Assembly (NCBI RefSeq): GCF_011306175.1 | Contig: NZ_CP049913.1 | Span: forward strand, 2,356,001 to 2,420,000 | Origin: Vibrio sp. HDW18 | Lineage (GTDB): Bacteria; Pseudomonadota; Gammaproteobacteria; Enterobacterales; Vibrionaceae | Length of the DNA stretch: 64,000 nucleotides | Reading direction: 5' to 3' | Shown here: positions 1 to 64,000 of the stretch, in pieces | Numbering within the stretch: the stretch's first letter is position 1 | Layout: each line of letters starts with the position of its first letter | Translations under genes and position numbers: made by a program | Notes under the pieces: model-generated | Database searches by the model: none | Told to the model about the DNA's origin: nothing | Seen by the model: the letters and a program-made list of their open reading frames with translations, nothing else

Positions 1-3000
1 TCCAAGGCTTGCCAAGCCATATCAAGCCAACCGATATCTTGATTGAAACCGTGTCAGACAAGCATGCTCGGGTCCGTCAAATCAATGAAGTGAAAGAGGC
101 GGTCAGCCAGATTGAAGGCGCGCACTGCAAATCTTTTCCGTCGATTGTCGACTACCATGCACAGATGTTTGAATTTGGCGTGATCCCGAAAAAACTGCGC
201 AATAGCTCAGACCGCTCGAAATTCTACCGTTTGATTGAAGCATCGCTTTATGGCGGTATTTCCAGTGCGATCACTCGCTCACTAAGAGATTACCTGCTGC
301 CGCAAAATGGTGGCGTGAAAAAAGCCTTCCAAGATATGGAATCGGCGCTACGTGAAAACCGCATGACGCTGGAAGCGATCAAAACCACGCAAGCGGATCG
401 CGATCTGTTCAAACACCTGATCACCGAATCGACCCACTATGTGGCCGCTGACTACATGCGCCACGCCAATGATCGACATCATAAAGTGGGGCAAACTTTG
501 GCACTGCGTAGTGAACTGTTTGCTGCTCGGACCACCTTGATTGAACAAAACCAGTTGCTGCATCGTGTTCATCAAGAATTAGCTCTGTTGCTGGAGCAAG
601 AAACCGCGTTAGAGCAAGATCACCAAGGCGCATCCGATCACTTGCAGTTGGTGCAAAACGCCCTGCGTCAGCAAGAAAAAATTGAGCGCTATCAAGACGA
701 TCTTGAAGAGCTGAGCTTCCGCCTTGAAGAGCAATTGATGGTGGTCGAAGAGGCGGATCAACAGGTGATGATGGCAGAAGAGCAGGCCACGATCACCGAA
801 GAGGAAGTCGATAGCCTTAAATCACAACTGGCCGATTATCAGCAAGCGCTTGATGTGCAGCAAACGCGGGCTTTGCAATATCAACAAGCCGTGCAAGCGC
901 TCGATAAAGCGCGCGCTTTACTTGGCAAGCCAGAGTTGACTGCGCAAAGTGCACAGGCGTTAGCCGCTCAGCTGAAAGCGGAGCAGGAAACGCGCACCAG
1001 TGAGCTCTTGGCACTCAAACACAAGCTGGATATGTCCGCCGCGGCGGCGCAGCAGTTCAACCATGCATTTGAACTGGTGACGCGTGTGCAAGGTGAGGTG
1101 GTGCGCAGTGATGCTGCCAATCAAGCTCAGCAATTGCTACGTCAAGCACGGGATGCCGAGCATACGCTGCATAATGAGAGCCAGTGGCAAGCGCAGCAAC
1201 GTGATGTGGCGCGTCAGCTTGAGCAGCAGCGTAACGTGCGAGCTCTGGCTAGCCAATATCATCAGCAACATCACGTGGCGTTGGATGATGCCGCGAGCGT
1301 TGAGTTAGAGCGTGAGCGCCACACGGCACAATTGGAAGAGCTGGAAAGTGCGCAGGAAAACTGCCGTGAACAGCGCGGCCAGTTACGCCATCAAGCGCAA
1401 GAATTGCAAACGCAAATTGCCCGTTGTGAGTCGATTGCCCCGGCGTGGATCAAGGCCAGTGATGTGCTACAAACATTGCGTGAGCAAACCGGTGCTGAAC
1501 TGGCCGATAGCCACTCGGTGATGGCGCATATGCAGCAAGTGCTAGAGCGAGAAAAAGTTCAATCACAGGCCAAAGATAAGCTCGCCGAACGGCGCACCAA
1601 ACTGGATAACGAAATTGAGCGTTTAGCTTCTCCCGGTGGCTCTAACGATCCCCGTCTGAAAGGGCTGGCGGATACGCTAGGTGGCGTGCTGCTGTCAGAA
1701 ATCTACGATGACATTGCGATTGATGATGCGCCGTATTTCAGCGCCATGTACGGCCCTGCACGGCACGCGATTGTGGTCTCCGATCTGGCTGGTATCAAAG
1801 AAAAATTGATCGAGCTGGATGATTGTCCAGAAGATCTGTACCTGATTGAAGGTGATGTGGATGCGTTTGATGACAGTTCATTTAACGCGCAAGAGCTGGA
1901 AGGCGCGGTGTGCGTGCAGCTTAATCAGCGCCAAATGCGCTATTCCCGCCTACCAGCTATTCCACTGTTTGGGCGTGCCGCCCGCGAGCAACGCTTAGAG
2001 CTGCTGCGTGAAGAGCGCGATCAAGTGGTGGAAGATCATGCTAAAGCGGCGTTTGATTCGCAAAAACTGCAACGTCTGTACGCCAGCTTTAACCAATTTG
2101 TGGCCACCCACTTACCTGTCGCGTTTGATGCGGATCCTGAGCAAGCCTTGCTCCGTGCGCGTGAGCAGCGTAACCAGCGGCTGCGTTCGATCAGTGAGTT
2201 TGATGCACAAGAGCAACAACTGCGTAGCCAATTGCAAGCGAGCAAACAAGCGTTAGCCGCGCTGGATCAACTTGCGCCGCAAATGAGCCTGCTTGATGAA
2301 CAGACACTGGAAGCACGTTATCAAGAGCTGGAAGAAAAACTGCAACAACTGACGGAAGTGAAAGCCTTTATCGCGGCCCATGGTCGTACCATCAGCGAGT
2401 TGGAAAAAGTGGCGGCAGTACTCGAGGCTGACCCTGAGCAGTTTGATGCGCTGGAGCAACAATACCAGCAAGCGGATCAAGCGTTGCAGCAGCTTAAAGC
2501 GCAAATTTTTGCGCTGGCAGATCTGCTGGAGCGTCGCCACCATTTTGCGTATTCCGATTCGGTCGCACTGCTTAACCAAAGTAGTGAGCTGAGTGAGCAG
2601 CTTAAAGCCAAGTTGGTTCAGGCACAAAGTCAGCGCACTCGCAACCGTGAAGAGCTAAAACAGCGCCAAGCTCAGCTCAGTCAATACCATCAACTGTTGG
2701 CATCACTGAAAAGTTCACATCAAGCCAAATTAGAAACGGTGCAAGAGTTCAAACAAGAGCTGCAAGAGTTTGGCGTGCATGTGGATGATCGCGCATTTGA
2801 GCGTGCCCAGTTGCGTCGTGATGAGTTGCAACAGCAGCTACACACCGCGCGCGGCCGTAAGAGTGAATATGAACGCACGATGACCGCCACTGAGCTAGAG
2901 ATGAAAGCGCTGGTCAAGCGCATGAAAAAAGGCGAGAAAGAGTATCAAGAGCTGCGTACTTTAGTGGTCAATGCTAAAGCAGGCTGGTGCTCGGTCTTGC

Positions 3001-4109
3001 GCTTGGCGCGCGATAACGATGTCGAGCGTCGCTTGCATAAGCGTGAGCTGGCTTACTTATCCGCCGATGAGCTGCGCTCGATGTCCGATAAATCACTTGG
3101 TGCACTGCGTCTGGCGGTGGCCAACAACCAAGATCTGCGTGATGCGCTGCGTCTATCGGAAGATAATAGCCGTCCTGAACGTAAAGTGCTGTTCTACATT
3201 GCGGTGTATCAGCATCTGCGAGAGCGTATCCGCCAAGACATCATTCGTACCGACGATCCGGTCGAAGCGATTGAAGAGATGGAAGTGGAACTGGCTCGCT
3301 TAACCGAAGAGCTGACCCAGCGCGAGCAGCGCTTGGCGATCAGCTCTGATTCGGTGGCGAGTATTATTCGCAAAACCATTCAGCGTGAGCAAAATCGGAT
3401 CCGCATGCTCAACCAAGGTCTGTCGAATATCGCCTTTGGCCAGGTGAATGGGGTGCGCCTCAACGTGAAAGTGCGTGAGAGTCACCAAATTCTGCTGGCA
3501 GGTTTGGCGGAACAGCAAGCGCAGCACAAAGATCTGTTTGAAAGCGCCCGCTATACCTTCTCTGAAGCGATGGCGAAACTGTTCCAACGGGTCAATCCAC
3601 ACATCGATATGGGGCAACGTTCACCGCAAGTACTGGGTGAAGAGCTGCTCGATTATCGTAATTACCTCGAATTGAGTGTGGAAGTGAACCGTGGTGCGGA
3701 TGGTTGGCTGCAAGCCGAATCTGGCGCTTTGTCGACGGGTGAGGCAATTGGTACAGGTCAATCGATTCTGTTGATGGTGGTACAGAGTTGGGAAGAAGAG
3801 TCACGGCGTTTGCGCAGTAAAGATATTGTGCCGTGCCGTCTGTTATTCCTTGATGAAGCCGCACGTCTTGATGGCAAATCAATCGCTACCTTGTTTGAGC
3901 TGTGTGAGCGCCTGGATATGCAGTTACTGATTGCTGCGCCAGAGAACATCAGCCCAGAGCGAGGTACCACTTACAAACTGGTGCGTAAAGTGTTTAAAGA
4001 TCATGAGCACGTACATGTGGTGGGACTACGCGGTTTTGCACAAACTGAAAAGCCCAAAACAGCTGAGCAGACATTCGCCGCACAATTGGCCGGTGAGTTG
4101 ATAGAATAG
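1..4109 (+). CDS. mukB: Chromosome partition protein MukB (5' end outside window)
   Basis: MukB is the SMC-like ATPase of the MukBEF condensin, which compacts and segregates the chromosome. The reading frame is open from the first bases, and the TTG at position 9 is an internal Leu codon, not a start. About 120 N-terminal residues, including the Walker A nucleotide-binding loop, lie upstream of the window (family length is about 1490; 1366 are seen after position 9). Visible parts are long Gln/Glu/Leu-rich coiled coils, a compact hinge near nt 1640-1990 (GGVLLSEIYDD), a second coiled coil, and the C-terminal ATPase head with the signature SGALSTGEAIGTGQS near nt 3720 and Walker B LLFLDEAARLD near nt 3840. 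MukF and MukE are normally just upstream. A strong terminator follows the stop. Identification is certain. Confidence 0.97.
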   Translation, partial: QGLPSHIKPTDILIETVSDKHARVRQINEVKEAVSQIEGAHCKSFPSIVDYHAQMFEFGVIPKKLRNSSDRSKFYRLIEASLYGGISSAITRSLRDYLLPQNGGVKKAFQDMESALRENRMTLEAIKTTQADRDLFKHLITESTHYVAADYMRHANDRHHKVGQTLALRSELFAARTTLIEQNQLLHRVHQELALLLEQETALEQDHQGASDHLQLVQNALRQQEKIERYQDDLEELSFRLEEQLMVVEEADQQVMMAEEQATITEEEVDSLKSQLADYQQALDVQQTRALQYQQAVQALDKARALLGKPELTAQSAQALAAQLKAEQETRTSELLALKHKLDMSAAAAQQFNHAFELVTRVQGEVVRSDAANQAQQLLRQARDAEHTLHNESQWQAQQRDVARQLEQQRNVRALASQYHQQHHVALDDAASVELERERHTAQLEELESAQENCREQRGQLRHQAQELQTQIARCESIAPAWIKASDVLQTLREQTGAELADSHSVMAHMQQVLEREKVQSQAKDKLAERRTKLDNEIERLASPGGSNDPRLKGLADTLGGVLLSEIYDDIAIDDAPYFSAMYGPARHAIVVSDLAGIKEKLIELDDCPEDLYLIEGDVDAFDDSSFNAQELEGAVCVQLNQRQMRYSRLPAIPLFGRAAREQRLELLREERDQVVEDHAKAAFDSQKLQRLYASFNQFVATHLPVAFDADPEQALLRAREQRNQRLRSISEFDAQEQQLRSQLQASKQALAALDQLAPQMSLLDEQTLEARYQELEEKLQQLTEVKAFIAAHGRTISELEKVAAVLEADPEQFDALEQQYQQADQALQQLKAQIFALADLLERRHHFAYSDSVALLNQSSELSEQLKAKLVQAQSQRTRNREELKQRQAQLSQYHQLLASLKSSHQAKLETVQEFKQELQEFGVHVDDRAFERAQLRRDELQQQLHTARGRKSEYERTMTATELEMKALVKRMKKGEKEYQELRTLVVNAKAGWCSVLRLARDNDVERRLHKRELAYLSADELRSMSDKSLGALRLAVANNQDLRDALRLSEDNSRPERKVLFYIAVYQHLRERIRQDIIRTDDPVEAIEEMEVELARLTEELTQREQRLAISSDSVASIIRKTIQREQNRIRMLNQGLSNIAFGQVNGVRLNVKVRESHQILLAGLAEQQAQHKDLFESARYTFSEAMAKLFQRVNPHIDMGQRSPQVLGEELLDYRNYLELSVEVNRGADGWLQAESGALSTGEAIGTGQSILLMVVQSWEEESRRLRSKDIVPCRLLFLDEAARLDGKSIATLFELCERLDMQLLIAAPENISPERGTTYKLVRKVFKDHEHVHVVGLRGFAQTEKPKTAEQTFAAQLAGELIE

Positions 4110-4137
4110 TCGATGCTCATCAGTGCTTGAAATGAAC

Positions 4138-4162
4138 ACGCCTTCCATTTGGAAGGCGTTTT
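4138..4162 (+). terminator. Intrinsic terminator after mukB
   Basis: A perfect 9-bp stem ACGCCTTCC/GGAAGGCGT with an ATTT loop is followed by a short T run. It lies 29 bp after the mukB stop and closes that transcription unit. Confidence 0.85.
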
Positions 4163-4283
4163 ACCTTTCTTAGTTGAAGCTGCTGGGTGCGTTCAATCCA
4201 ATAGTTGGTATTGCTAGGTTTGATTGCACTGGTTTAATGGGGCTATGACTGCTTTCGGTGCTACCGATGCTTTGAAAATACCC

Positions 4284-4317
4284 CCTTCTCTCCTCCCCCT
4301 AAAAGGGGGGAAGAAGG
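4284..4317 (-). terminator. Likely intrinsic terminator after ygiQ
   Basis: A C-rich/G-rich imperfect inverted repeat (CCTTCTC..TCCCCC against GGGGGGAAGAAGG) lies just beyond the ygiQ stop. Read on the minus strand it is followed by TATTTTC. The stem has a bulge, so the call is less firm than for the mukB terminator. Confidence 0.6.
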
Positions 4318-4327
4318 CAAATAGGGT

Positions 4328-6694
4328 TTAACGAGCGCGTGGAGCTTGGCGCTGCGTATTGCCACGACTCGCAGGGCGACCAGAACCTGATGGCTTACCA
4401 CCGGTAGCGTTACCCCGTTGACCCGAGTGGCCGCGGTTTTGTTCACCTCGAGCCGGTTTGCTTGCCGCAGGCTTATTTGCTGTCGGTCTGCTACCGCTAG
4501 CTTGACTACCTGCGGGTTTGCCCTGATGGGATTTATTGTTACTGTTCGGACGACCTTGACCAGCGGATTTGTTACCGCGTAGCGCATCAAAACCCGGTTG
4601 ACTCTGGGTATGCTTGGTCGCAAAACGGTTGGTTCCGTGACGACCCGATTTGCGGCTTTGCGCTGGAGTGATCTGATCGCTATCTTTTTCAGGGATCAGG
4701 CACTCAGGGCGGTCACCAATCAGATGGCGTTTACCCATGGCAATCAACGCTTCACGCAGCAGTGGCCAGTTGGCCGGATCATGGTAGCGCAGCAGTGCTT
4801 TATGCAAGCGGCGCTGTGTTTCGCCTTTCGCAACGGGCACCTTTTCCGGTTTCTTGTATTTTACCCGTTTCAGCGGATTGACTTCCGAATGGTACATTGC
4901 GGTTGCATTACACATTGGCGATGGATAGAAGTTTTGTACCTGATCGCAGCGGTAGTTGTTGGCTTTTAGCCACAGCGCCAAATTGAGCATATCTACATCT
5001 TCGGTACCCGGGTGAGCGGCGATGAAGTAAGGGATCAGGTACTGTATTTTGCCCGCTTCGGCACTGTATTTTTCAAACAGCTCTTTAAAGCGATCATAGG
5101 TACCCATGCCCGGTTTCATCATCATACTCAGAGGGCCTTGCTCGGTATGCTCAGGAGCAATCTTCAAATAGCCGCCCACGTGATGAGTCACCAATTCACG
5201 TACATACTCCGGTGATTCAATCGCTAAGTCATAGCGCACGCCAGAGGCGATCACTACTTTCTTAATCCCTTGTACGTTACGAGCCTCACGATACAGATCG
5301 ATGGTGTGTCGATGATCGGTATTGAGCTTATGACAGATGCCCGGGAATACACAGCTTGGACGACGACAGTTGGCTTCCGCTTTCGGATCCGAACAGCCAA
5401 GGCGATACATGTTAGCGGTAGGGCCACCTAAATCGGAAATCACCCCAGTAAAGCCCGGCACTTTATCGCGGATCTCTTTGAGTTCATTGATGATCGACTC
5501 TTGCGAGCGGTTTTGAATAATCCGCCCTTCATGCTCAGTGATCGAGCAGAATGAACAGCCACCAAAACAGCCACGCATAATGTTGACTGAGGTTTTGATC
5601 ATGTCGTAAGCCGGGATCTTGGCATCACCATATTTCGGGTGTGGCACACGGGCGTAGTACAGACCAAACACGTAATCCATCTCTTCGGTGGTGAGCGGGA
5701 TCGGCGCTGAGTTTACCCACAGTTCACGGTCGCCATGACGCTGCACCAGCGCGCGTCCCGAATACGGGTTGGTTTCTAAATGCAGCACTCGGCTGGCGTG
5801 AGCGTACAAAATGCGGTCATTGACCAATTTTTCAAACGAAGGCAGACGCACCGCAGTGGTTTTGCAATCGTGGCGAGATGGGCGCACAGTGATCGGTTGG
5901 GCTGCTTGATCATCATTTTTGGTCGCACATTGGGTTTCCACTTCGTACGGATTGGTTGGGACAAACGGCTTGTTTGGCTGATCAAGACGCGTGGAGTCGA
6001 TAATTTTAAAATGGGCTGGCACTTGAGTCAGATTGACCGCGGTACCGCGGACATTGGTCATCTGTTGGATAGTTTCACCATTGGCTAAGCGATGAGCCAC
6101 TTCGATCAAGGCTCGTTCTGCGTTACCAAACAGTAGAATATCGGCTTTGGCATCAAACAGCACGGAGCGGCGCACTTTATCCGACCAGTAGTCGTAATGG
6201 GCGACACGGCGCAAACTGGCTTCAATACCACCAAGCACAATTGGCACATCTTTATAAGCTTCACGGCAGCGTTGTGAATACACCAACGAGCAACGATCTG
6301 GGCGCACACCGCCTTTATTATTTGGTGTGTAGGCGTCGTCATGGCGAATTTTTTTATCCGCAGTATAGCGGTTAATCATCGAATCCATATTGCCCGCCGT
6401 AACGCCGAAAAATAGATTCGGTTTACCGAGCGCCATAAAAGCGTCTTTGGTTTGCCAGTGCGGCTGAGCAATAATCCCAACCCGAAAGCCTTGCGCTTCT
6501 AATAAACGGCCGATAATTGCCATACCAAAGCTAGGATGATCAACATAGGCATCGCCGGTTACAATGATAATGTCACAGCTATCCCAGCCCAACTGATCCA
6601 TTTCCTCGCGACTGGTCGGTAAGAATGGCGCGGTGCCGAAACATTCGGCCCAGTATTTTTTGTAGTGGTGGATAGGGGTGATTTCGCTGTGCAT
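4328..6694 (-). CDS. ygiQ: YgiQ family radical SAM protein
   Basis: This is a member of the UPF0313/YgiQ radical SAM family; its substrate is not established. The [4Fe-4S]-binding motif CFGGCSFC (Cx3Cx2C) sits near residue 375, preceded by the family N-terminal region ([13 protein letters not shown] near residue 14, [10 protein letters not shown] near residue 48) that resembles a B12-binding-like fold. The core ends near residue 690. The last ~100 residues are a low-complexity tail rich in Gly, Ser, Asn, Lys, Arg and Pro, which makes this protein (788 aa) about 50 residues longer than E. coli YgiQ. The gene is monocistronic, convergent with mukB and divergent from the membrane-protein gene at 6953. 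The ATG at 6694 fits the family N-terminus. Confidence 0.93.
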
Positions 6695-6889
6695 ATGGCC
6701 GCCTCAAGATTAAGAGGGCGGCATTATAGCGGCTTGGCTGCTGACTATCTAGCGCAACATTTCCGTAAAATAGATAGGGATTATTGCCAACACTGACATG
6801 GCTCTAAGCTGAGCTTCGGAGCAGGATTTTTGTATGCCAATTTTCTGCATTGTGGATGGATTAATGATCGGCTAGCCATTTAGGTACGT

Positions 6890-6919
6890 TTGGGATTTGT
6901 GCATGAGGTTTGCTATTAT
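6890..6919 (+). promoter_or_regulatory. Candidate sigma70 promoter for the gene at 6953
   Basis: TTGGGA (6890-6895) and TATTAT (6914-6919) are separated by 18 bp and end 33 bp before the ATG at 6953. This is a sequence match only. Confidence 0.4.
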
Positions 6920-6952
6920 CGGCGGTCTGTTCCGCTGTCTGATTAGCCTACT

Positions 6953-7636
6953 ATGCTTGATTCTTTACTCTCCGTACTCGCCCCAATGCTGTTGGGGGCT
7001 CAAATCATAATGACTTTAGTGTTGGTGAAGGGCGAAATTTGCCCCGGTCAACGTGGCCGGCTGCATAAATTGTTGCCTGTGCTACTCGCATTATGGTTGG
7101 CGATGGCGTCACTCAACCTTGTCGCTTTATTGGTGGCGTTGACGCTGTTTTATTTTTATTCACAAGTACAAACGCAAAAAACTCGTGAACAAGGCCCGTT
7201 GTGGGTTCTTTATTTCGCCAATGGTTTCGCGCTGGTCTATGTGCTGATGTTGGCGAGTCAAGCGCCCGTCTGGTCTGCATCGCTGATGGTATTAGCATCG
7301 GTTGCTTTGCTCGGAGCATTATTTGCCCATCTGTTATTAAGCCTTGCTCGTTCACGCTTACAAGCATTCCAGCGCATTTTACCTGTGGTTGGGGTGATCG
7401 CGGCCATGCTGATCGCACTGTGTATTCTGCCGTATATACATGGGTTAGATGAAAACCAGATCGGCAGATTAGTGCAGCCGATTTTGCTGAATTTAGCGGT
7501 GTTGATCATCGGTTGTATAGTGTGGTGCTGGCATTTACTTTCCGCGGCTAGCGCCAATAAATGGCAATTAGCCGCTGCACTGTGTTTGCAGCTCAAGGCG
7601 GCGAGTGGTTTGTACGCGCTCTATTTTCTGGTTTAA
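6953..7636 (+). CDS. Hypothetical multi-pass inner membrane protein
   Basis: I do not recognise a family. The 227-residue protein is highly hydrophobic, with about seven membrane-spanning stretches (residues ~5-25, 41-70, 82-100, 104-130, 142-162, 173-193, 207-226) separated by short basic loops such as RGRLHK and ARSRLQ. No catalytic motif or signal sequence beyond the first membrane helix is visible. It stands alone: it is divergent from ygiQ, and a DUF4250 gene follows after 114 bp on the same strand. A plausible promoter lies directly upstream, but no good Shine-Dalgarno is seen before the ATG. It could be a small transporter or a membrane regulator; the sequence alone does not decide. 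Confidence 0.75.
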   Translation: MLDSLLSVLAPMLLGAQIIMTLVLVKGEICPGQRGRLHKLLPVLLALWLAMASLNLVALLVALTLFYFYSQVQTQKTREQGPLWVLYFANGFALVYVLMLASQAPVWSASLMVLASVALLGALFAHLLLSLARSRLQAFQRILPVVGVIAAMLIALCILPYIHGLDENQIGRLVQPILLNLAVLIIGCIVWCWHLLSAASANKWQLAAALCLQLKAASGLYALYFLV

Positions 7637-7750
7637 GCCTCTGCCGCACCTAGGTTTGCGTGATCACTTTCCGTTGTGCCAATAGCGACTATGCTTAATG
7701 AGATTGGCGGCGGAAACGCTGAGTGAAAATATTCAGTCAGGAGTGATGTG

Positions 7751-7951
7751 ATGGATCTGAGTAACCTACGCAATATTAATAGTGTGATTTTATTGGGCAT
7801 CGTTAATGAAAAGCTGCGCTTAGAGTGCGCCAGTTTGGATGAATTGATCAGTACTTATGAAATGGATATGCAACATCTGGTTAGCAAGTTCGATGGGCTT
7901 GGCTACCAATACGATCCTTCGTCTAATCAATTCAAATCCTACCCGCACTAG
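7751..7951 (+). CDS. DUF4250 domain-containing protein
   Basis: A 67-residue small protein (66 from the chosen ATG) of the DUF4250 family, recognised from NINSVILLGIVNEKLR near the N-terminus and the FDGLGYQYDPSSNQF ending. The fold is expected to be a small helical, winged-helix-like domain; function is unknown. The ATG at 7751 is preferred over the GTG three bases upstream because AGGAG (7739-7743) then has a normal 7-nt spacing. metR converges on it, with only 24 bp between the two stops and no clear terminator there. Confidence 0.8.
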   Translation: MDLSNLRNINSVILLGIVNEKLRLECASLDELISTYEMDMQHLVSKFDGLGYQYDPSSNQFKSYPH

Positions 7952-7975
7952 ACTGGTTATACATGAGCTTTACTA

Positions 7976-8887
7976 TCAAGCCATCTTGATCCCCTCAAGA
8001 TGGCTTTTGCATTGCTGGCGGGCAGTGGCAAAGAAAGCTTGTAGATAGTGCTTGTCTTTTTCACTGTGGCGAACTGCCGCAAATAAGCGTCGCCATAAGC
8101 CACGGCCCAGCGGCTTACTGGTGATCAAACCTTGGCGTGAAAACTCACTGATCGCCCAATTAGGCAGGGCGGCGACGCCTAAACCAGCAGAAACCATTTG
8201 TACCAGCATCAAGGTGTTGTCCGCTTGCTTCCAGCGTGCAGGCTCTATTCCGGCGGGTTGCAAAAAGTGTTTGACCACATCTAAGCGCTGTTTTTGGACC
8301 GGATAGGTGAGCATGGTTTGATTAGCTAAATCTTGTGGCTCAATTAGCGCTTTATCAGCCAACGGGTGAGCTATTCCCGTGATCAGGCGCATTTCAAAAT
8401 CAAACAACGGTTCGTAGTGAACTTCAGAACGCGGCAAAATATCGGAAGTGATCAGTAAATCCAACTCACCGCTTAACAATGCTGGTAGTGGTTCAAAACC
8501 GAAGCCGGAGGAAAAATCCAAGCCGACACTCGGCCAATGAGACTGATATTCACGCAGCGCTGGCATCAACCACTGAAAGCACGAATGGCATTCAATTGCC
8601 ATGTGCAGGCGACCATGCACATCCTCTTTCAGGCTGGCGAGTTCATGCTCGGCACGCGTCATCTTGGGTAGCACATCAGTGGCTAAGCGCAGCAGTATTT
8701 CCCCTTCCGCGGTAAAGCGTACAGGGCGGGTTTTACGTAAAAACAGTTGGCCACCGATACGCGCCTCCAAATCTTTAATTTGATGAGAGAGGGCAGACTG
8801 GGTGAGATGTAGCGCCGTTGCTGTCGCGGTCAGCGATCCGGTCTCACGTAATACCAGCAGCGTTTTTAAATGTTTCAACTCTATCAT
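7976..8887 (-). CDS. metR: LysR-type regulator MetR
   Basis: MetR activates methionine genes, above all metE, using homocysteine as co-effector. The 303-residue protein has an N-terminal winged helix-turn-helix (residues 1-60: LKTLLVLRETGSLTATA, LTQSALSHQIKDLE) and a C-terminal LysR substrate-binding domain (about 90-295). Length and sequence fit the MetR subfamily. It is transcribed divergently from metE, the classic MetR arrangement, with 392 bp between the two starts. That gap also holds an ERIC element and candidate MetJ boxes, so metR is probably repressed by MetJ and autoregulated as in enterobacteria (inference from the family). Confidence 0.93.
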   Translation of the reverse strand: MIELKHLKTLLVLRETGSLTATATALHLTQSALSHQIKDLEARIGGQLFLRKTRPVRFTAEGEILLRLATDVLPKMTRAEHELASLKEDVHGRLHMAIECHSCFQWLMPALREYQSHWPSVGLDFSSGFGFEPLPALLSGELDLLITSDILPRSEVHYEPLFDFEMRLITGIAHPLADKALIEPQDLANQTMLTYPVQKQRLDVVKHFLQPAGIEPARWKQADNTLMLVQMVSAGLGVAALPNWAISEFSRQGLITSKPLGRGLWRRLFAAVRHSEKDKHYLQAFFATARQQCKSHLEGIKMA

Positions 8888-8930
8888 GAGTGGCTCTCAT
8901 TGTTCCTTAAGCTCATTGGTCATGTTGGCG

Positions 8931-9034
8931 ATCCCCTTGCTACTTGAAGTTGCAGCGGTGTTGGCTACGTTCGCCTATGTGGTTGGGGACTCACTCACTT
9001 GCCGCCTACCTGCAACTCCAAGTGGTTTGGGGAT
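8931..9034. repeat. ERIC (intergenic repeat unit), internally shortened copy
   Basis: A 104-bp imperfect palindrome bounded by ATCCCC and GGGGAT. It carries the hallmark ERIC segments CTACTTGAAGTTGCAGC, GGGGACTCACTCACTTGCC and CGCCTACCTGCAACTCCAAG. It matches the copies at 29381 and 48665 at both ends but is 24 bp shorter. The missing bases are in the centre, where the other copies read CACCCCAATCACA..., and the remaining centre reads CTATGTGGTTGGGG. It lies between metR and metE, on the metR side of the candidate operators. Confidence 0.8.
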
Positions 9035-9060
9035 AAGTTACGCTGATATTATGGGCGTGT

Positions 9061-9198
9061 AAACATCCGGATGGCTAAATAATTTAAGATAAACTAATCA
9101 TCAATCGGCTTAACATGAAAATTTCTAATCAAGAACTTGAATAAATGGACCTTGTTCTGTCGCTCTGAATATTTGATATTTTAGCCATCCAGACATCT
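9061..9198. promoter_or_regulatory. metE control region with two MetJ-like double boxes
   Basis: Two pairs of adjacent 8-mers resemble the MetJ box AGACGTCT: AAACATCC+GGATGGCT (9061-9076) and AGCCATCC+AGACATCT (9183-9198). AGACATCT matches 7 of 8 positions; the others match about 5 of 8. The two sites share an 11-bp inverted repeat, GGATGGCTAAA (9069-9079) and TTTAGCCATCC (9180-9190), about 110 bp apart. No convincing full MetR box (TGAAN5TTCA) was found, only half sites. The MetJ call is inference from motif and position. Confidence 0.5.
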
Positions 9199-9213
9199 TT
9201 TGATGTGCTGAGT

Positions 9214-9241
9214 CAACCATCAACCATCAACCATCAACCAT
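9214..9241 (+). repeat. Tandem repeat (CAACCAT)x4
   Basis: Four perfect head-to-tail copies of the 7-mer CAACCAT lie 38 bp before the metE start codon, between the candidate MetJ site and the ribosome binding site. Copy number could vary by slippage. Confidence 0.95.
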
Positions 9242-9279
9242 AGAACTTGCACGATCTTGATTATTGAGAAGGATTTTTT

Positions 9280-11565
9280 ATGACCATGACACACATTCTT
9301 GGCTATCCGCGAATTGGCACACACCGTGAACTGAAATTTGCACTGGAGCAGTACTGGCGTGGCGAGATTGATCAGGCCACATTGCAGCAAGTGGGTAGCG
9401 ACATTCGTCAACAAAACTGGGCGGTGCAACAAGAGGCCGGACTGGATTTTGTGAGCGTCGGTGATTTTGCTTGGTATGACCATGTGTTAACCACCAGCTT
9501 ACTGCTCGGCCATGTACCTAAGCGTCACCGCCACGGTTTCCCCGATTTAGACACTCTGTTTCGGATCGGGCGTGGCCAATCACATCACGCTTGTGGCTGT
9601 AGCGCGAACAGTGCCGCGGCGGATATGACCAAATGGTTTAATACTAACTATCACTATATCGTGCCGGAATTCAGCGCCGAGGACACATTTAACCTCAGTT
9701 GGCCACAGCTGTTTGAAGAGATCAATCAAGCTCAGCAAGCTGGGCATCAGGTAAAGCCCGTGCTGCTTGGCCCGATCAGTTATCTGTATTTGGGTAAAGA
9801 AGTCGAAGAGGGATTGGATCGCTTAACCCTGCTACCGCGCCTTTTGAGTGCTTATCAAGCCATTTTGGCTAAATTAGCCAAACAGGGAGTAGAGTGGGTA
9901 CAGATTGATGAGCCGATTTTAGCGCTAGAGTTGGAGCCTCACTGGCAAGAGGCATTTAAATTGGCTTATCAAGTGCTGCGTGGCGAGGTCAAACTGCTGT
10001 TGACCACCTATTTTGATTCGGTATTGGATACGCTCGATAAGATTGTGACTTTGCCGGTGGATGGTTTACATGTCGATGTTTCGGCAGCACCAGATCAACT
10101 CGATCAGATTGTTCAGCGTTTGCCAGCGCATTGGGTACTTTCCGCCGGGGTGATCAATGGGCGTAATGTATGGCGAGCCGATCTCAGCGCGCTTCTTGCG
10201 CGGTTGCAGCCAGTACAAGCGCAACTGGGTGAGCGGTTGTGGATCGCCAGTTCTTGCTCACTGTTACACAGCCCGGTTGATCTGCACTTGGAAACGCAAT
10301 TGAGCGCAGAAACCCATAGCTGGTTTGCCTTTGCCAAACAAAAAGTCAGCGAAGTTGCGCTGCTTGGGCGTGCGTTGCAAGGCGATGCCTCTGCCATCTT
10401 GGCGTGTGAGACTTATAGTCAGCCGATTGTGGCGCGGCGATCTTCACCAACCGTGCATAAAGCCTCGGTACAAGCTCGGTTGAATACCATCACTGCCGCT
10501 TTGGCAGAGCGCAGTGCGCCGTATGGTCAACGAGCGCATCATCAGGCTCAAGTGTTAGGTTTACCTCTGTTACCAACCACCACCATAGGATCATTTCCGC
10601 AAACAACCCAGATCCGCAGTGAGCGTAGCGCCTATCGGCAAGGTAAATTGAGTGAGGCGCAGTATGAGCAAGCCTTGCAGGGGCATATTGCTGATGCGGT
10701 GCAACGTCAAGAAGCGCTTGGGTTAGATGTGCTGGTACATGGCGAAGCAGAGCGCAATGATATGGTGGAATATTTTGCTGAGCATCTGGCCGGCTTTCAA
10801 ACCACTCAATTTGGTTGGGTGCAGAGTTACGGCTCACGCTGTGTTAAACCCGCGATTGTGGTGGCGGATATTGAGCGTGAACAACCGATCACGGTGCAGT
10901 GGTCGCGTTATGCACAATCACTGACTGCAAAACAGATGAAAGGCATGTTAACTGGGCCGGTCACGATCCTGTGCTGGACTTTCCCACGCGAAGATATTGC
11001 TCGCCAAACCATTGCGCAGCAATTAGCACTGGCGCTGCGTGATGAAGTGAGTGATTTGCAAAATGCGCAGATCAATATTATCCAAATTGATGAGCCGGCG
11101 ATCCGAGAAGGGCTACCGCTGAAAAAACGCGATCATCAGCAGTATCTGGATTGGGCAGTGCAAGCGTTTAAGATTGCCGCAGGCAGTGCGCGTCCAGAAA
11201 CACAAATCCACACCCATATGTGTTATAGCGAGTTCAATCACATCATCGAATCGGTGGCAGCGTTGGATGCGGATGTGATCACCATTGAAACCTCGCGTTC
11301 GAATATGGAGCTGCTTAAAGCGTTTGAAGCGTTTAACTACCCAAATGCGATCGGACCTGGGGTGTATGACATTCACTCGCCCAATATTCCAACCCAAGCG
11401 TGGATTGAGCAGTTACTTGGTAAAGCGGCGCAAAAAATTCCCGTCGAGCGGTTGTGGGTTAACCCTGATTGCGGCTTGAAAACGCGCAGTTGGCCAGAAG
11501 TTGAGGCGGCACTGAGCAATATGGTTAATGCTGCACAAGCGCTGCGTGAGCAATGGGTCGCTTAA
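9280..11565 (+). CDS. metE: Cobalamin-independent methionine synthase MetE
   Basis: MetE transfers the methyl group of 5-methyltetrahydropteroyltri-L-glutamate to homocysteine to make methionine in the cytoplasm. The 761-residue length is normal for the family. The N-terminal folate/substrate domain begins [14 protein letters not shown]. The catalytic zinc ligands are visible in the C-terminal barrel as His646 and Cys648 (THMCYSEF) and Cys731 ([10 protein letters not shown]). The ATG at 9280 follows GAAGGAT; a second in-frame ATG two codons later is possible. It is divergent from metR and is expected to be activated by MetR and repressed by MetJ, with a long leader carrying tandem repeats. 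Confidence 0.97.
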
Positions 11566-11588
11566 CGCTCGTGTCCAGACCAATCAAT

Positions 11589-11609
11589 AAGGCCTCGTAC
11601 AGAGGCCTT
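11589..11609 (+). terminator. Stem-loop after metE (terminator candidate)
   Basis: A perfect 8-bp stem AAGGCCTC/GAGGCCTT with a GTACA loop lies 23 bp after the metE stop. No T run follows on the plus strand; on the minus strand TTATTGATT follows. It may serve both metE and the convergent aspS. Confidence 0.5.
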
Positions 11610-11669
11610 GATGCAAAGGATAATCGAGTTGTTGCGGTCAACGAACCAGTGATGACTTAATGCTGGCGG

Positions 11670-12068
11670 TTAGCGCTTAGCACAGAATTCTTTCGTCACC
11701 CACTGATCGGCCATCAACTGACCACGAGAGTTGCGCATTTGAATGCGATAACTAAGACCGACATCGAGGTTGGAACGAGTGTCGTTATTGGTACAGAAGC
11801 GATTGAGTGCGTGGTTTAACACTTGCTCGGTCGGTTTAGCATCGATCGCGTCATCATTATAGACCATGACCAATTCAATGCTGGTGCCTTTAGCGGTTGC
11901 GCGCAGAATATTTAGCGGGCCAGCTTCCAGCGGCAGCTTAGTTGCGAGTAAACTCGCGCGATTGCCCGCCAGTAGTTCAAGGTTACGTTGCTTATCGGCC
12001 GCGCCAGAGCTGCAACCTGCGAGGATCAGCGTCGATGCTAGCACGCTGCACAGAACAATTTTTTTCAT
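11670..12068 (-). CDS. aspS: AspS-type lipoprotein, pilotin of the type II secretion system
   Basis: This is a 132-residue lipoprotein with a clear signal peptide and lipobox (ILAGC, lipidated Cys19). The mature part is short, with two cysteines (in RFCTNN and KEFCAKR) that probably form a disulfide. Size, lipobox, Cys pair and position next to metE agree with V. cholerae AspS, described as the pilotin that places the GspD secretin in the outer membrane. The assignment rests on remembered synteny (AspS beside metE) as well as sequence features, not on a search. It starts 2 bp after the yciI stop and is probably co-transcribed with yciI. No other secretion gene is in the window, as expected for this unlinked pilotin. 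Confidence 0.75.
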   Translation of the reverse strand: MKKIVLCSVLASTLILAGCSSGAADKQRNLELLAGNRASLLATKLPLEAGPLNILRATAKGTSIELVMVYNDDAIDAKPTEQVLNHALNRFCTNNDTRSNLDVGLSYRIQMRNSRGQLMADQWVTKEFCAKR

Positions 12069-12069
12069 A

Positions 12070-12366
12070 TCAGAATACTTTTTTGAAAGGTTTCACCGTC
12101 ACGTGGGCGTAAACGCCCGCAGTAACATAAGGGTCGGCATCCGCCCAAGCTTGCGCTGCGGCTAATGACGCAAATTCTGCAATCACGGTCGAGCCAGTAA
12201 AACCCGCTTGACCAGGATCTTGGGCATCAATGGCGGGCATCGGACCTGCGGTGAGTAGGCGACCTTCGTCTTGCAACTGTTGTAAACGCGCCAGATGTTG
12301 TGGGCGCACACTAAGGCGTTTTGCTAATGAATGCTCGACATCCTGTGCAAAAATCACATACCACAT
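12070..12366 (-). CDS. yciI: YciI family protein
   Basis: A 98-residue YciI-like protein ([52 protein letters not shown]). The fold is a small dimeric ferredoxin-like alpha/beta barrel. The conserved His in the HLARL segment and Asp in the ADPY segment form the putative active site; the reaction is not known. It lies in a minus-strand series yciB-yciA-yciI-aspS that partly mirrors the E. coli yciABC/yciI neighbourhood. Confidence 0.9.
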
Positions 12367-12458
12367 AATTCGTTATTCCTTATCGATAAGCCAAACGCAA
12401 AATCACAATTTTACGCAACTGCTTTGCTAAACACAGCCGGTTAACACGATTTCTGTGA

Positions 12459-12872
12459 TCAGCCATGAAGGCTTATTGCTCTGGGACGGCCATTCACATC
12501 GATCGCCACGTAGTTGAAGGTTGCTTCACAAACTTGGAAACGTTCACCAATACCATCTTCTTTAACTGGTTTTACCCAAACTTCAAGATTAATGGTCATC
12601 GAGGTGCGGCCAATTTTGATGCAGTCACCGTAGCAACATACCACATCACCCACGGTGACCGGTTTTTTAAATGTGATACTGGAGACCGAAACCGTCACAA
12701 TCCGGCCACAGGAGATCTCTTTGGCCAAAATGCCTCCAGCCAAATCGAGCTGAGACATGATCCAACCGCCGAAAATGTCACCGTTGGCGTTGGTGTCGGC
12801 TGGCATGGCGAGAGTGCGCAGCAAAAGCTGGCCTTTGGGGGTGTTCACACTTTGATCCATTTGGTTATCCAT
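12459..12872 (-). CDS. yciA: Acyl-CoA thioesterase YciA
   Basis: YciA hydrolyses acyl-CoA thioesters with broad chain-length range. The 137-residue hot-dog-fold protein has the diagnostic active-site region DTNANGDIFGGWIMSQLDLAGG (residues ~26-47, catalytic Asp in NANGDIFGG) and VSSITFKKPVTVGD. The start at 12872 gives the family N-terminus; an alternative ATG four codons in has a similar context. It lies downstream of yciB and upstream of yciI on the same strand. Confidence 0.93.
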   Translation of the reverse strand: MDNQMDQSVNTPKGQLLLRTLAMPADTNANGDIFGGWIMSQLDLAGGILAKEISCGRIVTVSVSSITFKKPVTVGDVVCCYGDCIKIGRTSMTINLEVWVKPVKEDGIGERFQVCEATFNYVAIDVNGRPRAISLHG

Positions 12873-12997
12873 TGCAAATCAAACAACGACCGAATTCGGT
12901 CGCTGTGGGTGAGAGGGGATTATAACCATAATTTGTAGGCGGAAGCACCCCTTAGCACCATTTGTAATAAACCATTTAACTTCTCTATGCCGTGTGT

Positions 12998-13534
12998 TTA
13001 TTGCTCAGGCTGCTGGGCCAGCTGTTTATAAATATAACCACCGGTGAGCAGAGTAAACAGCAGAGTGGCGATCAGTAAGCCAAACACTTTGAAATTGACC
13101 CATACATCCAACGGGAGTTGGTAAGCGATGTATAAATTAAGAGCGGCGCACAGACTGAAAAAGCTCACCCACGCCCAATTAATGGTGGCCCATGCACGGT
13201 CTGGTAAGCGAAGCTCTTGGCCAAGCATGGTTTTGATGGCTGATTTGCCGATCAGATGGCTGATGGTTAAACCGAAGGCAAATACGACATAAACAATGGT
13301 GACTTTCCATTTGATAAAGTTGTCATCGTGCAGCGCTAAGGTCATGCCACCAAATAGAGCGACCATGACACCGGTGATCAACTGGATTTTTTCAACTTTC
13401 TTATAAATTGCATAGGTGATCAGCAGTTGCAGTGCGCTGGCGATGATCAAAGCTGCCGTGGCTGTATAAATATCGTAGAGTTTATACAAGGCAAAGAAGA
13501 TGATCAGCGGGATAAAATCAAGCAGTTGTTTCAT
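12998..13534 (-). CDS. yciB: Inner membrane septation protein YciB
   Basis: YciB (also called IspA, intracellular septation protein A) is an inner membrane protein affecting envelope integrity and septation. The 178-residue length and the start [21 protein letters not shown] are typical. Five or six hydrophobic helices are visible (about 4-20, 22-42, 49-67, 76-95, 118-140, 149-170). It heads the minus-strand group that continues with yciA, yciI and aspS. Confidence 0.93.
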
Positions 13535-13683
13535 GAAGCTAGCGTCCAGTTAGGTGAGAAAGCACAGTCTAACCAAAGTTTAGCCTCAGCAAAATAGGCG
13601 TGTGATGCTACTTTTTGGTCAACATGGTTGACGGCTATTGGTTACTGAGATGTCAGCCATTCAAGCGGTACGGTCAAGTTTGA

Positions 13684-14325
13684 TTATTCAGCGTTGATTT
13701 TAAATGGCAACAGGGCTTGATAGGCTTGCATGACTTGGGGCGAAATTGGCTGCTCGATTTGAAAGCCTAAGGCCGGATAGTCACGGATCCGCTCAAAGTC
13801 CTCTAACATGGTACTTAACACCACATCACTGGTCAGTTCGTGGGTTAAATAGTCAAAAAAGCTTGCCGCGCTTGAGCTGACCTGCACACTATCAACCGGG
13901 TCAGGCCATTGCTGCATAAAAGTGGCATAAGCACGTCTTTCCATATATGGCTTGTGGAGCAATAAAATTCGTTTGGCGGGCTGTGATCGTTCGACTAATA
14001 ATTGATGGCTAAAACGGATATTTTCACCACTATTCGTGGATTGGGTTTCCAGCAATATAGCATGCGCTGGTACGCCAGCATCTTTGGCTATCGCGGCAAA
14101 GAGTTGCGCTTCTGGTTCGGAGAATACTCCTTGAGTAAAGCGGCCATAGCCACCGGAAAATAGCAGACATGGTGCCAGGCCTTGGTGATAGAGCTTGGCG
14201 GCATGTTCGGCGACGCGCAGGTCATTACTGCCCAGCACAACGATCACATCGGCAGGCTCAATCGGTTGATGCAGCTGCAAATAGTGCCATAGGATTTCAA
14301 TCTGCTGATACAGTGGTTTACGCAT
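13684..14325 (-). CDS. YdcF family protein (DUF218)
   Basis: A DUF218/YdcF-like protein, an alpha/beta fold with reported SAM binding in E. coli YdcF but no known reaction. Conserved segments are DVIVVLGSNDLRVAEHAA, LLFSGGYGR, ESQ-type LLETQSTNSGENIRFSHQ and LLLHKPYMERRAYATF. The frame is open 99 bp further upstream (to 14424). I chose the ATG at 14325 because GGAGG lies 12 nt before it and because the extra segment would run into the stem-loop at 14414-14436. The resulting 213 residues start at MRKPLYQQIEILWHYL, which matches the family better. Confidence 0.83.
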   Translation of the reverse strand: MRKPLYQQIEILWHYLQLHQPIEPADVIVVLGSNDLRVAEHAAKLYHQGLAPCLLFSGGYGRFTQGVFSEPEAQLFAAIAKDAGVPAHAILLETQSTNSGENIRFSHQLLVERSQPAKRILLLHKPYMERRAYATFMQQWPDPVDSVQVSSSAASFFDYLTHELTSDVVLSTMLEDFERIRDYPALGFQIEQPISPQVMQAYQALLPFKINAE

Positions 14326-14413
14326 GACGACTTCTATCCTCCAAGCTGGGCAATCAGTGCTAATCGACGCTAGTGGATAGTCGATTATCTCATCAACCAG
14401 ATGCAACAAACAC

Positions 14414-14436
14414 AATGAGCGCATTAAGCGCTCATT
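14414..14436 (-). terminator. Intrinsic terminator after the TIGR02647 gene
   Basis: A perfect 9-bp inverted repeat AATGAGCGC/GCGCTCATT with an ATTAA loop. Read on the minus strand it is followed by GTGTTTGTTG. It sits 21 bp beyond the stop of the gene at 14458. Confidence 0.7.
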
Positions 14437-14457
14437 AATAAACGGATTCGCGAGAGA

Positions 14458-14691
14458 CTAAGCGTTTAATACGCGTAGGACTCGTTCAGCGTATTGGGCC
14501 ATTTCGATCCCTTCGTCAGTTAGATAGCCACCATCGATTTGAGTGCATAACCCTTTGTTATACAAACGTACGACTGCGGTTTGCATCGCGTCAGAAGCAT
14601 CGTTGCGGACTTTTATCCCTGTGGCAGCACTACTTAAATCAAATTGCAGCAGTAAATTAAGCTCATCGATATGCAGGGGAGTAAATTTCAT
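14458..14691 (-). CDS. TIGR02647 family small protein
   Basis: A 77-residue conserved gammaproteobacterial protein (MKFTPLHIDELNLLLQFDL, GIKVRNDA, YNKGLCTQIDGGYLTDEG), matching my memory of family TIGR02647, annotated as DNA-binding but without a firm role. The longer open frame upstream (to 14841) is not supported: an AAAGGT Shine-Dalgarno lies 8 nt before the ATG at 14691 and the family begins there. It is divergent from focA. Confidence 0.8.
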   Translation of the reverse strand: MKFTPLHIDELNLLLQFDLSSAATGIKVRNDASDAMQTAVVRLYNKGLCTQIDGGYLTDEGIEMAQYAERVLRVLNA

Positions 14692-14974
14692 AAGCGTTAC
14701 CTTTTTTAGCGGTGATTGGCGCAACAATAGGTTGCCTAACGATAAGGTGCAACATCGAGTAAATAGAACTGTTAGCTTAAGCCGATTTGGTGCTTTTTTC
14801 GGCACTTTTCCTTGGCTGAGAGAGCGAGGTTGGATGGTCACCGAACAGGCTGGAATTGCAGAAAATTAAACCAAGCAAGATTTTGATTGAACATCGTAAA
14901 TAGCCCTTGAATTAAAAAGGAAATAGAGCGATTATCCCGACCCTCTTTTGTTTGTGTTAAATTATCATCGTCCC

Positions 14975-15817
14975 ATGAACCATAGCCAATTCGATTCTTT
15001 TCTGCCTCCGCAAATGGCCGAGCGTGCTGCCAATATCGGTGTCGAGAAAGCCAAAAAACCTGCGTATAAATCTTTTCTACTAGCCATTGCTGCTGGTATC
15101 CATATCGGGATTGCATTCGTGTTTTACACCTTGGTCACAACCGGTGGATACGATATGCCTTACGGTGTCACCAAATTACTCGGTGGGCTTGCTTTTAGCC
15201 TAGGGCTAATTTTGGTGGTGGTGACCGGCGGTGAACTGTTCACCAGTTCAGTGCTGATTTTAGTGGCCAAAGCGAGTGGTAAAATCTCGTGGAAGCAACT
15301 GGCCCGTAACTGGACAGTCGTCTATTTAGGTAATCTGTGTGGTGCGGTGATCTTAGTCATGATCATGCTCGCGACTCGTCAGTTTATGGAAGCGGGTGGT
15401 CAAGTTGGTTTGAATACCATGGCGATTGCCCAGCACAAATTGCATCACACATTTTTACAAGCTTTTGCATTGGGCCTGATGTGTAACATTTTGGTCTGTT
15501 TAGCGGTGTGGATGACGTTTGGTGCGCGTTCGCTGACCGATAAAGTCATGGTGATGATCCTGCCGGTGGCGATGTTTGTATCGTCAGGTTTTGAACACTG
15601 TATCGCTAACATGTTTCAAGTGCCGATGGCGATTGGCATTAAATACTTAGCGCCTGAAAGCTTTTGGGCGATGACGGGTGCCAATATTGCTAATTATGCA
15701 GATTTGAATTTTGTTGATTTCATTATTAACAACTTGGTGCCTGTGACACTTGGCAACATTGTGGGTGGTGGCGTGTTTGTTGGTTTGTGGTACTGGCTGA
15801 TTTATCTGAAAGATTGA
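14975..15817 (+). CDS. focA: Formate channel FocA
   Basis: FocA is a pentameric inner membrane channel that exports or imports formate during fermentation. From the ATG at 14975 the protein has exactly 280 residues, as in the crystallised V. cholerae FocA. The gating residues are in the expected places: Thr90 in GGELFT and His208 in SSGFEHC. Six membrane helices are visible. The frame extends nine codons upstream, but MNHSQFDSFL is the family start; the ribosome binding site is weak. Unlike in E. coli, pflB is not adjacent. The gene ends in a strong terminator and forms its own unit. Confidence 0.93.
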   Translation: MNHSQFDSFLPPQMAERAANIGVEKAKKPAYKSFLLAIAAGIHIGIAFVFYTLVTTGGYDMPYGVTKLLGGLAFSLGLILVVVTGGELFTSSVLILVAKASGKISWKQLARNWTVVYLGNLCGAVILVMIMLATRQFMEAGGQVGLNTMAIAQHKLHHTFLQAFALGLMCNILVCLAVWMTFGARSLTDKVMVMILPVAMFVSSGFEHCIANMFQVPMAIGIKYLAPESFWAMTGANIANYADLNFVDFIINNLVPVTLGNIVGGGVFVGLWYWLIYLKD

Positions 15818-15846
15818 TCGATGGTATAAACTGACTTTAGGCACCC

Positions 15847-15877
15847 AAATCCCTGAGCTTGGCTTGGGGATTTTTTT
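15847..15877 (+). terminator. Intrinsic terminator after focA
   Basis: AAATCCCTGAGC pairs with GCTTGGGGATTT (12 bp with two wobbles, TTG loop) and runs into seven T residues. Confidence 0.88.
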
Positions 15878-15916
15878 AAGCCGATTTTGCGAATCGTGCT
15901 AGCGGAACGGTTTCGC

Positions 15917-15941
15917 GTTATCCACATTTTCTGTGGATAAC
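15917..15941. promoter_or_regulatory. Inverted pair of perfect DnaA boxes
   Basis: TTATCCACA (15918-15926) and its reverse complement TGTGGATAA (15932-15940) form a perfect 10-bp-arm palindrome, GTTATCCACA/TGTGGATAAC, around TTTTC. TTATCCACA is the strong DnaA-box consensus. The site lies between focA and ppaC, ~240 bp before the ppaC start. As RNA it would also be a stable hairpin without a T run. DnaA binding is inferred from motif identity only. Confidence 0.6.
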
Positions 15942-15993
15942 TTGGGGTAAACGCCGTGAGTAACCTGAATCAACAAAATTATCTTAAAAATCT

Positions 15994-16010
15994 TGCACAT
16001 TAGTTGTGCA
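15994..16010. promoter_or_regulatory. Operator-like palindrome upstream of ppaC
   Basis: A perfect inverted repeat TGCACA-TTAGT-TGTGCA, 170 bp before ppaC. It resembles a dimeric regulator site; no regulator is identified. Confidence 0.35.
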
Positions 16011-16178
16011 GATGCATGTTGCTAGGGCGCTAGCTCGTCAAGCTTGTGATAAAATCCTCCCACGAACTCCCTCGATTGACGCCTGATAAATCTAACGAGA
16101 TCTGGCGGTGGTTAACTCTGTTGTAGCATCAACCGGTAAGGCTATGCGCAACGGCAAAAAGAAAAAGTAGGTAATAAC

Positions 16179-17084
16179 ATGATTTTAGTTGTAGGTCATA
16201 AGAATCCAGATAGTGACAGCATTTGCAGCGCATTAGTCGCCGCAGAACTGTTGAAAGCCCGCGGTTTGGCGGCTAAAGCGGTACGCCAAGGTGAGATTAA
16301 CCGTGAAACTCAGCACATTTTAAATGTGGCTGGCGTTGAACAGCCTGAGCTGTGCACTAGAGTGGCCGGTCAGCAGGTATGGCTGGTGGATTACAGCGAT
16401 TTGGCGCAAGCTCCTGACGATCTTAACCAAGCTGAGATCTTGGGTATTGTTGATCACCATCGTTTGGGTGATGTGATGACCGTCAATCCGCTGGAAGCGT
16501 GGATTTGGCCGGTAGGTTGTACCTGCACTATCTTGTTCAACTTATTCAAGATGGAAAACACGCCGATCACCCGTCCATTGGCACTGCTGATGATGTCAGC
16601 GATTTTGTCTGATACCGTAGGTTTTGCTTCTCCGACTTGTACGCAAAAAGATCAAGATGCGGTTGCTGAATTGGCAGTCTTGGCGGGTGTGACGGATCTG
16701 GATAGCTTTATCAAAGCGCTGCTGATCGCCAAAACCGATATTGATGGTTTAAGCGCGGCACAACTGATTGAAAAAGATCTCAAAGCTTACCCATTCAATG
16801 GCCGCGATTTGGTGGTGGGCCAAATTGAGCTGGCAACCTTAGAGCAAGTGGCGGATATGATTGATGCGCTAGAAGCGGATCTGCAACGCCGTTGTGAGCA
16901 AGAGTCACTGGCGTTAGCCGCATTGATGCTGACCGATATCACCACTGCGCAAACTCGTTTGCTGTTTAAAGGTGAGTGGGCTGAAAAGCTGACTAAACAC
17001 CAACAAGATGGCGTGCTGATGATGGAAAACACCCTCAGCCGTAAAAAACAAGGTTGGCCTTGGCTGCAAACAGAGCTGGCGTGA
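16179..17084 (+). CDS. ppaC: Manganese-dependent inorganic pyrophosphatase (DHH family)
   Basis: Family II pyrophosphatase that hydrolyses PPi to two phosphates in the cytoplasm with Mn2+. The 301-residue protein shows the metal-binding motifs GHKNPDSDS (residues 6-14), the DHH signature in GIVDHHRLGD (near residue 89) and a C-terminal DHHA2 domain. The ATG at 16179 follows AAGTAGGTAATAAC. It is a single gene between focA and a DUF2750 gene and has a strong terminator of its own. The ~350 bp upstream hold the DnaA-box palindrome and a second palindrome. Confidence 0.95.
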   Translation: MILVVGHKNPDSDSICSALVAAELLKARGLAAKAVRQGEINRETQHILNVAGVEQPELCTRVAGQQVWLVDYSDLAQAPDDLNQAEILGIVDHHRLGDVMTVNPLEAWIWPVGCTCTILFNLFKMENTPITRPLALLMMSAILSDTVGFASPTCTQKDQDAVAELAVLAGVTDLDSFIKALLIAKTDIDGLSAAQLIEKDLKAYPFNGRDLVVGQIELATLEQVADMIDALEADLQRRCEQESLALAALMLTDITTAQTRLLFKGEWAEKLTKHQQDGVLMMENTLSRKKQGWPWLQTELA

Positions 17085-17118
17085 TCTTCGCTTCACGGTT
17101 AACATTTTACTAAAGTCA

Positions 17119-17148
17119 CGCTCACGTCAGTTTGATGTGGGCGTTTTT
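17119..17148 (+). terminator. Intrinsic terminator after ppaC
   Basis: CGCTCACGTC pairs with GATGTGGGCG (10 bp, two G-T wobbles) and is followed by TTTTT. Confidence 0.85.
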
Positions 17149-17224
17149 ATTTCTGGAGGTAGGTTAGGTGTTGGCCTACCATTTTATCGCTCACCAGAGT
17201 GGTTTATTTACATGGGGAAACCAA

Positions 17225-17614
17225 ATGTCTAATCCATTGACCGCAGAGCAGATCGCGCTGATTAATCAATATGATCAAGAGCAGCGCTTTAATTACTGCT
17301 TAACAGAGATTGTTGCTCATCAGCAAGTGTGGATTTTAAAAGATGAGCATGGTTGTGTGATGCTCAATACTGATGAAGAAGATTGTGTTCCTGTATGGCC
17401 ACAGCGCGAGTTTGCTCAAGCTTGGGCAACCGGTGAATGGGCGGAATGTAGCCCAGAAGCGATAGGCCTCAATAAATGGTTCAGCCGCTGGACCCAAGGC
17501 TTAGAGCAAGATGATTTGTCAGTGGTTGTTTTTCCTAATGATGATCAGGAAGGGGTGATTTTATTCCCTGATGAGTTTGATGTTGAGCTAAAAAAACGCG
17601 CTCATCGCCGCTAA
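17225..17614 (+). CDS. DUF2750 domain-containing protein
   Basis: A 129-residue cytoplasmic protein of the DUF2750 family, recognised from VWPQREFAQAWATGEWAE, LNKWFSRWTQGLEQDDL and VVFPNDDQEGVILFPDEF. Function unknown. The ATG at 17225 is chosen over upstream in-frame codons because GGGGAAA precedes it at good spacing and the family begins near MSNPLTAEQ. The protein is acidic overall. It is convergent with the sap operon, with a large hairpin between them. Confidence 0.83.
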   Translation: MSNPLTAEQIALINQYDQEQRFNYCLTEIVAHQQVWILKDEHGCVMLNTDEEDCVPVWPQREFAQAWATGEWAECSPEAIGLNKWFSRWTQGLEQDDLSVVVFPNDDQEGVILFPDEFDVELKKRAHRR

Positions 17615-17627
17615 TGATTAGCAGACT

Positions 17628-17660
17628 TGAGCGATGTGGACAGCCGTGCCGCATCGCTCA
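17628..17660. terminator. Strong hairpin between DUF2750 gene and sapF
   Basis: TGAGCGATGTGG pairs with CCGCATCGCTCA (12 bp, one wobble) around a 9-nt loop, 13 bp after the DUF2750 stop. Neither strand has a T run after it. It is either a weak or Rho-aided terminator for the convergent units, or an RNA 3'-end stabiliser. Confidence 0.5.
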
Positions 17661-17721
17661 TGATTCACGATTAACTTTGAGCAGTTAACGATTTAATCAT
17701 TCACCGCTTAATATTTTCGGC

Positions 17722-18510
17722 TTAATACTTAAACGTTGGCGCTTTGGTAAAGTGGCTTTCAATCATGCGCTGGGTGATCGGATGCTGTGGATCAGCCAAC
17801 ACTTCGTGGGTATTGCCCGATTCAACGACTTCACCTTCATGCATGACGATAATTTTATCGGTAATGTGTTTGATCACGCCAATATGCTGTGACACATAGA
17901 CAAACGACACCCCCATCTCTTCTTGTAGTTCCAAAAACAGATTGAGAATTTGTGAACGCATCGCCATATCTAAACCGTTTAACGCCTCATCAGCAATAAT
18001 GATCGATGGCTGTAAAATCAGCGCACGGGCAAGACAAATCCGCTGTTTTTGCCCGGTGGCGAGCATTTGCGGGTAAAAATAGGCATGCTCCGGCAGCAAA
18101 CCAACTCGTTGCAGGGTCTCTTTTACCCGACGCTGACGTGCTTCAGGCGGCATGTTGGTGTTACGTTTCAGCGGCCCTTCTAAAATTGCGCCAATTTGTA
18201 GCCGTGGATTGAGTGAAGTGTTGGGATCTTGGAAAATCATCCGAATTAACTTACAACGTGTCGCGTAATCTTTATGCTCTAATCGCTCGCCATTCACGCG
18301 GATCTCGCCACCGCTTGGCGCAACCATGCCGGCTAACATTCGGGCTAATGTGGATTTCCCTGAACCATTTTGTCCAATAAAACCAATGGTTTGCCCTGCT
18401 TCTAGTGTAAAGCTAACCGGTTTCACCGCGTGCTGGATCTGTTTACGTAAAAAACCAAAGCGAGTGACAAAGTCTTTATGCAGATCGATGACTTCTAACA
18501 GCGCACTCAT
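17722..18510 (-). CDS. sapF: Peptide ABC transporter ATP-binding protein SapF
   Basis: One of the two ATPases of the SapABCDF importer of the Dpp/Opp class, implicated in handling antimicrobial peptides and in linked potassium uptake. The 262-residue protein has Walker [10 protein letters not shown], the Q-loop [10 protein letters not shown], a degenerate signature ATGQKQR in place of LSGGQ, and Walker B IIIADEAL. The ATG at 18510 overlaps the sapD stop (ATGA). An 11-codon longer frame is rejected since it would extend into sapD. It is the last gene of sapABCDF. Confidence 0.93.
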
Positions 18511-19502
18511 TGTGGTGACTCCATATTGAGCGGGAAGTGACAAGAAAACTTATGGTTTTTTATCCAGCGCGAATGGGGTACTTCGACGCATTGACGCTGT
18601 GCGTAAGGACAACGAGGCCCTAAACGGCAACCAATAGGTAAATGTTGCAGTGGTGGAATCGAGCCGGGCAGTGATTGCAGTTTCTGCTTATGAGGGATCC
18701 AATCACTAAAATCCGGCATCGCTTTGAGCAGTGCTGCAGTATAAGGGTGCTTGGGTTCGCTGACGAGTTTGGGCGTATCCGCTGATTCAACGGATTGACC
18801 GCAATACATCACTGTAATGCGGTCCGCCCACTGAGTAATGGTGGTCAAGTCATGGCCGATCAATAAAATCGAGGTGCTGTTAACCTGATTCATGCGACTC
18901 AATAAACGTAAAATTTGCGATTGGGTGATCGGGTCAACGTCGTTGGTTGGCTCATCGGCAATCAACAATTTAGGCTTAGCCGCAATCGCCATCGCAATCA
19001 TCACTTTTTGGCATTCACCGTCAGTCAGCTCGTAAGGGTAACTGGACATAATGTCCTTGTGATCTTTAATCCCCACTTTGTGCAATAGGGCGATGGCTTG
19101 TTTTTTACGCCAAGTAAAACGTTGCCACCAACGGCCTTCAAAAGTGCGAAAGGGGATTGCCTCAATTAACTGGTGACCGACTTCTTCTGAAGGGTCGAGA
19201 CAGGCTGACGGCTCTTGAAAAATCATCGCCACGTCTCGCGCAATCACGCGGCGGCGTTCACGCGGCGTCAGTTGTAGCAAATCAATATTACCCAGTCGCA
19301 TCCGATCCGCGGTAATACGCCAGTTTTCTTTACAAATACCGACAATTGCTTTGGCGACTAAGCTCTTACCTGAGCCGGACTCGCCGACCAAACCGCGAAT
19401 TTCACCTTCATTCATGGTGAGGCTCATGCGATCCACCGCTTTAACCAGCCCTTGCGGCGTCTCAATTTCAATCGTCAGGTGACGAATATCAAGAATAGGC
19501 AT
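18507..19502 (-). CDS. sapD: Peptide ABC transporter ATP-binding protein SapD
   Basis: Second ATPase of the Sap importer; 331 residues, as expected. Walker [10 protein letters not shown]-loop [10 protein letters not shown], signature LTDGECQK (degenerate) and Walker B LLIADEPT are visible. The C-terminal oligopeptide-transport extension has the cysteine-containing segment [15 protein letters not shown] seen in Dpp/Opp ATPases, which may bind an Fe-S cluster. Start and stop overlap its neighbours (1 bp with sapC, 4 bp with sapF), which indicates translational coupling. Confidence 0.94.
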
Positions 19503-20389
19503 TATTCGACTCCGGCATTGAGTGCTTGACGTATGCCATCACCCACTAGGTTAATCATCATGACCGTAAACATAATCGCTAAACCTGGCAGCATGACCGT
19601 CCACGGCGCGATATAGATCAGTTCAGCCGAATCGCCGAGCATCGCTCCCCATTCGGTACTGGGTGATTGTGCACCGAGTCCGAGGAAGCCAAGTGCGGTA
19701 ATATCCAGAATCGCAATCGAAAGTGCCATAGTAATTTCAGCGACAATCACAGGCAGCACATTGGGTAAAATCGAATGCCAGAGCAGATAAAATTCATTGG
19801 CACCATCGAGGCGTGCTGCCATCACATAATCTTTCTCTATTTCATTGTGCACCACAATATACACGGAACGGATAAAGCGCGGGATCAGCGCAAGCCCAAT
19901 CGCAAGTAGGATATTGAATTCACCAGCGCCGAGAAAAGCCACAAAAATGATCGCCAATAACAGTGAAGGGATCGACATGACGGTATCAAGTAGATGATTG
20001 AGTGTGCTAGACAGCAAACCGTTGGTCATGCCGGCTAATGCACCGATACCGCCACCAATCAGAGTGGCAAGCAAAGTGATCAGCACCGCAGCACCGATAC
20101 TGAGTAGTGAGCCGTCGATCAAACGCGAGAGAATATCACGCCCGAGATCATCAGTACCGAGGAAATAATCCACCGTCCCACTTGGTTCCCATGAGGGTGG
20201 AAGTAGCAACACGCTGGAGTGCATTTGCGGATCATAGGGGGTAATCCAAGGTGACAAAACTGTGACTAGGGTGATTAACAGCAGTGACCATAAACCAAAC
20301 ATTGCCAGATTGTTAGCGCGAAAGCTGCGCCAAAAGCGCTCGAACTGGGTTGGAATGAGCTCTTCTTGATAGATATTACCGTTTGACAT
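19502..20389 (-). CDS. sapC: Peptide ABC transporter permease SapC
   Basis: Inner membrane permease of the Sap importer; 295 residues. It has an N-terminal OppC-like extension with [21 protein letters not shown], then [15 protein letters not shown] and five or six membrane helices. The EAA loop ([20 protein letters not shown]) contacts the ATPase. It overlaps sapB by 14 bp and sapD by 1 bp. Confidence 0.94.
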
Positions 20390-21338
20390 ACCACTCTTTC
20401 CTTACCAAAGGGTTAGCAACGGCGCCAATCAAATCGGATACAATATTTGCCGTTAACACCAACACGCCGACGACGATCACACCCGCTTGAATCGACATAA
20501 AATCACGATTGGCTAACGCATCGAGTAACCAACGTCCAATCCCAGGCCAATTGAAAATTGATTCGGTAATGATCGCTAAGGTGAGCATACTTGAAAGCTG
20601 TACACCAAATTTAGGGATCATCGGAGGAATCGCATTACGTAATACATGCTGGGTGATGATTTTATAATTGGATAAGCCACGAATTTTCGCTACACGGATG
20701 TAGTTTTGGCTGATCACATCAGCCACCGAGGCGCGCATTTGCCCGATGACTTGGGTGGTCGGAGCCAAAGCCAGCACTAAACAGGGCAGGACCAAATGCT
20801 CGATTACACTTTGTAACGCTTGGCCGCGATAGGCCGATCTTGATAAAAAAGCATCAATCAGTGCAAAGCCAGTGACGGGTTCGATTTGGTACAGTAAGTC
20901 ATAGCGTCCGGCCACAGGCAACACTTGGAAGTGGAGGGAAAACACCATGATCATCATCAGCGCTAGCCAGACAAGTGGTGCTGAGTAACCTGCCATCGAA
21001 ATAAATGAAATGATGGTATCTAACCATTTACCTTGCCGCACTCCTGCCAGTGTACCGACAGGAATACCGATCAGTAGCGACATAATAAAAGCGATGCTAC
21101 ACAGTTCAAGGGTTGCAGGGAACACTATGGTGAGTTCATTGATGATTGGCACACCGGATTTGTTGAGCCCAAAATTGAGTTCCATCAACTGTACCAAGTA
21201 GATTGACCAGCCTTGCCAAAAATGGAACAAATTCCAAGGTGAATGAGGGTCCAATCTGGCGAGCTGGTAACCGACTAGAGTTAATATCAGCAAGGTAATG
21301 ATAAACAGATTAAATTTTCGTACCGTATAGACGAACAT
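20376..21338 (-). CDS. sapB: Peptide ABC transporter permease SapB
   Basis: Partner permease of SapC; 320 residues, OppB/DppB type. It has a first membrane helix at residues 11-25, the periplasmic segment typical of OppB proteins, and an EAA loop VAKIRGLSNYKIITQHVLRN near residue 220. Its ATG overlaps the sapA stop by 1 bp and its 3' end overlaps sapC by 14 bp. Confidence 0.94.
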   Translation of the reverse strand: MFVYTVRKFNLFIITLLILTLVGYQLARLDPHSPWNLFHFWQGWSIYLVQLMELNFGLNKSGVPIINELTIVFPATLELCSIAFIMSLLIGIPVGTLAGVRQGKWLDTIISFISMAGYSAPLVWLALMMIMVFSLHFQVLPVAGRYDLLYQIEPVTGFALIDAFLSRSAYRGQALQSVIEHLVLPCLVLALAPTTQVIGQMRASVADVISQNYIRVAKIRGLSNYKIITQHVLRNAIPPMIPKFGVQLSSMLTLAIITESIFNWPGIGRWLLDALANRDFMSIQAGVIVVGVLVLTANIVSDLIGAVANPLVRKEWYVKR

Positions 21339-22960
21339 TATTCGGTTACCCTCTCAACGGTATTAAATGGCAGTACATTGAAGGGACTCAAATGTACTCC
21401 TGTGAGCGATTGATGATAGGCGATAAACGGTATGCCATGAGTGAGCGGAATGACCGGAAACTCTTGGTTGAGCAGATGTTGCGCCTGATGATAAAGGTTT
21501 AAGCGGTAACGCGGGTTATTAGCTTCGCGAGCTAAGTCTAGTAGCTCATCGAAGTCGTCATTACACCACATTGCCACATTGAGTCCAGCTTGATTGGAAT
21601 CGCATGAGAGTAAAGGGCGTAAAAAATTATCGGGATCGCCATTGTCTGCTGTCCAACCGGTTAAGAATAGGTCGATATTAGGCCGTTCACTTAATGCCTG
21701 ATATTCCGAACGCTCTTCATTGATTAAGCGTAGCTTGATACCAATATCCGCCAAATTGGCTTGGATAAGCTCTGCCGTTTTACTCGGGCTCGGATTGTAG
21801 GCTTTTGGCGTCGGTGGGATGAGTAGCGTTAACTCCAATCCAGTCGCAAATCCGGCTTCACGCAGCAACGCCTGCGCATAATGACGATCGTAACGAATTT
21901 GTACTGCATCTTGCTGGTAAGCCCACGAGGTGGGAGGCAAGATGGTAAAAGCGATACTGCCAGTACCGTAGTAGACTGAATCTAAAATATTTTGTCGATT
22001 GATGGCAAAATTCAGTGCCTTACGCACTCGGCTATCACGTAGCGCTGGATGTTGGGTCTTGACAGCAATAAAAGCCACATTCATGGCTGGAGTGGTGGTG
22101 AGGGTGATGGCTTGATTTTGTTCAATCGCAGGCAGATGGCTTGAAATCGGCGCTTGCAGCACATCGCATTCATTGCGTAGCAGTTTGGCCAGCATGCCAG
22201 TGCCACGCTGTGAAATATCAAACACCACTTGCTCAAGTTTGGCTACCCCATTCCAATAGTCTGCATGGCGTTTTAAACGTACCAAATCACGGGCGTGGTA
22301 TTCGGCTAGATAAAATGGACCACTGCCAACAGGTTGCGTATCCAATTGTTTTTTTTCATCATTAATGAGCAGTTGGTTAGCGTATTCTTGGGAGAGGATC
22401 ACCGCATGGGTGGTGGCAATATTGGATAAAAAGCTATTATCAGCATGGCGTAGAACGAACTTTACCGTTAGGTCATCGAGTGCAATAACATCCTGCAGTA
22501 GATCTTGAAAATCAATGCGTTGAAACCAAGGATACTGAACTTGATCTAGCGTGTGGTAAGGATGGCTTGGGTCGATAATTCGCTTAAAACTGAACACCAC
22601 ATCATCGGCATTGAGGGGACGTGTTGGTGTAAACCAAGCTGTGGTTTGAAATGTCACATCTGGGCGTAGCCTAAAGATATACTCAGTATGGTTGGCATTC
22701 ACAGTCCATTGCTTGGCCAAACTAGCTTTTGGCAAATGCGTATCGGGGTCAATAGTGAGTAAGGTGTCGTACAACTGCGGACTGAGCGCGTGTGAAGTAA
22801 TATCGTTTTCCACCAATTGTGGGTTAAAGGTGCTTGGTGCACTTTCACCACAATAGACAAAACCGCTACTGTGAATGTCACGGTGATCGATGTTTTCTCC
22901 GCAGCCAGCCAGCAAACTGGTGCTGCACAGTGCTAGGGTAAATCGTATAAATGCATTCAT
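21338..22960 (-). CDS. sapA: Peptide ABC transporter substrate-binding lipoprotein SapA
   Basis: Substrate-binding subunit of the Sap system (SBP_bac_5 family, 540 residues from the chosen start). The chosen ATG at 22960 gives a classical lipoprotein signal, MNAFIRFTLALCSTSLLAGC; the open frame extends 14 codons upstream without a better signal. The mature part shows family segments FVYCGESAPSTFNPQL, YDTLLTIDP, RLRPDVTFQTT and VGSGPFYLAEY. The lipobox implies membrane anchoring. It is the first gene of the operon and is divergent from tag. Confidence 0.92.
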   Translation of the reverse strand: MNAFIRFTLALCSTSLLAGCGENIDHRDIHSSGFVYCGESAPSTFNPQLVENDITSHALSPQLYDTLLTIDPDTHLPKASLAKQWTVNANHTEYIFRLRPDVTFQTTAWFTPTRPLNADDVVFSFKRIIDPSHPYHTLDQVQYPWFQRIDFQDLLQDVIALDDLTVKFVLRHADNSFLSNIATTHAVILSQEYANQLLINDEKKQLDTQPVGSGPFYLAEYHARDLVRLKRHADYWNGVAKLEQVVFDISQRGTGMLAKLLRNECDVLQAPISSHLPAIEQNQAITLTTTPAMNVAFIAVKTQHPALRDSRVRKALNFAINRQNILDSVYYGTGSIAFTILPPTSWAYQQDAVQIRYDRHYAQALLREAGFATGLELTLLIPPTPKAYNPSPSKTAELIQANLADIGIKLRLINEERSEYQALSERPNIDLFLTGWTADNGDPDNFLRPLLSCDSNQAGLNVAMWCNDDFDELLDLAREANNPRYRLNLYHQAQHLLNQEFPVIPLTHGIPFIAYHQSLTGVHLSPFNVLPFNTVERVTE

Positions 22961-23338
22961 AGTGATTGGAGTTAGTCGCGAGGCGAGCGCTGTCAGCCTC
23001 AAAATCCGGTTAATTTACCATTGTTTTTCGGGCGAAACCAATTGAAAAGGCGAATTTGCTGTCGATTGCTGAATTGTGTGTCAGTTATTTTCACGGCTGT
23101 TCAGCCAGTGTTTTCTGATCACGCTTCGACATTGATGATAGCTTAGAGCTGGCCATTGTGCAGCCTGACCTTGGTTAAATTGGGCTAAGCAGAGTGCATG
23201 AATCAATATCACGCTGCGGTTAAGCGGGTAAGTGGTAAAGTTGTATTGTTGAGTGATAACACAAAGAGAGGTGGATTCTAGACGGATAAGTCAGCAGTGA
23301 AATCCATCGAATAATAGGATTAATCACGGAGAGTGATG
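22961..23338. other. Intergenic region sapA/tag, no gene seen
   Basis: 378 bp between two divergent genes must hold both promoters, but I find no strong -35/-10 pair, no long palindrome and no credible ORF. Confidence 0.5.
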
Positions 23339-23935
23339 ATGAGTAGTGCGGAACCGATTTGTGCATGGGCAATTCACCACCCGTTAGAGCGTGCTTATCA
23401 CGATCACGAGTGGGGGATTGCGGTCCATGATGATACGCAATTATTTGAGTTTTTGACGTTGGAAGGCGCTCAAGCGGGCTTAAGTTGGCTGACGGTTTTG
23501 AAAAAGCGCGCCAGTTATCGTCAAGCCTTTGCGGGTTATGATTTATCGCGTTTGGCTCAGTGTGATGAGAGCGACGTTGCCTCTATCATCGCCAATTTTG
23601 ATGTCATCAAACATCGCGGCAAAATTGCCTCGGTATTTTCCAATGCGCAAGCCGCATTAGCTTTACAGCAAGAGTTTGGTTCACTTGATGCGGCGTTATG
23701 GCAGTTTGTTGATGGCCAGCCGATCATCAACCATTGGCAGAGCATGCGTGAAGTGCCAACTTCAACCCCACAATCAAAAGCCATGAGTCAATTTCTCAAA
23801 CAACGGGGTTTTAAGTTTGTCGGAGAAACCATTTGCTATGCCTTTATGCAGGCTTGCGGCTTGGTTAATGACCACTTGGTCAGTTGTCCGCAACATACGC
23901 GGGTTAGCCACCGTCAATCCCGCGACTGTCAGTGA
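23339..23935 (+). CDS. tag: DNA-3-methyladenine glycosylase I
   Basis: Tag excises 3-methyladenine (and 3-methylguanine) from alkylated DNA in base excision repair. The 198-residue protein has CAWAIHHPLERAYHDHEWG at the N-terminus and LTLEGAQAGLSW with the catalytic-pocket Glu. The C-terminal QACGLVNDHLVSCPQH supplies the zinc His and Cys that pair with the N-terminal Cys and His. Of GTG ATG ATG at 23333-23341, the last ATG has the best spacing from GGAGA. The stop codon lies inside the first unit of a degenerate tandem repeat. Confidence 0.94.
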   Translation: MSSAEPICAWAIHHPLERAYHDHEWGIAVHDDTQLFEFLTLEGAQAGLSWLTVLKKRASYRQAFAGYDLSRLAQCDESDVASIIANFDVIKHRGKIASVFSNAQAALALQQEFGSLDAALWQFVDGQPIINHWQSMREVPTSTPQSKAMSQFLKQRGFKFVGETICYAFMQACGLVNDHLVSCPQHTRVSHRQSRDCQ

Positions 23936-24017
23936 AAGTATCATGAGTGGAAAGTATTATTAGTGGAAAGTGTTATGAGTGAAAATATCAGCACTGAAAA
24001 TATCAGCAGTGATGCGG
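23931..24017 (+). repeat. Degenerate 15-16 bp tandem repeat at the tag 3' end
   Basis: Five consecutive units: AGTGAAAGTATCATG, AGTGGAAAGTATTATT, AGTGGAAAGTGTTATG, AGTGAAAATATCAGC, ACTGAAAATATCAGC, then a partial AGTGAT. The first unit contains the tag stop codon. Within the array GGAAAG precedes an ATG at 23975 that opens a 15-codon frame ending TAA at 24020-24022; I do not claim it is translated. Confidence 0.8.
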
Positions 24018-24038
24018 CTTAAGTGATATTTAAGCTGC
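24014..24038. terminator. Stem-loop between convergent tag and metC
   Basis: GCGGCTTAA pairs with TTAAGCTGC (9 bp, one wobble) around a 7-nt loop, followed by ATTATT on the plus strand. It is a weak bidirectional terminator candidate. Confidence 0.45.
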
Positions 24039-24050
24039 ATTATTCCTCGT

Positions 24051-25241
24051 TTATTGATTCAGGATCTGCTGGTAGCGAGTCAAGCCTGCTTGCAAATCGG
24101 CGATCAGATCTTCGGGATCTTCGAGTCCGATATGCACGCGGATCAAGGTGCCGGGCAGTTGTGGATCCGCCACTGAGCGCAATGAGGTAAAAGCACTGGG
24201 TTCGTGGGCTAAAATTAAGCTTTCGAAGCCGCCCCATGAAAAACCCATCCTAAAATGGTGCATACCATCGAGCAGCGCCGTGGTCGCTTGCGGATGAGTG
24301 GTTTTTAAAACAAACGAGAACAATCCGTTACTGCCTTGGAAATCTCGCTCAAAAAACTCATGCCCCGGACAGGTAGCCAATGCAGGATGGCGCACATGAT
24401 CCACTGCTGGTTGTGCTTGTAACCATTTGGCAATTTGTAGGCTGTTCTCTTGATGTTGACGCATGCGCACATCCAGTGTGCGTAAGCCGCGCATCGCCAT
24501 ATACACATCATCTGGCGAGGCGTATTGTCCCATCAGATAACTGTGTTCTCGCAATTGCGCCCAGCATTTCTGATTGGCGACCGCCGTGCCGAGCATCACA
24601 TCGGAGTGGCCAACAATGTATTTGGTGGCCGCTTGAATCGAAATATCCACCCCATGCTCAAATGGCGAAAATAATACACCTGCGGCCCAAGTGTTATCTA
24701 GCATCACCACGATATCGTGCTGGTGAGCAATGCGCGCCAGTGTAGGAATATCTTGTACTTCCATGGTCAATGAACCCGGCGATTCAGTAAATAGCACTTT
24801 GGTATTGGGTTGGATCAGTTCACGGATCGCTTCGCCAATCATCGGGTGGTAGTAGGTGGTGCTGACCCCTAGTTTTTTGAGGACTTTTTCGCAAAAGTCG
24901 CGAGTTGGTTCGTAACAGGTATCGACCATCAAAATATGATCACCTTGGGCAACGAATGACAAAATAGCATTGCTGATCGCTGCGGCTCCACAAGGGTAGA
25001 GTGCACAACCGACACCGCCTTCGATTTCAACCATGGCTTCTTGAAAAGCAAAATGGGTAGTGGTGCCCCGACGGCCGTAAAATAAGCTGTGATTGGCACG
25101 ATCTAAAGTGGCTTGATGTTTGTGCGCCACACTATCAAATACCACTGTGGAAGCGCGTTGTACGGGGGGATTGACCACGCCAAGCGTCCATTTTTTGTTG
25201 CGTCCCGCATTGACGAGACGGGTTTTGTTTCCTTGTGACAT
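24051..25241 (-). CDS. metC: Cystathionine beta-lyase MetC
   Basis: PLP enzyme that cleaves cystathionine to homocysteine, pyruvate and ammonia, providing the substrate of MetE. The 396-residue protein belongs to the Cys/Met metabolism PLP family. Visible motifs are LFYGRRGTTTHFAFQ, LYPCGAAAISNAIL, VMLDNTWAAG and the PLP lysine in AATKYIVGHSD; the PSAFTSLRS / GTLIRVHIGLEDPEDL ending is also typical. No MetJ-like box was seen in the 80 bp upstream, unlike at metE. Confidence 0.94.
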   Translation of the reverse strand: MSQGNKTRLVNAGRNKKWTLGVVNPPVQRASTVVFDSVAHKHQATLDRANHSLFYGRRGTTTHFAFQEAMVEIEGGVGCALYPCGAAAISNAILSFVAQGDHILMVDTCYEPTRDFCEKVLKKLGVSTTYYHPMIGEAIRELIQPNTKVLFTESPGSLTMEVQDIPTLARIAHQHDIVVMLDNTWAAGVLFSPFEHGVDISIQAATKYIVGHSDVMLGTAVANQKCWAQLREHSYLMGQYASPDDVYMAMRGLRTLDVRMRQHQENSLQIAKWLQAQPAVDHVRHPALATCPGHEFFERDFQGSNGLFSFVLKTTHPQATTALLDGMHHFRMGFSWGGFESLILAHEPSAFTSLRSVADPQLPGTLIRVHIGLEDPEDLIADLQAGLTRYQQILNQ

Positions 25242-25321
25242 CCGCTGTCCTTGTCTGATTTTATCAAAGATAATTTAAATTAGGCTTGTACCATCGAATC
25301 GCAAGCCTAGGTGCTGCAAAA

Positions 25322-26776
25322 TTATAGAAGTGGATTAAACAGATAAAACACACGCTCGAAAAATCGGTTGTGCCAAGGGCGTTGTTGCCACTCGGGGCTG
25401 ATCACACAATCTGATTGGCTAATGTATTGCTGCTGTAACCAATCCATTTGTTGTGTAAATTCAATATCATCCACCGCCAAAGTCAGTTCGAAATTCAGCC
25501 ATAAGCTGCGCATATCTAAATTCACGGTACCGACTAAGCAAAATTGCTGATCAATCACGACCGACTTGGTATGTAATAAGCCGCCATCAAATTCATAGAT
25601 CAACACACCAGCTTCGAGTAACTCACTATAAAATGCTCGCGATGCCCACTGTACCATCAGTGAATCATTTTTTTTCGGAATGATAATCTCGACCTTGATC
25701 CCGCGTTGAGCAGTCATTTTTAAGGTCGCCAACAAATCGGCACTCGGCACAAAATATGGAGTAGTAATACAGACCGACTGATTCGCTTGGTTGATAGCTA
25801 AGGTGAGCACCTGAGAAATTAAATTTTCTGGCATGCCGGGACCTGAGGGTACCACTTGGATTGGGTGATCCGGCTGGCGGGGCTCGATAGGACACTCTGG
25901 GCTGTTGGGGAGTTTACGTGAACCGGTTTCGACTTCCCAATCCCAACAATGAATTGCGGAGAGAACATTGACGGTGGGACCGGTGATGCGCACCATAATG
26001 TCAACCCATTGTCCGACACCGGAATTTTGTTTGAAGTAAGCCGGATCAACCATATTCATTGAGCCGGTGTAGGCAATTTTATCATCAATCACAATGATCT
26101 TACGGTGTTGGCGCAAATCTAAGCGGCGCAGGAAAATCCGCCAAGGGCTGACTTCTAACGCTTGTACCACTTCAATGCCAGCGTCACGCATGATGGTGAG
26201 CCAAGGGCTACGGAAAAAGCGTGGGCTACCTGCAGAGTCGAGTAACAGCTTGATATCCACCCCCCGTTTGGCGGCATCGATTAATGCTTCCGCTACCGCG
26301 TCGGCTAAGCCACCGGGGTGCCAGATATAAAACACCATGCGAATTTGAAATTGGGCGCGTTGAATATCATCAATCACGGCATGTAAGATTTCATGTGGCG
26401 AATTGAGAAGCGATAATGTATTGCCACTCAATGCGGGGATACCCATGCGGTTATTGCACAGATCATCAATTCGCGCGATATGCGCCCCCATACCTTCGTG
26501 AATATGGGCTTGGCAATCATTCAGCGAGCGAAACCAGTCGCCAAAAGGGGCAAACATCTCTTTGGCGCGTTCTGCTCTTTTGCGACCAAGATTGAGTTCA
26601 CCAAACAGGAAATAGCAGAATACGCCTAGGATAGGAATGATGTAGATCACCATCAACCAAGCCAGTGATACGCTGACCGCGCGTCGTTTGAGAACCACAC
26701 GTATTGTGACCCCAGCCACGAGTAACCAATAGACAGCAATGCTGAGCAGTGTCAGGAAGTGATAAACCTTGTCCAT
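25322..26776 (-). CDS. clsA: Cardiolipin synthase A
   Basis: Condenses two phosphatidylglycerols to cardiolipin and glycerol at the inner membrane. From the ATG at 26776 it has 484 residues, the usual ClsA length. Two N-terminal membrane helices (about 4-24 and 34-55) are followed by two phospholipase D domains with HKD motifs HRKIIVIDDKIAYTGSMN and HTKSVVIDQQFCLVGTVN. The open frame extends seven codons upstream but the family begins at MDKVYHFL. It is a single gene, divergent from the symporter gene at 27058. Confidence 0.94.
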   Translation of the reverse strand: MDKVYHFLTLLSIAVYWLLVAGVTIRVVLKRRAVSVSLAWLMVIYIIPILGVFCYFLFGELNLGRKRAERAKEMFAPFGDWFRSLNDCQAHIHEGMGAHIARIDDLCNNRMGIPALSGNTLSLLNSPHEILHAVIDDIQRAQFQIRMVFYIWHPGGLADAVAEALIDAAKRGVDIKLLLDSAGSPRFFRSPWLTIMRDAGIEVVQALEVSPWRIFLRRLDLRQHRKIIVIDDKIAYTGSMNMVDPAYFKQNSGVGQWVDIMVRITGPTVNVLSAIHCWDWEVETGSRKLPNSPECPIEPRQPDHPIQVVPSGPGMPENLISQVLTLAINQANQSVCITTPYFVPSADLLATLKMTAQRGIKVEIIIPKKNDSLMVQWASRAFYSELLEAGVLIYEFDGGLLHTKSVVIDQQFCLVGTVNLDMRSLWLNFELTLAVDDIEFTQQMDWLQQQYISQSDCVISPEWQQRPWHNRFFERVFYLFNPLL

Positions 26777-26915
26777 GCGGATCCGATCATCAAGCAAAAT
26801 TTAGTCATTGATAGTAAAGCCAAAGCATAGGAGAAGAAAGAGAAGAGTGTAAGATGACGGCTTTTGGTGAAGAAATAAACAAATGCACTAGAAAAGCAGA
26901 CTTCTAGTAGCAAAA

Positions 26916-26931
26916 TAGACCGTTTGGTCTT
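26916..26931. promoter_or_regulatory. TetR-type operator (NemR-box-like)
   Basis: TAGACC-GTTT-GGTCTT is a near-perfect palindrome and, apart from the last base, matches the E. coli NemR box TAGACCNNNNGGTCTA as I recall it. It lies between divergent clsA and the symporter gene. No TetR-family gene is in the window, so the regulator would act in trans. Confidence 0.45.
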
Positions 26932-26994
26932 CCAATCTTATTCTTAAACTGATTTACTTGCTATCCCACGAGGCTTAGTGAATATTCGATTGAG

Positions 26995-27012
26995 TGTAAT
27001 TTTATTTTTACA
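26995..27012 (+). promoter_or_regulatory. TyrR-like box upstream of the symporter gene
   Basis: TGTAAT-TTTATT-TTTACA matches the strong TyrR box TGTAAA-N6-TTTACA at 11 of 12 defined positions, with the correct 6-nt spacing, 46 bp before the start codon. TyrR control would suggest an aromatic amino acid substrate. Confidence 0.5.
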
Positions 27013-27057
27013 CTTGTTAGTGACTGTTCAGACAAACACAATTAATTGGTAGCAAAT

Positions 27058-28392
27058 ATGGCAAGTAGTTCTAGAGGTCAATTTACCTCTCGATTCGGGT
27101 TTATTATGGCCGCAGCAGGTTCTGCGGTGGGGCTAGGTAACGTATGGGGATTTCCAACCCAAGCCGCGAGTAATGGTGGTGCCGTATTTCTGTTGGTCTA
27201 TCTATGTATGGTGTTTTTACTGGCTTACCCAATGCTGGTGGCGGAGTTAACCATTGGTCGCTATGGGCAATCTAACCCGATCCGAGCATTTCGTGCCGTA
27301 TGGCCAAAGGGAAAATTTGGTGCCATTTTACTCGGTATCGCGGGCATGATAGTGGTGTCGCTGATTTTGAGTTTTTATGCCATTGTGGCTGGCTGGTTGG
27401 TCGGTTCACTGTTTGGCGGTGGTTTAACTCTGCTTGGCGCAGAGAGTGCCAGCCAATGGCTAACCACTTTTAGCACCGAACGAAACCTGATTTTGATGGT
27501 GGCATTTATGGCGTTAACCATGTTTGTGGTGCGCAATGGTGTTGCCAATGGTATTGAAAAATGGTCGAGCCGTTTAATGCCACTGCTGTTTATTTTGTTT
27601 GGTTTACTCACGGTGTACATTTTTACTCAGCCAGGAGCTATTGACGGACTGAAAATGTACTTAGTGCCAGATATTAGCCACTTCACGCCAGGTTTAGTGG
27701 TCAATGCGATGGGGCAAGCCTTTTTCTCTTTGTCACTCGGTGTTTGTGTGATGACCACCTATGGCTCATACCTGAATAAAAATACCAACATACCGAAAAC
27801 TGCGGCGCAAGTAGCCTTAATTGATACCAGTGTGGCGTTTATCGCCGGTTTAATGGTGTTACCGGCGATGTTTGTGGCCAAAAATAATGGCGTTGAGATT
27901 TTTTCTGCCTCGGGTGAGCTGCTCAACTCCGACACTTTAGTCTTTACTGTGCTGCCTGCTATGTTTGATAGCATGGGGGCTATCGGTGGCGTGATCGGGA
28001 TGATCTTCTTCTTATTGATGATTATCGCCGCGCTCACTTCATCGATTTCGATGTTGGAAGTTCCAGTCGCTTGCGCAGTAGAAGAGTTACAGCAAAAACG
28101 TACCACCGCAGTGCTGTGGATTGGCAGCTTAGTCATGCTCATTTCAGGGGGGATTGTGCTGAATTTCTCGAGCATGTTTGGCTTTGTGATTGAGCTGACG
28201 ACGGTTTATTCACAACCAATCATTGCGTTGCTGATCACTTTAATCGCAGGCTGGATTTGGAATCGTCATCAGATCCTCTCTGAGTTACAGCAAGGTTACC
28301 CAGAGATAGCCAACAGCTGGTTTTGGAAGATTTGGCCTTGGTATGTGCGCTTAGTATGCCCAATATTGATGCTGATGGTGTTCTTTGCTTAA
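27058..28392 (+). CDS. Sodium-dependent transporter, neurotransmitter:sodium symporter (SNF) family
   Basis: A bacterial NSS/LeuT-fold sodium symporter for amino acids. The 444 residues form about 11 helices. The N-terminal signature is FTSRFGFIMAAAGSAVGLGNVWGFP (residues ~8-32), where the unwound helix 1 GSAVGLGNVW binds Na+ and substrate; AFFSLSLGVCVMTTYGSY is helix 6. The relatives are TnaT (tryptophan) and MhsT; the exact substrate is inferred only. The ATG at 27058 gives the family N-terminus; a TTG four codons upstream is less likely. TyrR-like and TetR-type boxes lie upstream, and a terminator follows. Confidence 0.9.
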   Translation: MASSSRGQFTSRFGFIMAAAGSAVGLGNVWGFPTQAASNGGAVFLLVYLCMVFLLAYPMLVAELTIGRYGQSNPIRAFRAVWPKGKFGAILLGIAGMIVVSLILSFYAIVAGWLVGSLFGGGLTLLGAESASQWLTTFSTERNLILMVAFMALTMFVVRNGVANGIEKWSSRLMPLLFILFGLLTVYIFTQPGAIDGLKMYLVPDISHFTPGLVVNAMGQAFFSLSLGVCVMTTYGSYLNKNTNIPKTAAQVALIDTSVAFIAGLMVLPAMFVAKNNGVEIFSASGELLNSDTLVFTVLPAMFDSMGAIGGVIGMIFFLLMIIAALTSSISMLEVPVACAVEELQQKRTTAVLWIGSLVMLISGGIVLNFSSMFGFVIELTTVYSQPIIALLITLIAGWIWNRHQILSELQQGYPEIANSWFWKIWPWYVRLVCPILMLMVFFA

Positions 28393-28416
28393 TCAGTCAC
28401 TCTGCCAACGTTAGAT

Positions 28417-28440
28417 AAAGCCGCCTTTGTGCGGCTTTTT
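28417..28440 (+). terminator. Intrinsic terminator after the NSS symporter gene
   Basis: AAAGCCGC/GCGGCTTT stem with a CTTTGT loop running into TTTTT, 24 bp after the stop. Confidence 0.88.
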
Positions 28441-28481
28441 GCTGCCATCGTTAAACCCACGTCGATACGTGTGATTATTGG

Positions 28482-28509
28482 TTGGTAGAGTGAGGCTTTG
28501 CAGTATAAT
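28482..28509 (+). promoter_or_regulatory. Candidate sigma70 promoter of the pseudouridine synthase gene
   Basis: TTGGTA (28482-28487) and a perfect TATAAT (28504-28509) are 16 bp apart, 24 bp before the ATG. Confidence 0.55.
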
Positions 28510-28533
28510 CGCGCCGTAAAGTGAGGCGTATTT

Positions 28534-29277
28534 ATGTTTGATATTCTGTTTACCCATCCCGATTTTTTGTTGATTAACAAACATCCTAATGTGTCAGTGC
28601 ATAAAGATGATGGTGATACTATGTTGCTGCAAGAGGTGGCTGAGCGCAGCGGGGATCGCCAGCTGTACTTAGTGCATCGGTTAGACAAAATGACCTCCGG
28701 CATTTTATTGCTGGCACGTAATGCCGCCGCGGCAAGCGAGCTTGCACAAGGTTTCGCTCAGCGTAAGGTGGCAAAATTTTATCTCGCCATTGGCAGTAAA
28801 AAGCCCAAGAAAAAACAGGGTTTGATTAGCGGTGATATGCAGCGTTCGCGTCGTTCAGCTTGGATGCTCCTCAACTCTCAGCATAATCCTGCGGTCACCC
28901 AATTTTTTTCTGCATCTGCCACTCAGGGAGAGCGGCTATTTTTGTGCAAACCCCATACCGGTAAAACGCACCAAATACGGGTAGCATTAAAATCGATTGG
29001 ATCCGCAATTGTCGGTGACCCGATTTATAACGCTGGACAGAGTGCTGATCGCGGTTATCTACACGCCTTTGCGCTGCGTTTTACTTATCAAGGTGAGGTT
29101 TACCAATGGCTGTGCGATCCACGTCAGTTTGCACATCTTGGTGATAAATGGCAGCAGCCAGAAGTGAGTCAAACACTCGATGGATGGTTAACGCCATGGG
29201 ACTTAGCTTGGCCGGAGCTAAAACTGGGTTCCTCGCGCGTTAAGACTGAAATCTGCCCGATAAAATCCAACCCTTAG
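28534..29277 (+). CDS. RluA-like RNA pseudouridine synthase (TIGR01621 type)
   Basis: Isomerises uridine to pseudouridine in a structured RNA; the target base is not known. The 247 residues contain the catalytic HRLDKMTSG motif (Asp near residue 51), the RluA-type KFYLAIG region and KPHTGKTHQIRVALKSIGSAIVGDPIY. There is no N-terminal S4 domain. It resembles the family annotated TIGR01621 in Vibrio and Shewanella. AGGCG precedes the ATG at 28534. It is a single gene followed by a hairpin and an ERIC element. Confidence 0.88.
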   Translation: MFDILFTHPDFLLINKHPNVSVHKDDGDTMLLQEVAERSGDRQLYLVHRLDKMTSGILLLARNAAAASELAQGFAQRKVAKFYLAIGSKKPKKKQGLISGDMQRSRRSAWMLLNSQHNPAVTQFFSASATQGERLFLCKPHTGKTHQIRVALKSIGSAIVGDPIYNAGQSADRGYLHAFALRFTYQGEVYQWLCDPRQFAHLGDKWQQPEVSQTLDGWLTPWDLAWPELKLGSSRVKTEICPIKSNP

Positions 29278-29312
29278 TTTGCTTATATGAGGTTTGGCTT
29301 GGGAGAAACAAC

Positions 29313-29335
29313 AACGGCAGCCATTGGCTGCCGTT
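29313..29335. terminator. Hairpin after the pseudouridine synthase gene
   Basis: A perfect 10-bp stem AACGGCAGCC/GGCTGCCGTT with an ATT loop but no T run on the plus strand. On the minus strand GTTGTTTCTCCC follows. It is probably a bidirectional terminator or RNA end for the two convergent units. Confidence 0.5.
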
Positions 29336-29380
29336 AAACATTAAGCTATCAATGCCAGAATATGCAATACCAGAAATGAC

Positions 29381-29508
29381 TATACCCTTCCTACTTGAAG
29401 CTGCAGCGGTGTTAGCTACGTTCGTTCACCCCAATCACAGAGTTTGTCTATGCTCATGGGGACTCACTCACTTGCCGCCTACCTGCAACTCCAAGTTGTT
29501 TGGGTATA
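29381..29508. repeat. ERIC (intergenic repeat unit), full-length copy
   Basis: A 128-bp imperfect palindrome with TATACCC/GGGTATA ends and ERIC core segments (TTCACCCCAATCACA, CATGGGGACTCACTCACTTG, GCCGCCTACCTGCAACTCCAAG). It sits between convergent genes, 11 bp from the META lipoprotein stop. It is the same size as the copy at 48665 and lies in the opposite orientation. Confidence 0.85.
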
Positions 29509-29519
29509 ACAACGCAAAA

Positions 29520-29963
29520 TCAGTTCACCCAATCACGCAGGGTAAATGTCAGGGTATGGACATCATTTTTCAGCGTCAAAGTCTGGTTGGTTAAGGTGAT
29601 GGTGCTCCAATCGCTTAAGGTTTTTGATACCATTTGCTCAGTATCCATCATTTCAGGCAGACACATTTTCATGGTCATGCCCATTTTCTCAATTCGAAAT
29701 TGATTATCTTTGAGCTCGGCTTTGCCAAAGAAGTTGTTACAGCCCGCATTACCACTGGCCATCATTTGTTCGCCAATTTCTAAACGTGGTGCTTGATGCT
29801 GTTCATCTTTCGTCACATCTTTACCATCAATTTGCACCAATTGCCAATTGTGATGTTGAAGATCTTGAACGGTAATCGGTTCATTATTATTGTTGCTCGC
29901 ACAAGCACTGATTAGCACAGGCAGGGTGATTGCGGCGAGTAATGATTTGGAACTAAAATTCAT
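29520..29963 (-). CDS. META domain lipoprotein (HslJ-like)
   Basis: A 147-residue lipoprotein with signal MNFSSKSLLAAITLPVLISAC (lipidated Cys21) and a META/HslJ domain: NWQLVQIDGKDV, LEIGEQMMASGNAGCNNFFG and the Met-rich MGMTMKMCLPEMM segment. HslJ-like proteins are linked to heat shock or novobiocin resistance in E. coli; the biochemical role is unknown. The ATG at 29963 follows GGAG; the frame extends ten codons upstream without a signal peptide. The ERIC element starts 11 bp past its stop. Confidence 0.85.
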   Translation of the reverse strand: MNFSSKSLLAAITLPVLISACASNNNNEPITVQDLQHHNWQLVQIDGKDVTKDEQHQAPRLEIGEQMMASGNAGCNNFFGKAELKDNQFRIEKMGMTMKMCLPEMMDTEQMVSKTLSDWSTITLTNQTLTLKNDVHTLTFTLRDWVN

Positions 29964-30087
29964 ATTATTCACTCCGAGGCTGGGAATTGGCACAGTATAA
30001 TCAATAAAACACTGTTCTTGTCAGTATCCGGTGATGTTGTCTATGAAAATTTGAACCTAGTCGCTTTATTGAACGGTGTTCACTGGA

Positions 30088-30303
30088 TTACGCTGACCAC
30101 GAATCACTTACCCAACCACCTACGTGATCATCGTAGTGATTGCCCGCAAATTTGTGCGCTTGCTTGGCACTCGGCTTTTTAACTTGATGCATCACTTCAT
30201 AGATATAACGGGCCATCGGATCACTGCAATTGTCCACTTGCTGTTTACGCAGGGCGACTTGTTTAATCATGTTCAGACGATAGTTTTTACTGCTGCGTTT
30301 CAT
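30088..30303 (-). CDS. Small hypothetical protein (71 aa)
   Basis: I do not recognise this family. The 71 residues have a basic N-terminal half (MKRSSKNYRLNMIKQVALRKQQ), a central CSDPMARYIYEVMHQVKK and a His/Asp/Gly/Trp-containing end (NHYDDHVGGWVSDSWSA). GGAGG seven bases before the ATG at 30303 strongly supports translation from there rather than from the TTG two codons upstream. It is monocistronic, between the META lipoprotein and the ABC exporter genes on the same strand. Confidence 0.7.
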   Translation of the reverse strand: MKRSSKNYRLNMIKQVALRKQQVDNCSDPMARYIYEVMHQVKKPSAKQAHKFAGNHYDDHVGGWVSDSWSA

Positions 30304-30467
30304 TGGCAAACCTCCGTTTTTTGATCGACAGAATTAAAAAACTAGAACTCACTCGCTCTATCGTCAATGATGGTTTGCCGTACATTTTCTAATGGAATTT
30401 AAGTGTGTGATTAGGCTATCCCTTTCATAATATTCAGTTCAATAACGCAGTTTGCCCAATTGGGGGC

Positions 30468-31565
30468 TTAATCGAGCGATTTTTTAAAGCGTAATGATGC
30501 AATCAGTAATCCAAACAAAGTGAATAGCGCTAACCAGAGGGTATCGCGCCATAAATCGATTAAGTCCGTGCCGCGTAATACAATTCCACGGATCAAACGC
30601 ATAAAGTGGGTGGCAGGTAAAATTTCAGCGATCCACTGCGCCGCAATAGGCATACCTTCATAGGGAAAAATAAATCCGGAAAGCAGAATCGAAGGCAGTA
30701 AAATAAACACCGTCATCTGCATGGCTTGCAATTGGGTTATGGCGATGGTGGAAATCACTAAACCTAGAGTTAGGCTTGCACAGATAAACAGCAGAGTACC
30801 CAATAAAATCTGGCTTAACGAACCATTGATCGGCACGGTAAAGATCATGTGTCCTAAGCCGAGAATTATCGCCACTTGGATCAGCCCAATAAAAATGTAA
30901 GGTACGATTTTACCTATCATCAGTTCAATCGAATGAACTGGTGTTGTGATCAGCAGCTCTAGATTACCGCGCTCCCGTTCGCGCACAATCGCTGCGCTAG
31001 TAAATAAAATCATGGTCATGGTTAAAATAACCCCGAGCAGACCAGGCACAATATTAACCGCAGAACGGCGGCTCGGATTATAGAGTAAGGTGATTTGAAA
31101 AGTGGCGGGGCTTGGTGATGTTAACATGCGCGCAGAGTCGCTAACAGGCATATTTTTTAACCCAGACAACGCACTGGCGATCATGGTATCTGAGCCATCA
31201 ACTAACCATTGGCCGAGCTCTCGTTGCTGTTGGCTACGGGTTGATAAATCTTTAGGCAAGATCAGAGCCGCGCGAATTTCACCGCTTTCGATCGCTTGTT
31301 CTGCGGCTGTTACCGTGAGGTAGGCCTGCTTCACGGTCACCACTTGAGTTACTTTAACCGATTCGACCAACCAACGGGCAAGGGTTGAATGGCTCTGATC
31401 GACGATGCCAATCGGAATATTGCGCACATCGGTGTTGATGGCAAATCCAAACAGCAGTAGCTGAATTAATGGGATCATCACCACCATGCCGAAAGTAAGG
31501 CGATCGCGGGCGAGTTGACGAAACTCTTTGAGGAGTACAGCTTTAATCCGAAATAGGCTGTTCAT
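30468..31565 (-). CDS. ABC-2 type exporter permease (YbhS/YbhR-like)
   Basis: Inner membrane permease of an ABC-2 exporter; 365 residues. One N-terminal helix (~24-42) is followed by a large periplasmic domain (~45-170) and five C-terminal helices from ~175, with the motif VRERERGNLELLITTPV after helix 2. This is the YhhJ/YbhR/YbhS architecture. Its ATG overlaps the ATPase stop (ATGA), so the two are coupled. Only one permease gene is present, while the E. coli ybhGFSR operon has two, so a homodimer is likely. The substrate could be a drug, but there is no direct evidence. Confidence 0.9.
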   Translation of the reverse strand: MNSLFRIKAVLLKEFRQLARDRLTFGMVVMIPLIQLLLFGFAINTDVRNIPIGIVDQSHSTLARWLVESVKVTQVVTVKQAYLTVTAAEQAIESGEIRAALILPKDLSTRSQQQRELGQWLVDGSDTMIASALSGLKNMPVSDSARMLTSPSPATFQITLLYNPSRRSAVNIVPGLLGVILTMTMILFTSAAIVRERERGNLELLITTPVHSIELMIGKIVPYIFIGLIQVAIILGLGHMIFTVPINGSLSQILLGTLLFICASLTLGLVISTIAITQLQAMQMTVFILLPSILLSGFIFPYEGMPIAAQWIAEILPATHFMRLIRGIVLRGTDLIDLWRDTLWLALFTLFGLLIASLRFKKSLD

Positions 31566-32488
31566 TGACGCCCCTTACCGGTGACGGTGACAAACACGTC
31601 CTCTAAACTCGGGCGTGCGAGGGTTAACTCGGCGTTGCTTAAGTAGGGGATAGTGCTGCGTAGCCATCCAATAGGCTCACTGATTTGGTGATCGATCAAG
31701 ACGCGTAAGCGAATGCCCAATTGAGCGGCTGAACGAACCGGCGCTAAGCTCAGCAAGTGTTGTTTTAAGTGACGAAGTTCCGGTGCTTTAATTTCGATCA
31801 CGTTGACACCCATCTGTTGCATCAATTTTTCTGGCTCACCATCTGCGCGAATTTCACCGGCTTCCATTATGGCTAAACGATGGCAGCGTTCCGCTTCATC
31901 CATATAGTGCGTCGTCACTAAAATGGTGGTACCCAGTGATGAGAGATCAAACAACTGTTCCCAAAACTCACGGCGATTTTCTGGATCAACCGCTGAAGTC
32001 GGTTCATCCAGAAATAACAATTCAGGATGATGCATGGTAGCCGCCGCCAGCGCCAAACGCTGCTTTTGTCCGCCACTCATGCCCGATACGCGCTGCTTAC
32101 TTCGCTGATCTAACCCATAGGTCTTGAGCTGGATTTGGGTACGCTGCTTAAGCTGTAGGCGATTCATACCGAAAATTTGGCCGATAAATTGCAAATTCTC
32201 TTCGATGGTCAGATCGTCATACAGTGAAAACTTTTGGGTCATATAGCCAATTTTTAGACGTAACTGCTCAGATTGTTTGGGAATCGATAATCCAAGCACA
32301 TTCACTTGCCCCGAAGTGGGTTGCAGCAAACCAGTTAACACGCGGATCATGGTTGATTTACCACAGCCATTGGGACCTAAAAAACCGTAAATGTTACCAC
32401 GTTCAACTTTGAGATTAATGTTATCTATCGCCGTGAATGCGCCAAACCGTTTAACCACCTGTTCAGTGCAGATTGCGTAATCGCTCAT
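31562..32488 (-). CDS. ABC exporter ATP-binding protein (YbhF/CcmA-like)
   Basis: A 308-residue single ATPase domain protein. Walker A GPNGCGKST, Q-loop YMTQKFSLYDDLT, signature MSGGQKQRLALA, Walker B LLFLDEPTSAVDP and the H-loop VTTHYMDEAERC are all intact. The C-terminal ~80 residues resemble the DUF4162 tail of drug exporter ATPases. The ATG at 32488 has GGAG six bases upstream. It is downstream of the adaptor gene and overlaps the permease gene. Confidence 0.92.
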   Translation of the reverse strand: MSDYAICTEQVVKRFGAFTAIDNINLKVERGNIYGFLGPNGCGKSTMIRVLTGLLQPTSGQVNVLGLSIPKQSEQLRLKIGYMTQKFSLYDDLTIEENLQFIGQIFGMNRLQLKQRTQIQLKTYGLDQRSKQRVSGMSGGQKQRLALAAATMHHPELLFLDEPTSAVDPENRREFWEQLFDLSSLGTTILVTTHYMDEAERCHRLAIMEAGEIRADGEPEKLMQQMGVNVIEIKAPELRHLKQHLLSLAPVRSAAQLGIRLRVLIDHQISEPIGWLRSTIPYLSNAELTLARPSLEDVFVTVTGKGRQ

Positions 32489-32514
32489 CAAGGCTCCTTA
32501 GCGTAAATTGCTCC

Positions 32515-33465
32515 TTAGGGTAAATCGACTTGTGCCGCTAGACCGGAAGGTAGTTGGTGGGCGGAGATTGGTAAATCGACTTCAGCGAGAAACATTAAGC
32601 GTGAGCGCTCTTGCTCGGTTAGAGCGTAATAGGGCGTAAAGCTTGGCTCATTAGCAATCCAGCGCACTTGGCCTTGTAACGCCTCGTGGATCCCATCAAC
32701 ATGTACCGTTACGCTCTGACCGACCGCAAATCGTGCCAGTGCAGTTTGTGGCACATAGACTCGTGCATAAGGCGTACGATCTGCTTGTACTATCGCCACT
32801 ACTGCATCACTGTTGACCCGCTCACCAACCTGGTAGGGCAAACTATCAAGGATCCCATCACGAGTTGCGATGATGGTTAATTCATCAAGCAGGTGTTGTT
32901 GCAGCGCGACATTCGCTTGCGCGGCCGCTAGCTCGGCTGTGGCTTGCTCAATATCTTCCATGCGAGCCCCTGTGGTCAATTTGCTCAACTCTTCGTGGGC
33001 AGAAGCTCGTTCGGCATGGGCTGAATCACGGGCTGCGCGCGCGCTATCAAGTTCAGACTGACTGATGGAGCGCTTAGTGAGTAATTCAGTTTTGCGGGTT
33101 AAGGTAATTTCTGCCTCTTGATAGAAAGCTTGGGCTTTGGCGACACGAGCCTTGGCGGCGGCAATATCTTCTGGCCGTTCACCATGGATGAGTTTATTGA
33201 GCGCGGCTTGAGCTTTTGTTTGCTCAGCAAGTGCTTGGTTGAGCAAAATCGATTGTCTACGGTTATCAAGCTTAAGCAAAATATCACCGGCTTTGACAGG
33301 GGAGCCTTGTGCTAAGGGTTGCGCTCGGATCCACTCATTACTGGTGGCGCGAAAAGTGATGCGATCACGCTCCAAGGTGCCTAACGCTTGGGGTGGGGTA
33401 TCTGGTGAGCAAGCTGTGAGCAGTAGTAGCGAGCATAATGTGGTAATGGTCAGAAATCGATTCAT
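32515..33465 (-). CDS. HlyD-family periplasmic adaptor lipoprotein (YbhG-like)
   Basis: Membrane fusion/adaptor subunit of the ABC exporter; 316 residues with a lipoprotein signal ending LLLLTAC. A lipoyl-like half-motif (LAQGSPVKAGDILLKLDNRR) precedes a long alpha-helical hairpin rich in Ala/Glu/Gln (about residues 75-190), then a second lipoyl part (ATRDGILDSLPYQVGERV) and a beta domain. This is the YbhG/EmrA-type topology, probably linking to TolC. It is the first gene of the three-gene operon. Confidence 0.9.
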   Translation of the reverse strand: MNRFLTITTLCSLLLLTACSPDTPPQALGTLERDRITFRATSNEWIRAQPLAQGSPVKAGDILLKLDNRRQSILLNQALAEQTKAQAALNKLIHGERPEDIAAAKARVAKAQAFYQEAEITLTRKTELLTKRSISQSELDSARAARDSAHAERASAHEELSKLTTGARMEDIEQATAELAAAQANVALQQHLLDELTIIATRDGILDSLPYQVGERVNSDAVVAIVQADRTPYARVYVPQTALARFAVGQSVTVHVDGIHEALQGQVRWIANEPSFTPYYALTEQERSRLMFLAEVDLPISAHQLPSGLAAQVDLP

Positions 33466-33608
33466 TGTTTCACCATCTACTCTTTAATCATTAACTTGAG
33501 TGTAGGTGGTGTGAAAAACACTATGCTCGGATTTTGCGCAACTTTGTGATCGATCTTGGTGATCAATTGAACTCGATTGATGCCATCAAAATCTGGTGCG
33601 GTAAAATT

Positions 33609-33628
33609 CGGCTCCCTGATGGGAGCCG
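33609..33628 (-). terminator. Intrinsic terminator after sdaC
   Basis: A perfect 8-bp stem CGGCTCCC/GGGAGCCG with a 4-nt loop. On the minus strand it is followed by AATTTTACC. Confidence 0.78.
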
Positions 33629-33681
33629 CTAAGTGTGAGTCGAGGAGAGGATTTCGCTTAATCGGCTAGCGAAATAAAGTG

Positions 33682-34935
33682 TTAACCCAGTAAGCTGTAC
33701 AGCAGAGCCGACACCGCTAGTAGACCGATCAACAAGATAAATAAGGTACTGATATGTTTTTGGTACTGCTGTAGTGCAGCGACTTTAAATACCGCGATCA
33801 TTGGCATGATAAATAGAATCATCGCGATAACTGGGCCCGATAGCGCTTCCATCATCCCCAGAATGCTTGGGTTGATGATGGCGGCAATCCAAATAGTGAT
33901 AAACAAAAAGGCGATAGTGATCCGCTCCGCCAAGCGCAGTGACACGCGGCAGTTTTTAGTGAGTAGCCCCGATAAGCTTTCACGAGCACCAAGGAAATGG
34001 CCTAAGAAAGATGAGGTAATCGCAATAAAAGCGACCAATGGGCCAAGTGTGGCGATAAACGGGTTATCGGTTACGTTGGCCAGATAAGTCAGCACTGAAA
34101 CATTTTGCGCTTTGGCTTGTTGCAGGGCTTGTGGCGACAATGCCAGTACGCAAGAGATGACGAACAGCAGCACAAACAGAATCAATACTACGCTGGTATT
34201 ACGCAAAATTTGTTCGGATTTGTATTCAGCCTGTGCACCATAATGACGGCGCTGAATATTGGCAAAGCTAGAAATGGCCGCGGCATGGCTGAAAGAGAAC
34301 ACCACCACCGGGATTGCCAGCCAAACGGTGTGCAAAAATGTACTGGTTGGTGGAAAATCCCAGCTTGGCATTGACCAATAAGGAATTAAATACAGCGAAA
34401 GTAGCGCGAGAATCGCCGCGAGCGGGTAGACCATCACCGCAAAAGTGCGCAGCATAATTTTTTCACCACTGAGCATAATCGCGATTAAAGCAAATACCAG
34501 TACCCCAGACAGTAGGGCGCGTGGCGGTGATACCATTTCTGCTTGATTGACTAAAAAGCTATCCACAGTGTTGGTCAAACCAACGCCATAGATCAGCAAA
34601 ATTGGAAAAATCGATAGAAAATAGAGCAGCGAGATTAAACGCCCGGCATTTTGACCAAAATGCTCTTCCACCACATCGGTAAAATCGGCATTAGGACGTC
34701 GCGATGAAAGCACAAAGCGCGCCAGCCCACGGTGTGATAAATAGGTCATTGGGAACGCTAATAGCGCCATCAGAACCAAAGGCCAAAAACCGCCTAAACC
34801 AATATTGATCGGTAAGAATAAAATGCCGGCTCCGACGGCGGTACCGAATAGGCTCAGCAGCCAATAGGTGTCGTGTTGGGTCCATTGTGCGGTCTGCTCA
34901 GCACTAAAATGGGTTACTTCCTGAGAGTCTTTCAC
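33682..34935 (-). CDS. sdaC: HAAAP family serine transporter (SdaC/DlsT-like)
   Basis: Inner membrane amino acid:proton (or Na+) symporter of the hydroxy/aromatic amino acid permease family; 417 residues with 11 predicted helices. Segments LFGTAVGAGILFLPINIGLGGFWP, YPLAAILALLSLYLIP, VFSFSHAAAISSFANIQRRHYG and ITSSFLGHFLGARESLSGLL are those of SdaC-type serine transporters. The start is a GTG at 34935 with a weak ribosome binding site; no better start is seen. It has its own terminator. Confidence 0.87.
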   Translation of the reverse strand: MKDSQEVTHFSAEQTAQWTQHDTYWLLSLFGTAVGAGILFLPINIGLGGFWPLVLMALLAFPMTYLSHRGLARFVLSSRRPNADFTDVVEEHFGQNAGRLISLLYFLSIFPILLIYGVGLTNTVDSFLVNQAEMVSPPRALLSGVLVFALIAIMLSGEKIMLRTFAVMVYPLAAILALLSLYLIPYWSMPSWDFPPTSTFLHTVWLAIPVVVFSFSHAAAISSFANIQRRHYGAQAEYKSEQILRNTSVVLILFVLLFVISCVLALSPQALQQAKAQNVSVLTYLANVTDNPFIATLGPLVAFIAITSSFLGHFLGARESLSGLLTKNCRVSLRLAERITIAFLFITIWIAAIINPSILGMMEALSGPVIAMILFIMPMIAVFKVAALQQYQKHISTLFILLIGLLAVSALLYSLLG

Positions 34936-35269
34936 TAAAAAATCACTTATCTAAAAATAATAATGTGGCGGATCCTACTCCTATTAGTGGTTATGATCAT
35001 TTTGTGTTACTGGTGATAAGCACTGCCATTTTGTCTTACTGTTAGTTTTCAAATTGTGAAAATTTGAAAAAGTTGGATAATTGTTCTTGATTATTGACTT
35101 TATTCTGGTTTTTAATGCTAAAAAATCATATTTTTTAGTAAATTTGATTGTTTGCTTGGTTTTCGTACAAATGCCAGTATGAGGAGACTAAACGGGGTAC
35201 CAATACTGGTATGCAGCGTCGATTTAGCGCACAATCAGTCCCACGACTCACCGATTGAATAAGCGATTA
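34936..35269. promoter_or_regulatory. AT-rich control region between sdaC and the EamA gene
   Basis: Two notable structures. First, a perfect 10-bp inverted repeat TTTTCAAATT/AATTTGAAAA around GTGAA (35046-35070). Second, overlapping inverted repeats before the EamA gene: CCAGTAT (35174-35180) with ATACTGG (35203-35209), and TACCA (35198-35202) with TGGTA (35207-35211), which compete for the same bases. The second could be an operator (TACCAGTATTGGTA on the minus strand) or alternative RNA hairpins. No gene is seen. Confidence 0.45.
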
Positions 35270-36133
35270 ATGCGTACACGTTTTCCCGCTGAGCTACTGC
35301 TGGTTGTTACCACCTTGTTGGCCGCTGGTGGTTGGGTTTTCTCCAAGCAAGCCATTCAAGAACTTCCCCCTTTTGGTTTCATTGGCTTGCGCTTTATTGC
35401 AGCCTCACTTTGCTTGCTACCATTTTGTTTTTCAGCATTGAAACAAGCTTCACGTCAGGCGTGTCTGCAATCGATCGGGGTTGGCTTGTTACTGGCGATT
35501 TCACTGTTTTGTTGGATCCATGCCATTTCGCTCAGCGCTACCTTAGGTGAAGGCGCATTTATTATGAGCCTGTCGATGCTGTTTGTCCCGCTGCTCGCTT
35601 GGCCTATTTTTGGTCAGCGCCCGATCCGCGCGTTTTGGCTTTCATTGCCCGTTGCCGTGATAGGGCTATTTCTATTAGCTTGGAATGGCACATGGCAATT
35701 TGCCGCCAATCAATTATGGTTTTTAGCCGCGTCCTGTTGCTTGGCACTGCACTTTAATTTTAATAGCCGCTTCTCTAGCCAACTGCCGCCAATGCTATTG
35801 ACCACACTACAATTGTTCACTACAGGATGTTTAGGCATCGCTTTATCGTGGTTCACCGAGAGCTGGCCGACAACCGTGAGTATGATCACTTGGCAATGGT
35901 TTGCACTGAGTGTGCTACTGGCGACCAGTTTGCGCTATTTATTGCAAACCATCGGTCAGAAAAGCGCGAACCCAACCAATGCCGCACTACTAATGCTGCT
36001 TGAGCCAGTATGGACTTTAGTGCTGAGCGTGGTGATTTATCATGAAAGCATGCCATTGAATAAGCTGCTTGGCTGTGGATTCTTATTAGTCTCTTTACTG
36101 TTCTATCGATTGGGTTTATTAAGATTACGTTAG
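35270..36133 (+). CDS. EamA family (DMT) transporter
   Basis: A drug/metabolite transporter with ten membrane helices from two EamA repeats; 287 residues. The first repeat has GGWVFSKQAIQELPPFGFIGLRF and the second ends NAALLMLLEPVWTLVLSVVIYHE, both typical. The substrate is unknown; relatives export amino acids or metabolites. I chose the ATG at 35270; a TTG five codons upstream is possible, and neither has a clear Shine-Dalgarno. It is divergent from sdaC and followed by a T-rich hairpin. Confidence 0.85.
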   Translation: MRTRFPAELLLVVTTLLAAGGWVFSKQAIQELPPFGFIGLRFIAASLCLLPFCFSALKQASRQACLQSIGVGLLLAISLFCWIHAISLSATLGEGAFIMSLSMLFVPLLAWPIFGQRPIRAFWLSLPVAVIGLFLLAWNGTWQFAANQLWFLAASCCLALHFNFNSRFSSQLPPMLLTTLQLFTTGCLGIALSWFTESWPTTVSMITWQWFALSVLLATSLRYLLQTIGQKSANPTNAALLMLLEPVWTLVLSVVIYHESMPLNKLLGCGFLLVSLLFYRLGLLRLR

Positions 36134-36215
36134 TGAATATTGTTCTGATGAGTTAGAGCGATTACAAAAAAGCAGCGCCAGATAGCTTAAATTAAAGATG
36201 AGCTTGTTAATTAAA

Positions 36216-36245
36216 ATTAGCGTTTCTGGCTAATGTTTTGTTTTT
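36216..36245 (+). terminator. Likely terminator after the EamA gene
   Basis: A 6-bp stem ATTAGC/GCTAAT with a 7-nt loop, followed by GTTTTGTTTTT. Confidence 0.6.
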
Positions 36246-36412
36246 GATTTATTGGCCTTTGTTATTTGTAGGAAAATTCTTGTTAGGCGTTCTATGTCTT
36301 TAAATTAATTCAATTTACTCTCATGTTTTTCAAATAATACCATTGCTCATTTTATGACTATTACATTATGATGTTGGGTATAAATGTGATCTCTGCCATA
36401 GGTTGGTAATAG

Positions 36413-39400
36413 TTGAAACGATATTTCTTTACATTGTTGTTAAGTCTTCTTGTGACAACTGCTGTTGCTGCAGACTACCTGGATCCTAGCGAGCGCGAGT
36501 ATCTCAAAAAGAAATCCACGATTACCATCGCGGTGCTGAACGACGTATGGATGCCTTTTTGGGGCGGTTCTGTGCAAGAACCGATAGGAATTGAACATGA
36601 TTTTGCCACAGCACTTGCCCAAGAACTCGGGGTGGCGATTGATTATAAGGTCTTTAATTCTGTAGAGGCGGTACTCAACGCGGTAAAAAGGGGCTATGCC
36701 GACATGGTGGTCGGTTTTGCGCATACACCGATGCGGGAAGGTCAATTTTTATTTTCTGAGCCATTATATGAAAATTTACTGGTAATCTGGTTACGCGAAA
36801 AGAGTATGGCCCAAAGACCACTCGCCAATTTAAGATGGGTTTGTATTAAAGATACGTCGTATTGTGAAATACTAAAAAAACGCGGTTATCCGAAAATGAT
36901 TATCGCACCAAATTACATCAGTTCAGTTGAAATGATCCATCAAGGTGTGGCCGATGCGACGATTGCTAATTATGCTTCATTAAATCACTTTTTAAGTAAA
37001 AGCGGTTTTACTTTAGGTAAGGTTGTTTTTGATCAAGATTTAGGCTCGCAAATTAATCGGGTGTTAATCAATATCAATGAGCCATTATTACTTTCTGCAA
37101 TTAATAAAGTGATGGAGGCGGATAAAAATGGATTAACCAATAACAAATTAAATTCATCTAATGTTTATTTTGTTAATGATCAGGTGGCTTTGAAATCATT
37201 ACGTAGTAAAAAGAATGACACAATTTTACGCTATAGTGTGCAGGATGATCTTTTTCCGATATCCTATTGGGATGAAAAAGAGAAAAAATACAAAGGTTAC
37301 ATACATGATCTAATCGATTTAATGGAATCTAAAAGTATCTTAAAATTTGAATTTGTTCCTGCTTATGGTCGAGATATCGATGAACTTTTGCGGATTGGTA
37401 AAGTGGATTTCGTGCCATTTTATAATATGGACTATATCGATAGGCGAGATTTTATTGACATAGGTAAATATACAGAGCTTGAATTCGGTCATATTAAAAC
37501 TACCAAACCGTATGCGATCCAAATTACGGGTATACTTGATCGCAGCGGAAAATTTAATCTCCAGCTCGCTAATCAAATGGATTTGGAGAATATTAAAATT
37601 TACCGCACACTGAATGAGTTAGAACAAGCATTAAATAGTGGTCAAGTGACGCATGCTTTGCTTAATAAAGTTTTAATTAATCAGATGTTGCTTGATGGAA
37701 AGCAAGATTCATTCACGCAGCTACCCCCGAGTGCGGGTCAAAATTTAAGAGCCGACATTACGATGTTGGTCGGTAAGGATGCATACGCTTTACAAAGTAT
37801 GCTGCAAAAGCTATTGGCGACCTTTAGTCAAGCAGAGATTGATGCAGTTAAAGCTAATTATGATCGTGTGACGGTACATGTGGGTTACGATAAACAGCAG
37901 GTGTTAATTTCTGCGTTGGTGATGTTATGTATTGTGCTGAGTTTCGGTCTTATACTAAGCATTTCTCTTTATCATATGCGTATAAAATTGCGTAGCTCAG
38001 AGCAAGTGGCTCAATTATCATTCGGTCAATTACGCTGGTTGATGGGGTTACTTGATGCGATCCCAAATATGATTTTTATTTCCGACCAAAAAGGGGAAGT
38101 GATATTAGCCAATGCGGCCTATCGAAACAGTTATCAAGCCTGTTGTAATGATGCGTGTATACAGCAACGGCCAGAATGCGCTTTTATGGGCTTACCGACA
38201 GAGGTAGATGCTGAATACTCGATGGTCATTCAAGTGCCAGAGACCAACTGTGTCATCCGTGGATGCCATTTTCATGTCATGCGGCGGGCGATTTATTATC
38301 CGCTCACTCAGCAGCAAGTATATTTAACCCTATTTAACGATATTTCTGAACTCAAACAAACAGAGCTGGCATTGCGTGATTCTAATCAGCAAGCACTGCA
38401 AGCCGTAGAAGCACGCAACCATTTTATGGCGGTAATTAGCCATGAGTTGCGTACCCCGATTGCGGCAATGTTGGGTTTAATGGAATTGTTGACCTCTCGT
38501 TTAAAAAATAGTGAGAGTCAATTACTATTGACCAATGCGATCAGCTCGGCTGAGCGATTAAATTCGCATGTCAATGATATTCTAGATTTTTCTAAAATTG
38601 AGGCACAGCAATTGCAACTCGATATTGCCCAATACAATTTAGCGGATGAACTTGGCCCTTTATTACGTGGCTTTGAAGCCAGTGCTAAAATCAAACAAGT
38701 TGAGTTTGAACTAATTTGGGCTCCTAGTGCATTATTATTGGTCAATTTCGATGCATTACGTTTTAACCAAATCGTCACCAATTTACTCTCTAATGCACTT
38801 AAGTTTACTGAGCGAGGGCGGGTAGTAGTCAAAATTGAGGTGGCCGATCAACACCTTAGTATAGTGGTAGAAGATACCGGTTATGGTATGACTCAAGCTC
38901 AAATTGATTCAATTTTCACTCCCTTTGTGCAAGCCGATAGCAGTATTACGCGCCGATTTGGTGGGACAGGACTAGGGATGTCGATAGTCTCGAACTTGAT
39001 TGAACTGATGCAAGGTAATATTGAAATTGATAGTCAATTTGGCCAGGGAACTCAAATCAAAGTCACTTTGCCAGTGTCCGTTGCACCCTGTGACGAATGC
39101 CAACATCAAACTCTGGCAATCTCGCACCAATCTCCTTATCTGTTGTGGGCTCAAGCGTTAGGTCTTCGAGTTACAGGTAGTCAGTATTGGGTTGAAAAGA
39201 GTAGCCATAATATTTATCCAGACCTTTTGCTTAACAAAGTTCGTGCTACGATGAATGCTATCGGCGAACCATCTGAATCCACTCAGCTACAAGGTCACAT
39301 TTTAGTTGCCGATGATGATCCCATTAACCGGTTATTGATGAGAAAACAGTTAAATCAACTGGGCATTAGCGCAACCTTAGTCAGCGATGGTCGCCAAGCA

Positions 39401-39529
39401 TTCGACAAGCTCGCCGCACAACCCGAGCAGTATGATTTATTGATTACTGACTGCCACATGCCAGAGTTGGATGGTTTTAGCTTGACCCGCAAAGTCAAAC
39501 AAGAGATCCCTCAATTCCAAGGGGTGTGA
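36413..39529 (+). CDS. vieS: VieS hybrid sensor kinase, frame broken in the receiver domain
   Basis: VieS is the BvgS/EvgS-type hybrid kinase that phosphorylates VieA. This frame encodes a signal peptide (1-20), two periplasmic solute-binding-like domains (~30-255 and ~265-485), a membrane helix (~497-518), a PAS-like domain (~540-650), and the kinase with His677 in AVISHELRTP. The ATPase boxes NLLSNALKFTERG, DTGYGMT and FGGTGLGM follow, then a receiver from residue ~963 with Asp1013 in LLITDCHMPELDG. The frame ends TGA at 39527-39529 in the middle of the receiver. The rest of the receiver and the HPt domain continue in another frame (next entry). The start is a TTG with a weak AGGT upstream; no better start gives the signal peptide. 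The phosphorelay would be broken unless the frameshift is an error. Confidence 0.88.
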   Translation: MKRYFFTLLLSLLVTTAVAADYLDPSEREYLKKKSTITIAVLNDVWMPFWGGSVQEPIGIEHDFATALAQELGVAIDYKVFNSVEAVLNAVKRGYADMVVGFAHTPMREGQFLFSEPLYENLLVIWLREKSMAQRPLANLRWVCIKDTSYCEILKKRGYPKMIIAPNYISSVEMIHQGVADATIANYASLNHFLSKSGFTLGKVVFDQDLGSQINRVLININEPLLLSAINKVMEADKNGLTNNKLNSSNVYFVNDQVALKSLRSKKNDTILRYSVQDDLFPISYWDEKEKKYKGYIHDLIDLMESKSILKFEFVPAYGRDIDELLRIGKVDFVPFYNMDYIDRRDFIDIGKYTELEFGHIKTTKPYAIQITGILDRSGKFNLQLANQMDLENIKIYRTLNELEQALNSGQVTHALLNKVLINQMLLDGKQDSFTQLPPSAGQNLRADITMLVGKDAYALQSMLQKLLATFSQAEIDAVKANYDRVTVHVGYDKQQVLISALVMLCIVLSFGLILSISLYHMRIKLRSSEQVAQLSFGQLRWLMGLLDAIPNMIFISDQKGEVILANAAYRNSYQACCNDACIQQRPECAFMGLPTEVDAEYSMVIQVPETNCVIRGCHFHVMRRAIYYPLTQQQVYLTLFNDISELKQTELALRDSNQQALQAVEARNHFMAVISHELRTPIAAMLGLMELLTSRLKNSESQLLLTNAISSAERLNSHVNDILDFSKIEAQQLQLDIAQYNLADELGPLLRGFEASAKIKQVEFELIWAPSALLLVNFDALRFNQIVTNLLSNALKFTERGRVVVKIEVADQHLSIVVEDTGYGMTQAQIDSIFTPFVQADSSITRRFGGTGLGMSIVSNLIELMQGNIEIDSQFGQGTQIKVTLPVSVAPCDECQHQTLAISHQSPYLLWAQALGLRVTGSQYWVEKSSHNIYPDLLLNKVRATMNAIGEPSESTQLQGHILVADDDPINRLLMRKQLNQLGISATLVSDGRQAFDKLAAQPEQYDLLITDCHMPELDGFSLTRKVKQEIPQFQGV

Positions 39530-39981
39530 TTGGTTGTACCGCGGAGGATTCGCGTTTGGCGGCCGAGCAGGCTGAGCAGTCGGGTATGGATAAAGTGATT
39601 TATAAGCCGTACAGCTTGATGACACTCAGAGAAACCTTGAGCCTTTATTTGACAACTCAAGTGGTGGGCGTTGTAGCGAGCGCGTGGTTAGATGCCTATG
39701 AGCCGGATGAACAGCAAGAGATGGCATCGGTGGTGGTAGATTCTTTTACTCAGGACATCGCATTATTGAATCAAGCTGACTGTGATGTTAAAGCGCTTGC
39801 GCACAGGATCAAAGGCGCTGCGGGAGCTTTGCAACTATCACAACTGGCAGAACTCGCAAAAACCGTGGAAAAACAAAACGCACCACAACAACTGGTGGTA
39901 GACAAACAGCAATTGATCAATGCCATGTATGAAGTCGTCGAGCAGGCACAGCAGTGGCTTAATCAGCATCAGAGCGAATAA
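39526..39981 (+). pseudogene. vieS: C-terminal fragment of VieS (receiver end and HPt domain)
   Basis: This frame continues the protein exactly where the 1038-residue frame stops. IGCTAEDSRLAAEQ, then MDKVIYKPYS with the conserved receiver Lys, completes the receiver. The HPt domain follows, with its phosphorylatable His in LAHRIKGAAGALQL (codon at 39802). Joined, the two parts give about 1190 residues, the normal length for this architecture. The junction reads CAAGGGGTGTGATTGG. Removing one GT repeat gives a continuous FQGVIGCT, and adding one G also restores the frame. It has no ribosome binding site of its own and would not be made separately in a useful amount. It ends 4 bp before vieA. 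Confidence 0.8.
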
Positions 39982-39985
39982 CGTG

Positions 39986-41746
39986 ATGAAAATACTGATA
40001 GTGGAAGATGATCGGATCCAGGCAACTAGTCTGAAACTTAAATTAAGGCAACTTGGATTGCATGAGGTGATTTGGGCTGAAAATGGAATGGCCGCGCTAG
40101 CCTTATGTAACACCGTGAGCGTTGATTTGATGTTTTGTGATATTCGTATGCCACAAATGGATGGCATCAGTTTGTTATCACAACTGAGCCAACAAGTGCC
40201 CAATTTAGGGGTAGTGGTGGTGAGTGCGGTTGAGGATGCCATTCTTGAGCTGACCCGCAATATGTGCAGTTTGGCCGGCTTTCCTTATGTGGATTGTTTA
40301 GCCAAACCTTATGCCTTGGATTCGCTACAGCGAGTGATCGACAGCTTTAATAAGCAAGTTCAAGCGGAGGATGAGCGTGAACGCTACTCAACGCTGAGTC
40401 TAACTAAGGATGACATAAAACACGCTTTTGAGCATGATTATATTTTTAATTATTATCAACCGCAGTTTGATTTTCGCACTGGGGCGATGGTCGGCGTCGA
40501 AGCGTTGGTGCGTTATCAGCATCCAGTGCACGGTACGCTTAGCCCTGCGGTGTTTTTACCTCTGATTGAGCAATGTGGTTTGCATGATCAGCTATTTTTA
40601 ACCGTACTCGAAAAGTCGATTTCCGCATTGGCAAGCATTGCCGCTGATTTGCAGCTTTCGATCAACATTAGCCAATCTAATTTGCAGCAAGCGATTTGCG
40701 ATCCGATCCTTGCGATTTGTGAACAACACCATTTTGCGCCTAGCCAGCTGACTTTAGAGCTGACCGAACATGAAGTTTATAACGGCACCATGACCTCGCT
40801 TGCCAATCTGGCTCGACTGCGCATGTATGGTGTCGGTTTGTCGATTGATGATTTTGGCACAGGCTACGCTTCATTAGCGCAACTGGCGCAATTACCGTTT
40901 ACTGAGCTGAAAATTGACCGTAGTTTTGTGCACGATCTAGCCACCAATTACAAACATCAGCAATTGACTAATATGTGCCTTTTGTTGGCGCAATCTTTGG
41001 GGTTACATTGTGTGGTGGAAGGGGTTGAAACTGAAGAAACTTGGCAATATTTACGCCATCTTGGGGTCGATACTTGCCAAGGTTATTACGCAGCTAAGCC
41101 GATGCCGATTGCACAACTGAGTGAGCTGTATAGCAAAAATCGTCATCAGCACTTAGATGGTCAGAGCATGGATAATGGCTGGCAAATTTTGTTGGTCGAC
41201 AGTCAAATGACCAGTGCACAGGCCTTACAAAAAATTCTGCGCAAAGCCGTCAATGTTAGCCAAGTGTTTATCGCGCAGGATGTTGAACAAGCTCAGCATA
41301 TATTGCGTGATTTACCGATCAATGTGCTGGTGGTGGAAAGTAAGCTGCTATCGGCGCTTGAAGTAGATGATTTTTGTGACTACCTTGATCTTGATTATCA
41401 AGGGGTGTTTATGGAGTTGCAAGATAGCTTAGTTGTGGAGGATTTATCCCGTGAGGGGAGTGCAACGATTGTGAAAGCGAGCACCTTAGCGGAAACCGCC
41501 AATCGTATCTTGCAGCAAGCCGAACGCTGTAACTCACACTTACTCAGTACCTCAAATGAACTCGAGCAGCTTTCAGAACGAGAGCTGACGGTGGCTAAGA
41601 TGCTCGTCGAAGGGCTGTCCAACAAACAAATTGCCCTGCAACTGGATATTAACCAAAAAACCGTCAGTACCTACAAGACCCGAGTTATGACGAAATTAGG
41701 TATTAAATCAGCCGTTGAGTTGGTGCGATTTGTAACAATTAAATAG
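39986..41746 (+). CDS. vieA: VieA response regulator with EAL c-di-GMP phosphodiesterase domain
   Basis: VieA lowers c-di-GMP and thereby represses biofilm and supports virulence gene expression in V. cholerae. The 586 residues hold a receiver (1-120, phospho-acceptor Asp52 in MFCDIRMPQMDG) and an EAL domain (~140-385) with the catalytic EAL Glu172 (GVEALVRYQ). Other EAL-domain motifs are LELTEHEVY, IDDFGTGYASL, ELKIDRSFV and VVEGVETEE. A second receiver-like region without obvious acidic pocket (~395-500) and a LuxR-type helix-turn-helix (~515-580, LSERELTVAKMLVEGLSNKQIA) follow. All EAL catalytic motifs look intact. It is just after vieS and 11 bp before vieB; the start MKILIVEDD is the family start. 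Confidence 0.94.
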   Translation: MKILIVEDDRIQATSLKLKLRQLGLHEVIWAENGMAALALCNTVSVDLMFCDIRMPQMDGISLLSQLSQQVPNLGVVVVSAVEDAILELTRNMCSLAGFPYVDCLAKPYALDSLQRVIDSFNKQVQAEDERERYSTLSLTKDDIKHAFEHDYIFNYYQPQFDFRTGAMVGVEALVRYQHPVHGTLSPAVFLPLIEQCGLHDQLFLTVLEKSISALASIAADLQLSINISQSNLQQAICDPILAICEQHHFAPSQLTLELTEHEVYNGTMTSLANLARLRMYGVGLSIDDFGTGYASLAQLAQLPFTELKIDRSFVHDLATNYKHQQLTNMCLLLAQSLGLHCVVEGVETEETWQYLRHLGVDTCQGYYAAKPMPIAQLSELYSKNRHQHLDGQSMDNGWQILLVDSQMTSAQALQKILRKAVNVSQVFIAQDVEQAQHILRDLPINVLVVESKLLSALEVDDFCDYLDLDYQGVFMELQDSLVVEDLSREGSATIVKASTLAETANRILQQAERCNSHLLSTSNELEQLSERELTVAKMLVEGLSNKQIALQLDINQKTVSTYKTRVMTKLGIKSAVELVRFVTIK

Positions 41747-41757
41747 ATATTAGAGAT

Positions 41758-43410
41758 ATGGCAATTCCTTCATTTTCTGAACTCAAAGTTTTGGTTATTG
41801 ACGATGCTCCCATCGTGCTCACCAGTTTGCGCAGTATGTTGCTCAAGTTGGGGTTTTTAGAGCCGAATGTGGTATGTAGTAAAAGCCCACGTGCGGCAGT
41901 ATTTATGGCTGGGCGTCAGAAGTTTGATATTTTTATTTGTGATTATAACTTTGGTAAGGAATTGAATGGTAAGCAAATTTTTGAAGAGTTGAAGCACTAT
42001 AAGCTGCTTAAACAGGAAGCGGTATTTGTCCTCGTGACTGGCGAGAGCTCATCTTATGTGGTGCACTCGATTTTAGAAATGAAACCCGATGAATATATAC
42101 TGAAGCCGTTTAATATTCTGACTTTACAAGATCGCCTCACCCAAGCAATAGCGCGCAAACATGCGCTGCAAGCGTTATATAAAGCAGAGGCAGATGGAGA
42201 GGCTGAACTCGGTTTGAGTTTGTGTGATGAACTGGAGCCATTTAACAACGATTATTATTATGTGATTCAAAAATTTCGCGGCGATTTTTTAACCCAATTA
42301 CGGCGCTTTGATTGTGCACGTGAAGTCTATTTGGAAACCTTAGAGCACAAAGACTTTGATTGGGCGAAAATCGGGCTGGCGAATGCGCTAAAACAAACTG
42401 GACGTCATGTCGAAGCGACGCAAGTGATCCAAGAACTGCTAGCCAGTACTCCCAATAATGTGCGCGCTCGGGTGGAAGCAGCCAGTATCAGTTTAAGTAA
42501 TAACTCCATTCCAGATGCGATCCATCATTTACAGATTGCCAACCAAATTGTGCCAGGGCACTCGGATCGTGAATGGGTACTGGCTAATCTTTGTCTATCG
42601 GTAGGCGATACGATCTCTGCGTTGGAGCGTTATCGTTTGTATACCGAGATAAATAAAGAAACCTATCGCAATACCCACCATATGCAGCTTAATTTAATTC
42701 GTATTTTATTGTATGCCGTGCGTCAGGCAGAGCCGACCCTGCGCGATCAATGGTTGTCACAAGCAAAATCGATATTGAAAGGGCTGTATGATAAGGGCCA
42801 GCATGAGGAGCTAATGCCTCAGTTAGAATTGGTTGCCGCGCATCTGGCGATGGAAGAGGGGGAACTGGGCATATCGGTGGATATCTTAAATAAGATTTAT
42901 CGTGCCAAACCGTTTGAGTTATTTGAAGATCGCTATCATTTCACTTGGCTGCTGAATGTGATGGGATTTGATTCTGAATTTGCCAAATGCATCGGTTGGT
43001 GTAATGAAGCATTACTGAATCAAGAGGGTGGGATTTTGCTGGAAAGCAAAATCGCATTGGGTAAAGCATTGAAACAAACTAATGAGGATAAATTGCAATG
43101 GCTGGAACAGCGTTATCAAGCGTTATGCAATAAACAACAAACGATAGATTCGCTTCTGGATATTTATATTGAAATCTTAAATCGTTGCCCGACGTTACGT
43201 ACGGTTTGTATGAAAGTGATCACCATTTTATCTCGCTATTGGCCAACTAAACTCACGGGTACGGAAACCGATGAGTTACTGAAAAACTGTCACCGTACAA
43301 TCCTGCAGTTAATGAGCGAAGAAGAATTAGTCAATGCCAAGTACAGTGAATTGTATAAAAAAGCCATCACATTCCGGATGGGGCACCGTACTGAGCAGGA
43401 GAATATTTAA
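41758..43410 (+). CDS. vieB: VieB receiver-TPR protein
   Basis: Third gene of vieSAB. VieB has been reported to inhibit VieS autophosphorylation/phosphotransfer. The 550 residues begin with a receiver (VLVIDDAPIV, IFICDYNFGKELNGKQ with the phospho-acceptor Asp, LVTGESSS, DEYILKPFN), then about 400 residues of tetratricopeptide-like helices (e.g. GLANALKQTGRHVEATQVIQ, AIHHLQIANQIVPGHSD). No output DNA-binding or enzymatic domain is seen, which fits a protein-protein inhibitor. It starts 11 bp after vieA and ends at a strong terminator. Confidence 0.92.
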   Translation: MAIPSFSELKVLVIDDAPIVLTSLRSMLLKLGFLEPNVVCSKSPRAAVFMAGRQKFDIFICDYNFGKELNGKQIFEELKHYKLLKQEAVFVLVTGESSSYVVHSILEMKPDEYILKPFNILTLQDRLTQAIARKHALQALYKAEADGEAELGLSLCDELEPFNNDYYYVIQKFRGDFLTQLRRFDCAREVYLETLEHKDFDWAKIGLANALKQTGRHVEATQVIQELLASTPNNVRARVEAASISLSNNSIPDAIHHLQIANQIVPGHSDREWVLANLCLSVGDTISALERYRLYTEINKETYRNTHHMQLNLIRILLYAVRQAEPTLRDQWLSQAKSILKGLYDKGQHEELMPQLELVAAHLAMEEGELGISVDILNKIYRAKPFELFEDRYHFTWLLNVMGFDSEFAKCIGWCNEALLNQEGGILLESKIALGKALKQTNEDKLQWLEQRYQALCNKQQTIDSLLDIYIEILNRCPTLRTVCMKVITILSRYWPTKLTGTETDELLKNCHRTILQLMSEEELVNAKYSELYKKAITFRMGHRTEQENI

Positions 43411-43440
43411 CTTTATGATTTGTTGAGCTAATCGAGTTTT

Positions 43441-43471
43441 AAGGCCGAATCCGTTATGTTTCGGCCTTTTT
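43441..43471 (+). terminator. Intrinsic terminator after vieB
   Basis: A 9-bp stem AAGGCCGAA/TTCGGCCTT with a 10-nt loop runs into TTTTT. It lies between convergent vieB and the chemoreceptor gene and may work for both. Confidence 0.85.
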
Positions 43472-43484
43472 ATATGTTAAATGA

Positions 43485-45179
43485 TTAAGCTCTATAGCGT
43501 TCGACTTGTTGCTGCATCTCTTCCGCTAATCGCGCTAATTCGACTGTTGCCGCTGAGCTTTGTTCGGCTCCTGCTGCGGTTTGGTCGGAAATATCGCTGA
43601 TGGCGATGATATTTTTATTAATCTCTTCGGTCACGGCGGTTTGCTGCTCCGAGGCGGCAGCAATTTGCAGATTCATACTTGAGATTCGATCCACGTTACT
43701 GGTGATGGCATTGAGCGCACTACCAGCTAAGCGGGCCTTTTCGACCGCTTTGCTTGCGGAGTCAACACCTTGTTCAATCCATTGGGTTGAATCACGACTA
43801 CTTTGCTGCAAACGTTGCACCGTCTCTAAAATTTGCTTAGTCGAGTCTTGGGTTCGACTAGCGAGCGTGCGAACTTCATCGGCGACCACGGCAAAACCAC
43901 GCCCTTGCTCACCCGCCCGCGCCGCTTCAATCGCCGCATTCAACGCGAGTAAATTAGTTTGTTCAGAAATACTTTGAATCACATCTATCACACTACCTAT
44001 CGCTTCTGAATCCGCCGCTAGCATCTGGATCGCGGAGCGCATTTTTTGTAAATCGGCTGCCAGTCCTTCAATCATAGAGATATTGTCACCAACCACTTGG
44101 TGGCCTTGTTGTGCGGCCAGTTCCGCTTGCTCTGAGGCTTGCGCGGCTAAGCCTGCATTTTGGGCGACTTCATGCACGGTGGCGGTAAATTGATGAATGG
44201 CGGCTGCGATCTGCTGGGTTTGTGCCTGTTGCTCGACAATACTTTGCTTGGCTTGCAAGGTTACCGCGGCATTTTCTTCGGCGGCGCTGGCTAAGGTTGC
44301 GATCGAGTGGCGGTTGCTGCCAATCACCTTTTGGAAGCTTTCCACAATCCGGTTGACGTATTGACTAATTGTCGAAAACTCATCGTTGCCCGTGACTGGA
44401 ATGCGCTGAGTAAGGTCGCCATTGGCAATATGGTTGACTGAACTTGCCAGCTCCACCACTGCATGGTTAACGCGATGGGTGATGAGCAGTGCCAAGGTGG
44501 TGGTGACAATCAGTGCCAATCCTCCGAGCAAGCCGACCTCCCAACTAAATTGGTCAATATCTCGCTCGGCTGCCGCTAAATAGCGGTTACCTTCGCTAAT
44601 TTGTAGGGTCAGAAATGCGTTGGCACTTTGCTTAATGTCACTGAGTAAGGGGTTGATGCGCTGCAGCAAAATCAGATTGGCGGCATCGAACTCTTGTTGG
44701 GCCAATTGATTGAGTGCTGGGGTAAAACCTTGCTCAGTCACCATGATGATTTGCTCTTTTAAGCGGATCGCGAGTGAGCGTTCTTCCACGCTCAGCTCAC
44801 TGGCTAAAATGTCCGTTTCAATCATTTGTTGCAGATGGCTTAGTGACTGAGTAATGGCATCACTGTGCATCTCAACGGCGTGATTGTGCATAGTGGCAAA
44901 TTTTGAGCTCGGATCATGTTGGAAGGAGAGTAACAACTGGCTACGCGCCGTTTCGATCTCATCTAAAATACGCCCAGCACGGATGGTGTTCAGCATGTTT
45001 TTCCCATGCATGATCTCAATGGTATTGGCCGCGCTGCGCATGCCGGCGAGCCCTTCATAGCCTAAAAATAGGATCGATACAATAATTAATACGACGATAA
45101 GTTTTAAGCGAAAAGCAACACTGTGCAGTGAGTGGGGTAACTTGGTGGCAGAATGGTTTAATGAGTTGGGGGTCATCAT
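43485..45179 (-). CDS. Methyl-accepting chemotaxis protein
   Basis: Transmembrane chemoreceptor; 564 residues. A membrane helix (~26-45) is followed by a four-helix-bundle periplasmic sensor (~50-205), a second helix (~212-234), HAMP (~235-288) and the cytoplasmic signalling hairpin. The hairpin tip [19 protein letters not shown] contacts CheA/CheW. No C-terminal CheR-binding pentapeptide is seen (it ends QQVERYRA). The start is ATG ATG at 45179/45176. A loose FliA-like promoter (TAAA-N14-GCAATATT on the minus strand) lies in the upstream region. The ligand cannot be told. Confidence 0.92.
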
Positions 45180-45493
45180 TATTCAGTTCCGTAAAAAAAG
45201 TTAAGGTGTAAAGATAATATTGCATTTTCATTGCACTTTTATTGCAAACGAGTCGGTGTGAGCATGTGGCAATTAATTATGCGAGGCATATCAAGGCATT
45301 AAGGTGGCATTGATCGCGATTTCAGCTATGTCAGTAATCGTGCTGTTATGCCAGTGCTGCGGGCCAATACGGTGAAACCCCGATAGTTGGTAGCTATCGG
45401 GGTTTCGAATTTTTAGACTTTTCGGTTGGTAAGACCGATGATCTTATTTATGCAAAAGGTTGGATTTGCTCCGATTAATTCCTAGGTAGGGAA
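45180..45493 (+). ncRNA. Intergenic region with a possible plus-strand small RNA and terminator
   Basis: No protein gene. A 13-bp perfect hairpin GAAACCCCGATAG/CTATCGGGGTTTC (45374-45406, 7-nt loop) is followed on the plus strand by GAATTTTTA and on the minus strand by no T run. Since no plus-strand gene precedes it, it could end an unannotated small RNA. Three TTGCA motifs spaced exactly 11 bp (45220, 45231, 45242) lie upstream. The transcript is speculative; the hairpin is certain. Confidence 0.3.
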
Positions 45494-45772
45494 TTAGATA
45501 CGGATGAAGTCCATGTGCTCAACTTTTGGCTTATAAGCGTGACGTTGAACATCTTGTGGTTTCACTTTCACTTCTTGGCCGTCGATAACCAGAACGATAG
45601 CTTGGTAAAACTCAGGCTTGTCCATTTGGTTCATCACTTCATCGTGGTTCAGTGAAATAGACACTGGAGCTGCTTCACCACCGTAAACGATCGCTGGGAA
45701 GTAACCAGTGTGACGTAGGCGGCGGCTCGCACCTTTACCTAGGTCAGTACGTAATACTGCTTCGAATTTCAT
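45494..45772 (-). CDS. rplY: 50S ribosomal protein L25
   Basis: L25 binds 5S rRNA in the large ribosomal subunit. From the ATG at 45772 it has 92 residues, the short single-domain form found in enterobacteria and Vibrio ([33 protein letters not shown]). The frame extends five codons upstream without support. rplY next to radD and rsuA is the same order as in E. coli. Confidence 0.97.
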
Positions 45773-45956
45773 AGTATTTACTCTCAAATTAGTAAAAAAC
45801 AGAGTGACAAGACAATGCGACCTTGTCTATGTCGTCAAATTTCTAACCCATTTGAACGGGCGAGAAACGAGCGCGGATACTAGCATTCATCCAACCATTG
45901 AGCAACTAAAAAACTCGATTTACGCAGTGTGCTACCCCAATGCCAGTCTTGTTCGG

Positions 45957-47732
45957 TTAAGCGGTTAGACTTGAGCGTAATGGGTGATCGATGTCGGAGG
46001 TAAACTCATCGGCAAAAACGTGATCGCGTATTACCCAAAAACGACCGGATTTACGGGCAATCACAAATAACGGTGGACGAAAGCGGTGCTGATGATCCAC
46101 CACTTTACTTGGCGTTGCCGCATCAAAAGGGCGATGTTTATCTGCCAAATGCGGACGCACAAATTGATCGCGAAATCGCTGTTTTTGGCGCGCAGTGGTT
46201 AATGGCCAAAAGTGGTGAACTTGCAGCCCATTGTCTCCGTGATAAGTGACTTGTAACTGACTCTTGCCTTGCACGTCTTTATGCACCAGCAAGCTCATCT
46301 CAAGGCATTCAAACACCAAGGCATCTTTGAGATTCAGCGCGTCTTTGAGTTTTTTATCCGGATCGACTAGCGTAGCATCGCATTCATGGCAGATGCGCGC
46401 GGCAATGTCATTATCCGCTCCGCACTGATTGCAGTATTTGGCCCGAAAACGATAGCCACAATGTTCGCGCTCGCCGCTCTCTTCATCGGTGAAATAGCCT
46501 TGGCAGCGGCGACCATAGTGCTCAAGCAAAAAGCCGTTAGCATCCAGTTTGCCCCAAAAGTTATTATTAAAACCGCAAGCCGGACAGGGGATGGTGATAA
46601 TTTCACTGTCTGAATCCGGCTTAGGATCGCCCACTTCAGGTTGATACAAATCATATTGATTGCCAGCGTAATCGAGCACTAAACAGTCGGTTTTGCCTTC
46701 GGCGAGCCGTAATCCTCGCCCGACAATTTGTTGATACAAGCTGACTGATTCGGTCGGGCGTAAAATTGCAATTAAATCCACGTGCGGCGCATCAAAGCCG
46801 GTGGTGAGCACAGAAACATTGACTAAAAACTTTATTTGGCACAGCTTAAAAGCTTGAATGATGCGATCGCGCTCTGGGGTTGGCGTATCACCAATCACTA
46901 ATGCGGCTTGCTGATCCGGTAGTAATCGATAAATTTCTTCAGCATGACGCACAGTGGCAGCAAAAATCATTACCCCTTTGCGCTGGTGAGCAAGCTCAAT
47001 GATCTGCGCGATGATTTGTGGGGTCGCACGCTGTGATTGCTCGATCACGAAATCGAGTTCAGATTCACGATAACGGCCGGTGTTGGCGGGTTTCAACTGT
47101 GAGAAATCGTAACTCATCACCGGAGTATCAATCAGTTTGGCAGGAGTAAGAAAGCCCTCATCGAGTAGATAATGAATCGGCAGTTCGAAAATACAGTCGC
47201 GAAAAAAACGCGTTTCGGCGCTGCGCACCAAACCTCGGGTATGGTATTGATAAATCCAGCCCATGCCGAGCCGATAAGGGGTGGCGGTCAGTCCTAGCAC
47301 TTTCATATTAGGATTGAGCTCTAGAAGATGCTGAATGACTTTTTGGTAGCTGCTGTTTTTATCATCCGGTACCCGATGACACTCATCAATCACCAACAAA
47401 GAGAACGGATCGGTAAATTCGGCTAAGTTACGTACCACCGATTGCACCGAAGCAAACACCACCGATTGATCGGTTTCTTTGCGGCCAAGACCCGCGGAAA
47501 AAATCGCACCACTTAAACCATAGCCTTCATATTTAGCGTGGTTTTGTTCGACTAACTCTTTCACATGCGCCAGCACTAAGACTCGTCCCCGAGCAAGGCG
47601 GGCGAGTTCAGCAATCACTAAGCTTTTGCCCGCTCCGGTCGGTAGTACGATCACTGCTGGTGTCGAATGCTGGCGAAAATAGTGCACTACGGCTTTAACC
47701 GAGTCTGTTTGATAAGGTCGTAACGTATACAT
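45957..47732 (-). CDS. radD: DNA repair helicase-like protein RadD (YejH)
   Basis: RadD is a superfamily 2 ATPase that acts in RecA-linked double-strand break repair and stimulates strand exchange. The 591 residues from the ATG at 47732 (MYTLRPYQTDSVKAVV) match E. coli YejH end to end. Motif I is LPTGAGKS, motif II DECH, motif III LTATPYR and motif VI QQIVGRGLR. A C-terminal zinc-binding region has CPACGFNN, CGYRF and CNQCGADNDIAARICHEC. The open frame runs 67 codons further upstream into the divergent rsuA promoter region; that part has no family match and is left out. Confidence 0.94.
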   Translation of the reverse strand: MYTLRPYQTDSVKAVVHYFRQHSTPAVIVLPTGAGKSLVIAELARLARGRVLVLAHVKELVEQNHAKYEGYGLSGAIFSAGLGRKETDQSVVFASVQSVVRNLAEFTDPFSLLVIDECHRVPDDKNSSYQKVIQHLLELNPNMKVLGLTATPYRLGMGWIYQYHTRGLVRSAETRFFRDCIFELPIHYLLDEGFLTPAKLIDTPVMSYDFSQLKPANTGRYRESELDFVIEQSQRATPQIIAQIIELAHQRKGVMIFAATVRHAEEIYRLLPDQQAALVIGDTPTPERDRIIQAFKLCQIKFLVNVSVLTTGFDAPHVDLIAILRPTESVSLYQQIVGRGLRLAEGKTDCLVLDYAGNQYDLYQPEVGDPKPDSDSEIITIPCPACGFNNNFWGKLDANGFLLEHYGRRCQGYFTDEESGEREHCGYRFRAKYCNQCGADNDIAARICHECDATLVDPDKKLKDALNLKDALVFECLEMSLLVHKDVQGKSQLQVTYHGDNGLQVHHFWPLTTARQKQRFRDQFVRPHLADKHRPFDAATPSKVVDHQHRFRPPLFVIARKSGRFWVIRDHVFADEFTSDIDHPLRSSLTA

Positions 47733-47865
47733 CCGCAGGGGGTTACCGAGGTTAGGTTGGCAATTGGCGGGTTTTGCACCGCTTGATGTGTATCGCAAGT
47801 AATTGCGCTGGGTAATTATGCTGTCAGGTCTGTATAATAACCGACTTCCAGCCAATGAGGTAAGC

Positions 47866-48561
47866 ATGCGTTTAGATAAATTCCTGTGTGATGCGCTCGG
47901 TACTACGCGTAAAGAAGCGACGATGCTTCTCAAAAGCGGTGAAGTAACCGTTGATACAGTGGTGCAAAAAAGTGGTGCGTTTAAGCTTAAACCGAACTCG
48001 CGGGTTGAGTGGCAAGCGCGTGAAATCAGCGTTCAGGGCCCGCGCTATATTATGATGCACAAGCCTGAGGGTGTGGTGTGCTCGCACGAGGATGGGTTTA
48101 ATCAAACCGCCTTTATCTTGCTCGATGAAGTGAATATTCACGATCTGCACTTCGCTGGACGTTTGGATGTTGATACCACAGGCTTGCTGCTGATCACCGA
48201 TGATGGGCAATGGTCGCACCGCGTGACATCGCCCAAACACAAATGTGAAAAAACTTATCGTGTGTGGCTGGCTGATCCGATCCAAGCCGATTATGCTGAG
48301 CAATTTGCACAAGGCATTGAACTGCGCAACGAACGCGAACTGACCTTGCCCGCTCAGTTAGAGATAATCAGTGCCACCGAGGTTCTGCTCACCATTCACG
48401 AAGGCAAATACCACCAAGTGAAACGGATGTTTGCAGCATTAGGTAATAAAGTGATCGGCTTGCACCGTGAGCGGATTGGTCAAATTATGTTGGATGAGCA
48501 ACTTGAGCCGGGTGAGTATCGTTATTTAACGGAATCTGAAATCGCTTCGGTTTGGAAATAG
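47866..48561 (+). CDS. rsuA: 16S rRNA pseudouridine(516) synthase RsuA
   Basis: Makes pseudouridine 516 in 16S rRNA. From the ATG at 47866 it has 231 residues, the same as E. coli RsuA. The N-terminal S4 RNA-binding domain is MRLDKFLCDALGTTRKEATMLLKSG and the catalytic motif is GRLDVDTTGLLLITDDG. A perfect TATAAT (47833-47838) lies just upstream without a good -35. It is divergent from radD, as in E. coli. Confidence 0.95.
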   Translation: MRLDKFLCDALGTTRKEATMLLKSGEVTVDTVVQKSGAFKLKPNSRVEWQAREISVQGPRYIMMHKPEGVVCSHEDGFNQTAFILLDEVNIHDLHFAGRLDVDTTGLLLITDDGQWSHRVTSPKHKCEKTYRVWLADPIQADYAEQFAQGIELRNERELTLPAQLEIISATEVLLTIHEGKYHQVKRMFAALGNKVIGLHRERIGQIMLDEQLEPGEYRYLTESEIASVWK

Positions 48562-48664
48562 TTTTGGTTAGGAAAAATCGCTCTAGTTTGGCAACAAAAA
48601 CGGTTTTTTGAAATCGATGATTGCTCAATTAAAACAGGTGAATGGCGATGTTTTTGACCATAAT

Positions 48665-48792
48665 TATACCCAAACCACTTGGAGTTGCAGGTAGGCGGCA
48701 AGTGAATGAGTCCCCATGAGCATAGGTAAACTATGTGATTGGGGTGAAGGAACCTAGCCAACACCGCTGCAGCTTCAAGTACCAAGGGTATA
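48665..48792. repeat. ERIC (intergenic repeat unit), full-length copy
   Basis: A 128-bp imperfect palindrome, TATACCC to GGGTATA. It reads AAACCACTTGGAGTTGCAGG, GGCGGCAAGTGAATGAGTCC, CTATGTGATTGGGGTGAAGG, then CACCGCTGCAGCTTCAAGTA, the order I recall for ERIC. It lies between rsuA and bcr, 50 bp before the bcr start, so it would be transcribed in the bcr leader or between the two genes. Confidence 0.85.
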
Positions 48793-48842
48793 ACATGTTA
48801 AAACATGATTTTTAATACCACCAGTTAGCTTGACGGAGAATT

Positions 48843-50048
48843 ATGTCAGCCCCAACTCTCAACGCTCAACAAGCACCTCAAATGAGCTTGTTACTTTATA
48901 TTGTGCTCGGTGCGCTTGGTGCTTTGACGCCACTCGCGATCGATATGTATTTACCTGCTATGCCGACCATTGCCCGTGATTTTGGCGTTAATGCTGGTGC
49001 AGTACAAATTACCCTGACCGCGTATACCGCCGGTTTTGCCATCGGGCAACTGCTGCATGGCCCGATGGCCGACAGTTTTGGTCGTCGTCCGGTGATGCTA
49101 TGCGGGATTTTTCTGTTTGGGATTGGTGCCGTGGCCAGCGCCACCACTAATGGTATCGAAGCATTAACCTATATTCGTGCCGCACAAGGTTTTGCCGGTG
49201 CCGCGGCCGCGGTGGTGATCCAAGCCGTGGTACGCGATATGTTTGATCGCGAAGATTTTATCCGCGCGATGTCGTTTGTCACCTTAGTGATCACGCTGGC
49301 CCCGTTAGCCGCGCCGATGATCGGTGGTCATTTAGCGGTCTGGTTTGGTTGGCGCTCGATTTTCTGGGTGTTAGCGCTGTTTGCCGTGCTAGTGATTGCG
49401 ATGGTGCTGTGGAAGATCCCAGAAACGCTGAGCGAAGAGAACCGTCAACCGCTACGTTTTCGTAATACCATGCGCAACTACTTTGACCTGTGCAAAAATC
49501 CGGTCGCGATGGGGCTGATTTTCTCCGGTGCTTTTTCGTTTGCTGGCATGTTCGCTTTCTTAACCGCTGGTGCGTTTGTTTATATTGATATTTATGGTGT
49601 TAGCCCTGATCAATTCGGATATCTGTTTGGGCTCAATATTATCGCAATGATCGCGATGACCAGCCTCAATGGTCGCTTTGTGAAAAAAGTCGGCTCGCAC
49701 AATATGCTGCGCTTTGCACTGTTGATCCAACTGCTGGCTGGGATTGGTCTGTTTATTGGTTGGTTACTGAATTGGGGCTTGTGGGGAATTGTACCGTTTG
49801 TGGTGCTGTTTGTGGGCACTATCTCGACCATTGGCAGTAATTCAATGGGGCTATTGCTGAGCCGATACCCACGCATGGCGGGCACCGCTTCATCGTTAGC
49901 CGGCACACTGCGTTTTGGTACCGGATCGGTGATTGGGGTGGTGGTCTCAGCACTACCCGGTACGCAAACTTGGCCGATGATCTTGGTGATGGCGGCCTGC
50001 TCGGTATTATCGGGTGCCTTCTATTGGATGTTAGGAAAAAATGCATAA
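48843..50048 (+). CDS. bcr: Bcr/CflA family drug efflux transporter
   Basis: MFS proton antiporter of the DHA1 type (bicyclomycin/chloramphenicol class); 401 residues and 12 membrane helices. MFS motif A is GPMADSFGRRPV; the N-terminal LTPLAIDMYLPAMPTIARDF and the NSMGLLLSRYPRMAGTASSLAGTLRFG segment are typical of Bcr. bcr following rsuA is also the E. coli order. Its stop overlaps the DUF2913 start by 1 bp. Real drugs exported are not known from sequence. Confidence 0.92.
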   Translation: MSAPTLNAQQAPQMSLLLYIVLGALGALTPLAIDMYLPAMPTIARDFGVNAGAVQITLTAYTAGFAIGQLLHGPMADSFGRRPVMLCGIFLFGIGAVASATTNGIEALTYIRAAQGFAGAAAAVVIQAVVRDMFDREDFIRAMSFVTLVITLAPLAAPMIGGHLAVWFGWRSIFWVLALFAVLVIAMVLWKIPETLSEENRQPLRFRNTMRNYFDLCKNPVAMGLIFSGAFSFAGMFAFLTAGAFVYIDIYGVSPDQFGYLFGLNIIAMIAMTSLNGRFVKKVGSHNMLRFALLIQLLAGIGLFIGWLLNWGLWGIVPFVVLFVGTISTIGSNSMGLLLSRYPRMAGTASSLAGTLRFGTGSVIGVVVSALPGTQTWPMILVMAACSVLSGAFYWMLGKNA

Positions 50049-50707
50049 TGGCAAATTACTATTTAGAAATTCAACAAGTGGTCAATACGGCACTGGCGGA
50101 ACTCGCGGCGGAGCATAAAGCAGGCAAACTAGCCAATGCACCGGTGGCGAATAACCATTTTTTAGTGCATTGGGTAACCAAAGCGCTCAAGGCCCAGCGT
50201 TTTGACCGCTGTGTGGGCGATGATTTGACTCAGTGGCAAAAAGCGGGGCGTTCGAAAGGCAACCAGTCGCAACTGTTGCCAACCTTTCAACGGATTTCGG
50301 CGTATTATGCGCATTTTTTTGCTGAACAAGACAATAAACCGATCACCGATCAGCAGATTGAAGCTTTTCTGGATGAGATGGAGCAAGCGGATTGGGAAGT
50401 TTCAACCTCTGAGCCGTTGGTCAATGCGGGGAAAGTGCAGATTTTTACTGATGGCCAAAATTCACTGGCACTGTGCTCTGTACAATGTGAAGCATGTTTT
50501 GACGGAGAAGTGTTGGTTAAACCGATGAATTGGTTTGTACGTGGTCACCATGCGGCTTTTATCGAAAAAGCGTTTGCGGCTGGATTTATGGTACATAAGC
50601 AGACCGATTATAAATCGAATGTTAAATATCACGGCGAGTACCTGATTTTTCCGGCCAACCATGGCACCCAGTTGGCTGAAATTCCACTCTCTTTTCGAGT
50701 TGAATAA
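50048..50707 (+). CDS. DUF2913 family protein
   Basis: A 219-residue cytoplasmic protein of family DUF2913, found mainly in Vibrio and relatives, function unknown. Recognised from YLEIQQVVNTALAELAAEHKAGKLANAPVANNHFLVHWVTKALK and the SLCSV-like LALCSVQCEACFDGEVLVKPMNWFVRGHH region (cited in outline only). The ATG at 50048 shares one base with the bcr stop, so translation is coupled; a longer frame inside bcr is rejected. It is followed by a strong terminator. Confidence 0.85.
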   Translation: MANYYLEIQQVVNTALAELAAEHKAGKLANAPVANNHFLVHWVTKALKAQRFDRCVGDDLTQWQKAGRSKGNQSQLLPTFQRISAYYAHFFAEQDNKPITDQQIEAFLDEMEQADWEVSTSEPLVNAGKVQIFTDGQNSLALCSVQCEACFDGEVLVKPMNWFVRGHHAAFIEKAFAAGFMVHKQTDYKSNVKYHGEYLIFPANHGTQLAEIPLSFRVE

Positions 50708-50753
50708 CGCTTTCTAATCTGAGTCATCTTTTGGTTAAGTTCAGGTATGTGAG

Positions 50754-50783
50754 ATCCCGTCACTGATGGTGGCGGGATTTTTT
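50754..50783 (+). terminator. Intrinsic terminator after bcr-DUF2913
   Basis: ATCCCGTCAC pairs with GTGGCGGGAT (10 bp, one wobble, TGATG loop) and runs into TTTTTT. The stop codon of the convergent SDR gene (50760-50762) lies inside the stem. Confidence 0.88.
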
Positions 50784-52199
50784 GATAATAGCGCGTACCA
50801 TACCGCGAAAAATAAACAGGTGCGCTGGCATCATGGCATACCAATACAGCAAGCCTAGCCAACCTTGTGGATGCCACCACGCCGTGATGCTAAGGCGTCG
50901 TTGAGTACCGAGATCTTCAATCATAAATTCTAAGCGGCCTAAACCTGGGCCTTTCATACCAAATAATAATGACAAAAATTGCTGCGGTTGGCAGCGGATC
51001 ACTTTCCACGAATCGATAAAATCGCCAACCTCCAATTCCGCACCAGCAGGGTGATGTCGGATCGGTGGCTTACCACCAAATAGTACATCTAACCATTCAC
51101 GAATTCGCCACAAGCCATTAGCAAAAAAATAGCCTTGATCGCGCTGACCAATCGTTTGGATCACTTGCCATAATGCGTGGCTGCTTAATTCGGTGTGGAT
51201 ACTGGCTCCGGCTCGCTTAGGATAATAACCAAACCCCGGTTGCCAGCGTTGAATGGCGTTAGGATCAAATCCCCAAATTTGGCTACGTACGAAGGTTCCC
51301 TCACTATTGATGGCTTGAGTGACGGCGTCACGATAAGACAACAAGGTTTGTGGATAGCGTGCGCTAATCGCGCGGTTATCTGCGATGAAATCGTGCGTCA
51401 ATCCGGCCAGTAGAGAGCGACCAATCGCGCTGGGTACTGAGGTTACTATCCCTAACCAGTGTGAAGCGATATAAGGAGTAAGCCAGCGAGTTGACCATAG
51501 CCGAAAGGGTTTGCCTGTCAGTTGGCATAGTTGGCGAAATTGTTCGCGATAACTCAATATCTCCGGTCCACCTAGCTCGAAAATTTGATGGGTTGCGGGC
51601 TGCTCTTGTGCAAACTGGAGTAGATAGGTATTCAGGTTGCTCAGTGCAATCGGATTGGCTTGCGCGTCGACCGATTGTGGGGTGATTAATATGGGCAGGT
51701 TATACACAAAATCACGCATGATTTCGAAGGCAGCGGAACCGGCACCAATGATCACTCCGGCTCTAAGTTCAGTGATTGGGACATGAGACTGACGTAAAAT
51801 TTGTCCTGTTTCATAACGCGCTTGCAGATGGGGAGATCGATGAGATTGTGGCTGCAGTGAACTTAAATAAATGACCTGTTGTACCCGACTATGGCTAACA
51901 TCGAGAGCCTGTTTGACGTTGTGGGCCAATGACAGTTCGTAATCGACAAAATCACCGCCGTGCGCCATACCGTGCACTAAGAAAAACACCAAATCGTAGT
52001 CGGGAATGGTGGCGAGTGTTTGCTGGCGATCGGCGAGATCTAAACGCAGAAGTGTCAGGTTAGGATGCGTGGGTAAACGGGCATTGAGATCATCTATGCT
52101 GCGCGAAGCTGCAGTGATTTGATAGCCTGCTTCTAGCAGTCGTGGCAGCAGTTGTGCTCCCACATAACCGGATGCTCCCAGTACTAATACTTTTTTCAT
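50760..52199 (-). CDS. SDR family oxidoreductase with C-terminal DUF2867
   Basis: A 479-residue protein with an N-terminal Rossmann NAD(P)-binding domain of the atypical/extended SDR class (VLVLGASGYVGAQLLPRLL, residues 4-22; LSSLQPQ). A C-terminal DUF2867 domain (~320-475) is rich in Trp and aromatic residues, with a hydrophobic patch GWLGLLYWYAMMPAHLFIF. The reaction is unknown. Its 3' end lies within the terminator hairpin of the convergent bcr unit. It is divergent from the MATE gene. Confidence 0.85.
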   Translation of the reverse strand: MKKVLVLGASGYVGAQLLPRLLEAGYQITAASRSIDDLNARLPTHPNLTLLRLDLADRQQTLATIPDYDLVFFLVHGMAHGGDFVDYELSLAHNVKQALDVSHSRVQQVIYLSSLQPQSHRSPHLQARYETGQILRQSHVPITELRAGVIIGAGSAAFEIMRDFVYNLPILITPQSVDAQANPIALSNLNTYLLQFAQEQPATHQIFELGGPEILSYREQFRQLCQLTGKPFRLWSTRWLTPYIASHWLGIVTSVPSAIGRSLLAGLTHDFIADNRAISARYPQTLLSYRDAVTQAINSEGTFVRSQIWGFDPNAIQRWQPGFGYYPKRAGASIHTELSSHALWQVIQTIGQRDQGYFFANGLWRIREWLDVLFGGKPPIRHHPAGAELEVGDFIDSWKVIRCQPQQFLSLLFGMKGPGLGRLEFMIEDLGTQRRLSITAWWHPQGWLGLLYWYAMMPAHLFIFRGMVRAIIKKSRHHQ

Positions 52200-52326
52200 C
52201 TACCCGCCTGTTTAATCGTTTGTTGTGACTATGCTCACATGAGTATAATAGCCGCAGTTTTTTTCTGCTTGCTATGTCCTTCACTAACCTAGAAAAAGGA
52301 CGAGCATCACGCTTTGGAGTGATCTT

Positions 52327-53703
52327 GTGTCTGTTGTCTCTCACGTTTTATCCCACATGCGAGGGGATTTTTTTCGCCGTTTGATCGCGATAGCGCTGCC
52401 GATCACCTTGCAAAATATCATGTTCTCCAGCCGTGGTTTAGTTGATGTTTTGATGCTCGGTCAGCTAGGTGAAGCAGAAATTGCCGCGGTCGGTGTAGCC
52501 GCGCGTGCCACTTTCGTGACCACCATTATGCTGGTTGGGGTCACCACTGGTGGGGCATTATTAACGGCGCAATATTGGGGGGCTGGCGATCGCAAAGGGG
52601 TACGTGAAAGTACCGCGCTGACCTGGTTAGTCGCCAATTTCTTCGCGTTGTTTACCGTATTGCTGTTTTTATTTTTTCCACAGCAAATTATGTCACTCAC
52701 CACCGAGTCTGAGCAGGTGAATGCACTGGGCAGCCAGTATTTGATCATCACTGCTTTGACCATGTTTGCGGTGGCATGTGTCAGCAGCATGGCGGTAGGG
52801 CTACGGGCGATGCATAAACCCGGTGTGAGCACATTTTTCAGCGGTATCGGCATTGTGGCCAACGTGGTGCTGAACTGGATGTTGATTTTTGGTCATTGCG
52901 GCTTTCCTGCGATGGGGATTGAAGGCGCGGCAATTGCTACTTTGTTGAGTTGTGCCATCGAAGTTGCTTGTTTGTACAGTTATCTATATGGCAAACAGCA
53001 TTTAATGGCGTTTGGTTGGCTGGATATAAAAGCGGTGTTGGATTGGCCGAAAATTAGCCGTTTTTTGCGCTTGTCACTACCGACCACCTTTAACTTTTTA
53101 GCTTGGGCTGCAGGTCTATTTACCTACCATGCGATCATGGGACAAACTGGGGTGCAGGGACTCGCGGCATTATCGGTGATGACGCCGGTTGAATCGATTT
53201 CACTGAGTTTATTGATTGGGATGTCGAGTGCCGCCTCGGTCTTGGTCGGCAATCAACTGGGAGCAAAAAATTATCAAGCCGTTTATTATCAAGCCATCGG
53301 TGTGACAATCTGCAGTGTGATTGTCGGAGTTCTGGTCGCGATCACGCTTTATACTGTGCAAACCCCAGTACTGGATGCCTTTAGTGCGTTGAGTCCAGAG
53401 ACGCGTGCGCTGTCAGAGAAATTTATCGTGATCATGTGTATCGGGATCGTGCTGCGCTCACTGCCGATGATGGTGATTGTCGGTGCACTGCGTGCTGGGG
53501 GAGATGTAAAATACTGTCTCGCTCAAGATATAGTGGCGCAGTGGTGTATCGGTATCCCACTGGCGGCGTTTGCCGCGTTGGTGCTGAAAGTTGATCCAGA
53601 ATGGATTTATTGGCTGTTTCTTACCGAAGAGTTGGTGAAATGGGGGAGTTCATTACACCGTATGCAAAGTAAAAAATGGATGAGAAATCTGATTGAAAAA
53701 TAA
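52327..53703 (+). CDS. MATE family efflux transporter
   Basis: Na+- or H+-coupled multidrug and toxin extrusion pump; 458 residues and 12 helices in two MatE repeats (LPITLQNIMFSSRGLVDVLMLGQLG; VMTPVESISLSLLIGMSSAASVLVGNQLGA). It is of the NorM-like class, with substrates unknown. The start is a GTG at 52327 supported by GGAG at good spacing; an ATG ten codons later (52357) is the alternative. It is not adjacent to a regulator. Confidence 0.9.
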   Translation: MSVVSHVLSHMRGDFFRRLIAIALPITLQNIMFSSRGLVDVLMLGQLGEAEIAAVGVAARATFVTTIMLVGVTTGGALLTAQYWGAGDRKGVRESTALTWLVANFFALFTVLLFLFFPQQIMSLTTESEQVNALGSQYLIITALTMFAVACVSSMAVGLRAMHKPGVSTFFSGIGIVANVVLNWMLIFGHCGFPAMGIEGAAIATLLSCAIEVACLYSYLYGKQHLMAFGWLDIKAVLDWPKISRFLRLSLPTTFNFLAWAAGLFTYHAIMGQTGVQGLAALSVMTPVESISLSLLIGMSSAASVLVGNQLGAKNYQAVYYQAIGVTICSVIVGVLVAITLYTVQTPVLDAFSALSPETRALSEKFIVIMCIGIVLRSLPMMVIVGALRAGGDVKYCLAQDIVAQWCIGIPLAAFAALVLKVDPEWIYWLFLTEELVKWGSSLHRMQSKKWMRNLIEK

Positions 53704-53816
53704 AGATTAATTGTTGGATATTTGCAAATTAATGCATAAGGTGTGATCGGCTAGCCAAAATACTTTCTCCACTTAGGGTTTTGGTGTAGATTCTGGTTCC
53801 AGTTCCATTATCGGCA

Positions 53817-54500
53817 ATGAGTGGTTTGATGCTACAACTAATCGACCTATGCAAAGGCTATGTAGACGGCGATGAATTTCATCCGGTTTTGCAGGGCGCT
53901 GAGTTGAGACTGAACCTCGGGGAGCAGTTAGCACTGATGGGCGAAAGCGGCTCAGGTAAAAGTACACTGCTCAATTTGATTGCTGGTCTTGATAGTGCTG
54001 ATTCTGGGGAAATTTGGTTTCCCGGATTTCCAATGCATAGCACCTCTGAGCGCCAGCGTACCGCCTTTCGGCGTGGTAATATCGGGCAGATTTTCCAACA
54101 ATATAATTTACTACCGACCTTAAATCTTGCCGATAACATCCGTTTCTGTCGCCAGCTTAAAGGGTTGCCTGAAGATGCTGAACTGTGGCGACAAATTCTT
54201 TCCGCACTCGATTTAATGCCGTTGCTTGGCCGTTACCCAGAAGAAGTGTCTGGTGGTCAGCAACAACGTGCCGCGATTGCACGGGCTTTGTATATGGAGC
54301 CGAAGATCCTGCTCGCTGATGAGCCAACCGGTAGTCTTGATGAGCGCAATGCCGAAGCGGTGATGCGCTTATTAACCAGCTTAACCCGTGAATTAAACTG
54401 TGCGCTGCTGCTTGTCACGCACAGTGAGACAGTGGCGCAGCATATGGATGGCTGTATTCGCCTGCAAGGAGGACAACTGCATGTTATGGCCCGTAGTTAA
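53817..54500 (+). CDS. ABC transporter ATP-binding protein (LolD/YbbA-like)
   Basis: ATPase of a MacB/LolCDE-type ABC system; 227 residues. Walker [10 protein letters not shown], signature VSGGQQQRAAIA and Walker B ILLADEPTGSLDE are intact. It is the first gene of a three-gene operon with an FtsX-type permease and a lipocalin-like protein, as in attEFGH or ybbAP. An in-frame ATG four codons downstream is an alternative start; neither has a strong Shine-Dalgarno. The stop lies 17 bp past the permease start, so the genes overlap. Confidence 0.9.
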   Translation: MSGLMLQLIDLCKGYVDGDEFHPVLQGAELRLNLGEQLALMGESGSGKSTLLNLIAGLDSADSGEIWFPGFPMHSTSERQRTAFRRGNIGQIFQQYNLLPTLNLADNIRFCRQLKGLPEDAELWRQILSALDLMPLLGRYPEEVSGGQQQRAAIARALYMEPKILLADEPTGSLDERNAEAVMRLLTSLTRELNCALLLVTHSETVAQHMDGCIRLQGGQLHVMARS

Positions 54501-56949
54501 GGCACTACTTGGGCATTATCGACGCTATCCATTACAGATTTTTCTCGTCTGGCTCGGCTTGACACTCGGTGTTTCGTTATTGGTTGGGGTGACCGCGATT
54601 AATCACCATGCCAGACAAAGCTATGAGCATGGCGAAAGATTGTTTGCTAACCCTCTGCCTTATCGAATCCGCTCTAAACTGATCGCCAATAAAATTCCAC
54701 AAGGTTTTTATATTCAATTGCGCCGTGATGGCTTTGAGCAATGTGTACCTTTTGATGATTATCGGATCAGTACCCGCGCAGGACTGGATATCATGCTCCA
54801 AGGGGTCGATCCTGTTGCTTTACTCTCACTTGACAGTGGTAAGACCTTAAACCAGCAAACAGGATTGCGTCTGATGCAGCCGCCTTATCCGGTGATGGTC
54901 AGCCAAGAGTTGGCTAAATTACAGGGCTGGCAAGAGGGTGATCATATTGCTTTGGAGGATGATTCAAGTCTTGGGCCGATTACCATTGATGCCCACAATC
55001 AAGTCTCCGGGATGCGAGTGATTGCCGATCTGTCTTTGGTGCGCAGATTGAAAAAAGGCTCAGGACTGACGGTGATCGCCTGTGCTGATATGCCGCCCGC
55101 CAAGCTGGATAGGCTGAAACAAAATTTGCCCAATGGCTTAACCTTAACCCGTAGTACCCGTTCAGAATTAGAGTCGTTAACCCAAGCTTTTCATCTCAAT
55201 TTAACCGCCATGGGAATGTTGGCTTTTTTGGTTGGCATCTTTATTTTTTATCAGGCGATGTCACTGTCGATGGTACAACGACAGCCGTTGGTGGGAATGC
55301 TCAGACAGCTCGGGGTCAGTGGTTGGCAGCTCATGCAGGCAATGCTGGTTGAATTATTGCTTCTAGTTTTGCTGTGCTGGCTATGTGGCAATGTATTCGG
55401 TTTATTGTTGGCCAATCAGTTAATCCCTGCAGTGGCAAGCAGTTTGGGCTATTTGTATAACGCGAATATAGATTTGGCGATTGCTTGGAACTGGTCGTGG
55501 AGTAGCTACAGTTTATTGATGGCGCTATTTGCCGCAGTGGCTTCTTGCGCTTGGCCTTTAGTGCGTTTATTGCGCTCGCAACCGATTCGTTTATCCGCCC
55601 GCCTTTCACTGGTGCGTTTTGCTGGTAAGGAATTCAAGTTACAAGCGTTGTTGGCTTGTGTGTTGGTGATGGTGGCGATAGCCCTTTATCACGTCGCGCA
55701 AACTCAGCAATCCGGTTTTACCATCATCGGTTTAATTTTGTTGAGCGTGGCACTGATTACGCCATATCTAATTTGGACGTTGTTCACCAGTTTTTCTTAC
55801 ACTTTACGCTGGGTTAAAGTTCGTTGGTTCTTTGCCGATGCGGCAGCGAGTATGAGTTATCGCGGCGTTGCCACGATGGCCTTTATGGTGGCGTTGGCGG
55901 CCAATATCGGCGTGGAAACCATGGTTGGTAGTTTTCGCGATACCACTGATCGCTGGCTAAGCCAGCGGCTAGCGGCAGATCTCTATCTCTATCCTAGTAA
56001 TAGTGTTTCAGCGCTGATGAGTGATTGGCTGGAAATACAACCTGAGGTGAACTCGGTATGGCAGCGCTGGCAAAAAGATTTTACTTCGCAACATGATTCG
56101 GTACAAATCGTCAGTACTGGCCCTTCAGAAGGTGAATTAGACTCACTGACGGTAAAACTTGGTGTGATGAACTACTGGTATCATTTACATCATTCCCGTG
56201 GCGTGATGGTCAGTGAATCAATGGCGCTTAAACTCGGTATTCGTCCCGGAGATTCGCTCGATCTGCCTGAGCCAATCGGGGCAAATTGGACCGTACTCGG
56301 CGTTTATTACGATTACGGAAATCCGTACTATCAAGTGATGGTCTCACATCAGAACTGGATCAACGCGTTTGCTGGCTCTGGCAATGTGGTGTTAGCCGTG
56401 GTGCTGAACGAAGGGGTAACGGGTGAGGGGGCGGCCGGTGAAAGAATTAAGCAACGTTTGAATGCTATTTTTAGGCTCAGCGCCGATCGGGTGGTCGATA
56501 ACATTCATCTACATAGTCATGCCATGCGCGTGTTTGATCGTACTTTTTCGATCGCTAGTACGCTCGGCAACATTACCTTGTTGATTGCGGTGTGCGGGAT
56601 CTTCTTCTCGACTTTAGCCGGTGAAACTTCTCGTTTACGGCATATCTCATTACTGCGTTGTCTTGGTGTTTCTGGCAAAGAGTTAGTGTTGATCGGTGGC
56701 ATGCAGTTATTGGTGTTTGGCGCGATTTCATTTTTGATCGCATTGCCACTGGGGCTGACTCTGGCTCACTTGGTGATTGATTTGGTAATTAAACCCTCAT
56801 TTGGTTGGACGATGCCATTGCAAATTGTGCCCGGAGAGTATCTGCATACTATCGGCTGGGCGATGGTCGCTTTGATGCTAGCAGGAGCCTTGCCGGTCAT
56901 TCGCTTGGCGCGAAAATCACCGATGAAATCATTGCGAGAGGCGCTATAA
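54481..56949 (+). CDS. ABC transporter permease with two FtsX domains (YbbP/AttFG-like)
   Basis: An 823-residue inner membrane permease of the FtsX/MacB superfamily. Helix 1 (~18-38) is followed by a periplasmic domain and a first FtsX unit near residues 245-400 (LVGIFIFYQAMSLSMVQRQ, MLRQLGVSG). Further helices and a second periplasmic domain follow, then a second FtsX unit near 700-820 (LRCLGVSGKELVLIGGMQLL). Such proteins usually act in mechanotransmission or extraction of lipids/lipoproteins rather than pore transport. The ATG at 54481 has AGGAGG upstream and overlaps the ATPase gene by 20 bp. A longer frame inside the ATPase gene is rejected. It may represent AttF and AttG in a single chain. 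Confidence 0.88.
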   Translation: MLWPVVKALLGHYRRYPLQIFLVWLGLTLGVSLLVGVTAINHHARQSYEHGERLFANPLPYRIRSKLIANKIPQGFYIQLRRDGFEQCVPFDDYRISTRAGLDIMLQGVDPVALLSLDSGKTLNQQTGLRLMQPPYPVMVSQELAKLQGWQEGDHIALEDDSSLGPITIDAHNQVSGMRVIADLSLVRRLKKGSGLTVIACADMPPAKLDRLKQNLPNGLTLTRSTRSELESLTQAFHLNLTAMGMLAFLVGIFIFYQAMSLSMVQRQPLVGMLRQLGVSGWQLMQAMLVELLLLVLLCWLCGNVFGLLLANQLIPAVASSLGYLYNANIDLAIAWNWSWSSYSLLMALFAAVASCAWPLVRLLRSQPIRLSARLSLVRFAGKEFKLQALLACVLVMVAIALYHVAQTQQSGFTIIGLILLSVALITPYLIWTLFTSFSYTLRWVKVRWFFADAAASMSYRGVATMAFMVALAANIGVETMVGSFRDTTDRWLSQRLAADLYLYPSNSVSALMSDWLEIQPEVNSVWQRWQKDFTSQHDSVQIVSTGPSEGELDSLTVKLGVMNYWYHLHHSRGVMVSESMALKLGIRPGDSLDLPEPIGANWTVLGVYYDYGNPYYQVMVSHQNWINAFAGSGNVVLAVVLNEGVTGEGAAGERIKQRLNAIFRLSADRVVDNIHLHSHAMRVFDRTFSIASTLGNITLLIAVCGIFFSTLAGETSRLRHISLLRCLGVSGKELVLIGGMQLLVFGAISFLIALPLGLTLAHLVIDLVIKPSFGWTMPLQIVPGEYLHTIGWAMVALMLAGALPVIRLARKSPMKSLREAL

Positions 56950-58068
56950 ATGCTTGGTCTGCATAAACGTGGTTATCAATGGCTCGCGATTGCGCTCGCG
57001 ATACTCTTGGCCGTGAGCTGCTGGGTAGGTTATGAGCAAGATGAAAATCTTAATCAAGGATACAATACTGCGTATGCTCAACGTGCTACTTCTCCAGCGG
57101 TATTTGAACCTGTGCTGCCTAATCATCCGGTACGTTTACCGAGCGATTTTTTTTCGCGCCCTGAATTTGCCCAAGAGTGGTGGACGCTATATGCCTTGCT
57201 GGAAGATGAACAAGGTAAGTCACTGAGTGTACAGTGGAATTTTCTGCGTTTAGCGCAGGATGATCGCAATAGTGTCGGCTGGCAGACCCCGCAGCTTTAT
57301 TTCTCTTCGGTTGTGATTAATGGCCAAAAGATCGCGTTGCGCGATCAAAAAATGGCTCGTGGTGGAATTGGCCAAGCTGGAATTGGTAAGCAGCCTTTTC
57401 GGATGTGGATTGATAATTGGTCGTGGCGCTCACTTGGTATTGGGCCGTTTCCGGGCCATTTACAACTGGTAACGGATAAATTTAGCCTTAATCTACAATT
57501 ATTAGCTCAAGGGGCCTATCGCTTAGCGGGTGAGCAGGGATATCAAGTCCGGCAAGATTTACTGGCGCTGGCCAGCTATCAATTTGAACAACCCAATATT
57601 GTGCTGCAAGGAGAGTTAGCCCTCAGTGGTACGCAACCGGTACGGCGTGTCACTGGCCGAGCATGGTTGAGTAAAGAGTGGGGCAGTGATTTGGTTGCCA
57701 ACGCACAGATCGGTAGTGATCGCTTGGTGATCCCACTCAGTGATGAGCAGTGGTTAACAGTTAACCGTGTCCGCTATCAAGGCGTCGCGGATTATGTTTA
57801 TGGTATGTTTCATTCGCGCCATGCTCCGAGCGTGGTGTTAACTGATCAAGATATTCAACTCGAAGCACTTTCTGTATCGGTACTCAGTAATGGTAAACGT
57901 CTGCCACTGCGTTGGCGGCTGGTGATCCCTAAGTTGCAAATCAATGTGACGATTGAGCCACTGGATAAAGAGGCTTGGCACTCGTTTCTGATCCCTTACT
58001 GGGAGGGGCGGATTAAAATTTTAGGCTCACATACGCAAACAGGTTTTATACAGTTATCCGGCTACTGA
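56950..58068 (+). CDS. Lipocalin-like/CrtC-type secreted protein (AttH-like)
   Basis: A 372-residue exported protein with an N-terminal membrane anchor or signal (~11-27, LAIALAILLAVSCWVGY). The CrtC/AttH lipocalin-like fold follows, recognised from LPSDFFSRPEFAQEWWTLYALLEDE near residue 63, KQPFRMWIDNWS and WLSKEWGSDL. The Cys in AVSC may be lipidated, but the lipobox is not ideal. The start codon directly follows the permease stop. With the two genes upstream it resembles attEFGH, where AttH is the secreted partner of the ABC permease; the ligand is unknown. Confidence 0.82.
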   Translation: MLGLHKRGYQWLAIALAILLAVSCWVGYEQDENLNQGYNTAYAQRATSPAVFEPVLPNHPVRLPSDFFSRPEFAQEWWTLYALLEDEQGKSLSVQWNFLRLAQDDRNSVGWQTPQLYFSSVVINGQKIALRDQKMARGGIGQAGIGKQPFRMWIDNWSWRSLGIGPFPGHLQLVTDKFSLNLQLLAQGAYRLAGEQGYQVRQDLLALASYQFEQPNIVLQGELALSGTQPVRRVTGRAWLSKEWGSDLVANAQIGSDRLVIPLSDEQWLTVNRVRYQGVADYVYGMFHSRHAPSVVLTDQDIQLEALSVSVLSNGKRLPLRWRLVIPKLQINVTIEPLDKEAWHSFLIPYWEGRIKILGSHTQTGFIQLSGY

Positions 58069-58270
58069 TTGGGATACATCACGGTGATGGGATTTCGCGC
58101 TGAAAGCGTGTGAACGATTTTTGTGGTGAATACGGCAAGGAATTGTGTTGCGATAATATCGGTCAAATTTCACACTAAAATCAATGTTCATTCGGAAAAA
58201 CCGAATCAATGCCTCATTACAATCGATTTTTCCATCGAGCTAAGCCTAGCTAAACTCTTGGGCTTCTGTT

Positions 58271-58287
58271 GTTAATCAATTATTAAC
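58271..58287. promoter_or_regulatory. Palindrome directly upstream of nhaA
   Basis: GTTAAT-CAATT-ATTAAC is a perfect inverted repeat 19 bp before the nhaA start, of LysR-site size (T-N11-A within it). A second hairpin ATTCGG/CCGAAT lies at 58190-58206. It may be an operator (NhaR-like control known in enterobacteria) but no nhaR is present nearby. Confidence 0.35.
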
Positions 58288-58306
58288 ATAATTTAAGGAC
58301 AAACTT

Positions 58307-59458
58307 ATGCCTGACATGATTCGAGATTTCTTCAAAATGGAATCTGCGGGTGGCATTTTACTTGTGATTGCGGCTGCTATAGCCATGATGATTGCCAATT
58401 CAGCGATGGGTGATGGATACCAAGCCTTGCTACATACCTATGTGCTGGGTATGTCAATATCACATTGGATCAATGATGGTTTAATGGCCGTATTTTTCTT
58501 GTTGATTGGCTTAGAAGTAAAGCGTGAGTTGTTAGAAGGCGCGCTCAAATCCCGTGAAACGGCGATTTTCCCAGCGATTGCTGCGGTTGGCGGTATGCTT
58601 GCCCCCGCATTAATCTATGTGCTGTTCAACTTTAATGATCCAGAAGCGATTCAAGGTTGGGCGATCCCCGCGGCAACCGATATTGCCTTTGCGCTCGGTA
58701 TTATGGCGCTACTCGGTAAACGGGTTCCGATTAGCTTAAAAGTATTTCTGCTTGCGCTGGCGATTATTGATGATCTCGGTGTGGTGGTAATTATTGCCCT
58801 ATTCTACAGCAGTGATTTATCCATCATTGCTCTGGCTGTGGGTTTGCTGATGACCGGTCTGTTATTTATTTTCAACGCTAAGGGCGTGACCAAACTGAGT
58901 TTTTACATTATCGCGGGTTTGATTTTGTGGTTCGCAGTATTGAAATCCGGTGTGCATGCCACATTGGCTGGTGTGGTGATTGGTTTTGCTATTCCACTCA
59001 AAGGCGCTAAAGACGGTCATTCTCCGCTGAAACACCTTGAGCATGCGCTGCATCCGTATGTTGCGTTCGCGATTCTGCCGGTGTTTGCCTTTGCCAATGC
59101 GGGAATCTCACTACAAGGTGTTTCTATCGCAGGCTTGACTTCAATGTTACCGCTTGGAGTCGCGTGCGGACTATTCTTAGGTAAACCGATTGGGATCTTT
59201 AGCTTTAGCTGGGCTGCGGTCAAGCTGGGTGTAGCGAAGCTACCAGAAGGGATCAATTTTAAGCATATTTTTGCGGTATCAGTATTGTGTGGAATTGGCT
59301 TTACGATGTCGATTTTCATTTCATCGTTGGCGTTTGGTGAAGCGAATCAAGCGTATGATACTTACGCTCGCTTAGGGATCTTAATGGGGTCTACCACTGC
59401 GGCATTATTGGGCTACGCTCTATTGCGTCTCTCATTACCGCTGAAAGCTGCGCAGTAA
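58307..59458 (+). CDS. nhaA: Na+/H+ antiporter NhaA
   Basis: Electrogenic 2H+/Na+ antiporter that expels sodium at alkaline pH; 383 residues and 12 helices. The ion-binding residues are visible: Asp in [12 protein letters not shown] (helix IV) and Asp-Asp in [18 protein letters not shown] (helix V). The pH-sensor end is [16 protein letters not shown] with its conserved His. AAGGA lies eight bases before the ATG. It is a single gene with its own terminator. It is expected next to the norspermidine genes as in V. cholerae. Confidence 0.95.
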
Positions 59459-59483
59459 TTCTTATCACGATTTAACAACTCTA

Positions 59484-59508
59484 GCCTCCGCCAAGCGGGG
59501 GCTTTTTT
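59484..59508 (+). terminator. Intrinsic terminator after nhaA
   Basis: GCCTCCGC pairs with GCGGGGGC (8 bp, one wobble, CAA loop) followed by TTTTTT, 26 bp after the stop. Confidence 0.9.
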
Positions 59509-59703
59509 ATGGCTGATTTTTTTGAATATCCTACAATTTGTTGTCTTTGATGATAGCCAACCGGAACGGGGATAACTTGAGTCCACTTAGGCAAAATAAG
59601 TCATGTGCGGGCTTATAACTTTTTGTATCAATTAGACCCTATGACTGATGCGAATAAGTATTAAAAACGATTGCGCTTGACTTTCCTTTTATGCTAATGT
59701 TCG

Positions 59704-59850
59704 CGCCAATCTCAGACTGAGCTTCTGGGGGACACGCGTGGTGACCATTCAGGCTGATTGTGACATCACGTAGGGTAGGTATCGACAAGTCCTTTTGTCG
59801 ATAGACGGGATACTCTTGCTGCGAAGCAGCATGTGCATGGGAAACCCAAC
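59704..59850 (+). ncRNA. Structured leader RNA of the norspermidine operon (DABA-DC-AT motif candidate)
   Basis: A compact set of hairpins in the leader of the diaminobutyrate aminotransferase/decarboxylase gene. CGTGGTG (59737-59743) pairs with CATCACG (59764-59770). TATCGACAA (59780-59788) pairs with TTGTCGATA (59795-59803). TGCTGC (59817-59822) pairs with GCAGCA (59826-59831), and TGGG with CCCA (59838-59848). Two similar short inverted repeats, TCAGACTGA and TCAGGCTGA, could pair with each other. I recall a comparative-genomics RNA named DABA-DC-AT, reported upstream of exactly these genes in Vibrio. Gene context supports this, but I cannot align to the model here. A cis-regulatory, possibly ligand-binding role is inference. 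Confidence 0.6.
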
Positions 59851-59938
59851 ATTGAACTCACTTAACTTATGCATACTAATCAGCTTTGTACTTCCTCTTT
59901 GTCCTGTTCAACAGGATCGCAGTATTACAGAACCTTGA
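59837..59938 (+). CDS. Possible 33-codon upstream ORF in the norspermidine leader
   Basis: An open frame from ATG 59837 (or in-frame ATG 59831) to TGA 59936-59938. It begins right after the TGCTGC/GCAGCA hairpin and encodes MGNPTLNSLNLCILISFVLP followed by LCPVQQDRSITEP. No clear Shine-Dalgarno is seen. Its last third overlaps a small hairpin TCCTGT/ACAGGA (59902-59916). It resembles the layout of polyamine-sensing leader peptides such as SpeFL, but could be chance. Confidence 0.2.
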   Translation: MGNPTLNSLNLCILISFVLPLCPVQQDRSITEP

Positions 59939-59984
59939 TCACCTGATTTAGCACAATTTCGTCATATCAACCATGACCCAAATT

Positions 59985-60007
59985 CCGGTTTGCTTTAGCA
60001 AACACGG
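59985..60007 (+). promoter_or_regulatory. Attenuator-like hairpin before the norspermidine genes
   Basis: CCG-GTTTGCT-TT-AGCAAAC-A-CGG forms a 10-bp stem with one bulged A, 73 bp before the start codon, followed by GCCATTTT. It could act as a weak terminator or an anti-structure to the upstream RNA; there is no long T run. Confidence 0.4.
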
Positions 60008-60079
60008 GCCATTTTGCTATTCGTTTTTTCACTACCTTCTCAAGAAAAGCGAAAATAAATCATCTCAAGGGGAAACAAG

Positions 60080-62965
60080 ATGAGTACAGCCTTTGAAGTC
60101 GATAACCACATCGCAACTTTATTTTCAACTCAAGTACCGTTATTAGACGGTCTTTACGATCTCACTCCTGATCAAGTGCTGCTGGATCAAGCTGCACACG
60201 AATCGGAAGTGCGTTCATACCCACGCCGCATTCCAATCGCGATTAAACAAGCTTACGGCTGTTTAGTTGAGGATACTCGTGGACAGATTTTCTTGGACTG
60301 TTTAGCTGGTGCGGGCACACTAGTGCTTGGCTATAACCATCCAGAAATCAATCAGGCGCTGAAATCACAGCTCGATTCGGGATTGCCGTATCAGACGCTG
60401 GATATTGCCACACAAGCGAAAACCCATTTCATCAAAACGGTAAAAGGCTTTCTACCAAAAGCGTTGGCTGATGATTGTGTGATCCAGTTCTGTGGGCCAT
60501 CGGGTGCCGATGCGGTTGAAGCGGCGATTAAACTGGCCAAGCAAACCACTGGTCGTAACACCATGTTTGCTTTCCGCGGCGCATACCATGGGATGACTAA
60601 CGGTACTATGGGTATGATGGGCAACCTAAATACCAAAGCACGTCGTACTGGGCTAATGTCGGATGTGCACTTTATGCCATTCCCTTACAGCTTGCGCTGC
60701 CCGTTTGGTTTAGGTGACGATGAAGGCGCAAAAGCCAGCATTCGCTACATTGAGCGTCTGCTGAACGATGATGAAGCGGGGATCATGAAACCGGCTGCGA
60801 TCATTGTTGAACCAGTACAAGGTGAAGGCGGGGTGATCCCTGCGCCAGCCTTCTGGTTGCGTGAACTGCGTCGTATCTGTGATGAACACGGCATTTTACT
60901 GATTTTCGATGAAATTCAATGCGGTGTCGGCAAAACCGGTCACAACTTCGCGTTTGAAGAATCGGGTATTATTCCGGATGTCCTGTGTTTATCCAAAGCT
61001 ATCGGTGGCGGTTTGCCAATGTCGATCTTAGTGATCAACAAAAAGCACGACACATGGCGACCAGGCGAGCACACCGGTACTTTCCGTGGCAACCAATTAG
61101 CCATGGTTTCAGGTGCTAAAGCGTTGGAAATTATTCAACGTGATAACCTAGTTGAGCATGCACGCGTTGCGGGTCAATATTTGCGTGCCGGTCTGGAAAA
61201 AATCCAAAGCCGAGTTAACTGCATCGCCGAAGTGCGTGGTAAAGGTTTGATGCTGGGTCTGGAAATTAAAGATCCAAGTGGTGAACTGAACCAATTTGGC
61301 GAGCCAAAATCAGCCCCACAACTGACCCTTGCTATTCAACGTGCAGCGCTTGAACGCGGTTTGATGGTTGAAAAAGGCGGGCGTGATGGCTCGGTGATCC
61401 GTTTCCTTCCTCCGGTCATTATCTCGTTTGAGCAGTTGGATTTTGCGCTACGCGTATTAGAAGAAGCGATGTTGGCCGCTGGTGGCGGTAAAAAAGATCC
61501 TGAGCCGGCTAACCAAGAGTGGAAAAAACACTTCATTCATACCGGCCACATGGGTAGTCAAGAGTTCGCACAAGTGATGAACCATACCACGGCAGCGATG
61601 AAAGCGGTGTTTGAAGAGGTGAAAGCCCCTTATTCAGGTATCGATCCGAAAGCGCTGGAAGAAGCGATTTACGCGGTGGATCTGGATAACAAAAATGCTT
61701 CCTTAAAAGCCGTAATTTCTGAAACCGCGGAGCTGGTGGCGAAAAACTCGATCATGGTGCAGCATCCTGACTGTATTGCGCATCTGCACACGCCACCTTT
61801 GATGCCATCGGTGGTCGCGGAGGCGATGATTGCCTCACTCAACCAATCCATGGACTCATGGGATCAATCTTCTGCTGCGACCTTCGTTGAGCAGAAAGTG
61901 ATTGATTGGATGTGTGAAAAATATCAGCAGGGCGCACAAGCGGACGGTATTTTCACCAGTGGCGGCACGCAGAGTAACCAAATGGGTCTAATGCTGGCGC
62001 GTGATTGGATTGCCGATCGCCTCAGTGGCCACTCAATTCAGAAATTGGGTCTGCCTGACTATGCGGATAAACTGCGTATTGTGTGCTCGAAGAAATCGCA
62101 TTTCACCGTGCAAAAATCCGCATCTTGGATGGGACTGGGCGAGAAAGCCATTCTGGCGGTTGATGCATTGCCAAACGGCACGATGGATGTGAGTCAGTTG
62201 GAAGCGGTTGTTACACAAGCAAAAGCGGAAGGTCTCATTCCGTTTGCGATTGTGGGAACTGCAGGTACGACCGATCACGGTGCGATCGATGATTTAGCGA
62301 CGATTGCTGATGTTGCAGAAAAACACACACTGTGGATGCACGTTGACAGTGCTTATGGTGGTGCGTTAATCCTTAGCAGCCATAAAGATCGTCTAACTGG
62401 GATTGAGCGTGCGCAATCGATCAGTGTCGATTTCCATAAGCTGTTTTTCCAAACCATTAGCTGTGGCGCGTTGTTGCTTAAAGACAAGCATAACTTTAAG
62501 TACCTGCTACATCATGCAGACTACTTAAACCGTGAGCATGATACGTTGCCAAACTTGGTGGATAAGTCGATTTCAACCACCAAACGTTTTGATGCGCTAA
62601 AAGTGTTTATGACCATGCAAAACGTCGGCCCGCAACAACTGGGTGCGATGTATGATCATTTGTTGGCTCAAACGCTAGAGGTGGCGGAATTGGTGCGTCA
62701 GCATCCAAGCTTTGAACTGTTAGCCGAACCTTCACTATCGACGGTATTGTTCCGCACGGTCAATGAGAAGGCGTCCGATCTGGATGAGCTTAATAAAGTG
62801 GTGCGTCTACAGGCATTGGTGCGCGGTGTAGCCGTGCTGGGTGAAACGATTGTGGATGGCAAAACCGCTTTAAAATTCACCATATTGAACCCATGCTTGC
62901 AGATGTCGGATTTCGAATCGCTACTGGCGAAAATTGAAACGCTAACCGCTGAACTAGCGAACTAA
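60080..62965 (+). CDS. Fused diaminobutyrate-2-oxoglutarate aminotransferase / L-2,4-diaminobutyrate decarboxylase
   Basis: First steps of norspermidine synthesis: aspartate semialdehyde is transaminated to L-2,4-diaminobutyrate, which is decarboxylated to 1,3-diaminopropane. The 961-residue protein is a natural fusion. Residues ~1-460 are a class III aminotransferase (FCGPSGADAVEAA, LLIFDEIQCGVGKTG, PLP Lys306 in CLSKAIGGGLP). Residues ~480-960 are a group II PLP decarboxylase (TSGGTQSNQMGLMLARDW, HVDSAYGGALIL, PLP Lys787 in SVDFHKLFFQ). It corresponds to the fused V. cholerae protein next to nspC. AAGGGG precedes the ATG. It is the first gene of the operon, behind a ~600-bp structured leader, and 13 bp separate it from the next gene. 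Confidence 0.95.
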   Translation: MSTAFEVDNHIATLFSTQVPLLDGLYDLTPDQVLLDQAAHESEVRSYPRRIPIAIKQAYGCLVEDTRGQIFLDCLAGAGTLVLGYNHPEINQALKSQLDSGLPYQTLDIATQAKTHFIKTVKGFLPKALADDCVIQFCGPSGADAVEAAIKLAKQTTGRNTMFAFRGAYHGMTNGTMGMMGNLNTKARRTGLMSDVHFMPFPYSLRCPFGLGDDEGAKASIRYIERLLNDDEAGIMKPAAIIVEPVQGEGGVIPAPAFWLRELRRICDEHGILLIFDEIQCGVGKTGHNFAFEESGIIPDVLCLSKAIGGGLPMSILVINKKHDTWRPGEHTGTFRGNQLAMVSGAKALEIIQRDNLVEHARVAGQYLRAGLEKIQSRVNCIAEVRGKGLMLGLEIKDPSGELNQFGEPKSAPQLTLAIQRAALERGLMVEKGGRDGSVIRFLPPVIISFEQLDFALRVLEEAMLAAGGGKKDPEPANQEWKKHFIHTGHMGSQEFAQVMNHTTAAMKAVFEEVKAPYSGIDPKALEEAIYAVDLDNKNASLKAVISETAELVAKNSIMVQHPDCIAHLHTPPLMPSVVAEAMIASLNQSMDSWDQSSAATFVEQKVIDWMCEKYQQGAQADGIFTSGGTQSNQMGLMLARDWIADRLSGHSIQKLGLPDYADKLRIVCSKKSHFTVQKSASWMGLGEKAILAVDALPNGTMDVSQLEAVVTQAKAEGLIPFAIVGTAGTTDHGAIDDLATIADVAEKHTLWMHVDSAYGGALILSSHKDRLTGIERAQSISVDFHKLFFQTISCGALLLKDKHNFKYLLHHADYLNREHDTLPNLVDKSISTTKRFDALKVFMTMQNVGPQQLGAMYDHLLAQTLEVAELVRQHPSFELLAEPSLSTVLFRTVNEKASDLDELNKVVRLQALVRGVAVLGETIVDGKTALKFTILNPCLQMSDFESLLAKIETLTAELAN

Positions 62966-62978
62966 AGGTAAAGGAATT

Positions 62979-64000
62979 ATGTCTATTCTACAGATTGGTG
63001 CAGGCGGTGTTGGTTGGGTAGTGGCACATAAAGCTGCACAAAACAACGACGTACTGGGTGATATTACGATTGCATCTCGCTCGATTGCGAAGTGTGAAAA
63101 AATCATTGAGTCGATTAAAGGTAAAAACAACCTGAAAGACTCGACCAAGAAACTAGAAGCGCGTCAGGTTAACGTTGATGATAGCGAATCATTGGTGCAA
63201 CTGATTAATCAAGTTAAGCCGGATTTAGTCATCAATGCTGGGCCACCTTGGGTCAATGTTGCGATTATGCAAGCTTGCTACCAAGCCAAAGTATCTTATT
63301 TAGACACTTCAGTTTCGGTCGACTTATGCTCCGAAGGCCAGCAAGTTCCTGAAGCGTATGACGCACAATGGGCGTTTCGTGACAAATTTAAGCAAGCAGG
63401 GATCACCGCGATTTTAAGCGCGGGGTTTGATCCCGGTGTGGTCAGTGTATTTGCTGCCTACGCGGCCAAATATTTGTTTGACGAAATCGACACCATTGAT
63501 GTGTTGGACATTAATGCGGGCGATCATGGCAAGAAATTCGCCACCAACTTTGACCCTGAAACCAACTTGTTGGAAATTCAAGGAGACTCCATCTATTGGG
63601 ATCAAGGCGAGTGGCAGCGTGCCGCTTGCCACACTCGTATGCTGGAGTTTGATTTTCCTAAATGTGGCAAATTCAAAGTTTACTCAATGTCGCACGACGA
63701 ATTGCGCTCGTTAAAAGAGTTTATTCCGGCTAAGCGTATTGAGTTTTGGATGGGTTTTGGCGATCGCTACCTCAATTATTTCAATGTGATGCGCGATATC
63801 GGTTTGTTAAATCCAGCGCCGTTGACCTTGCAAGATGGTACGGTGGTTAAGCCGCTACAGGTGTTAAAAGCCATGTTGCCCGATCCCACTTCGTTGGCTC
63901 CGGGCTATACAGGCCTGACTTGTATTGGTACTTGGGTGCAAGGTAAAAAAGATGGTCAAGCACGTAGTGTATTTATCTACAACCATGCTGATCATCAAGT
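62979..64000 (+). CDS. Carboxynorspermidine synthase (dehydrogenase), 3' end outside window
   Basis: NADPH-dependent reductive condensation of diaminopropane with aspartate semialdehyde to carboxynorspermidine, a step between the fused enzyme upstream and the decarboxylase NspC expected just downstream. 340 codons are visible and the frame is open to the window edge (family about 410). It belongs to the saccharopine dehydrogenase-like family: the Rossmann start is MSILQIGAGGVGWVVAHKA, then VINAGPPWVNVAIMQACYQ and ILSAGFDPGVVSVFAAYAAK. AAGGAA precedes the ATG at good distance. It shares an operon with the upstream gene. Confidence 0.93.
   Translation, partial: MSILQIGAGGVGWVVAHKAAQNNDVLGDITIASRSIAKCEKIIESIKGKNNLKDSTKKLEARQVNVDDSESLVQLINQVKPDLVINAGPPWVNVAIMQACYQAKVSYLDTSVSVDLCSEGQQVPEAYDAQWAFRDKFKQAGITAILSAGFDPGVVSVFAAYAAKYLFDEIDTIDVLDINAGDHGKKFATNFDPETNLLEIQGDSIYWDQGEWQRAACHTRMLEFDFPKCGKFKVYSMSHDELRSLKEFIPAKRIEFWMGFGDRYLNYFNVMRDIGLLNPAPLTLQDGTVVKPLQVLKAMLPDPTSLAPGYTGLTCIGTWVQGKKDGQARSVFIYNHADHQ

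Follow-up and report, generated by a model that had tools for sequence, protein, structure and literature searches.

The leader of the fused diaminobutyrate aminotransferase/L-2,4-diaminobutyrate decarboxylase gene (DABA AT/DC; the main gene) in Vibrio sp. HDW18 contains a DABA-DC-AT RNA and, directly behind it, a conserved 28-codon open reading frame (ORF). We propose, with a probability of roughly one-half, that this leader is a two-stage cis-regulator in which the fold of the RNA gates translation of the leader peptide and a ribosome at the leader stop codon opens the start of the main gene. The RNA family is already known, and the conserved leader peptide and the probable relay are an extension of that family. 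The DNA analyzed is a window of 64,000 nt (GCF_011306175.1, NZ_CP049913.1, positions 2,356,001 to 2,420,000 of the forward strand), to which all coordinates refer. The features are as follows.

59671 to 59700, + strand: predicted promoter, from sequence and positional conservation in 118 distinct loci
59706 to 59851, + strand: DABA-DC-AT RNA (RF02951), by cmscan (149.2 bits; E = 6.3e-36)
59711 to 59729, + strand: helix P1, from the covariance-model alignment of 100 sequences
59736 to 59771, + strand: helix P2, from the same alignment
59751 to 59760, + strand: P2 loop segment AGGCUGAUUG, complementary to leader-ORF codons in a fixed register
59780 to 59803, + strand: helix P3, from the same alignment
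59807 to 59847, + strand: P4 region, with a basal helix that has no counterpart in the Rfam model and an apical hairpin at 59816 to 59831
59807 to 59809 with 59845 to 59847, + strand: P4 basal helix (GGG with CCC; also U59811-A59842, C59813-G59840, and U59814-G59839), from covariation in 100 sequences
59839 to 59842, + strand: leader-ORF Shine-Dalgarno sequence GGGA, 9 nt upstream of the UUG and part of the P4 basal helix
59852 to 59938, + strand: leader ORF, 28 codons with a UUG start, MNSLNLCILISFVLPLCPVQQDRSITEP-UGA, from comparison of 145 loci
59877 to 59886, + strand: leader-ORF segment UAAUCAGCUU (codons 9 to 12), partner of the P2 loop in a fixed register
59933 to 59938, + strand: CCUUGA, the last two leader codons (Pro-stop), complementary to the main-gene Shine-Dalgarno region
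59939 to 60079, + strand: spacer of 141 nt with two to three local hairpins and no intrinsic terminator by consensus scan
60065 to 60070, + strand: UCAAGG, Shine-Dalgarno region of the DABA AT/DC gene, complementary to 59933 to 59938
60080 to 62965, + strand: DABA AT/DC gene, by NCBIfam
62979 to 63998, + strand: carboxynorspermidine synthase gene, cut by the window end, by NF043000

The original prediction, made from the sequence, placed the leader ahead of a norspermidine operon, and the NCBIfam assignments agree: a diaminobutyrate transaminase and L-2,4-diaminobutyrate decarboxylase is followed by carboxynorspermidine synthase. The main gene scores 518 bits against TIGR00709 (above the cutoff) and 399 bits against NF052646 (below the cutoff of 900). 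The synthase scores 714.9 bits over positions 1 to 340 of the 405 in NF043000, the cutoff of 800 being missed because the gene is cut at the window end. Upstream of the leader lies nhaA (by NCBIfam). From the predicted start at about 59706 to the main-gene ATG at 60080, the leader is about 375 nt long. An intrinsic terminator as expression platform was rejected, as a consensus scan found none within the leader; its sole match was a terminator-like hairpin at 59483 to 59503, behind nhaA.

The prediction was also right in identifying the RNA as DABA-DC-AT. The RF02951 match is full length, without truncation, and far exceeds the gathering cutoff of 56.1 bits; it is the single match to this family in the genome, and no other Rfam family matched this leader at gathering cutoffs. 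At these cutoffs, the window as a whole had one further Rfam match, to V_AS5 (RF02818), at 29385 to 29509 on the minus strand (102.8 bits; cutoff, 96). The DABA-DC-AT RNA was reportedly discovered by Weinberg et al. in 2017. To our knowledge, it is an orphan candidate with no known ligand, and we found no paper on its ligand in the open-licence literature searched.

RF02951 was found in 288 of 329 Vibrionaceae genomes, with one match in each, and the main gene (E ≤ 1e-100) in 292. RNA and gene matches co-occurred in 287 genomes, with a gene match only in five (G427, G428, G438, G457, and G625), the RNA only in one (G219), and neither in 36, the negatives being partly deduced. The gene matches of G457 and of G399, the latter counted as having both, are likely only paralogues, and the G625 gene begins at the edge of a contig. 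Rescanning 40 of the 41 Vibrionaceae genomes without the RNA under lax settings returned nothing above the cutoff. Of 394 genomes sampled evenly across the order, 32 carried the RNA, all of them Vibrionaceae.

A tblastn match to the main protein lay downstream of the RNA, within the fetched flank, in 84 of 85 loci. The remaining locus (L065) retains, by eye, only a remnant in which the start of the DABA gene runs into the last part of a sequence resembling carboxynorspermidine synthase; its leader ORF is intact. In two loci (L029 and L092), the operons are decayed, the gene matches are fragments, and the leader ORF is lost. This loss, along with the tight linkage of the RNA to one gene, speaks against the leader being a platform for processing or protein binding (for example, a source of small RNA from the 5′ untranslated region [UTR]) that involves no switch. 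In favor of such a platform, the 5′ UTR is long and conserved and has a promoter-like element that is itself conserved; we regard this explanation as very improbable. In two other loci, RNA and leader peptide are intact and the decarboxylase half of the gene is kept, with the aminotransferase half mostly (L026) or entirely (L066) gone; because RNA and leader persist there, a sensor specific to the aminotransferase step is disfavored.

For comparison, we used 145 loci from the 288 RNA-positive genomes, a nonrandom sample of the best-scoring places, chosen weaker ones, and other genera. Duplicates (L099, L105, and L111) were dropped, as were the partial locus L093 from some counts and nine loci from one alignment; L091, which fell below the nhmmer cut, was read by eye. 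Alignment A1 comprises 27 sequences chosen mostly among loci with the motif UCAGC, so its pseudoknot counts are biased. Alignment A2 comprises 100 of the 145 loci, chosen by us and including loci without UCAGC.

In the 100 sequences, double changes were observed at all six base pairs of P1, seven of the eight in P2, and seven of the nine in P3. Over the whole structure, including the newly added helices, 96.3% of cells pair, compared with 86.6% in shuffles, and 394 cells are double changes, compared with 80.4 in shuffles. The hairpins originally seen at 59737 to 59848 are real, being covered by the P1 to P4 helices with conserved pairing. The original prediction was to be given up if a covariance-model search gave no hit and the stems showed no compensatory changes; both checks were run, and it stands because a match above the cutoff and many compensatory changes were found. 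Its further claim that the leader holds far more structure than a simple 5′ UTR is not supported by the folding energies, which are ordinary both for 411 nt of leader (z = −0.87; stability matched or exceeded by 22 of 100 shuffles) and for the 146-nt RNA (z = −1.19; matched or exceeded by 26 of 200 shuffles). The case for the predicted structure is made by conservation and not by stability, comparison being its sole basis.

Past the Rfam end, a short ORF was first seen in the DNA of 33 loci. An automatic search recovered a leader ORF that starts near the RNA end and ends in Glu-Pro-stop in 140 of 144 loci, or 142 of 145 when L122 (a truncated match) and L091 were added by inspection. The exceptions are the two decayed operons and L130, in which, by eye, the reading frame of ITEP is uninterrupted but not in phase with the AUG of that locus. 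In the window, the RF02951 match ends just before the UUG, and the peptide ends in Ile-Thr-Glu-Pro-stop. The original reading of the leader thus had the RNA family right but took in only half of the element, overlooking the leader ORF, its largest feature. The hairpin that it placed at 59902 to 59916 falls within this ORF, and the one at 59985 to 60007 is a spacer hairpin with counterparts only in close relatives (two clades, by eye). A conserved long structure of the spacer was likewise rejected, as the two clades compared by eye have only clade-level hairpins.

Among 132 distinct leader-ORF sequences, the start codon is UUG in 95, GUG in 26, and AUG in 11, and the stop codon is UGA in all but one (131 UGA; 1 UAA). 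Pro (three codons), Glu (two codons), and Thr (four codons) are present in 132 of 132 and Ile (three codons) in 131 of 132. Since the search demanded an ORF ending in EP, the invariance of Glu and Pro is partly built in, which does not hold for Ile, Thr, the place of the start codon, or the low failure rate. In 131 of the 132 sequences, all variation in the four sense codons before the stop is synonymous, the exception being one Ile-to-Leu change, and pairwise comparison of 46 distinct five-codon tails gives 517 differences at the first codon position, 513 at the second, and 2,540 at the third. An in-frame AUG at 59837 to 59839 lies inside the RNA tail (AUGGGAAACCC); by eye it is not kept in all lineages, and it could be an alternative leader start in Vibrio. 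Neither the leader peptide nor its coupling was found in the open-licence literature or the family libraries searched, and the accessible parts of PMC10308900, PMC5646818, and PMC11531321 hold nothing on this leader.

A short ORF between promoter and regulated gene, conserved most strongly at its C terminus, is what characterizes arrest-peptide leaders. The peptide itself might be the sensor, detecting a polyamine or diaminobutyrate within the ribosome and arresting at Pro-UGA like TnaC, SpeFL, and probably MdtU, with the RNA binding no ligand and setting only the rate of leader initiation. The strict conservation of SITEP/IITEP-stop while the N terminus drifts fits this explanation, as do two precedents: arrest of TnaC occurs at a UGA codon while Pro24 occupies the P site (PMC8429421, as far as accessible), and MdtU is a spermidine-responsive upstream ORF (uORF) in which the segment encoding the conserved C terminus overlaps the sequence predicted to pair with the mdtJI ribosome binding site (PMC7815308, as far as accessible). 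However, the 146-nt RNA is conserved far past the needs of an initiation region, and the direction of the response is awkward, as arrest by the end product would switch a biosynthetic operon on. Nor is there any likeness to MdtU by eye, and three of the leader peptides had no NCBIfam or Pfam match at E ≤ 1. We consider a sensing peptide rather unlikely.

The two-stage reading draws on three contacts that connect the RNA, the leader ORF, and the main gene. The first is the P4 basal helix, whose bases are unpaired in the Rfam structure line. GGG pairs with CCC in all 100 sequences of an alignment that was built with a model knowing GGG:CCC and one further pair and whose fit favors that structure. 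In the same sequences, the pair 59813-59840 is C-G in 76, U-A in 17, and U-G in 3. With a one-base gap moved to another position, a second flanking pair changes as well, being U-A in 79 and C-G in 16. The C-G/U-A change is visible already in an unfitted MAFFT alignment of 27 sequences (C-G, 21; U-A, 5; other, 1). The leader Shine-Dalgarno sequence within this helix has GAGGA or AAGGA at the equivalent place in most loci of other genera. Together with its spacer, this Shine-Dalgarno sequence makes up the conserved 3′ end of the Rfam model, GGGAAACCCAACA or (G)AGGAACCCAACA. Comparison of loci shows this predicted helix, as it does the RNA and the leader ORF.

The second contact joins the P2 loop to codons 9 to 12 of the leader ORF. 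Among 131 distinct loci, GCUGA in the loop and UCAGC in the ORF are both present in 109 and both absent in 16, with the ORF motif only in 4 and the loop motif only in 2, one of which (L121) has a mis-trimmed start. The 16 loci without either motif belong to seven genera by code (g1, g2, g116, g121, g123, g124, and g125). Contiguous in-register pairs form a run of at least five in 84 of 100 loci and of four in 3, with none in 13; in L071, UAAGU faces ACUUA in the same register (by eye). Summed complementarity is 8.0, a modest excess over mononucleotide shuffles of every third locus (mean, 7.2; maximum, 7.5). The co-loss counts are uncorrected for phylogeny and the pairs mostly invariant; classical covariation is scarce because the central pairs hardly vary where present. 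This pairing is supported, less firmly than the basal helix. It also bears on a long-range pair between TCAGACTGA and TCAGGCTGA in the original prediction, which we do not retain: TCAGACTGA lies inside P1, and TCAGGCTGA overlaps the P2 loop at 59751 to 59760, which matches 59877 to 59886 instead. A contact between CAAUC at the 5′ end of the RNA and GAUUG in the P2 loop was also rejected, as L022, L025, and L064 lack GAUUG yet retain CAAUC (by eye).

The third contact would pair the Pro-stop codons of the leader with the Shine-Dalgarno region of the main gene. In 86 of 137 loci, UCAAGG begins 13 to 17 nt upstream of the ATG, with one more occurrence far upstream in L081. Across the window and twelve further stretches of its genome, it was found upstream of 1 of 208 other ORFs, with AAGG upstream of 41. 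Seven leaders end in CCC-UGA: by eye, five with near-identical peptides (L134, L135, L137, L138, and L160) face UUUAGGG, and of the remaining two, L030 fits partially (AAAGGGU) and L156 does not fit. In L026, the codon is CCG without a matching change, which breaks the pairing. Covariation was rejected as proof of this contact because partners swapped between species score almost equally (observed, 5.76; swaps, mean of 5.69 and maximum of 5.77; letter-shuffled tails, 3.54). The predicted pairing probability is modest, with a mean of 0.30 versus 0.14 with the interior shuffled; in 54 of 85 loci, the value is above that of the locus's own control. Of the other-genus loci listed, only L064 has UCAAGG near the ATG, and this part may for that reason be confined to Vibrio and the lineages closest to it. 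Pairing in most Vibrio loci is supported, with the same lesser firmness as the second contact.

That the partner-swap control was not exceeded would also suit a classical riboswitch whose target is the main gene, or transcription via Rho or RNase, and in which the leader ORF only keeps Rho off and the CCUUGA-UCAAGG match is due to chance. Rho sites are C-rich and G-poor, and so is the leader ORF (24.9% C and 13.4% G in 127 distinct loci), which likewise suits this alternative, as does the lack of an intrinsic terminator in the leader by consensus scan. Such a riboswitch nevertheless leaves unexplained both the conservation of ITEP-stop and the position of the leader Shine-Dalgarno sequence inside the RNA fold, and in the window's locus, the main ATG lies 228 nt past the RNA end. 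We judge it unlikely, more so than the sensing peptide.

The transcript probably begins near the first base of the RNA, as promoter-like positions are conserved at a fixed distance from it. The predicted promoter consists of TTGCGC (59671 to 59676), an 18-nt spacer, and an extended −10 element with TG at 59692 to 59693 and TAATGT at 59695 to 59700; it ends 6 nt before the RNA and would start transcription at about 59706 to 59708. In 118 distinct loci, the positions of a TTGCCA-like element and of TGnTAnnTT are 47 to 99% conserved at a fixed distance; relative to the C of CAAUC, these include T at −35 (99%), TG at −15/−14 (90 to 92%), TA at −12/−11 (93 to 98%), and T at −7 (98%). The prediction relies on conservation only, since a consensus promoter scan reported no promoter here.

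In the two-stage regulator that we favor, the DABA-DC-AT RNA would be transcribed first and fold with the leader Shine-Dalgarno sequence held in the base of P4, the P2 loop would pair with leader codons 9 to 12, and leader translation would be shut. A pathway metabolite, preferably norspermidine or 1,3-diaminopropane, would stabilize this shut fold. When the leader is translated, a ribosome at Glu-Pro-UGA, a putative slow or arrest-prone termination site, would cover CCUUGA, which then could not pair with UCAAGG; the main Shine-Dalgarno sequence would be open and DABA AT/DC made. When it is not, CCUUGA would pair with UCAAGG, the C-rich, G-poor leader RNA would be exposed to Rho, and the operon would be off. 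Rho may add to the effect because the leader ORF resembles Rho sites in composition. In this relay, we infer the ligand, the direction of the response, the stalling, and the part of Rho. We hypothesize a switch for diaminopropane, norspermidine, or diaminobutyrate, for which the simplest logic would be that norspermidine or 1,3-diaminopropane acts through the RNA to repress the operon in a feedback loop.

More tentatively, and with some doubt, the leader could represent a new composite class of control in which an RNA binding norspermidine or 1,3-diaminopropane regulates the start of a leader peptide, and the ribosome at its Pro-stop opens the gene start, the last two leader codons serving as an anti-Shine-Dalgarno sequence. 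If the output of the RNA is leader-peptide translation rather than translation of the main gene, a main-gene reporter on a truncated leader would miss the response, and the full leader with its peptide would be the right construct. Norspermidine is described, in the accessible part of PMC10914755, as a cell-lysis signal for biofilm formation in Vibrio cholerae; if true, the relay would tie this signal to a feedback circuit that is testable in cis.

Parts of this architecture have counterparts elsewhere. RF02951 (Rfam type Cis-reg) has the same gene downstream and the same P1 to P3, but the model stops at the base before the leader start codon, excluding the leader peptide, and its structure line has neither the P4 basal helix nor the contact between P2 loop and ORF. 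The odc1 motif (uORF-25-1) of alphaproteobacteria, ahead of ornithine decarboxylase, is the nearest described architecture, judging from the accessible part of PMC8632094: it likewise combines a polyamine synthesis gene, an RNA holding the ribosome binding site, a UUG start, and a conserved short uORF after the RNA. Its peptide, however, has 11 amino acids, its main start codon lies 2 nt behind the uORF start codon, and its structure and taxa are different, whereas the leader peptide here has 28 amino acids and ends 141 nt before the main ATG.

The mdtU-mdtJI leader of E. coli, as far as PMC7815308 is accessible, resembles the present one in its polyamine gene, in a uORF with a conserved C terminus, and in a C-terminal coding region predicted to pair with the ribosome binding site of the gene, Rho being involved in the mdtU case. 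The mdtU stop codon lies 106 nt before the gene (141 nt here), the accessible part mentions no upstream structured RNA family, and E. coli MdtU (MDNLFRTLFSTFTHLRTSSTILLVGEQHWRNAL) ends in NAL-stop, without the ITEP end or any shared sequence by eye. TnaC, a short leader peptide ending in Pro-UGA with RF2 (PMC8429421, in part), shares the Pro-UGA, and SpeFL is likewise a short leader peptide (PMC7815308, in part). Unlike in these two, a structured RNA family directly precedes the leader here, and arrest and ligand are putative here. The spermidine riboswitch, a SAM-I variant, is like the proposed switch a polyamine-responsive leader, and norspermidine was active in its transcription assay, but it is a different RNA family, and V. 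cholerae is named as not carrying it (PMC10853860, accessible part).

Three gene-positive genomes without RF02951 carry other sequences upstream of the DABA AT/DC gene. In Photobacterium damselae (G438) and Photobacterium sp. JCM 19050 (G428), whose loci (L096 and L097, respectively) also lack the ITEP leader, a nearly identical element of about 80 nt (GGTAAGCGGC...CTGATGACCAGCATTGCGGGGTCAACTT...) lies about 70 to 170 nt upstream of a diverged DABA AT/DC copy and is followed, by eye, by a hairpin that would cover the Shine-Dalgarno sequence of the gene. The element had no Rfam match at E ≤ 5 and no plasmid match, and a pattern derived from it matched in 2 of 329 Vibrionaceae. An 18-mer scan of GTDB returned 11 stretches, of which 2 are the known loci and the other 9 have no wider resemblance by eye. 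This element is a candidate for a second, unrelated switch for the DABA AT/DC gene. In the third genome (G427; locus L095), a 23-codon ORF ending in His-Thr-Ile-Pro-UGA was seen by eye upstream of the gene and may be a degenerate leader or a chance occurrence.
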